Assembly: GCA_016204585.1 (NCBI GenBank)
Contig: JACQKH010000004.1
Coordinates: forward strand, 1 to 34,732
Length of the DNA: 34,732 bases
Direction of reading: 5' to 3'
Origin: Candidatus Kerfeldbacteria bacterium
Lineage (GTDB): Bacteria > Patescibacteriota > Patescibacteriia > SBBC01
This document shows, piece after piece, positions 1-34,732 of the stretch. The position numbers were made by a program, and so were the translations under genes. The notes under the pieces were generated by a model, which saw nothing but the letters and a program-made list of their open reading frames with translations, did no database searches and was not told where the DNA came from. The number at the start of each line of letters is the position of its first letter. Positions within the stretch are counted from its first letter, which is position 1.

Positions 1-35
1 AAGGTTTGCTACAATGGAGCTTGAACCGAATTAGC

Positions 36-767
36 ATGCAATCGCCACACGAAATCCACGCGCCGACTGTCAGCCCGATTTTTAAGGGCAGTTCTCGTCA
101 GGACAAGCTGGCGATGGCGGTGATTTTTCTGGTCGTTTTTTCCGCCGGCGGAGTCACGGCTTGGTGGTGGCTGAAAGGAAAGGCCTCGCCAGTGGTGAAT
201 GCGGCTGAGCGTAACGCCGGGAGAGCCCAAAACTCTGGCAGCGGGAACAAACTAGGCAGCGGAGATTCCTCGGCACCGTTAGTGGCAACCAACAGTCAGG
301 CCGCGAACGAGTCAGCGACAGATTCGGCCGCGCCGTTTTCTGACGATGATAATGATGGAGTGCTTAACGACGTGGAAGCGCTGTACGGGACCGGGGCGAA
401 TAAGGCGGATTCTGACGGCGATGGATTTAGCGACGGCACGGAGCTGTCCAGCGGGTACGATCCGATGAGCCCGGGGAAGGGCCGGCGGATGGTTGACCTG
501 GCGCTAGTTGAGCGGCTAGCCAAGGATATCCCGAACGTTCAGGTGTTGAGTTCGGGTATCTCGACTGGCGATAAACAGCGGTACTACTTGGTCTACGATG
601 GAGTTTCCACTTCGTACTATGAAGTTGACGGGACGTTGAAGTCGCAGTGCCAGGTCGAGGTTGAACAAACCGGAACGTGCGCGACCTTACCGAATGAACT
701 GCGCACGGATTTTTCGCGGAGTTTCATTGACGGCACGATTTCGGACGCGTATCATATCCCGTTCTGA
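36..767 (+). CDS. Membrane-anchored protein with thrombospondin type-3 / EF-hand-like Ca-binding repeats
   Basis: ORF 6..767; TM segment LAMAVIFLVVFSAGGVTAWWW; DDDNDGVLNDVEALYGTGANKADSDGDGFSDGTEL repeats. Start could be ATG36 or TTG21; TGCTACAAT lies just upstream. Confidence 0.7.
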   Translation: MQSPHEIHAPTVSPIFKGSSRQDKLAMAVIFLVVFSAGGVTAWWWLKGKASPVVNAAERNAGRAQNSGSGNKLGSGDSSAPLVATNSQAANESATDSAAPFSDDDNDGVLNDVEALYGTGANKADSDGDGFSDGTELSSGYDPMSPGKGRRMVDLALVERLAKDIPNVQVLSSGISTGDKQRYYLVYDGVSTSYYEVDGTLKSQCQVEVEQTGTCATLPNELRTDFSRSFIDGTISDAYHIPF

Positions 768-782
768 TCGGGAATTCAGGTA

Positions 783-811
783 TTGACTCCATGGCATTCG
801 ACTGCTAGGTT
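783..811 (+). promoter_or_regulatory. sigma70-like promoter TTGACT-N17-TAGGTT
   Basis: TTGACT 783-788, 17-nt spacer, TAGGTT 806-811, upstream of a small ORF with SD. Confidence 0.45.
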
Positions 812-848
812 CAGGTCGTCAGTCACTTTTTCTCGGGAGGATTGTTCG

Positions 849-1034
849 ATGAGACCGGCGCAGCTGATTTTGCGGAAAGCGATCAACAGAGCGGGTCGCC
901 TAAGGCAGATGGCGCCCTGGAGGATTCCAAAACCGGATCAGCCTGTTGCGCTGGCGGAAGTAAGCGGCCAAGGTATTGGAGCGGAACCTCAAGATCAGGA
1001 TCCGGACAGGCGGTTCCAAACGAAGAAGCGATGA
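849..1034 (+). CDS. Small hypothetical protein (61 aa)
   Basis: ATG849 preceded by GGGAGGA at SD spacing, putative promoter upstream and hairpin terminator downstream; MRPAQLILRKAINRAGRLRQ... Confidence 0.45.
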   Translation: MRPAQLILRKAINRAGRLRQMAPWRIPKPDQPVALAEVSGQGIGAEPQDQDPDRRFQTKKR

Positions 1035-1043
1035 GCTGGTCAG

Positions 1044-1072
1044 GCAGGGACACTGTTTCTCGGTGTCCCTGC
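1044..1072 (+). terminator. Hairpin, putative terminator
   Basis: GCAGGGACAC / GTGTCCCTGC perfect 10-bp stem, 9-nt loop. Confidence 0.5.
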
Positions 1073-1177
1073 TCATACTTGACGCAGTTTTACAAATAAG
1101 CTAGTGTGTTGGTAGACAAACGGTGGCGCAACCCGCGCCACGTTTTTGTTCGGGCGCGGGATAGCAGGATCACCGTA

Positions 1178-3466
1178 ATGTTTATTAAACAATTCGCGAT
1201 AGTTCTGGTGGTGGCGCTATTGCTTACCGCGGGTTTGCCATTGACGCTCCGCGCCGAAAACCAAGCGACGGTAGTAATCAATGAACTGTTGTGGATGGGA
1301 TCGCCGGCCTCGTCGGCGGATGAGTGGATTGAGCTCCGAAACACGACTGATAATGTTGTTGATTTAAGCGGTTGGAAACTGACGCGTCGTTCGTCAGGGT
1401 TGGAAGTTACAATGGTAACGATTCCGAGCGGTAAAAGCGTTGAGCCGCGCGGTTTTTTCTTGATTTCGAATTTCGCCGCCAGTTCGACGAGTACGCAGCT
1501 GAATGTCGAACCGGACGTCGTAGATACGGCGGTGTCGTTGTTGAATTCTGGTCTTGAGGTGAAACTGTACGATGGCGGTGGAGTATTGGTTGATGTGGCA
1601 GACGATGGAGTTGGAACGCCGCTGGCTGGAAAGCTCACGAGCGGGCAGATGTACGCATCCATGGCGCGGAACGGCATTCCGGGCGACGGCACAAAGTCGG
1701 AGCGTTGGCATACCTCGACGACGAGCGTTAACCTTCGACCAGACTCGCCAGTTCTCGGAACGCCGCGAGCGGTGAATGATAACGTTCCGCCGGTGGTGCC
1801 GGCCGTGGCGGATCAAGAGGCGGCGGTTGGTCGAGAGTTGACCTTTGACATTTCGGACGCGTTTGATCCTGACGGCGACGCCTTGGCGTTCCGATGGGAT
1901 TTCGGGGATGGAATTTCCAGTGACGCGGTAGCGCCAAGCCACGCATATGTCGATGCCGGAACGTACTCAGCGTCCGTTGAAGCGAAAGACGCGAGTTCGG
2001 CAACCCGCCTGACATTTTCGGTAATTGTGAAAGCAGCGTCAACGACGCAGCCTGAGTTACCGCCGGTCATGGCCGCCAATGGCCAGTCGATCATCAGCGA
2101 ACTTTTACCAAATCCGGAGGGAGCTGATGATAGTGAGTTTATTGAACTTGGCGCGATCGACGGCGACGTTGACTTGAGCGGCTGGACAGTATCAGACGAG
2201 GGCGGAACAACGTACAAGTTCGCCGCCGGCAGCACTTTGCCAAAGGATTCATTTCTCGTCGTCGCCCGGAAGGACAGTAAAATTGCATTGAATAACAGCG
2301 GCGACGCCGTAACGCTGAAGAAATCAGACGGAACAGTTATTCAGGAAGTGAAATACAGCGAGGCGGAAGAGAGTGCGGCGTATGCGTGGAACGGAGGTGC
2401 GTGGACCTGGACGGCGAAACCGACGCCGGGAGCACCGAACGAGTTCGTCAAAGTGAACCATCCGCCAGAAGCGAAGTTCAGCATTTCGACACGGCGGCGG
2501 GCCAAAGAGGAGATTACCTTCGACGCTTCAGACTCGACTGATCGTGATGGCGATGAGCTGAAGTACTCGTGGGATTTCGGGGACGGGAAGATTGCAACCG
2601 GCCGGATCGTAAAGCACGTATACGATAACGACGGAAACTTGACGGTGCGTTTAACTTTAAAAGACGGCGGCGGGCTGGAGGAGATCGAGGAAAGGGAATT
2701 TGTCGTTCGTCCGGCACTGAAGAAAAAAAGTTCAGCGAAAGCCGGTGGAGCGACAAAAGGAAAAGTTAAGGGCGCGGCCGCGGTCCGCACTTTGTCTGAC
2801 ATTAAGACGGCCTCGTCTGCCACGCCAGTCGCCGTGAATGGATGGGTGAGCGCGGCGCCCGGAGTGCTCGGAGAAAATTTGTTTTATCTATACGATGGGA
2901 CTTCCGGCATGGCCGTCCGGGCGTCCGGCATACTGCCAAAACTTTCGCTAAACGACGCCGTTGAGGTTAAGGGCGAGCGTCGAACCAAAAACGGAGAGGC
3001 CTACATATTAGTGGAAGAAGATAGCGGGGTTGTGGTTAAGGGCGAGCGCCAGGAGGTTGAACCGAGAATAACTGCGGCCGGAGAGGTTGACAGTGAAGCG
3101 GTTGGCGCGCTCGTTCGGGTGACCGGCGAGGTTACCACTCTGAGCGGCAGCCGGTTCGCGATTGACGACGGCACCGGCGAGCTTAGCGTTTATGTCCGCG
3201 CTTCGACTGGTTTCAAACGACCAGCGTTGCGCTCGGGTGACCGCATTGAAGTACGCGGAATCGTTAGCAAAACGACGAGCGGAATCCGCTTGCTGCCGCG
3301 GGTGAAGGAGGACATTAGAATCGTGACGCCAGTGATAAAATCCCCGGAGCAGCCAGTGAATGTTCAGCCAGCGAAGAAGCCGGCAGTGTGGATGTACGTA
3401 GTGGTAGCAGTCGCATTAGTGGCTGGGGCCGGAGTGGGGATGTGGAGGAAGGGAGTGAAGAAGTGA
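1178..3466 (+). CDS. Secreted lamin-tail-domain / PKD-domain protein with OB-fold-like region and C-terminal TM anchor
   Basis: Signal peptide MFIKQFAIVLVVALLLTAGLPLTLRA; two LTD motifs (INELLWMGSPASSADEWIEL, ISELLPNPEGADDSEFIEL); two PKD motifs (WDFGDG); C-terminal hydrophobic helix. Confidence 0.8.
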   Translation: MFIKQFAIVLVVALLLTAGLPLTLRAENQATVVINELLWMGSPASSADEWIELRNTTDNVVDLSGWKLTRRSSGLEVTMVTIPSGKSVEPRGFFLISNFAASSTSTQLNVEPDVVDTAVSLLNSGLEVKLYDGGGVLVDVADDGVGTPLAGKLTSGQMYASMARNGIPGDGTKSERWHTSTTSVNLRPDSPVLGTPRAVNDNVPPVVPAVADQEAAVGRELTFDISDAFDPDGDALAFRWDFGDGISSDAVAPSHAYVDAGTYSASVEAKDASSATRLTFSVIVKAASTTQPELPPVMAANGQSIISELLPNPEGADDSEFIELGAIDGDVDLSGWTVSDEGGTTYKFAAGSTLPKDSFLVVARKDSKIALNNSGDAVTLKKSDGTVIQEVKYSEAEESAAYAWNGGAWTWTAKPTPGAPNEFVKVNHPPEAKFSISTRRRAKEEITFDASDSTDRDGDELKYSWDFGDGKIATGRIVKHVYDNDGNLTVRLTLKDGGGLEEIEEREFVVRPALKKKSSAKAGGATKGKVKGAAAVRTLSDIKTASSATPVAVNGWVSAAPGVLGENLFYLYDGTSGMAVRASGILPKLSLNDAVEVKGERRTKNGEAYILVEEDSGVVVKGERQEVEPRITAAGEVDSEAVGALVRVTGEVTTLSGSRFAIDDGTGELSVYVRASTGFKRPALRSGDRIEVRGIVSKTTSGIRLLPRVKEDIRIVTPVIKSPEQPVNVQPAKKPAVWMYVVVAVALVAGAGVGMWRKGVKK

Positions 3467-3504
3467 ATTATGAATTACGAATTACGAATTATGAATCGTG
3501 AATT
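3465..3504 (+). repeat. AATTATGAATTACGAATT degenerate repeat (left copy)
   Basis: gaattatgaattacgaattacgaattatgaatcgtgaatta. Confidence 0.8.
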
Positions 3505-3895
3505 AAGGGAAATGCGCGAAAAGAAAATCGTTGTTTTTACAGACCTAAACGCATGGAAGGAAGCTCACAAACTTGTAGTATCGATCTATAAACTTACTCG
3601 AAACTTCCCGTCGAGCGAACTATACGGGTCGACTAATCAGATGCGACGATCCGCCCTATCGGTGACGTCTAATATCGCCGAAGGGTTCAGTCGGCAGTCC
3701 TACCGGGAGAAGGTTCATTATTACTCCACATCACTCGGTTCGCTGACCGAATTGCAAAATCAACTCCTGGTGGCTCGGGACGTTGGCCATCTGAGCATCG
3801 CTGCCTACACCGATATTGAAACACTGACAATCGTCGTGCACAAGCTCATTAACGGACTTATAAAAACTTCAAAAGCAATAATTCATAATTCGTAA
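3470..3895 (+). CDS. Four-helix-bundle protein (23S rRNA intervening-sequence / S23 family)
   Basis: LNAWKEAHKLVVSIYKLTRNFPSSELYGSTNQMRRSALSVTSNIAEGFSR matches the family signature. Confidence 0.85.
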   Translation: MNYELRIMNRELREMREKKIVVFTDLNAWKEAHKLVVSIYKLTRNFPSSELYGSTNQMRRSALSVTSNIAEGFSRQSYREKVHYYSTSLGSLTELQNQLLVARDVGHLSIAAYTDIETLTIVVHKLINGLIKTSKAIIHNS

Positions 3896-3900
3896 TTCAT
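3877..3900 (-). repeat. AATTATGAATTACGAATT repeat (right copy, inverted)
   Basis: aataattcataattcgtaattcat is the reverse complement of ATGAATTACGAATTATGAATTATT. Confidence 0.8.
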
Positions 3901-3935
3901 TCTTCAACTACCCTCCGCCGTGCTACAATGTTTTC

Positions 3936-6671
3936 ATGGAGCACAAGCAGAAACTTGTAATCGTGGACGGGAACGCCCTGATTCACCGCAGTTTCCATGC
4001 CCTCCCTCCGCTCTCAACGAAAAAAGGCGAGCTGGTCAACGCGGTCTACGGTTTCGCCGCGGTGCTCTTGAAGATGTTTCGGGAGTTGAAGCCAACGCAC
4101 GTGGTGGTGTGTTTTGATCGACGAGAAAAAACCTTCCGCGAGAAAGAATTTGCTGAGTACAAGGCGACGCGCGTTAAAGCGCCTCAAGAATTGTATGATC
4201 AGATTCCGCGCGTTAAACAATTGGTGGAGAGTTTTAACATCCCGATTCTGGAAAAAGCCGGGTATGAGGCGGACGACCTGATCGGCACCATTGCGGCCAA
4301 GGTCGATGGCGTGGAAAAGGTGATTGTGACCGGCGACCAAGATACCCTCCAGCTCGTAGACGATGAGGTTAGTGTCTACACTTTGAAGAAGGGCTTGGGC
4401 GAGACCATCACGTATAACCCGTCCAGCGTGAAGGAGCGCTTCGGCATCACGCCGGGACAACTGATTGATTTCAAGGCCTTGCGCGGCGATCCGTCAGACA
4501 ACATCCCGGGCGTGGACGGCATTGGCGAGAAAACCGCCGCAGTGCTGCTGCAGAAGTTCGGTACGCTGGAAAAATTATATGAAGCGCTGGAAAAAGATTC
4601 GCCACCAGTAAAAAAATTGCCAGCCGGCGTGCGCGAAAAACTACGGAAAGACAAAAAGAACGCTTTTCTTTCCAAGCGGCTGGCCACCATCGTAAAAAAC
4701 GTGCCGATTCAATTCTCACTGGCGGAGGCGGCGCGTAAACGCTACGACCGACAGCAGGTCGTAAAACTCTTTCAGGATCTGGAGTTTACCTCACTTTTAA
4801 GCAAGCTCCCTGAGGATGGAAAGGAAAAACATCAGGCGGCCCTCGATCTGCAAAGCCACGATGTTCCGCGCAAAAAAGGCCATGACTATCAGCTGGTGGC
4901 TGACAGTCAGAGTTTTAAGCGTCTCTTGACCTTGTTGAAAGTCCAGCCGGCCCTCACGATTGACACCGAAACGACCGGCCTTGACCCGTTGCAAGCGCGA
5001 ATTCTCGGCATCAGTTTTTCGTGGAAAGAGGGACTGGCTTACTTCGCGTCTTTGCAGGGGGACTGGCTTGAGCAGCTCAAACCGATCCTGGAGGATCCGA
5101 AAATTGCCAAACACGGCCACAACCTAAAGTATGATTTGAGCGTGTTGAAAACCGCCGGCATTGATCTTCGAGGCATGACTTTTGACACCATGATCGCGTC
5201 GTACTTGTTAAATCCCGGAAGTCGGGCGCACGGCCTGGACCAGCTCGTGTTTGAGGAATTTGGGTATGAGATGCAGCCGATTGAGGCGTTGATTGGGCCG
5301 CCGGGGAAAAAACAGTTACCGATGGAATCCGTGCCGGTTGAAAAATTGTCATGGTATTCCTGCGAGGATGCGGATTACACTGAACGGTTAGTGAAGAAGT
5401 TACAACCGCCGCTAGCCAAAGCTCGATTGATAAAGCTTTTTGACGAAATTGAGATGCCGTTGTCAGCGGTGCTCGCCACGATGGAGCGGAACGGCGTGAA
5501 GATTGACACTGATTTTCTCCGCCAGATGAGCAAAGAGGTCGGTCAGAAGCTCAAGCGCATCGAGGCAGCGATTTTCAAACAAGCCGGCCTCGAGTTTAAC
5601 GTTTCATCACCAATTCAGTTAAAGGAAGTGTTGTTTGAGAAGTTGAACATTTCTACCAAGGGACTCGGTAAAACCAAGACCGGAATCTCGACCGCGGCGG
5701 ACCAGCTCGAGAAGCTGAAAGGTGAACACCCGATCGTGGAGAAAATCCTGGAGTACCGGGAATTGGCCAAGATGAAATCAACCTACCTTGATGCCTTGCC
5801 CGAACTGGTCAACCCGGTTGACGGTCGCGTGCACACCAGCTTCAACCAGACCGTCGCCGCCACTGGCCGACTTTCCTCGTCGGATCCCAACTTGCAGAAC
5901 ATCCCCATCCGTTCCGAGCTGGGCGCCGAGATTCGCAAAGCGTTTATTGCCGAACGCGGGAATCGGATTCTGGCCGCCGATTACTCTCAATTCGAACTCC
6001 GGATCGCCGCCTCCATTGCGAACGTCAAGAAAATGATCGAGTCTTTCAGGGAAAACGAAGATATCCACGCCCGGACGGCCGCCGAGATTCACGGGATACC
6101 GTTGGACAAAGTAACCAAGGAGATTCGCCGCACCGCTAAGGAAGTCAACTTCGGCGTCCTCTACGGCATGGGTCCGTCCGGATTGGCCCAGCGACAGAGG
6201 ATTAGTCGGGAAGAGGCCCAGGCTTTTATCGAAAAATACTACGTGGTCTACCATGAATTGAAGGAGTGGATCGAAGAGACGATTGCGCTCAGCCACAAGC
6301 TTGGGTACGCGGAAACACTGTTCGGTCGACGGCGTTACTTGCCTGAGCTTCACTCCTCAAATCCGATGATCCGGGCGGCGGCCGAACGCATGGCCGTGAA
6401 CATGCCGACGCAATGAACGCAGGCCGACCTCATCAAGATGGCGATGGTTCGCTTGGCTGAGACGTTACCAAAGGTTTCGCCTGACTCAAAAATGATCCTT
6501 CAGGTGCACGACGAGCTGGTGTTCGAAGTGCCGGAAAGTGACGTGCACAAGGTCGGTAAGATAGTGAAGGAGACCATGGAAGGCGTCTACAAGTTGAAAG
6601 TGCCGATTGTGGTGGAAGTGGAAGTGGGACGGTCGTGGGGGGAGACGAGACCCCTCGGAGGGAAAACCTGA
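3936..6671 (+). CDS. polA: DNA polymerase I, interrupted by in-frame TGA at 6414-6416
   Basis: 5'-nuclease, 3'-5' exonuclease and polymerase domains in ORF 3936..6416. The same frame continues to 6671 with [13 protein letters not shown]...[15 protein letters not shown] (motif C). Confidence 0.9.
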
Positions 6672-6686
6672 GCGGTTTTCCCTTCC
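6657..6686 (+). terminator. Hairpin at polA end (stop codon in loop)
   Basis: GGAGGGAAAACC-tgagc-GGTTTTCCCTTCC. Confidence 0.5.
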
Positions 6687-6793
6687 GACACCCTCCCTTT
6701 CCCTTGGGAAGTGTCGTCCCTCGTGGCTCGGCTAGGGACCCGTCCTTCGGACACCCTGATCCTCGCCACTTCGGAGACGACAGATTGTTTGAA

Positions 6794-6818
6794 ATCGGCC
6801 GAGTCAAGCTCGGCCGAT
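6794..6818. terminator. Perfect hairpin, possible terminator
   Basis: ATCGGCCGAG-tcaag-CTCGGCCGAT, 10-bp perfect stem. Confidence 0.4.
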
Positions 6819-6837
6819 GTCAGTAAGATAGGGAAAG

Positions 6838-6863
6838 CCGACCAACAATGGGGTGCTGGTCGG
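6838..6863 (-). terminator. Hairpin downstream of minus-strand small genes
   Basis: CCGACCA...TGGTCGG followed on the minus strand by CTTTCCCTATCTT. Confidence 0.45.
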
Positions 6864-6888
6864 CGGGTGGGGAGACGGTGCGTGGTGA

Positions 6889-6933
6889 TTACCGCGGGTT
6901 GGGGTTGTCGAGGTCGATCGGATCGAGCTTCAT
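6889..6933 (-). CDS. Putative 14-aa peptide MKLDPIDLDNPNPR
   Basis: AGGAGGGACCGCATG: strong SD 6 nt before ATG, TAA stop, terminator-like hairpin following. Confidence 0.35.
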   Translation of the reverse strand: MKLDPIDLDNPNPR

Positions 6934-6954
6934 GCGGTCCCTCCTGACGCCTGT

Positions 6955-7260
6955 TCAGACAGGCCTGGGACGGGGCGGTCGCGAACCACGGACGATCGTT
7001 TCCCACTCGACGTCCGAGGGATCGGATGCATGGTTGAGCTCGAGGTTCTCCACGTCGCGGTCAGCCGCGGGGATTCCGAAGAGCTCGGGGGCTTGAACCG
7101 GCACGCCAGTGAACAGCGGATTCCTGCACCGGCTTGGCAATACGCGGTCGACGTCGTCGACATGCGGCGCTATCGATCCTTGAGGCTTGGTTCTCGGCCG
7201 GTGCGGGCACGAGTGACCGAGGGTGAGTTCCTGACCACACTGACATACGGGGAGCGTCAT
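6955..7260 (-). CDS. Small hypothetical protein with CxC...C-H motif (101 aa)
   Basis: MTLPVCQCGQELTLGHSCPHRPR...; GGAGGG SD upstream of ATG7260; promoter-like TTGACA-N17-TAGCGT upstream on the minus strand. Confidence 0.5.
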   Translation of the reverse strand: MTLPVCQCGQELTLGHSCPHRPRTKPQGSIAPHVDDVDRVLPSRCRNPLFTGVPVQAPELFGIPAADRDVENLELNHASDPSDVEWETIVRGSRPPRPRPV

Positions 7261-7328
7261 GTGCAAACCCTCCATCTGGCGGATTTGGAGTTTGTGTTTC
7301 GTTTTCAGTGTTGCTACGATAACGCTTG

Positions 7329-7357
7329 ACGCTAGCATTGTCCATACAAAATGTCAA
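7329..7357 (-). promoter_or_regulatory. sigma70-like promoter (minus strand)
   Basis: TTGACA (7352-7357 rc), 17-nt spacer, TAGCGT (7329-7334 rc). Confidence 0.35.
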
Positions 7358-7364
7358 TCGCATG

Positions 7365-7581
7365 ATCCCGTTAGAAAGACCATCTTCATCCACTACCGAA
7401 GATTACATTATGAACGTTTTACCCACGCACCAGAAAGCCATGGGTGTAAACCCAGCACCATGATTTTGGTGCTGGGTAAACCCGTGGATGAATGGCTCTC
7501 GGTGCGGGGTTCCGCTCCACGGAACCCGTATCGAGAGAAACCACGGCCGTGGAGCTTCACAAGCTGACTTTCTAACGGGAT
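7365..7581. repeat. Compound palindromic element with 14-bp terminal inverted repeats
   Basis: ATCCCGTTAGAAAG (7365-7378) / CTTTCTAACGGGAT (7568-7581); inner ACCCAGCACCA-tgattt-TGGTGCTGGGT (7450-7477) and CCACGGCCGTGG. Confidence 0.75.
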
Positions 7582-8551
7582 GATTATTTTTCTGACCGGT
7601 CCAGACACCTACCGTTCGCGCGAGCGGCTTCACGCCTTGCGCGACGCCTTCGTGAAGAAGTATGACCCGAGCGGGATGAACGTCGTGACGCTTGAGGGCG
7701 CTGGCTTGAAGTTTGAAGATTTCCAGCAGAGCGCGGCCAGTCAGGGCATGTTGAGTTCGCGCCGTTTTGTCATGGTCAAGCGTCCGTTTGAGGCTGATCG
7801 AAAAACTCAAGACGCCATCGCCGGGTTCATCGGCGAAAAATCGGTTCCCGAGGAAACCATCGTGGTGTTCTGGAGCGGTGAGGAAAAAATCAAAAAGCGG
7901 AAAGGTGAAAAGACCGAGCCGTCGCGCCTCGAAGCTGTTCTGTCAGCCATCAAGCATCGCCAGATTTTTAACGAGCTTGAACCGATGAAAGTTGAACGTT
8001 GGATGGTTAGCTATGTGAAGGACCGCGGCCGGACGATTGAACCGGCGGCCGCCGAGAAACTCGCCAGTTTGGTCGGCAGCGATCTGTGGTTGGCGACAAA
8101 CGAGATGGATAAACTGATGCAGGGGAGATCGAAGATCCGGCTGGCCGACGTGAACGAAAATTTGAGCGCGACCGTTGAGGCCAACATTTTTGAGTTCGTC
8201 GACGCCTTGAGCCGTCGGCAGCAGCGGGAAGCCATGACCTTGCTGGAAGATCAGCTGGCCAGCGGAGCGAATGAACTTTATCTGTTGGCGATGATTGCTC
8301 GGCAAATCCGGATTCTGCTCGGGGTGGCGGACCTGGTCAGTCGCGAGCCCAATCCGGCGACGATCGCCTCGCGCATGAAGCTCCACCCGTTTGTGGTGAA
8401 GAAAGCGCTTCAGCAGATTCGGTCATTTTCGCAGAGCGAGCTGATTGCGGCGCACGACCACGTCGTGGAGATTGACCAGAAAATGAAAAGCAGCGGTGGA
8501 GACCCGCGCGTACTCCTGGAATTGTTCGTGCTTCGACTCTGCCAGAGGTGA
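7580..8551 (+). CDS. holA: DNA polymerase III subunit delta
   Basis: MIIFLTGPDTYRSRERLHALRDAFVKKYD...; domain organisation typical of HolA. Confidence 0.85.
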   Translation: MIIFLTGPDTYRSRERLHALRDAFVKKYDPSGMNVVTLEGAGLKFEDFQQSAASQGMLSSRRFVMVKRPFEADRKTQDAIAGFIGEKSVPEETIVVFWSGEEKIKKRKGEKTEPSRLEAVLSAIKHRQIFNELEPMKVERWMVSYVKDRGRTIEPAAAEKLASLVGSDLWLATNEMDKLMQGRSKIRLADVNENLSATVEANIFEFVDALSRRQQREAMTLLEDQLASGANELYLLAMIARQIRILLGVADLVSREPNPATIASRMKLHPFVVKKALQQIRSFSQSELIAAHDHVVEIDQKMKSSGGDPRVLLELFVLRLCQR

Positions 8552-8642
8552 ACCCCGCACCACTTTTGCCATTGGAATTTATTCCGACAGCTGTCCTTTG
8601 GACAGCTGTCGCGTTCTGACGGGAGCAAAAGTGGTGCGGGGT
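8552..8642. repeat. Nested palindrome between convergent holA and rpsT
   Basis: Perfect 18-bp ACCCCGCACCACTTTTGC (8552-8569) / GCAAAAGTGGTGCGGGGT (8625-8642); inner CGACAGCTGTCC-ttt-GGACAGCTGTCG (8585-8611). Confidence 0.85.
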
Positions 8643-8645
8643 AAA

Positions 8646-8909
8646 CTAGCCGAGTTTTCGGACGGCGGCGTGGAGTTTGGATTTCAACCTGGCCGCGGTG
8701 TTGCGCTTGATCACGCCTTTCCGAGCGGCGCGGTCAATAACCGGGATTACGGTTTTAAGACCTTCCGCCGCTTTGGTTTTGTCTTTTTGGGCCGTTGCTT
8801 TGCGAACGGCCTTAACCGCTTTTTTCAGGGTAGACTTGACCGCCAGGTTACGGGCGCGGCGTTTTTCGCTCTTTCGAAGTTCTTTGAAGGCTGATTTTTT
8901 GATGGGCAT
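8646..8909 (-). CDS. rpsT: 30S ribosomal protein S20
   Basis: MPIKKSAFKELRKSEKRRARNLAVKSTLKKAVKAVRKA... Confidence 0.92.
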   Translation of the reverse strand: MPIKKSAFKELRKSEKRRARNLAVKSTLKKAVKAVRKATAQKDKTKAAEGLKTVIPVIDRAARKGVIKRNTAARLKSKLHAAVRKLG

Positions 8910-8914
8910 GTTGA

Positions 8915-8956
8915 GATAGCTTATAGCTTCGCTAGCTTCATTAGCTTGTTAGGTTA
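8915..8956. repeat. Short degenerate tandem repeat (AAGCTANNG, about 9 bp)
   Basis: Minus strand: aacctaacaagctaatgaagctagcgaagctataagctatc. Confidence 0.65.
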
Positions 8957-8965
8957 CATAGTGTA

Positions 8966-9397
8966 TCAGGTTTTTTTCTTGCGAGCAAGACGTTTGCGGA
9001 GGAGCGAGCTTTTGAAATGCTGCGGCTGGTATGGTTTTAGGCGGACGACGCGGCAATTGATGCCGTGCGCTTTGAGCTCGCGGCGGAGATTGGTCGTGAA
9101 ATGCCGCTGGTCGTAGCCGAGGGCGATGATATCGGGCTTGAGTTTCTTGATGAAGGCGAAACGATGCCACGGATTTTTGCTGGCCAGGACTGTTCGTTTT
9201 ACGTACGGTAAGGCAGCCACGATTCTGAGGCGTTGGCGTTCGCTCTGGACTGGCTGGCGACGCTTGAGCTTGGTCACCACGCTGTCCCGACCCACTGCGA
9301 CGATGAGATTTTTACCGAGACGCTTGGCTTGTTTCAGAAACGACCGATGGCCGGCGTGGAGAAGATCAAATGTTCCGAACACTAAGACCGTGCGCAC
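8966..9397 (-). CDS. Cytidylyltransferase-like nucleotidyltransferase (TagD/RibL/RfaE-C type)
   Basis: TVLVFGTFDLLHAGHRSFLKQAKRLG (HxGH motif); GTG start at 9397 fits the family N-terminus. Confidence 0.8.
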   Translation of the reverse strand: MRTVLVFGTFDLLHAGHRSFLKQAKRLGKNLIVAVGRDSVVTKLKRRQPVQSERQRLRIVAALPYVKRTVLASKNPWHRFAFIKKLKPDIIALGYDQRHFTTNLRRELKAHGINCRVVRLKPYQPQHFKSSLLRKRLARKKKT

Positions 9398-9487
9398 GTT
9401 CTTTCGTGTTGTTCTCTGGTTGGTGATCGTACCTCCCCTCACCCCTCCTATCCTAGGAGGGGAACCACCTGGACGTCGAAGGCGAAG

Positions 9488-9547
9488 CCGTAAACCCGAG
9501 CCCCGCACCACTTCGGATGCGGGGTAGACTCCGCGAGTGGTTTACGG
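9488..9547. repeat. Nested palindromic element
   Basis: CCGTAAACC (9488-9496) / GGTTTACGG (9539-9547); inner CCCCGCA (9501-9507) / TGCGGGG (9518-9524). Confidence 0.7.
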
Positions 9548-9585
9548 TGCCGAACACGAGGACAGTCTGGTGACGCGCTGTTCTT

Positions 9586-10500
9586 CTAGAGTTTGCCGGG
9601 GCCATTCGGGTTGTAGCCATTCTCAACTTCTTGAAGGTCGCTATACCCGTCACCATCGGTATCGGTTTTGGCGTCGCTTGAACCAAAGAAGTTCTCGAGG
9701 TGCAGATTCAGTCCGTCGCCATCCGCATCGGTCTCCACCAGAATTTTGGCGCGCGGCGCTTGTTGGGCCGTGTATTTCCCCGAGCTTTGGCACTGCTGGC
9801 GGTAGTAGTCGTTGTTCGTGAATTGTTGGTAACCTTCCTTGAAAGATTCAGGGAAATACTTTAACGCATCAGGGTGTTCGTTCAAGTAGCAGCCCACGAT
9901 ATATTCATCATCATTTGATACGTTTATCGTATTGTTATTTGTATTGGCGTTTTGGTTAACGTTGAGATTTGTATTTTCGGAGAAATTTGTGTTGAGTCCA
10001 CGATTGATATTCGTTACCTCGTTCGCGTTTGCTACCAAGCCCGTATTTGTTGCGTTCACCGCCAGACTATTCGTTATCACTGGAACGTCGTTTTTACCGC
10101 TCGCGGTTGTATTCGTGCTCTTGCTCGGAGAAAATAGTTTTAAGTATCCTCGGCTGTACGCAAAATACCCGCCGCCGAGCAGGCCGAAGAAGACCACCCC
10201 GCCGATCGCCCACCCCAGCCATTTTTTTGATGTTGCCATGGGTACATCCGGCAGCGACGGTTTCCAGGGGCCCGAAGATTCTCGTTCGATGTTCATCGGC
10301 GGCGGCGCTGGTTCCCTCACCTCGGGCCCGCCTGCCGGACGGGCAGGCAGGGGAGGAGGGGCCGTGGGCGTTACCCCCAAGGGCGGAGGTGGCGGCTGTT
10401 GATTTTGCGGCCGCGGTGTTAACGGACTGCCAGTCGGAGGTTCTGGTTTTAGGTGATCGAGATCAGCGAAAATGTCTTTCATAAAAGACCAATCAGCCAA
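9586..10500 (-). CDS. Membrane protein with NTN-rich linker and C-terminal TSP type-3 repeats
   Basis: TM WLGWAIGGVVFFGLLGGGYFAYSRGY; NTNRGLNTNFSENTNLNVNQNANTNNN; DADGDGLNLHLENFFGSSDAKTDTDGDGYSDLQEV. Confidence 0.75.
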   Translation of the reverse strand: MADWSFMKDIFADLDHLKPEPPTGSPLTPRPQNQQPPPPPLGVTPTAPPPLPARPAGGPEVREPAPPPMNIERESSGPWKPSLPDVPMATSKKWLGWAIGGVVFFGLLGGGYFAYSRGYLKLFSPSKSTNTTASGKNDVPVITNSLAVNATNTGLVANANEVTNINRGLNTNFSENTNLNVNQNANTNNNTINVSNDDEYIVGCYLNEHPDALKYFPESFKEGYQQFTNNDYYRQQCQSSGKYTAQQAPRAKILVETDADGDGLNLHLENFFGSSDAKTDTDGDGYSDLQEVENGYNPNGPGKL

Positions 10501-10599
10501 AGGCGGCTGACTCGTTAGTGTTCAGATTGATAATTTATTGATTTCCATTTGACAGATGTATTTTATCATATTTGATGGAAAATATCAAGTTCGATTTTA

Positions 10600-12633
10600 T
10601 TATTTTTGCCTTAAGGGTCGCGGAAGCATTCGCCTCTTCGGCCGTCGTCTGGCCGTGGGTCTGTCTGTTTTTTTCTGGTGGAGTTGCGCAATTTGGTCTC
10701 GCAATAACGCCGCCTTTTCGAATTCAAGGTTTTGACTGGCCAGCTCCATCTGGTTGGTGAGCTCGGTAATTACGTGCGAAACTTCAGTCTCAGGAATTTC
10801 GTCGATCGGTAGCGCCGGCGCTTGTTCTTCAGCGAGTTTTGCTCCAGCTAAACGGTCTTGGCGGATTGCTTTGGCGATGCTGGTTGGAGTTATATGGCGC
10901 TTTTGGTTATAAGCTGATTGCGCCTTACGTCTCCGCTCGACTTCAGTAATCGCCGCTTTCATTGAGCCGGTCATCCGGTCTGCGTACATAACCACGCGGC
11001 CGTTGACGTGCCTGGCCGCCCGGCCCATGGTCTGAATCAGCGCGGTGGTGGAACGGAGAAAGCCTTCCTTGTCTGCATCCAGGATGGCCACCAACGAAAC
11101 TTCGGGCAGATCGAGTCCCTCGCGCAGCAGGTTGATGCCTACGACCACGTCGAAAAGACCCAAGCGCAAGTCGCGCAGGATTTCCAGTCGCTCGAAAGTG
11201 TCTATATCCGAGTGCAGGTATTGCACCCTGATCCCGAGTTCCTTTAGATAGTCGGTGAGTTCTTCGGCCATCCGCTTAGTCAGGGTCGTGACCAGTATCC
11301 GCTCTTTCTGGTTGGCCCGTTCCTGGATTATGGCCAGCAGGTCGTCAACCTGCCCCTTGGTCGGTTTGACCTCAACGGTTGGGTCGAGCAGGCCGGTCGG
11401 TCGGACAAGTTGTTCCACGACCTGCGCGGACTCCTTGATCTCGAAGATGTCGGGCGTGGCCGAGACGTAGACGCGTTGTTTAATGCGCTGCTGGAATTCG
11501 TCAAAGCGAAGCGGACGATTGTCGAGGGCCGAGGGAAGACGAAATCCGTACTCGACCAGCACCTGTTTGCGCGAGCGGTCGCCTTCGTACATGCCGCGGA
11601 TTTGCGGAAGGGTCATGTGTGATTCGTCAATGAACAGCAGGAAGTCTTTGGGAAAATAGTCGAGCAGCGTGGATGGAGGTTGTCCCGCTTCACGCCCGTC
11701 AAAGTACCGCGAGTAATTCTCAATGCCGTTGCAGTAGCCGGTGGTGGCGATCATTTCAAGGTCAAAGTTTGTCCGCTGCTTCAGGCGTTGCGCTTCGAGA
11801 AGCTGTCCGTTTTTTTCGAGAACGGTCAACCGTTGGTCCAACTCCTGACGGATGGAGGCGATGATTTGCGGCAGGCGCTCGATCGGGGTGACAAAATGTT
11901 TGGCCGGGAAGATTTGAATGGTGTTGAGAATGGCGGTTGATTGTCCGGTGATTGGATCGAGCATGGCGAGTTTTTCAATATCATCGCCGGAAAAAGACAC
12001 CCGCACGGCCCGCTCCTCGTAGGCCGGATAAATATCGAGCGTGTCGCCGCGAACGCGGTAGGTGCTGCGATGAAAGTCAATGTCGTTGCGAGTATACAGT
12101 AGGTGGTTGAGCTTGGTTAATAGAGATTGGCGCGGGAAATACTGACCGGTTTTCAGCTCGACCATGATGTTTTTATATTCCTGCGGATTGCCCAGGCCAT
12201 AGATGCAGGAGACGGAAGCCACGATCAGCACGTCGCGCCGGGTGATGAGGTCGCGGGTGGCCGCGTTCCGCAGCCGATCAATTTCTTCGTTGATGTCGGT
12301 TTCTTTCTCGATGTAGGTGTCGGTGCGCGGAATATAGGCCTCGGGTTGGTAGTAGTCGTAGTATGAGACGAAATAGTGAACCGCATTGTTTGGGAAAAAT
12401 TCACGGAATTCGCTGGCCAGCTGGGCGGCCAGGGTTTTGTTGTGGCTGATGACGAGCGTTGGCCGTTGAATTGCCGCGACGACATTCGCCATGGTAAAGG
12501 TTTTGCCCGAACCGGTCACGCCGAGGAGCGTCTGGGCCACGTCACCACCGCGGATTCCCGACGTGAGCTTGGCGATCGCTTCGGGCTGGTCGCCGGTCGG
12601 TTTGAATGGGGAGCGGAGTTTGAAAGCTGGCAT
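10600..12633 (-). CDS. uvrB: Excinuclease ABC subunit B
   Basis: [14 protein letters not shown]...[16 protein letters not shown]...[20 protein letters not shown]; UvrB C-terminal UVR motif. Confidence 0.95.
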
Positions 12634-12750
12634 GTCTTGTTAATGTAGCATGAATGGAGAATGTCCCCACAGCGCGGCTAATGCGCACGGCACTATTTAG
12701 TAAACATGCCGTTATCGGATACAGAGGATTCGGAGCGCCTCACTTTCGTT

Positions 12751-12784
12751 GACGTTTTACCAAAAAAATGGTTACAGTGTAGTG
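12751..12784 (+). promoter_or_regulatory. Possible promoter TTGACG-N18-TACAGT
   Basis: cgTTGACGttttaccaaaaaaatggtTACAGTg upstream of CDS 12804. Confidence 0.35.
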
Positions 12785-12803
12785 GCGTGGCGACGTAACA
12801 TTA

Positions 12804-14579
12804 ATGGAGCAGAGGCCAAAGAAATTGAAAAAGGCCATGAAATTTACCGAGGTTGAAGTTGAAGTAAAACAAGGCGTGCGTGTGGCGCACGCGATTTCCG
12901 TAGGCATCTACCTGATGGCGGCAATTTCGGTTGTCAGCATCATTGGCGGCATGATTTTGTCAATCGCTTTCCAGCCACCACAAATCCAGGCGGTTGCTCC
13001 TAACTCGACTAATACCGTCACCCTGACCTGGACTGCGCCGGGCGATGATCTGAACATCGGGACGGCGGCGGGGTACCGAATCCGACACTCAAGTGATTCT
13101 CTCAACGAGGCATCCTGGCCGACCGCGGCCATCGCCGCCAACCCGCCGACGCCCCTGCTGGCCGGAACCCAACAATCAATGAACGTCACCGGACTTACGC
13201 CGGGGACGCTGTATTACTTTGCCGTTAAGAGCTACGACGAAGCCGATAACGAGTCCGCTATTTCTAATATCGCCACCAAGCGAACGGATCTGGTCGCTTG
13301 TACACCAGAGTGGTCGTGCACGACTTGGTCAGACTGCCGGGACGGCGAGCAAGCCCGGACGTGCGTTGATATCGCCAGTCCGCCATGCGGCTCGAACTTC
13401 AACCGTCCAATCGAAACACAAACTTGTACAACGCCGGAACCAGCGCCGACTTCCTGTGTCGAGCGATGGTCGTGTACCGATTGGACGGACTGCGTTGATG
13501 GAGCGAGGAAGCGAGTCTGCCAAGACCTTGAACGGTGCGGCACCGACCAGGACAAACCGGCCGTCACCTACGATTGCAGCACGGGTGGAGCGCTCCCCGA
13601 TGATCCGTTGCCGACGTATGTGGCCGTCGCTCAGGCGACAGGCGGTAGCCCGGAAGTTAGAGTGTACCGAACGAACGGCGGCAAGAAAATAGGCGACTTC
13701 TTCGCCTACCGCAAGAGTTACCGCGGCGGACTGTCAATTTCTGGCGGCGACGTTAACGGTGACGGCGACACTGACGTGGTGGTAGGAACCGGCCGAGGGA
13801 CCAGTCCGCAAGTTTCACTCTTCACGCCCACGGGCAAACTTCAACATCGATTTTTTCCGTACCCCAGCGGGTTGCGAACGGGCGTCAACGTGGCGGTCGC
13901 CGACGTTGATGGCGACGGGCAGAACGACTTGATTACGGCGCCGGCCGGCTCGTATCCGGCGCTGGTGCGCGTCTTCCGGTTTGATACGCTTAAGAAGAAA
14001 TTCAATCGCTTTCTTGAATTCACGGCTTTCGACGCCAAGTGGCGCGGTGGCGTGAATCTGGCCGCTGAGGATCTCGACCGGAACGGCTTAGCCGAAGTGA
14101 TGGTGACGCCGTCGTCACGCGGCCGCGGCTCTCAGGTGCAAGTCTTCGAGTATGACCTGCCGAAAGGCGTGATGGCAAAGCGTCATGCCTTTTATGCCTA
14201 CGGCCGGAGTTTCAAAAGCGGCGTAGAAATCACTGCGGCGGATGTAAACGGCGACGGCCAACGGGAAATCGTGACCAGCCCGGCTCCGGGAGCCGCCGAG
14301 ATCCGCGTCTTCACCTACATCGATCGCCGGGTCAAGCTATTAATTCGATTTTTTGCCGGCAGTAAATCGTTCCGCGGCGGAGCGGACCTGGCCAGCAGCG
14401 ATTTGAACAAAGACGGTCAGGACGAAATTTTGACCGTGACGTTCTCGAACGGACAACCCGGACTCCGGGTCTTCACCAGGAACTTCACCACCGGAAAAAT
14501 TGAACGCGCCGCTTCGCCTTTCGCGCCACTCGTCTTCAGCCCGCGCTTTCAGAAGGGCGTTCGAATAACTTCGCTGTAG
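12804..14579 (+). CDS. Surface protein: fibronectin type III, two TSP1-like Cys/Trp repeats, FG-GAP/VCBS repeats
   Basis: LTWTAPGDDLNIGTAAGYRIRHS; CTPEWSCTTWSDC and CVERWSCTDWTDC; ADVNGDGQREIVTSPAPG-type repeats. Confidence 0.8.
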   Translation: MEQRPKKLKKAMKFTEVEVEVKQGVRVAHAISVGIYLMAAISVVSIIGGMILSIAFQPPQIQAVAPNSTNTVTLTWTAPGDDLNIGTAAGYRIRHSSDSLNEASWPTAAIAANPPTPLLAGTQQSMNVTGLTPGTLYYFAVKSYDEADNESAISNIATKRTDLVACTPEWSCTTWSDCRDGEQARTCVDIASPPCGSNFNRPIETQTCTTPEPAPTSCVERWSCTDWTDCVDGARKRVCQDLERCGTDQDKPAVTYDCSTGGALPDDPLPTYVAVAQATGGSPEVRVYRTNGGKKIGDFFAYRKSYRGGLSISGGDVNGDGDTDVVVGTGRGTSPQVSLFTPTGKLQHRFFPYPSGLRTGVNVAVADVDGDGQNDLITAPAGSYPALVRVFRFDTLKKKFNRFLEFTAFDAKWRGGVNLAAEDLDRNGLAEVMVTPSSRGRGSQVQVFEYDLPKGVMAKRHAFYAYGRSFKSGVEITAADVNGDGQREIVTSPAPGAAEIRVFTYIDRRVKLLIRFFAGSKSFRGGADLASSDLNKDGQDEILTVTFSNGQPGLRVFTRNFTTGKIERAASPFAPLVFSPRFQKGVRITSL

Positions 14580-14604
14580 CTGCCTAATCAGTGTCTGAAA
14601 CACC

Positions 14605-15159
14605 ATGATTGCATCTCTGCACGGCACGATTCGTCTTCGTGAATCACGGGCAATTGTGGTGAGTGTCGGCGGTATCGGCTGGCGAGTTTTTGTCGGCAGT
14701 CGGGTTTTAAAACAGGCTGAGGGGGAAACCGTTGATCTCTATACGCATCTCCACGTCGGTGGGGACGGAATGGATCTCTACGGTTTCGCCACGCCCGATG
14801 AGCTGGGTTTGTTTGAATCACTGATTCGCGTGGCGGGCGTCGGTCCGAAGTCGGCCCTGGCAATTCTGAGCGAAACGCCGTCAGCCGAAGTTCGGAATGC
14901 GATTATCAGCGCTGATACGGTACCGTTAATGCGCGCCTCGGGCATCGGCAAGAAAACGGCGGAGCGGATTATCTTGGAGCTGAGCGGGACGCTGCTGTCA
15001 AATAAAATTTCCGCTTCGGATGAAGCGATCGATGCGTTGGAACGACTCGGCTACACTCGCCGCGAAGCAAACGAAGCAATGAGTCAGGTTGATACCTCAA
15101 TCCGCGATGTTCGCGAGCGGATTCGCGCCGCTCTCCGCACGTTGAGTAAGCGTCCGTGA
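14605..15159 (+). CDS. ruvA: Holliday junction branch migration protein RuvA
   Basis: MIASLHGTIRLRESRAIVVSVGGIGWRVFV...; VAGVGPKSALAILSETP; GIGKKTAERIILEL. Confidence 0.9.
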   Translation: MIASLHGTIRLRESRAIVVSVGGIGWRVFVGSRVLKQAEGETVDLYTHLHVGGDGMDLYGFATPDELGLFESLIRVAGVGPKSALAILSETPSAEVRNAIISADTVPLMRASGIGKKTAERIILELSGTLLSNKISASDEAIDALERLGYTRREANEAMSQVDTSIRDVRERIRAALRTLSKRP

Positions 15160-16157
15160 GCGTATTCGCCGTCCGAACGCCATCCAATCCGGCGGCTTGG
15201 GACGCCTTCGTCTGCGAGCAATCTCAGCCGAACGTTTTTCTGCAGTCCTGGGCCTGGGGGGAGTTTCAGCGGGCGGCCGGTAAGCCCATAATACGGATGG
15301 AAGCATTGAATGGTGAAGATGTGGCAGCCGCGGCTCTGCTCGTACTGCATACAACCAGGTTGAAGAAATCTTTCCTGCTGGCGCCGCGCGGTCCCATAAT
15401 CCGTTCGAATCTTCCGGCCGCGGCGTTGCGGGAAGTGTGGACCAGCTTTTTGGAATACGTTGAACGCGTTCACTCGACCGATACGATGTTCGTGAAAGTT
15501 GAACCGAATACGGCGCCACCCCAAAGTCTTGAACTTGAGTCCGGAACATTCGTTCATCCGGAACACACGCTGCTTCTCGACCTGACCATGGACGAAACTC
15601 AACAGATCGAGAAGATGCACCAGAAAACGCGCTATAATATTCGTCTGGCGGAGCGAAAGGGCGTGCGTGTTCGGTTCAGTCGGGAAGAGCGCGACCTCAA
15701 CCTATTTATCAATATGCTCAAGGCCACCGGCCGGCGACAGGGGATTGGTGTTTTTCCAGATTCTTATTATCAAACCATGCTCAAGACGCTTGGCCAAACA
15801 TGCCAACTTGCTCTGGCGGAACATCAGGGCGCCGCGCTAGCCGCTTCAATTTTGGTCGGTTTCGGCGATACCCTGACCTACGTCCATGGCGCTTCCGACG
15901 ACAGGCACCGCGAGTTCATGGCCTCGCACCTGATGCAGTGGGAGAGCATTCGGTATGCGAAAGAACGAGGATACCGTTATTACGATTTCTTTGGTGTCGC
16001 GCCGCCCGATTCAGTGAATCATAAATGGCAGGGGATTACGCGCTTTAAGCTCGGGTTTGGCGGACAGGTACACAAGTATGCTGGTGCATATAATGTGGTG
16101 TACAATCGGCCGTGGTACACCCTGTACCGATTGGCGAAAAGAGTTACGGGACGGTGA
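15156..16157 (+). CDS. FemAB/FemX-like peptidoglycan bridge aminoacyltransferase
   Basis: FLQSWAWGEFQRAAGK..., MHQKTRYNIRLAERKGV, YYDFFGVAP. Confidence 0.8.
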   Translation: MSVFAVRTPSNPAAWDAFVCEQSQPNVFLQSWAWGEFQRAAGKPIIRMEALNGEDVAAAALLVLHTTRLKKSFLLAPRGPIIRSNLPAAALREVWTSFLEYVERVHSTDTMFVKVEPNTAPPQSLELESGTFVHPEHTLLLDLTMDETQQIEKMHQKTRYNIRLAERKGVRVRFSREERDLNLFINMLKATGRRQGIGVFPDSYYQTMLKTLGQTCQLALAEHQGAALAASILVGFGDTLTYVHGASDDRHREFMASHLMQWESIRYAKERGYRYYDFFGVAPPDSVNHKWQGITRFKLGFGGQVHKYAGAYNVVYNRPWYTLYRLAKRVTGR

Positions 16158-16207
16158 TTATTAGACATTGTAGCCTGCCCATTTATGGGCATTGACGGAA
16201 ATGAACT

Positions 16208-16915
16208 ATGACTTCTACTGTTGTGATCATGGCCGCTGGACGCGGTACACGAATGAAAGGGTTGGCCAACGACCGGCCAAAACACCTGCTGACAGTGCTC
16301 GGCCGGCCGTTCCTCGACCACCTGCTTGATCGCCTCAAGCAAGCCGGCTTTCGCGACATCGTCATGGTCACTGGACACCAGAACCATGCTTTTCAACCGT
16401 ATCAAGGCCGCCGCGGCATTCGGCTGGTTGAGCAGCAGCTGCTCCATGAACGGTACGGGACTGCGGCCGCAGTCGAGTCGGCGCGTGAGGCGGTCGGCCA
16501 GGCGCCGTTTGCGGTGGTTTCCGGCGACAACCTGTACAGCGTTGATGACCTTCGAAAAGTAACCATTGATTCCGCCAGCGCGTGGATCGGCGGATATAAG
16601 ACGGCGGCCTGGCAGGGAATGGGGATTTTGAAACTGAAAAATGACGGAGCGCTGGAAAAAATCATTGAGAAGCCGCAAAATTTTGTCGGCGATCTCATCA
16701 ATGCCAGTCTGTATTTGTTCACGCCGGCGATTTTCGAGATAATTGAGCGTCTTCAACCAAGCCCGCGCGGCGAGTACGAAATCACCGATGCCGTAAACGC
16801 GCTGGCCGCCCGGGAGCCGGTCAACGTGTTCGAGCTGGAAGACCGCTGGCTGGACTTGACGACGCCGTCTGACATACCGAAGATAGAGAAGGCGTTGCGT
16901 GGTGGAGAGATTTAA
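16208..16915 (+). CDS. Sugar-phosphate nucleotidyltransferase (GlmU/RmlA N-terminal-like)
   Basis: VVIMAAGRGTRMKGLANDRPKHLLTVLGRPFLDHLLDRL. Confidence 0.85.
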   Translation: MTSTVVIMAAGRGTRMKGLANDRPKHLLTVLGRPFLDHLLDRLKQAGFRDIVMVTGHQNHAFQPYQGRRGIRLVEQQLLHERYGTAAAVESAREAVGQAPFAVVSGDNLYSVDDLRKVTIDSASAWIGGYKTAAWQGMGILKLKNDGALEKIIEKPQNFVGDLINASLYLFTPAIFEIIERLQPSPRGEYEITDAVNALAAREPVNVFELEDRWLDLTTPSDIPKIEKALRGGEI

Positions 16916-16940
16916 GATTAAGGATTTAGGATTAAGGTTG
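16914..16940 (+). repeat. Short degenerate tandem repeat (GGATTTA/GGATTAA type)
   Basis: ttaagattaaggatttaggattaaggt. Confidence 0.6.
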
Positions 16941-17041
16941 TAGCGCGCCGCGCGAGACCCATGCCCTCGTAGTTTCCCGCCACTTTGATTAAAAGTTTCC
17001 AGGATAGGCGGGATCCCGCCGGATGGCGGGACAACGGATAC

Positions 17042-17146
17042 CCAGCACCAGTTGGTGCCAGCCTCCCTAGTTCAACGGATAGAACGCGAGATTCCGGATC
17101 TCGTGATAGAGGTTCGATTCCTCTGGGGGGCACCAACTGGTGCTGG
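17042..17146. repeat. 18-bp perfect inverted repeat enclosing tRNA-Arg
   Basis: CCAGCACCAGTTGGTGCC (17042-17059) / GGCACCAACTGGTGCTGG (17129-17146); right arm overlaps the tRNA 3' GGCACCA. Confidence 0.9.
17061..17135 (+). tRNA. tRNA-Arg(CCG), CCA encoded
   Basis: GCCTCCC/GGGGGGC acceptor, D-arm GTTC..GAAC, anticodon stem CGAGA-TTCCGGA-TCTCG (anticodon CCG), T-arm AGAGG-TTCGATT-CCTCT. Confidence 0.9.
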
Positions 17147-17162
17147 ACGTCCTTAAGATAGA

Positions 17163-17186
17163 CCGTGCACCACGTTGGGTGCACGG
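17163..17186. terminator. Hairpin downstream of tRNA
   Basis: CCGTGCACC-acgttg-GGTGCACGG perfect 9-bp stem. Confidence 0.45.
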
Positions 17187-17193
17187 CAGGGGT

Positions 17194-17222
17194 TTGACGA
17201 CCGGTCAGTAACTTGATAGAGT
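17194..17222 (+). promoter_or_regulatory. sigma70-like promoter TTGACG-N17-TAGAGT
   Basis: TTGACG 17194-17199; TAGAGT 17217-17222. Confidence 0.45.
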
Positions 17223-17259
17223 GCCTTGAGACAATCGGTGGCTCGAAAGGAGTACACCG

Positions 17260-17573
17260 TGTCAAAACCTCTAACAATGAAGGAATTAAAATCATCCATT
17301 GATGGACTCAAAGTAGAAGTCCGAGAGCTTCGGTCTGATTTTCGTCGTCTAGAGGACAAATTCGACGATCTTGAATATAGATTCGACGGTTTTGAAGACA
17401 AGTTCGACAGTCAAAATAATAGGTTTTCAAACCTTCAATCTTCGATTGATCAGTATTTGAAGCGGACTGAAAGTTGACATGACGAACAAGTGATTTTGAG
17501 GGCGCGTCATGATCGCCTTAGCGATTCGTTAGTAAAGAAAGGAATCGTGACGAGAGAGGAAACGCTGCTGTAA
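17260..17573 (+). CDS. Small coiled-coil protein, interrupted by in-frame TGA at 17475-17477
   Basis: GTG17260 with AAAGGAG SD; heptad-like KELKSSIDGLKVEVRELRSDFRRLEDKFDDLEYRFDGFEDKF; frame continues after TGA as HDEQVILRARHDRLSDSLVKKGIVTREETLL-TAA. Confidence 0.55.
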
Positions 17574-17649
17574 TCGGTTCCGCTGGCCGGATTTTAGGGG
17601 GCGTTCGAATCGCCTTCAAAATACTTCAGGATGAAAAAGTAGAGTTTGT

Positions 17650-17678
17650 TTGACACTTCGCGATGATTAGACTAGGGT
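17650..17678 (+). promoter_or_regulatory. sigma70-like promoter TTGACA-N17-TAGGGT
   Basis: TTGACA 17650-17655; TAGGGT 17673-17678; ATG at 17688. Confidence 0.45.
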
Positions 17679-17687
17679 AGCTATAGT

Positions 17688-17928
17688 ATGTTGACGGACC
17701 AAGATATCAAGAAACTCATTGAAGCCGAGAAAGAAGTCTTTACAACCAAGGGTGATTTTGAACTACTTAGGACAGATTTCAGAACTTTGCAAACTTCCGT
17801 TGATAGTTACGCTAAACTAGCCGATACGTACTATTAAAGAAGTTGTGGTTTTGGTGGGCAAGGTACAGAGGATGGAGAATTGGATTCAGGCTGTTTCAGT
17901 TAAGATTGGAGTTGAGTACAAACCGTAG
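17688..17928 (+). pseudogene. Small coiled-coil protein with apparent frameshift near 17829
   Basis: MLTDQDIKKLIEAEKEVFTTKGDFELLRTDFRTLQTSVDSYAKLADTYY-TAA; the next frame gives TIKEVVVLVGKVQRMENWIQAVSVKIGVEYKP-TAG to 17928. Confidence 0.5.
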
Positions 17929-18070
17929 GCGACTACGTCGCTTCTCTGTAGAAGCGGGAAAAGAAAATTTTTCATAGATTCGCTTCTGTCTCCTGCAGCA
18001 AACATTGACTTTTTTGCTATTGTTTGATAATGTATAGGAGGTATTAGTAATTTACTTCGTTGTAGAAGAG

Positions 18071-18511
18071 TTGGTCGCTTCTCAACTTCATTTCTTAATA
18101 AATAGCTATCAATATATGCGCGGAGAAGGACATTCACGAGAAGGGTTTGAGGCCGCTCAACGGGAAGAGGCAAAGGGCAGACAAAAATTTTCTGAGGAGC
18201 ATGAGAAAACAGTAGAGGCAAAAAGATATCGTGGCGAAAAGGTAACCATGGGAGAGGAGCTCCGAGAAGGCGTCGAGAAGGTAGGAGATGCCCTCGGAGT
18301 CTCAAAAGTCATGCGAGCCAATTTAGGATGGGAACGAGCAGAAAACCGATTAAAACAGTTAATGAATGAAGGTCATGAAGAGGCTTCAGAGTTGAATAAA
18401 GAATATGATCGCTTACGGGGGGAAGTTGCTCGAGCAATGCAGGCGGTAGAAGATTTTGAGCGAGATAAACTCGGCATGAAATCGCAGGAAGAAAATAACG
18501 AAGCTGCATAA
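18071..18511 (+). CDS. Hypothetical charged helical protein
   Basis: ORF rich in K/E/R, e.g. SREGFEAAQREEAKGRQKFSEEHEKTVEAKRYRGE; hairpin follows. Confidence 0.5.
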   Translation: MVASQLHFLINSYQYMRGEGHSREGFEAAQREEAKGRQKFSEEHEKTVEAKRYRGEKVTMGEELREGVEKVGDALGVSKVMRANLGWERAENRLKQLMNEGHEEASELNKEYDRLRGEVARAMQAVEDFERDKLGMKSQEENNEAA

Positions 18512-18535
18512 TTCAAAACAATTTTCAAATTTTTT

Positions 18536-18561
18536 CAGAAGCCTCCGATTGGAGGCTTCTG
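18536..18561. terminator. Perfect hairpin after CDS 18071-18511
   Basis: CAGAAGCCTCC-gatt-GGAGGCTTCTG. Confidence 0.5.
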
Positions 18562-18588
18562 TGGTATCTGATATTCATGTCGCTAGGT

Positions 18589-18617
18589 TTGACAATACCT
18601 GACGTAAGCATTACCAT
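18589..18617 (+). promoter_or_regulatory. sigma70-like promoter TTGACA-N17-TACCAT
   Basis: TTGACA 18589-18594; TACCAT 18612-18617. Confidence 0.45.
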
Positions 18618-18655
18618 TCCGCTACGATAAACCACGGTGGCCCGAAGGGAGTTTT

Positions 18656-18925
18656 ATGACCCAACCTTTAACCAAAGCAGATCTAAAGGCCGCGATTGTA
18701 AAACTGTCAACGAAGGACGACTTGACAGATGCCGTCCACACGCTGACGGCGAGCATGAACAGCCGGTTCACCAAGATCGACCAGACTTTGACCGAGGCGC
18801 ATACCAAGCTCGACGCCATCATGTCGCTCGATGTGATCGCGACCCGCAAACAATTGCTCATCCTCATGCGCGCGCTCAAAGCCAAGGGTATTGACCTCGA
18901 CGAGGCCGAGATTCTGGCGGCGTAG
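18656..18925 (+). CDS. Small coiled-coil hypothetical protein
   Basis: GGGAG SD; MTQPLTKADLKAAIVKLSTKDDLTDAVHTLTASMNSRFTKIDQTL. Confidence 0.6.
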   Translation: MTQPLTKADLKAAIVKLSTKDDLTDAVHTLTASMNSRFTKIDQTLTEAHTKLDAIMSLDVIATRKQLLILMRALKAKGIDLDEAEILAA

Positions 18926-19022
18926 GTTTCGCCAAAGTACGTAGAAAACACAATTCACCAGCCCGAATAGTCGGGAATTTTGAACTTGACCGGCAATTGA
19001 ACAGCGAATACACTATCACTGC

Positions 19023-19043
19023 CATGGCATTTAAGCCATGGAG
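19023..19043. repeat. Short palindrome upstream of guaB
   Basis: CCATGGC-atttaa-GCCATGG followed by AGCTTCA. Confidence 0.6.
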
Positions 19044-19063
19044 CTTCATGTGTGTTGAGAGCA

Positions 19064-20509
19064 ATGCCAAAAGTCATTAGATTGGGGCTTACCTACAACG
19101 ACGTTCTTCTTGTTCCGAAGAAAACGCCGGTGGCTTCGCGACGGGATATTTTGCTGAAAACAAAGCTGTCGCGACACATCGAACTCAACACCCCGATTGT
19201 CAGCGCGAATCAAGATACGGTAACTGAATCGGCTATGGCCATTGCCATGGCGCGCGAAGGCGGCTTCGGCATCATTCACCGTTTCATGACCATTGATCAG
19301 GAAGCGGAAGAAGTGCGCAAGGTCAAGCGCTGGAGCCACGTGGTCATTGACGATCCGTATACGTTGCCACAATCGTCAACGCTGGGAGAGCTTTTGCGAA
19401 GTCGTGAACAATTCGGGGTAACAAGTTTTTTGATAGTTGATGAGCGCGGAAAACTGACTGGCATTGTAACTGCTCGCGATACGGTGTTTGAGGACAATCC
19501 CGCCACGCCGATCGCCAAAATCATGACGCCGAAGTCGAAGTTGGTGACGGCCGGGCCGACCACGACCAATGATGAAGCAAAACGAATCCTTCACCAGCAC
19601 CGGATTGAGAAACTTCCGTTGATAGACGATGACGGCAGGCCAGTCGGTCTTATCACCATGCAGGATATCCTGAAGCGCGAGAAGTTTCCGGCAGCGGCCA
19701 AGGACAAGAAGGGTCGGCTGCTAGTCGGCGCGGCCATCGGCGTGAAGGACGATTACCTAGAACGCGCTGCCGCACTCCTACACGCCGGCGCCGACGCCCT
19801 GGTTCTCGACATCGCGCACGGGCATTCGGATTTGATGCTCAACGCCATTCGTGAAGTCAGGAAAAAGTTCGGTGACGTTGAGTTGATTGCTGGGAACGTC
19901 GCCACTGCCGCCGGCGCGGCCGATCTTGTCAAGGCGGGCGTTGACGCGGTCAAGGTCGGCGTCGGTCCGGGCGCGGCCTGCACCACACGGATGGTGACTG
20001 GCGCGGGCGTGCCGCAGTTAACTGCGATTATGGACTGCGCGGCCGTGGCAATGAAACACGGCATTCCGATTATAGCTGACGGCGGCATTCAAACTTCGGG
20101 CGACGTCACAAAAGCCCTAGCCGCCGGCGCGTCGAGCGTGATGTGCGGCAACCTGCTCGCGGGTACCGATGAGAGTCCTGGTTCGCTTGTCACCCGCGCC
20201 GGACGAAAAGTCAAGGTATTCCGGGGCATGGCCTCGCGGGCAGCTGCTGAAAGAAGGGCGATCCGCGAGCAGCGGCAAACCGACGATACCACATTCAATG
20301 AAATGGTGCCGGAAGGCGTGGAGTCGGTAGTACCGTACCGCGGCTCGGCGCGCGACATCATTCACCAGCTCGTCGGCGGGCTTCGTTCAGGCATGAGTTA
20401 CTGCGGATCGCGCACCATTGACGAGCTTCACGAAAAAGCCGAGTTTATCCAGATTACGGAAGCCGGCTGGAAAGAGAGTCTGCCGCACGACGCCGAGGTG
20501 ACGTCGTAG
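19064..20509 (+). CDS. guaB: IMP dehydrogenase
   Basis: [15 protein letters not shown] domains, [23 protein letters not shown] active-site motif. Confidence 0.93.
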
Positions 20510-20538
20510 ATTTGCATCAAAATGAAAAATCGTTCAGG

Positions 20539-20823
20539 ATGGAGGTGCGAATAATTAAACGGCACTTTATGCCCGAAGAACAAATTGGCCAAGTTATCCA
20601 CTTTTACGACCGTATCGGCGTGGCTGTGGTCAAGCTCACCAACGGCACTTTGAAAGTGGGTGACACCATTCACGTCATCGGCAAAAACGACTTCCAGCAG
20701 CCGGTCAACTCCATGCAGGTCGAGCACCAGAATGTGGAGAAAGCGAAGCGGGGAACCGAGGTGGCGATCAAAATGGATCAGCCGGTGAAAGAGAAGGACA
20801 AGCTGTTCAAGGTGGTGGCCTAG
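20539..20823 (+). CDS. EF-Tu domain-2-like small protein (translation elongation factor-like)
   Basis: IGQVIHFYDRIGVAVVKLTNGTLKVGDTIHVIGKNDFQQPVNSMQVEHQNVEKAKRGTEVAIKM. Start uncertain (20539 or 20569). Confidence 0.75.
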   Translation: MEVRIIKRHFMPEEQIGQVIHFYDRIGVAVVKLTNGTLKVGDTIHVIGKNDFQQPVNSMQVEHQNVEKAKRGTEVAIKMDQPVKEKDKLFKVVA

Positions 20824-20871
20824 CATCGAGGCGTAGAGCCGGGTTAGTCGAACAGCTCGTCTAATCTGTTC

Positions 20872-20900
20872 CGACGCAAGGTCCTTGCATTGCGTTTTTT
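20872..20900 (+). terminator. Putative intrinsic terminator
   Basis: ACGCAAGGTCCTTGCATTGCGTTTTTT. Confidence 0.5.
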
Positions 20901-20920
20901 CAAGCGGCCCTCTAACGGGG

Positions 20921-20949
20921 TTGACAGGTTTAATCGCCTGCGCTATCAT
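20921..20949 (+). promoter_or_regulatory. sigma70-like promoter TTGACA-N17-TATCAT
   Basis: Consensus -35 at 20921-20926; TATCAT at 20944-20949. Confidence 0.65.
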
Positions 20950-20956
20950 TTCTGCT

Positions 20957-21209
20957 CCAATAGCACAGCGCACTTCGCGTTGCGTGTGTTAAGCTGTACC
21001 TTCCATGCATTTTCGTGCTGTTTAAGGACAGTGTGAGCAGTGCCACGGCCCTGATTTCTGCTCCGTGCGTTCGGGGTTCTGGCGCTGCTCACACAAGATC
21101 GGTGGGTAGCGCTCCCCGCATACGGAAGGCCTGAGGGCACGGACGTGTCCTTTAGGTGGCATTGATGCCGTTCCGTCGAAGTAGGGAGAAGACGCAAGGA
21201 GTGTGTCTG
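20957..21209 (+). ncRNA. Long structured 5' leader (candidate cis-regulatory RNA)
   Basis: About 250 nt between promoter and SD/ATG; GTGTGAGCAGTGCC (21031-21044) pairs with GGCGCTGCTCACAC (21081-21094). Confidence 0.35.
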
Positions 21210-21743
21210 ATGAAAACGTATCGCTTGCCGCTCGCCGATGCCCCCATCCAGGTCATCCTCGGTATCAAGACGGGCGTCGACAGCGGCGAGCACGAGGGGA
21301 TTCCCCTCGGGATCTCGGAGCGGCTGACGCCGAACTTCACGGTTCGTCTCGCCTCGGGCGAGATCGCGCCGGTCGCGAACGGCGGTACCATCGAGGACTG
21401 CATTCCGCAGCTCGCGGCGAGCAAGCCCGGCTCGAAGGAGCCGGTGGTCTGGCTCGAACGGACGCCGGAGGACAGGGGCGACGAGAACGCCTCCCTCGTC
21501 CTGGTGGACGGGTACGCGGGGTTCACCATCCTCAAGGGCAAGCCGCGCATCGTGGCTTCCGGCACGGACACGGCGCTCATCGTGTTTCCCGACAACGCGT
21601 CCGTGAACTTCATCGGCCGCAACAGCAAGCAGGTCGTTCTCTTCACGGGGGACAACGCGCGCGAGCCGAAGATCCGGTTCGCGGCCGACTCGGCCACGAG
21701 GCGCCCGGCCGACCTCGCGCCGGCCACCGCCACCCGCCGCTAG
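21210..21743 (+). CDS. Hypothetical protein (177 aa), function unknown
   Basis: AAGGAG SD, ATG21210, MKTYRLPLADAPIQVILGIKTGVDSGEHEGIPLGISERL...; promoter and terminator flank it. Confidence 0.6.
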   Translation: MKTYRLPLADAPIQVILGIKTGVDSGEHEGIPLGISERLTPNFTVRLASGEIAPVANGGTIEDCIPQLAASKPGSKEPVVWLERTPEDRGDENASLVLVDGYAGFTILKGKPRIVASGTDTALIVFPDNASVNFIGRNSKQVVLFTGDNAREPKIRFAADSATRRPADLAPATATRR

Positions 21744-21831
21744 CTTCACCAGCGGCACGAACGCATCACCTGCGCATGGTGACTTCACCTTGAACCGATA
21801 TCATCGCACCACTGTGCGCAGTCCTTAGTAC

Positions 21832-21870
21832 CCCCGTGGTTGTCTGTACGACAGCCGCGGGGATTTTTTT
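21832..21870 (+). terminator. Intrinsic terminator
   Basis: CCCCGTGGTTGTC-tgtac-GACAGCCGCGGGG-ATTTTTTT. Confidence 0.8.
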
Positions 21871-21902
21871 CGCGCCTCGTTCATGTGCTACAGTATTTAC
21901 GT

Positions 21903-22835
21903 ATGGATATGCTCACGCTCGCGTTGACGGTCGCTGGTTTGTTGCTCTTCGAGACTATTAGCAGCATCGACAACGCCGTCATTAATGCCGAGGTGCTGGC
22001 GACCATGGGCGAACGCGCACGGCGGTGGTTCCTGCGCTGGGGGTTCTTGATCGCCGTCTTTGCACTGCGAGGGATTCTGCCGTGGGCCATTGTCTGGCTA
22101 GCCGTTCCGCCACTCGGTTTTCTCGGCTCCTTGACCGCCACCTTCAGCAGTGATCCAAGCGTCGTCGCGGCAGTTGAGCGGTCAGCGCCGGTGTTGTTGA
22201 TTGGGGCCGGCACATTTTTAGTGTTTTTGTTTTTTCATTGGCTGTTTTTGGAACCGAAGAACTTCGGTTTGCGCGGTGAGCGGTTTTTCTTCGCGCAGGG
22301 ACTGTGGTTTTACGCCGTGGTGGCGGTGTTGCTGACGGTTATCGTCTGGTTTGCCCAGCGGCTTGACCCGTTGATGGCCTTTTCTTCCGTTATCGGATCG
22401 ACCGCCTTCTTCATCACCCATGGCTTCAAGCAGAACGCCGAAGCGGCCGAACAGCGGCTGATCGGCGGTGGGCTATCGGACGTGAGTAAAGTCTTCTATC
22501 TTGAAGTCATTGATGCCACCTTCTCCGTTGATGGCGTGCTCGGCGCCTTCGCCTTTACCCTTTCCGTTCCGCTCATTCTTCTCGGGAATGGCCTGGGCGC
22601 GTTTATCGTCCGGAAAGTGACCATCAGCAACATCGACCGCATCAAGCGCTATCCGTACCTCAAGAACGGCGCGATGTACTCGATCCTCGTGCTGGGATTG
22701 ATCATGCTGTTCGATAGCTTCGGCGGCCACATCCCGTCGTGGTTTTCGCCAATCGCGACCTTCATCATCGTCGGCTACTTCTTTTGGAAATCGGTGCGCG
22801 CCCGGACGAACGTTGCGGCGTCATCATCGTCGTGA
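21903..22835 (+). CDS. TerC-like / DUF475 integral membrane protein
   Basis: MDMLTLALTVAGLLLFETISSIDNAVINAEVLATM; VIDATFSVDGVLGAFAFT; multiple TM segments. Confidence 0.75.
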   Translation: MDMLTLALTVAGLLLFETISSIDNAVINAEVLATMGERARRWFLRWGFLIAVFALRGILPWAIVWLAVPPLGFLGSLTATFSSDPSVVAAVERSAPVLLIGAGTFLVFLFFHWLFLEPKNFGLRGERFFFAQGLWFYAVVAVLLTVIVWFAQRLDPLMAFSSVIGSTAFFITHGFKQNAEAAEQRLIGGGLSDVSKVFYLEVIDATFSVDGVLGAFAFTLSVPLILLGNGLGAFIVRKVTISNIDRIKRYPYLKNGAMYSILVLGLIMLFDSFGGHIPSWFSPIATFIIVGYFFWKSVRARTNVAASSSS

Positions 22836-22845
22836 GTTCACTGCT

Positions 22846-23247
22846 ATGAAAATCTATTTTGCCGGATCCATTCGCGGTGCGAAAGGGAACCGTCGGATCT
22901 ACCGTGTGCTCATCAGGCATCTGCGGAAGTTCGGTGAGGTGTTGACCGAGCATGTTGCAAGCGGTGAGACCGAAACGTCGGAACGCCGCATCTACGCGCG
23001 AGACTTGCGATGGCTGCAGAGCGTGGACGTAATGGTGGCCGAGGTTTCCACACCGTCGCTGGGCGTCGGCTACGAAATTGCCAAGGCCGAAAGCTGGGGG
23101 AAGAAAATTCTGGTCCTATGCCGCAAAAGCGATGACCGCGGACTGTCGGCGATGGTGGTCGGTAATCCCAGCGTCACCGTGCGCGCGTATGATTCCGTTG
23201 ATGAGGCGCAGAAGCAGATCGATGATTTTCTGCACGGATTTACCTAA
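22846..23247 (+). CDS. Nucleoside 2-deoxyribosyltransferase-like protein
   Basis: MKIYFAGSIRGAKGNRRIYRVLIRHLRKFGEVLTEHV; DVMVAEVSTPSLGVGYEIAKAESWGKKILVL. Confidence 0.8.
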   Translation: MKIYFAGSIRGAKGNRRIYRVLIRHLRKFGEVLTEHVASGETETSERRIYARDLRWLQSVDVMVAEVSTPSLGVGYEIAKAESWGKKILVLCRKSDDRGLSAMVVGNPSVTVRAYDSVDEAQKQIDDFLHGFT

Positions 23248-23453
23248 AAAATCGAGAGCGTGGAGCACGGATCTAATTTTTAGAATCAGGTAGGGTCAAG
23301 ACTCTTGACCGAGTTATCTGCTTTATGTTTGGATATGTGAACAACCTGTGGGTATGTTATGGGGAAATCGTGTGGGTAACTGAAGTTTGTTTTCTTCATG
23401 AATTCTCGTATTGTTAGTCGTATCTTGAAGATTTTTTCTTCCGAGAACAAAAT

Positions 23454-25193
23454 ATGATTCGACTCCTCTCTTCCGACACCAATCAGCTCTGGAAGGTTTT
23501 GAAGAAAGAGAACTCCTTGTCGTGGGAACAATTCTCCGAGGCCCTTCGCCGCGCCAAACACGAGGATCGCCACATCACGCATATTCTGCTCGAGACGCCC
23601 GATCTGCAGCGCGACAAAGTTCTCCAGGCCCTCTCCGCACATTACAGCGTCCCAGTGGTGACCCTGCGCAAGCGGGTCATTTCCCCGTACGTCATAAACC
23701 TCATCCCCAAAGAGGTCGCGGAAGCGCACTCCGTCGTCATTTTCAAAAAATTGAAAAACGTCATTTCGGTCGCAACCACGGCACCGGAAAACGTCCAGAC
23801 GATTGAGTTTATTCGTCGCAAGACTGGCCTGGAGCCGGAAGTCTATCTCACCACGCCGGACGAGATCGAGCACGCGCTGAAGAAGTACCAAAGTGACATC
23901 ATCACCGAATTCGCGCGGATCATCAAGGAGAGTACGCAGCATGCGCTGGCGACCCACGATTCCGCTGAGAAGATGGCGCAGTTCGTACCGATCATCACCA
24001 TGGCGGACACACTGGTCGAACGCGCGCTCACCCAGCAGGCTTCGGACATCCACCTCGAGCCGACACGCCAGAAGGTCATCGTTCGCTACCGGGTCGATGG
24101 CCTGCTGATGAGAATCGTGGAGCTCCCGATTGAGCTCCTGCCGCCGCTGGTCGCGCGGATCAAGCTCCTCGCGAACCTCAAGATTGACGAACACCGTCTG
24201 CCGCAGGACGGTCGCTTTAGCTTTTCCTTCAACGACCGCGAGGTGGCAGTCCGCGTGTCCGTCATTCCGACCCTCAACGGAACGAAAGTAGTTCTCCGTC
24301 TTCTCGACACCACGGAGAAACGCTTCTCCCTGAAGAGCCTGGGCTTCAACCGGAATGACCTGCAGATCCTGCGTGGGGAAATTACGCAGCCGCATGGCAT
24401 GATCTTGGTTACGGGGCCCACCGGTTCTGGTAAAACGACGACGCTGTACACCTTGCTCCGCCTGCTCAACAAAGAGACGGTGAATATCTGCACGATTGAG
24501 GATCCGATTGAGTACGGCATCGAGAGCATCAACCAGACCCAAGTCAATCCCAACGCCGGTTTGACCTTTGCCAACGGACTCCGCTCGCTCCTCCGCCAGG
24601 ATCCCAATATCATCATGGTTGGAGAAATCCGCGATCGGGAAACCGCGGACATGGCTATCAATGCGGCCATGACCGGCCACCTGGTGCTCTCCACTCTTCA
24701 CACCAACAACGCTTTCCTTGCGCTCCAGCGTCTGGTAGAAATGGGGATCGAGCCGTTCATGGCCGCGAGCATCATCAACGTGGTCATCGGTCAACGACTG
24801 GTGCGGAAGGTGTGCGCATCATGCAGCGTTAGTTTTCGTCTTTCCGAAAAAATTATGGAGCAATACCGCACCGCCTTATCGGTCGAGCGCGCGGTGCGGA
24901 AGCTGCAGAAGAATGGATTGTTGCCGGAGACGTTGCCACTCGGGGGGGTCAGATTGTCCCGCGGCCGCGGCTGCTCGAAGTGTAACGGCACTGGTTACCT
25001 GGGACGGATCGGCATCTACGAAGTGCTGAAAATGACGGAAGCGCTGCACGGAGCAATCGTGGCCGACCCGTCAGCGGTCTCCCTCCAGCAGACCGCGGTG
25101 AATAGCGGTACCCTTACCACCGTGGAGGACGGCATTCTGAAAGTCTTGACTGGCCTGACGACGTTCGACGAAGTCCTACGCGTGACGAAGTAA
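23454..25193 (+). CDS. pilB: Type IV pilus assembly ATPase PilB / GspE family
   Basis: GPTGSGKTTTLYTLLRLLN Walker A, MVGEIRDRETADMAINAAMTGHLVLSTLHTNNA, CxxC zinc motifs. Confidence 0.9.
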   Translation: MIRLLSSDTNQLWKVLKKENSLSWEQFSEALRRAKHEDRHITHILLETPDLQRDKVLQALSAHYSVPVVTLRKRVISPYVINLIPKEVAEAHSVVIFKKLKNVISVATTAPENVQTIEFIRRKTGLEPEVYLTTPDEIEHALKKYQSDIITEFARIIKESTQHALATHDSAEKMAQFVPIITMADTLVERALTQQASDIHLEPTRQKVIVRYRVDGLLMRIVELPIELLPPLVARIKLLANLKIDEHRLPQDGRFSFSFNDREVAVRVSVIPTLNGTKVVLRLLDTTEKRFSLKSLGFNRNDLQILRGEITQPHGMILVTGPTGSGKTTTLYTLLRLLNKETVNICTIEDPIEYGIESINQTQVNPNAGLTFANGLRSLLRQDPNIIMVGEIRDRETADMAINAAMTGHLVLSTLHTNNAFLALQRLVEMGIEPFMAASIINVVIGQRLVRKVCASCSVSFRLSEKIMEQYRTALSVERAVRKLQKNGLLPETLPLGGVRLSRGRGCSKCNGTGYLGRIGIYEVLKMTEALHGAIVADPSAVSLQQTAVNSGTLTTVEDGILKVLTGLTTFDEVLRVTK

Positions 25194-25197
25194 ATTT

Positions 25198-26406
25198 ATG
25201 GGAACGTTTTTCTATTCCGCCCTTGACCTAACGAACTCCCACGTCAAGGGCAAGGTTGACGCCCGGAGTTCGCGGGCGGCGGTTGCGACGCTGGAGCGTG
25301 AGGGCTTCCAAATTATCAACCTCAGAGAGGAGAAGGGAGAGAGGTTTTCTCGTTTTCAAAGATCGCTCCTGGGCGTCAGTACGCAGGAGAAGATTTTTTT
25401 CACCCGCAACCTGTATACCATGCTGGAATCTGGTATTGCTCTCGATCAGGCGGTCAAGACCACGGCCGAGCAGACGACTAACGGGACCTTCCGCGAAGCC
25501 CTCCTCGATATCTACCAGCGCATTCAGAAGGGTCAGACTCTCCATAGCGCGTTGTCGCAGCACCGCCAGTACTTTCCAGAGTTTTTTGTGAACGTGGTTC
25601 GCGTCGGCGAGACGAGCGGTCGACTGGATGAAGTTTTATCGTTTCTCTTGGAGAAACAAGAGAAGGATTACGACCTGAAAACGAAGGCCCGCGGGGCGAT
25701 GATTTATCCGGCGATCATTCTCACCGCGCTGGTGGTGATGGTGGTAAGTATGTTGGTGTTCGTGATCCCAAGGATTTCCGACGTGTTGCATCAGTACGAC
25801 GTGACCCTGCCGTTGGCCACACGGATTCTCCTGTGGTTGAGCAACTTCCTGCTGCACTACGGACTCTACATGCTTCCGGCGGTGGTCGTTTTGCTCGTGT
25901 TGTTTCGTCGCGCGACTCGGGCGGGCCGGGGCAAGTGGCGCTGGGACTCGTTCGTGCTCGCCTTCCCTCGAATCAACACCATTGTTCGCGAGTTCAACCT
26001 GGCCCAGTTTAGCCGTTCTCTGAGCGCTCTCCTCAAGAGCGGCATGTCCATTGATCAAGCGCTCGATCTGGCCGCCGGCGTGACCACGAACAGCCATTAC
26101 CAGCGCACCATTCGTTCCGGCATCCCCTTCATTCAGAAAGGCATTCCGCTCTCGGAAATCCTCAAAGGTCATCCCAAACTCTTTCCGCCGCTGACCAGCC
26201 GGATGGTCGAGGTTGGCGAGAAGGCCGGAAAACTCGACCACATGTTGACGCGACTGGCGGCCTTCTATGAAAAATCCGTACAGAACAGCTTAACGAATTT
26301 TTCGGCCGTCATCGAACCGGTCCTGCTGTTGTGCATCGGACTGGCCGTCGGTTTTGTAGCGATTGCGGTGCTCACGCCGATCTGGAGTTTTTCGAAAACA
26401 ATCTGA
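25198..26406 (+). CDS. pilC: Type II secretion F / PilC inner-membrane protein
   Basis: FTRNLYTMLESGIALDQAVKTTAEQT; VNVVRVGETSGRLDEVL; repeated T2SSF domain. Confidence 0.9.
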   Translation: MGTFFYSALDLTNSHVKGKVDARSSRAAVATLEREGFQIINLREEKGERFSRFQRSLLGVSTQEKIFFTRNLYTMLESGIALDQAVKTTAEQTTNGTFREALLDIYQRIQKGQTLHSALSQHRQYFPEFFVNVVRVGETSGRLDEVLSFLLEKQEKDYDLKTKARGAMIYPAIILTALVVMVVSMLVFVIPRISDVLHQYDVTLPLATRILLWLSNFLLHYGLYMLPAVVVLLVLFRRATRAGRGKWRWDSFVLAFPRINTIVREFNLAQFSRSLSALLKSGMSIDQALDLAAGVTTNSHYQRTIRSGIPFIQKGIPLSEILKGHPKLFPPLTSRMVEVGEKAGKLDHMLTRLAAFYEKSVQNSLTNFSAVIEPVLLLCIGLAVGFVAIAVLTPIWSFSKTI

Positions 26407-26409
26407 CCC

Positions 26410-26865
26410 ATGAAAACGACGGTGGCGCAGAACGGGGTAACGGCGGTGGAGCTGATGGTTGTGATCAGCATCATCGGGTTCTTAGCCGTGATTGCGGTTC
26501 CGTCGTATGCCACGATGCGGCAGAATCTGGAATTGAACAACAGGGCCCAGCAAATTGTCGGCGACTTGCGACTTGTACAGAACCGTGCGATTTCGTCGCA
26601 GAACGATTCGAGTCACGGCGTGCGATTCGAGCAAAACAGATACTTCCTGTATGAAGTCGATCAGGGAGGAGCAACAACCGATAAAGAAACTCGGATGCTG
26701 GAGGGCGGAATCACGATCATTTTGCCAGTCGGCATCCCGAGCGAATCAGTTTTGTTCACGCGCCTTTTTGGAACAACCAGCGCGAGCGCGCAGGTTGACG
26801 TTGGATTTTCAGCCTCGAACAAGAAGACTATTACCGTTGACCCGATCGGGAAAATTTCACAGTAA
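26410..26865 (+). CDS. Prepilin-type protein (GspH/FimT-like)
   Basis: GVTAVELMVVISIIGFLAVIAVPSYATMRQNLE. Confidence 0.8.
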   Translation: MKTTVAQNGVTAVELMVVISIIGFLAVIAVPSYATMRQNLELNNRAQQIVGDLRLVQNRAISSQNDSSHGVRFEQNRYFLYEVDQGGATTDKETRMLEGGITIILPVGIPSESVLFTRLFGTTSASAQVDVGFSASNKKTITVDPIGKISQ

Positions 26866-27437
26866 TGAAATTACAACTCCTGTCGAGAAAGAGGAGTGAA
26901 CGAGGCGTTAGCGTCGTGGAAGTGCTTATTGCCTTAAGCATCGCGGGAATTGTGTTTGCCAGCATCGGTAACCTCGTACTCGCGGTGCAGCGCATCGATC
27001 ATTCGAGCGGGCTTCGGGAACAGGCACTCGCCTATGCTAAGCAGTCGCTCGAGGTCGTGAATGACATTAAGGATACGGCGTTCACCTGCCGCTGCAGCAC
27101 TGGCGATTGCACCACCACCCCGGGACACTGCCAGAAAACTAGCGGTGATACCCAGACCTGTCCGCTGCTGTCCGGTTACACGAGCTGCTGGACGCAGTTT
27201 ACGAATGGGGTCGGTTCAAATTCGCCGCTGCATGTTCAGAACAGCGGCGGTTCCTGGAAATTGGTAGCCGGACAGGATACGTCGGATCCGACCTTTACCA
27301 GAGAGCTTTCAATTACGAACCAAGGAGGGGATTCGAACGTCAAGCAGGTTTTGGGAACGGTAAGCTGGAACGAGCGCGGTGTGGCGAAGAGCGTAGCATT
27401 GACTTTAATTCTGACTGGCTGGAAAAACCTTCCATGA
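26865..27437 (+). CDS. Prepilin-type minor pilin
   Basis: ERGVSVVEVLIALSIAGIVFASIGNLVLAVQ. Confidence 0.75.
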   Translation: MKLQLLSRKRSERGVSVVEVLIALSIAGIVFASIGNLVLAVQRIDHSSGLREQALAYAKQSLEVVNDIKDTAFTCRCSTGDCTTTPGHCQKTSGDTQTCPLLSGYTSCWTQFTNGVGSNSPLHVQNSGGSWKLVAGQDTSDPTFTRELSITNQGGDSNVKQVLGTVSWNERGVAKSVALTLILTGWKNLP

Positions 27438-27913
27438 AGAAGTTTCATTCTGATATCCGTGGATTTACTTTAATGGAGTTGCTCGTGTACATGAGCATTG
27501 TGACTATTGCCACCTTGATTTTTATGAGTTTTGCCGTTGACGTCACGACCAGCGCTGGCAAGTCGAGAAGGTTGAGGGAACTTCAAGACAATGCGCGACT
27601 CCTGATTTCTCGAGTAACGCAAGACATTCGCACCGCTGATGACGTGGCGGTGGCTGGCAGCGAGCTGCGGGTTACGAAATCCGGCGTGACCACCAGATAC
27701 TTTTTGGACAGCGGCGCGGTAAAATACGACGACGGAGTTGGCTCTCCGCTTGCTTCGCTCTCGACGGATTCGGTGAACATCAGCCAGTGGGATTGGCAGA
27801 AGACCGCCACCTCCGTTTCGGTCGCCTTGACTGTGCAGGAAAAGACCTCTGCCAGCTCGCCGCAGCAGGTCGAGCTGTCTTCAACCATTGTGCCGAGAAA
27901 GTTGTTGTTCTAA
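27434..27913 (+). CDS. Prepilin-type minor pilin (PulJ/PilW-like)
   Basis: IRGFTLMELLVYMSIVTIATLIFMSFAVDV. Confidence 0.75.
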   Translation: MKKFHSDIRGFTLMELLVYMSIVTIATLIFMSFAVDVTTSAGKSRRLRELQDNARLLISRVTQDIRTADDVAVAGSELRVTKSGVTTRYFLDSGAVKYDDGVGSPLASLSTDSVNISQWDWQKTATSVSVALTVQEKTSASSPQQVELSSTIVPRKLLF

Positions 27914-27916
27914 CGC

Positions 27917-29392
27917 ATGAAATTTTTTTCACCCAGCCCCACGGAAGCCACGGGTGTTAACCCGTGGAGGAAGTGGAGAAGTAATCCCGAAGGGCAACCA
28001 CCCCGAGGCCACGGCTGTAAACCCAGCACCATGATTTTGGTGCTGGGTAAAGCCGTGGAGCTGGGTTCACCATCAAACCAAGACGGAGCAATCGCCATCA
28101 TGACGGTCATGTGGGTGTCGGTGTTCTCGTTGGCAATTCTCGGTACTGTGAGTACCCTGGCAGTCGGCGAGTTGCAAATGGGCGGCGCCGAAGTCGCCTC
28201 GGAAAGGACGTATTACGCGGCGGAGGCGGGACTGAATCAGACGCTGTATGATTTGATCCGCAATCCCGTTCCCGGATCGTCGTCGCTGACCGTTGACGGC
28301 GTGAACGTCAACGTGGACGCGCAGCCGGACGCCGTCAATCCCTTTCGGCTGATTATCATCTCGAAAGCTACCGAACCAGGGACAAATTCGATCCGCACGC
28401 TTGAGCTGGCGGTGGTCACCTCGTCGTTCGGCGGAATCCACAGCGCTGTCCAGACCGGTGGCGGAGGACTGGATATGGACCCGGAAGCAGAGGTTCGAGG
28501 AAATGTTTACGCAAATGGGACGATTACCGGTAAGGTACAAGGTTCGAAGAAGTCGAAGATTTTGGGGGATGTGTACTCGTCGGGACCCATTGGGCAAGTG
28601 AACAACATCGATGTATCCGAAGATCCGCAGCTCCATGGTAAAGACGTTCATGCGCACGACATTGTGAAGACGAACATGCAAGATGGAAGCGCGTACTACA
28701 CAAACATTGACGGAGCATCACGAGTTGGTGGACAGCCGTGCAGTTCGAACCCGCTGTGCTTTCCAGGATTTCCAGACCCGGTAGTCACTCCGTACGAAAT
28801 TCCCTACGATTACTACAAGCCCGTTGCCGGAGGAACACTATACGATCAAGCGGCTGCAGGTGTTTCCACGCCCGGGGATTTCATCGTTGACAATTCCACC
28901 GGCGACCGTTCTCTGGGTCCAACCATTGTGCAGGGCGATCTCGAGGTGAAGAAGGGGAAGATCTTGACATTGACGGGAACCGTCTGGGTCCAAGGGAAGA
29001 TCGAGATCGAGGATCCAAACTCGACGATCAACGTCGTCGCAACGTATAACGAGAATTCTGAGGCGCTGGTTGCCGAAGGCGCGATCAAGATGAAGAACAA
29101 CGCGAACATTGCCGGTTCCGGTCATCCCCTCAGTTTTCTCCTTGTCATCTCGCTCTCGAATGCGAGCCCAGCAATGGAAGTCCGGAACAATACGAGTTCT
29201 GCAATATTCTTCGCCCCGAATGGGAAACTTGAGCTTATCAATGGCAATGACCTCAACAACGCAACGGGCGACATGGTGCACCTCAATAATAACGTCGTCG
29301 TCACGTACGATCAGAAGTTGGCGTTCCTTACCATTCCCGGCGGCGGCTCGAAGGTCGTGACGCCCGAGAAAACAAGCTGGAAGGAGAAATAG
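27917..29392 (+). CDS. PilX-like minor pilin / pilus-associated protein with repeat-derived N-terminus
   Basis: DGAIAIMTVMWVSVFSLAILGTVSTLAVGELQMGGAEVASERTYYAAEAGLNQTLYDL; first ~50 codons largely encoded by a palindromic repeat. Confidence 0.7.
   Translation: MKFFSPSPTEATGVNPWRKWRSNPEGQPPRGHGCKPSTMILVLGKAVELGSPSNQDGAIAIMTVMWVSVFSLAILGTVSTLAVGELQMGGAEVASERTYYAAEAGLNQTLYDLIRNPVPGSSSLTVDGVNVNVDAQPDAVNPFRLIIISKATEPGTNSIRTLELAVVTSSFGGIHSAVQTGGGGLDMDPEAEVRGNVYANGTITGKVQGSKKSKILGDVYSSGPIGQVNNIDVSEDPQLHGKDVHAHDIVKTNMQDGSAYYTNIDGASRVGGQPCSSNPLCFPGFPDPVVTPYEIPYDYYKPVAGGTLYDQAAAGVSTPGDFIVDNSTGDRSLGPTIVQGDLEVKKGKILTLTGTVWVQGKIEIEDPNSTINVVATYNENSEALVAEGAIKMKNNANIAGSGHPLSFLLVISLSNASPAMEVRNNTSSAIFFAPNGKLELINGNDLNNATGDMVHLNNNVVVTYDQKLAFLTIPGGGSKVVTPEKTSWKEK
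27932..28065. repeat. Compound palindromic element inside CDS
   Basis: CCCAGCCCCACGG/CCGTGGAGCTGGG outer arms; CCACGGG-tgttaa-CCCGTGG; ACCCAGCACCA-tgattt-TGGTGCTGGGT (28021-28048). Confidence 0.85.
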
Positions 29393-29478
29393 CGTTAACT
29401 GCAACTTCCGGCAGGCCGGTCAATTAGGGTATACTGGCTGATATCCATAACCGTTTAGCATTCGAAGGAGGTGATTGT

Positions 29479-29886
29479 ATGCCATCAGTAACTTTGAATT
29501 ATTGGGCAATCCTCGTCGCGACCGTGGCGGCGATGATCATCGGATACGTCTGGTACGCGATGCCGGTGTTCGGCCGCGCGTGGATGCGGCTGATCGGGAA
29601 ACAGGAGGCGGATTTGAAGACGGGCCGAGGCCCAGCCATGGGCGTAATGGTCGTTATGGCGTTCGTGAAGTCGTATATCCTGGTGCACTTCGTGAGTTAC
29701 GCGAATGCCACGACCGTCACCGGCGGAATCGTGACCGGCTTGTGGTTGTGGCTGGGGTTCGTGTTTACCACCATCGCCGCGACTAACGTTTTTGCGCAGC
29801 GGGGCTGGAAGCTTACCTTCCTCGATTCCGGATACCACCTGGTGTCGCTGGCGGTGATGGGAGCAATTCTCGCGTCATGGACCTAA
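29479..29886 (+). CDS. DUF1761-like membrane protein
   Basis: LNYWAILVATVAAMIIGYVWYAMPVFGRAWMRLIG; SD GAAGGAGGTGATT. Confidence 0.75.
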   Translation: MPSVTLNYWAILVATVAAMIIGYVWYAMPVFGRAWMRLIGKQEADLKTGRGPAMGVMVVMAFVKSYILVHFVSYANATTVTGGIVTGLWLWLGFVFTTIAATNVFAQRGWKLTFLDSGYHLVSLAVMGAILASWT

Positions 29887-29930
29887 ATCGTTTAACCAAG
29901 GGCCGCATAATTTGAAAGGAGGTGATTCAA

Positions 29931-30125
29931 ATGGACGATATGAAGGAGATGATGGACCACCTAAAGTCCCACATGACCTACCCGGCGAGCAAGCAGGACA
30001 TCTGGAATGCCTGTAATCAAATGTCCCACGTTCCCGAGGAACACAAGAAGATGTTCATGGACAAGGTGCCGGAAGGAACGTACCACAATGCCGACGAGGT
30101 AGCGAAGGCCGCCGGTATGATGTAA
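29931..30125 (+). CDS. DUF2795-like small protein
   Basis: MDDMKEMMDHLKSHMTYPASKQDIWNACNQMSHVPEEHKKMFMDKVPEGTYHNADEVAKAAG; SD GAAAGGAGGTGATT. Confidence 0.6.
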   Translation: MDDMKEMMDHLKSHMTYPASKQDIWNACNQMSHVPEEHKKMFMDKVPEGTYHNADEVAKAAGMM

Positions 30126-30145
30126 GTGAAAACTTACGCTTACAA

Positions 30146-30175
30146 AAGCACCCTGTCAGTAACAGGGTGTTTTTG
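30146..30175 (+). terminator. Intrinsic terminator
   Basis: CACCCTGT-cagta-ACAGGGTG-TTTTT. Confidence 0.8.
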
Positions 30176-30180
30176 CTTTC

Positions 30181-30210
30181 TTGACAGTCTTAAACCAAAC
30201 TGGTTAGGGT
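30181..30210 (+). promoter_or_regulatory. sigma70-like promoter TTGACA-N18-TAGGGT
   Basis: TTGACA 30181-30186; TAGGGT 30205-30210; upstream of a tRNA-like sequence. Confidence 0.45.
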
Positions 30211-30239
30211 AGCGTGGCGCCCTTTGTCTAATTGTTGGT

Positions 30240-30272
30240 GCCCGTATAGCTTAGCCTGGTAGAGCACCTGCC
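30240..30272 (+). pseudogene. tRNA 5'-half-like remnant
   Basis: GCCCGTATAGCTTAGCCTGGTAGAGCACCTGCC resembles acceptor + D-arm + 5' anticodon stem; no matching TACGGGC-CCA 3' end seen nearby. Confidence 0.45.
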
Positions 30273-30377
30273 CCAGCACAGCAGAGGTTCCTACCCTCCT
30301 TCATGGCACTGGCAAGGCTTCCAAGACAAAGGGGCGGGCCTTGCTTATCCACTGGTCGCGGCACCCAGTTTTTTGCT

Positions 30378-30638
30378 ATGCTGAAAATGTCTATGGAACA
30401 TCGTCGCGACATTCACGGTCACATCGTCTACGGCCAGGATGACGTACGGGACGGATTGAACCGTCTCGACTACGATCTGCAGAAAGACGAGGCCGAGGTG
30501 TTTTTCAAGCAAGCCAAGCTCAAGGGCGCGGCCGAATTCGAAGATGATCACGAGCGGCAATTCACCTTAGTATACGATCGGGGAAAGGGCTCTTATCGAG
30601 TTGAGCGGCGGCAATCGAGCGGCGGGGGGTGGATCTGA
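30378..30638 (+). CDS. Small hypothetical protein
   Basis: MLKMSMEHRRDIHGHIVYGQDDVRDGLNRLDYDLQKDEAEVFFKQAKLKG; TGCTATGCT just upstream. Confidence 0.5.
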   Translation: MLKMSMEHRRDIHGHIVYGQDDVRDGLNRLDYDLQKDEAEVFFKQAKLKGAAEFEDDHERQFTLVYDRGKGSYRVERRQSSGGGWI

Positions 30639-30650
30639 AGTAGAATGTAG

Positions 30651-30685
30651 AATTATGAATTACGAATTATGAATTACGAATTACG
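30651..30685 (+). repeat. AATTATGAATTACGAATT degenerate repeat (third copy)
   Basis: aattatgaattacgaattatgaattacgaattacg. Confidence 0.85.
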
Positions 30686-31106
30686 GAGAAAGCGAGGCGT
30701 GAAGTGGGGCGTGTGGGTGTTTCCTATTTTTTCACTTCTACTTCTTGGCATCTCTTGCAAATCAAAATACGGCTCAGTCAGCGTGAACGTCAATGCGGCG
30801 GCCGGCGCCGTGATCAATGCGGCCAAGTCCGTGAACACGAATTCCGTGAAACAGGTTGTCACGAGAGAAGCAGCGGTGATTGAAGCCAAAGCGATCTACG
30901 TAAAGCTTGAATCTCAAGGCACCGATTTTTCCCAAGGGCCCTGCATTTCCAACAACCTGCTTCCCGATTGGGTGGCGGACGTGGCGCACAACCCGCGACA
31001 GCCGGTGGACGATCAACCGGCCAATCAGTGCAGCGCATACCGCGAAGGCCAAGCGCGTCATTTTGTGGAACTTGACCCGGACGGTCAGCTCATCCGCGCC
31101 CAATAA
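30669..31106 (+). CDS. Lipoprotein/secreted protein with NVN-type linker
   Basis: Signal/lipobox-like VFPIFSLLLLGISCKSK; SVNVNAAAGAVINAAKSVNTNS. Confidence 0.6.
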   Translation: MNYELRRKRGVKWGVWVFPIFSLLLLGISCKSKYGSVSVNVNAAAGAVINAAKSVNTNSVKQVVTREAAVIEAKAIYVKLESQGTDFSQGPCISNNLLPDWVADVAHNPRQPVDDQPANQCSAYREGQARHFVELDPDGQLIRAQ

Positions 31107-31182
31107 AGCGTGGCCGCTAATGGTACGGTGAAGGCGGCAATGAATTTGATTGCCGACGATGTAATGACAAGTATCTGAAATA

Positions 31183-31437
31183 ATGGAACCAGTCCGCAAG
31201 CAGACCAAGAGTACGTTGGCCATCAACGTCCACCAGGTGCGCGGCGACATCCTGGCCATTCGTTACCTGCAAAACGCCGACTTCCACTATGTCGAAGGAT
31301 TGTTTTTTCGCGCCAAGCATACCGGCCAGGTGCAGTTCAGCCACCACGGCGTTCCCTATAATCTCATCAAGAATCGCGATCTAACCTACACCGTTGAGCC
31401 GTCCCCTGAGCACGCCCTAGACATGGAAAGCATTTAA
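31183..31437 (+). CDS. Hypothetical protein
   Basis: MEPVRKQTKSTLAINVHQVRGDILAIRYLQNADFHYVEGLFFRAKHTGQVQFSHHGVPYNLIKNRDLTYTV. Confidence 0.5.
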   Translation: MEPVRKQTKSTLAINVHQVRGDILAIRYLQNADFHYVEGLFFRAKHTGQVQFSHHGVPYNLIKNRDLTYTVEPSPEHALDMESI

Positions 31438-31514
31438 TATATGCCGCAGACTGCAATTTCCCCGTTTCGTTCGTACGGGACTGGAGTATTGAGTCGGTAA
31501 GCGCTGTACGGAAT

Positions 31515-32840
31515 ATGCGTCAGGCGATTCGCCGGTTTGTGCCAAAACGGTGGTTCGGCGTGTACCACGGTTTGGTTTCAGAGCTTGCCAGTTTCGTATA
31601 CCGGCACCCAGGGCGCGATCTGATTGTCATTGGCGTCACCGGTACTTCGGGAAAAACGACGGTCAGTCTTTTGTTACAGGCGATTCTTGAACGCGCCGGG
31701 ATACCATCGGCCGCGGCCACCACCGCCCAGTTCGTAATCCGCGACCGCACTTGGGTAAATGACACAAAAATGACCATGCTTGGCCGTTTCCAGCTGCAGC
31801 ACTTTTTGAGTCGGGCCCGCGCGGCCAGATGCAAATATGCGGTGGTGGAAACGACCAGCGAGGGTCTGGCGCAGAACCGCCACCGCGGCATTGACTACGA
31901 CCTGGCCGTGCTCACCAACCTGACGCCCGAACATATCGAATCTCACGGTTCGTTCGAGGCCTACCGGAAAGCGAAGGAGAAATTGTTTCATGGCCTGACG
32001 TTGTCGGCGCGGAAATCGAACGTGCCGAAAACAATCATCGTAAATGCTGACGACCCGAACGCATCCGCATTCTTGCGGCACGCCGCTGACCGTTACCTGA
32101 CGTTTTCCCTGAAGCGGAAACGCCAGGAGAACGCCGAGCCGGTGCTAGCCAGCCACATCGAACTTGGTCGAACCGGTTCATCATTTGTTCTCGAGTATGG
32201 AGACGGTGCGCAAAAAGTCATTACTCATCTTCTCGGTCGAATAAACGTGGAGAATTCGTTGGCCGCGGCGGCCGTGGCTTGCGCCATCGGCCTGCCTTTA
32301 ACCGACATTGCTGAGGGGCTGGCCGCGGTTCAGGGTTTGCCCGGACGGTTAGAGTTTTTGGAAGACGGCGGAGTAACGGTCATCGTGGACTACGCCTTTC
32401 ACCAAAAGGCGATGGATGAATTGTACGCCGTGGTTGAACAATTGCCGCACCGCCAAATTATTCACGTTCTCGGCGCCACCGGCGGCGGACGCGATAAAGC
32501 GAAGCGACCGGTCTTGGGGCGGATCGCCGGCGAGCGCGCCGACGTCGTGATTGTGACCAACGAAGATCCTTACGACGAGGATCCGTTCCAGATCATGGAC
32601 GATGTTTTACAGGGCGTCTTGCAAATTGGCGGCAAGAAGTTGGACGACAATGTTTTTCGTATCTACGATCGGCGCAGCGCCATAACAAAGGCCGTTGAAC
32701 TTGCCAGGTCCGGCGACATCGTTCTGGTGACGGGCAAGGGCAGCGAGCAGGCGATCGTGGTGGCTGGCGGCAAGAAAGTAGCGTGGGACGATCGGGAGGT
32801 GATTAAAGCGGTTTTAGCCCAGCGGTTCGGCGCTGCGTAG
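31515..32840 (+). CDS. Mur ligase family (MurE-like)
   Basis: VIGVTGTSGKTTVSLLLQAIL P-loop; YDLAVLTNLTPEHIESHGSFEAYRKAKEKLF; GRLEFLEDGGVTVIVDYAFHQKAMDE. Confidence 0.85.
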   Translation: MRQAIRRFVPKRWFGVYHGLVSELASFVYRHPGRDLIVIGVTGTSGKTTVSLLLQAILERAGIPSAAATTAQFVIRDRTWVNDTKMTMLGRFQLQHFLSRARAARCKYAVVETTSEGLAQNRHRGIDYDLAVLTNLTPEHIESHGSFEAYRKAKEKLFHGLTLSARKSNVPKTIIVNADDPNASAFLRHAADRYLTFSLKRKRQENAEPVLASHIELGRTGSSFVLEYGDGAQKVITHLLGRINVENSLAAAAVACAIGLPLTDIAEGLAAVQGLPGRLEFLEDGGVTVIVDYAFHQKAMDELYAVVEQLPHRQIIHVLGATGGGRDKAKRPVLGRIAGERADVVIVTNEDPYDEDPFQIMDDVLQGVLQIGGKKLDDNVFRIYDRRSAITKAVELARSGDIVLVTGKGSEQAIVVAGGKKVAWDDREVIKAVLAQRFGAA

Positions 32841-32950
32841 CTTGCGGAAAGCAAGGACAACCGTATCAGCGTTTAGTTGGGTTTGTCTTTTTGATTTTTT
32901 TCCACATCCACCATATTATTCAGAATAGATTTCGTTAAAATAGGGGTAAT

Positions 32951-32979
32951 TTGACATTCGGTTTTTCTTCGGGTAAGAT
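32951..32979 (+). promoter_or_regulatory. sigma70-like promoter TTGACA-N17-TAAGAT
   Basis: TTGACA 32951-32956; TAAGAT 32974-32979; ATG 6 nt downstream. Confidence 0.6.
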
Positions 32980-32985
32980 ATCAAC

Positions 32986-33861
32986 ATGGCCGTCATAACA
33001 AATATTCTCAAGGGGGACTGTCTCGACAGGCTTACGGAGGTAAAAGACAATTCCGTAGATTTGATTATTACCTCGCCTCCATATGCTGACAGTCGCGTCA
33101 AAACTTATGGTGGGATTAATCCAGAGAAATACGTTGAGTGGTTTCTACCTAGAAGCCAACAGTTTTTACGAGTTCTTAAACCTTCGGGAACATTCATCTT
33201 AAACATAAAAGAAAAAGTAGTTAACGGTGAACGAAGCACGTATGTTTTGGAACTTATACTTGCCTTAAGAAAGCAGGGGTGGCTATGGACGGAAGAATTT
33301 ATTTGGCATAAAAAAAATTCATATCCAGGCAAATGGCCGAACAGATTTAGAGATTCCTGGGAACGTCTACTCCAGTTTAACAAAACAAAAAGTTTTTTCA
33401 TGAACCAAGAAGCCGTGATGGTCCCAATGGGTGATTGGGCACAGACGAGATTGAAAAATCTAAGCCTGATTGACTTAGGGAGAGATGAATCAAAAGTGAA
33501 AAGTGGATTTGGAAAAAAAGTCGCTAATTGGTTATCACGTTCAAAGGCATACCCAACCAATGTGCTGCATATGGCGACGGAAACAAATAATAAAAATCAC
33601 AGTGCGGTCTTTCCTGAAGCGCTGCCGGAATGGTTTATTAAACTCTTCACCAAGACAGGCGGCTGGGTTCTTGATCCATTCCTAGGTTCTGGAACCACAA
33701 CGCGTGTAGCGAGCCGAATGGGCAGAAATTCAATCGGCATTGAAATTCTCGAAGAATACTATCGGGCGGCTCTTCGCGATGTTAATAGGCTAGACGACAA
33801 ATTGGTTGATAATCAGGTTTATGAACAAATCACTCAGGTCAGACATATTTACGTACGTTGA
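32986..33861 (+). CDS. Site-specific DNA methyltransferase (beta-type, N4/N6)
   Basis: DLIITSPPYADSR catalytic motif; later WVLDPFLGSGTTTRVASRMGRNSIGIEI SAM motif. Confidence 0.9.
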   Translation: MAVITNILKGDCLDRLTEVKDNSVDLIITSPPYADSRVKTYGGINPEKYVEWFLPRSQQFLRVLKPSGTFILNIKEKVVNGERSTYVLELILALRKQGWLWTEEFIWHKKNSYPGKWPNRFRDSWERLLQFNKTKSFFMNQEAVMVPMGDWAQTRLKNLSLIDLGRDESKVKSGFGKKVANWLSRSKAYPTNVLHMATETNNKNHSAVFPEALPEWFIKLFTKTGGWVLDPFLGSGTTTRVASRMGRNSIGIEILEEYYRAALRDVNRLDDKLVDNQVYEQITQVRHIYVR

Positions 33862-34549
33862 AAGCAACATCGGGAGCTTTCACGCTAGCAGATTAAACAG
33901 CCTTGCGAACTTAGCTCTTAAAGATATTCTTTTACGGAAAAATCCGTATTTATTTAAGGCCAAGAATATTTTAACAGCTCAAGATTTAGTAAAAACAATT
34001 CTTGATGCCCACCTATCTTCTCAAGAGGAAACCCTTTTCGGAAGTTTTCTTGAGGAACTCGCCATTTTTATCAACGGCAAGGTTTATGGTGGTCAAAAGT
34101 CTTCAGCCGAAGGCATAGACTTGGAATTTGTTAAGGGCGAAACGAGATTTATTGTTAACATTAAATCTGGACCGAACTGGGGTAATAGTAGTCAAATTAA
34201 GAAAATGGTTGACAATTTTAAACAAGCAAAAAGGATTTTACAAACCAATACAAGAGGAATGAAAATCGTAGCAATCAACGGATGTTGTTATGGAAAGATG
34301 GGTAATCCCGACCAAGGTGACTATCTTAAATATTGCGGTCAACAATTCTGGGAATTCATTTCCGGAGATGCAAATTTGTATGTAGATATCATTGAACCGC
34401 TAGGGCGCCACGCTAAAGAGAAGAATGAAGAATTTACGGTCTCGTACTCTAAAATTATTAATAAGTTCACCCTTGAATTTGGGAAAGATTACTGTGTCGA
34501 TGGGGTTATCGATTGGCAAAAACTACTTAAGTTCAACTCCGGAAAATAG
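33821..34549 (+). CDS. Type II restriction endonuclease (possibly PmeII-like)
   Basis: Overlaps MTase; GIDLEFVKGETRFIVNIKSGPNWGNSSQIKKM resembles a PD-(D/E)xK core. Family name recalled, not searched. Confidence 0.65.
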   Translation: MNKSLRSDIFTYVESNIGSFHASRLNSLANLALKDILLRKNPYLFKAKNILTAQDLVKTILDAHLSSQEETLFGSFLEELAIFINGKVYGGQKSSAEGIDLEFVKGETRFIVNIKSGPNWGNSSQIKKMVDNFKQAKRILQTNTRGMKIVAINGCCYGKMGNPDQGDYLKYCGQQFWEFISGDANLYVDIIEPLGRHAKEKNEEFTVSYSKIINKFTLEFGKDYCVDGVIDWQKLLKFNSGK

Positions 34550-34639
34550 TGAATTTCTTCATAAAGCCTACAGTGTTCAAATCTAGGGACCTGTAACTTT
34601 CTTTATGACCACACCCCGAAACTCCTTACTCCAGTAATC

Positions 34640-34732
34640 ATGGTTCTCTTCCTCGCCGCCGGCGCCGCAATTGGCATCCAGGGGGTGTCCCGGCGTATGC
34701 GGGGAGTGGCGGGAATTGTCTTGTGGAAAACT
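34640..34732 (+). CDS. Possible partial ORF running off the window
   Basis: ATG34640 MVLFLAAGAAIGIQGVSRRMRGVAGIVLWKT, open to the end. Confidence 0.25.
   Translation, partial: MVLFLAAGAAIGIQGVSRRMRGVAGIVLWKT

Follow-up and report, generated by a model that had tools for sequence, protein, structure and literature searches.

In this study, we analysed a 34,732-nt stretch of Candidatus Kerfeldbacteria DNA (the window), in which the open frame of a PilX-like prepilin gene runs through a palindromic element of 46 codons. We propose that a mobile, non-coding palindromic element, MITE- or REP-like, probably inserted at TTCAC in the leader of this prepilin, and that it is tolerated because the insert is removed together with the leader. 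The original prediction described a palindrome shared by two sites of the window; that reading did not extend to a mobile family, its target rule or its recurrence in prepilin leaders elsewhere. All genomes compared are draft assemblies, the window's own being 1.04 Mb in 80 contigs.

A palindromic unit within a prepilin leader

The PilX-like gene is the final pseudopilin gene of a type IV pilus / type II secretion-like operon; in profile searches its PilX_N match scores under the cut-off of that family. The features to which we refer are listed below.

27434..27913, + strand: upstream prepilin gene (GFTLMELLVYMSI; PF07963 match)
27917..29392, + strand: PilX-like prepilin ORF, 491 aa (DUF7305 and weak PilX_N match)
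27928..27931, + strand: left TTCA direct repeat (TTCAC with the next base)
27932..28069, + strand: inserted palindromic element of the A family, 138 nt or 46 codons including the nested hairpin (99% identical copy on contig C75; frame table)
27948..27967, + strand: first inner hairpin of the element, CCACGGGTGTTAACCCGTGG (fold)
28009..28058, + strand: second inner hairpin, CCACGGCTGTAAA...GCCGTGG, with the nested element in its loop (fold; empty form CCACGGCTGTAAAGCCGTGG in genome G002)
28022..28051, + strand: nested hairpin element H, 30 nt or 10 codons, CCCAGCACCATGATTTTGGTGCTGGG + TAAA, with TAAA repeats on both sides
28031..28033, + strand: in-frame ATG from the nested hairpin, a possible alternative start
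28066..28069, + strand: right TTCA direct repeat
7422..7560, + strand: B-family element upstream of holA, left TTTAC, right TTCAC, carrying the same H (copies on contigs C18, C23 and C10; partial copy at the contig end of C5)
7451..7480, + strand: nested H inside the B element

Translated from 27917, the ORF reads MKFFS, then 46 palindrome-coded residues, then PSNQDGAIAIMTVMWVSVFSLAIL. The earlier estimate of about 45 repeat-derived residues in an open frame thus becomes exactly 46 codons, with the ORF open throughout, and the bounds given at the time (27932-28065) were correct save for the 4-nt terminal repeat. Within the pilX frame the element has no stop and its length is a multiple of three, an open frame being expected fairly often (19% of shuffled 138-nt units are open in that frame). 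Given that TTCA stands just before the unit and again closes it, the insert-free gene would be ATGAAATTTTTTTCACCATCAAACCAAGAC, that is MKFFSPSNQDG/AIAIM (the slash marks the predicted cleavage site). Such a leader is as short as those of relatives. The closest matching pilX genes (G021/G025, same class) open with MIRKIKTNQKG/AIAIL and MFKINKLGKPSDQHPHG/AIALL, and the comparison of starts across relatives that had been proposed gave leaders 8-18 residues long, each with a terminal G and none with the element. Together, the short leaders of relatives and the insert-free reading identify the 46 residues as an insert in the leader. The class III signal is recognizable by sequence (QDG/AIAIMTVMWVSVFSLAIL), a Gly-ended leader followed by a hydrophobic helix.

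The leaders of prepilins reside in the cytoplasm, differ in length, and are cleaved off there at a terminal Gly or Ala (PMC10191384). In the mechanism that we propose, a palindromic element would have inserted at TTCAC within the leader-coding part of the gene; translation of the prepilin would begin at ATG 27917 and give a leader of about 57 residues, and the prepilin peptidase would cut after QDG, before AIAIM, taking the whole insert off. The mature pilin would then be unchanged and the insertion tolerated. Leaders that are cytoplasmic, variable and removed offer a simple explanation of such tolerance, and the data are best explained if palindromic mobile elements persist in those genes in which the peptide that they add becomes part of the prepilin leader and is cleaved off with it. 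Of the suggestion that the repeat had been exapted as a leader, the in-frame leader insertion absent from relatives stands; exaptation itself is unneeded, as a tolerated insertion fits a leader that is expected to be removed.

Element families, nested hairpins and the target rule

The A element is a 108-nt hairpin element, and in the window copy a 30-nt second hairpin is nested in one of its loops. Searches recovered about ten A copies in the window's own genome; the prepilin location is one of these, the others being mostly intergenic. The copy on C75, another contig of the same genome, is 99% identical over 147 nt and lies inside a membrane-protein ORF, its frame there containing a stop. G002, a Kerfeldbacteria-type genome of the same family, holds five A copies; copies there measure exactly 108 nt and lack the nested hairpin. 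TTCA flanks the tabulated A copies on the right in 14/14 and on the left in 13/14, with uniform orientation. In a contig search, the exact 17-nt element end occurred at five places in one Candidatus Kerfeldbacteria assembly; scattered matches in other phyla are probably due to chance. Plasmid and phage collections gave no match. Pattern matches in viral contigs were discarded: one looked unrelated, and a 19-mer match was one conserved phage sequence in the four records examined.

The original prediction rested on a 35-nt core (28017-28051) shared with 7446-7480. The two are indeed identical, within a 61-nt repeat at 89% identity that had 0 matches in 100 shuffles, and the core corresponds to a separate 30-nt element, H, lying within hairpin loops. 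The A copies of 108 and 138 nt form an exact empty/filled pair for H; in a further copy (C56) H occupies the other hairpin loop, with TTAA on both sides. All H copies recovered from the window's own genome sit in loops of A or B elements. Since duplication accounts for part of the A+H and B+H copies, they amount to only some three independent H insertions. A different hairpin module, of CCGAAGTAGCTTCGGC type, lies in loops of A and B elements at two loci of the same genome (L003 on C35, L006 on C23); loop-in-loop nesting thus covers more than one hairpin type. In the window, the B element at 7422-7560 occupies the gap before holA. An ORF at 7259-7567 had been noted for reading the same peptide, as it does; it is hardly a credible gene, matching no Pfam family and owing its hairpin to the B element. 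The B element stands between the arms of a 14-nt inverted repeat (ATCCCGTTAGAAAG at 7365-7378, CTTTCTAACGGGAT at 7568-7581), which reaches to the holA start codon.

More generally, the hairpins take the form TTNA(C)-CCCAGC...GCTGGG-TTNA(C). A pattern scan found them in 30/381 genomes of the class, reversed-pattern controls giving one match altogether. When flanks were read, 31 of 60 class-wide hairpins had an exact 4-nt direct repeat, TTNA or its complement; the remainder include many resembling ordinary terminators, in which an A run and a T run stand on opposite sides. N is the same at both ends in most hairpins, and the repeated N differs among copies (T, C and G in G360; T and A for H). 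The varying N looks like target duplication, although the C/T mixtures in prepilins and the unequal B ends may instead fit a TTNAC carried by the element. About 120 nt upstream from one A-type element of the window's own genome there is a solitary hairpin, TTGA-CCCAGCCCACTTTTCGTAAAAAAAGTGGGCTGGG-TTGA (L105, C67:13545-13583).

The window holds other repeats. Copies of GAATTATGAATTACGAATTACG, direct and inverted (3465-3516, 3879-3908 and 30643-30694), flank a gene for a four-helix protein of the 23S rRNA intervening-sequence type (3470-3895) and recur before the ORF at 30669-31106; this is possibly another mobile unit. A polA-like ORF (3936-6416) stops at an in-frame TGA (6414-6416; ...MAVNMPTQ*TQADLIKMAM...), after which homologous-looking sequence goes on in the same frame, and so the gene appears interrupted, recoded or mis-sequenced there.

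Prepilin leaders of other genomes and candidate movers of the elements

In genome G360, type IV prepilin genes contain 8/10 hairpins, placed precisely at the GFTLIE codons (for example, MHKEKKGFTQHHFLSGSHGSRIVSSNKSGARKLGLPSTTFSTKSGAG/FTLIEL and MKTANGFTQHHFSSGSHVSRLVSSNKSGARKLGLPSTTFSTKSGAG/FTLIEL); the chance figure for this one genome is about 3e-11 if 8% of it is assumed to be intergenic. Read together, the final GCTGGG of the hairpin and the repeated TTYAC give A-G-F-T, so that insertion rebuilds the G/FTLIE peptidase site. Hairpins at GFT codons likewise occur in G077 (two genes), G102, G001 (of the window's family) and G731. Each of the distances from original to rebuilt GFT (120, 120, 123, 111, 108, 27, 231 and 84 nt) is divisible by three, and the frames are open; this frame statistic is not fully independent, given common ancestry among the in-frame prepilin cases. 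The window insertion, at S-P, has no GFT motif, and rebuilding of the peptidase site as in G360 does not apply; location and frame are common to both situations, the GFT target is not. A strict prepilin-hairpin pattern had 0/380 matches phylum-wide, in a sample that did not include G360 and G077, indicating that the prepilin location is not general.

Less likely than not, the elements are miniature IS200/IS605 or RAYT (Y1 HUH) derivatives, moved as single-stranded hairpins at TTNAC, a possibility compatible with tolerated leader insertion. The A copies are strand-specific in orientation relative to TTCAC, IS200/605 cleavage sites resemble TTNAC-like sites, and the window's own genome has four RAYT-like genes. 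Yet a CCCAGC...GCTGGG hairpin flanks 0/27 Y1 loci examined (the four own-genome ones and 23 others), and RAYT/Y1 genes were set aside as the mover on that account; moreover, G360 and G124 carry hairpins with no Y1 match, in bins 80-88% complete, and the N of TTNA is usually equal at both ends. Within a RAYT-like gene of the window's own genome (C4, L035 1453-2049) lies an in-frame segment that is strongly palindromic, SNLPQRTLERVRCGRGRTARLPQ, and may be another hairpin inserted into coding sequence.

No classical transposase with these ends was seen. Generic GIY-YIG genes were rejected as the mover as well, matching arms being present at only one of 30 loci, in G077. At this locus (L217, reverse complement 1127-1990) matching 17-nt arms bracket a GIY-YIG gene within a prepilin gene, forming a full-length copy; the GIY-YIG frame continues through the hairpin into the pilin, and Pfam recognizes GIY-YIG and a weak N_methyl match in one ORF. 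At a G360 locus (L221, 1203-3020) a related GIY-YIG ORF (53/81 residues identical) is fused in frame via the hairpin to a prepilin, with N_methyl above cut-off and degenerate arms. These are two fusions among some 48 GIY-YIG matches, and no GIY-YIG relatives were met in viral contigs. We regard the fusions as a lead, not proof, and the GIY-YIG gene may be a passenger.

It also seems unlikely that pilX starts downstream, at ATG 28031 in the nested hairpin or at ATG 28100, with the element acting as a 5' UTR hairpin that controls its translation, as the original prediction allowed. The fold is very stable (-78.6 kcal/mol for the 151-nt region, z = -7.2 versus shuffles) and both ATGs are in frame. 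Against this, ATG 27917 lies only 3 nt past the stop of gene 27434-27913 in a tightly packed operon, relatives start 8-18 residues before the G, and starts at 28100 or 28109 lose the G/A site, the former with part of the hydrophobic helix. An obvious ribosome-binding site precedes none of the starts, an Rfam search gave no family near a cut-off, and in G360, G077b and G001b leader plus insert are open in frame from an upstream ATG. ATG 28031, inside the element, may be used as a start, but the element would then still lie in the leader.

Recruitment of the hairpins by the host as a functional pilin-gene module, for translation regulation or as recombination sites for pilin reshuffling, is comparably doubtful. 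The strong prepilin concentration in G360, independent occurrence in several families and tandem re-insertion at one and the same site (C44, C56) would suit it; however, 10/18 N_methyl-type genes of G360 are without a hairpin, hairpin-bearing leaders vary in length and interior, and most elements of G002 and of the window's own genome lie outside pilins. Equally improbable is a family that includes autonomous elements encoding a GIY-YIG nuclease and targeting GFTLIE codons of prepilin genes, in which the nuclease would be made as an N-terminal extension of the prepilin and freed by the prepilin peptidase, the window-type hairpins being non-autonomous derivatives. An artefact of assembly or annotation, in which a repeat-mediated join placed the element in pilX, is highly improbable: the genome is a MAG in 80 contigs with a 99% identical copy on C75, but both flanks belong to the same pilX gene in the pilus operon, the junction restores a normal leader, and the G360, G077, G001, G102 and G731 cases come from independent assemblies.

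Relation to known palindromic elements

Likened by description, the closest known kind is the Rickettsia palindromic elements (review PMC10969869), which are likewise multicopy palindromes of ~100-150 nt, in frame in protein genes that gain a repeat-coded peptide. Target, host and location differ: the present elements have TTNA(C) direct repeats and hairpins nested in hairpin loops, belong to another phylum, and have their coding insertions concentrated in prepilin leaders. With MITEs they share short length, the lack of coding capacity, terminal inverted repeats (here CCCAGC/GCTGGG arms), short direct repeats (TTNA) and multiple copies; yet no parental transposase was found beyond the candidate GIY-YIG gene between 17-nt arms in G077, orientation is fixed relative to an asymmetric target, and the B family has unequal ends, TTTAC and TTCAC. 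REP/BIME/REPIN sequences with RAYT are also imperfect palindromes, modular or composite, and RAYT-like genes exist in the same genomes, whereas here no RAYT gene has the present ends, there is no GTAG tag, and some copies lie in coding sequence. The repetitive or double-hairpin elements of fungal and sponge mitochondria are mobile GC-rich hairpins with at least one stem-loop, scattered in the genomes of close relatives (PMC2800124); the present ones are bacterial, with defined direct repeats, loop-in-loop nesting and a prepilin-leader location. Finally, Nematomorpha mitochondria contain long inverted repeats within protein-coding genes (PMC6649704), but these are perfect repeats under active maintenance and not a dispersed insertion family.

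From what was found, the in-frame selfish palindromes of bacterial genes are best documented in Rickettsia. The open-access literature yielded no account of elements of this kind, whether from Patescibacteria or from prepilin leaders, a result that is weak for the subscription literature, most of which lay outside the search. If the GIY-YIG proposal were true, a host protease would take the element out of the protein product, in place of RNA or protein splicing. Overall, the Patescibacteria cases recurring at the prepilin peptidase site suggest a reason for survival, namely that the added peptide is cut off, and offer a ready test of which coding positions are tolerant of mobile DNA. Where long prepilin leaders are predicted in these genomes, they may derive from repeats, and a mobile element may be connected with the small GIY-YIG proteins that abound in Patescibacteria.
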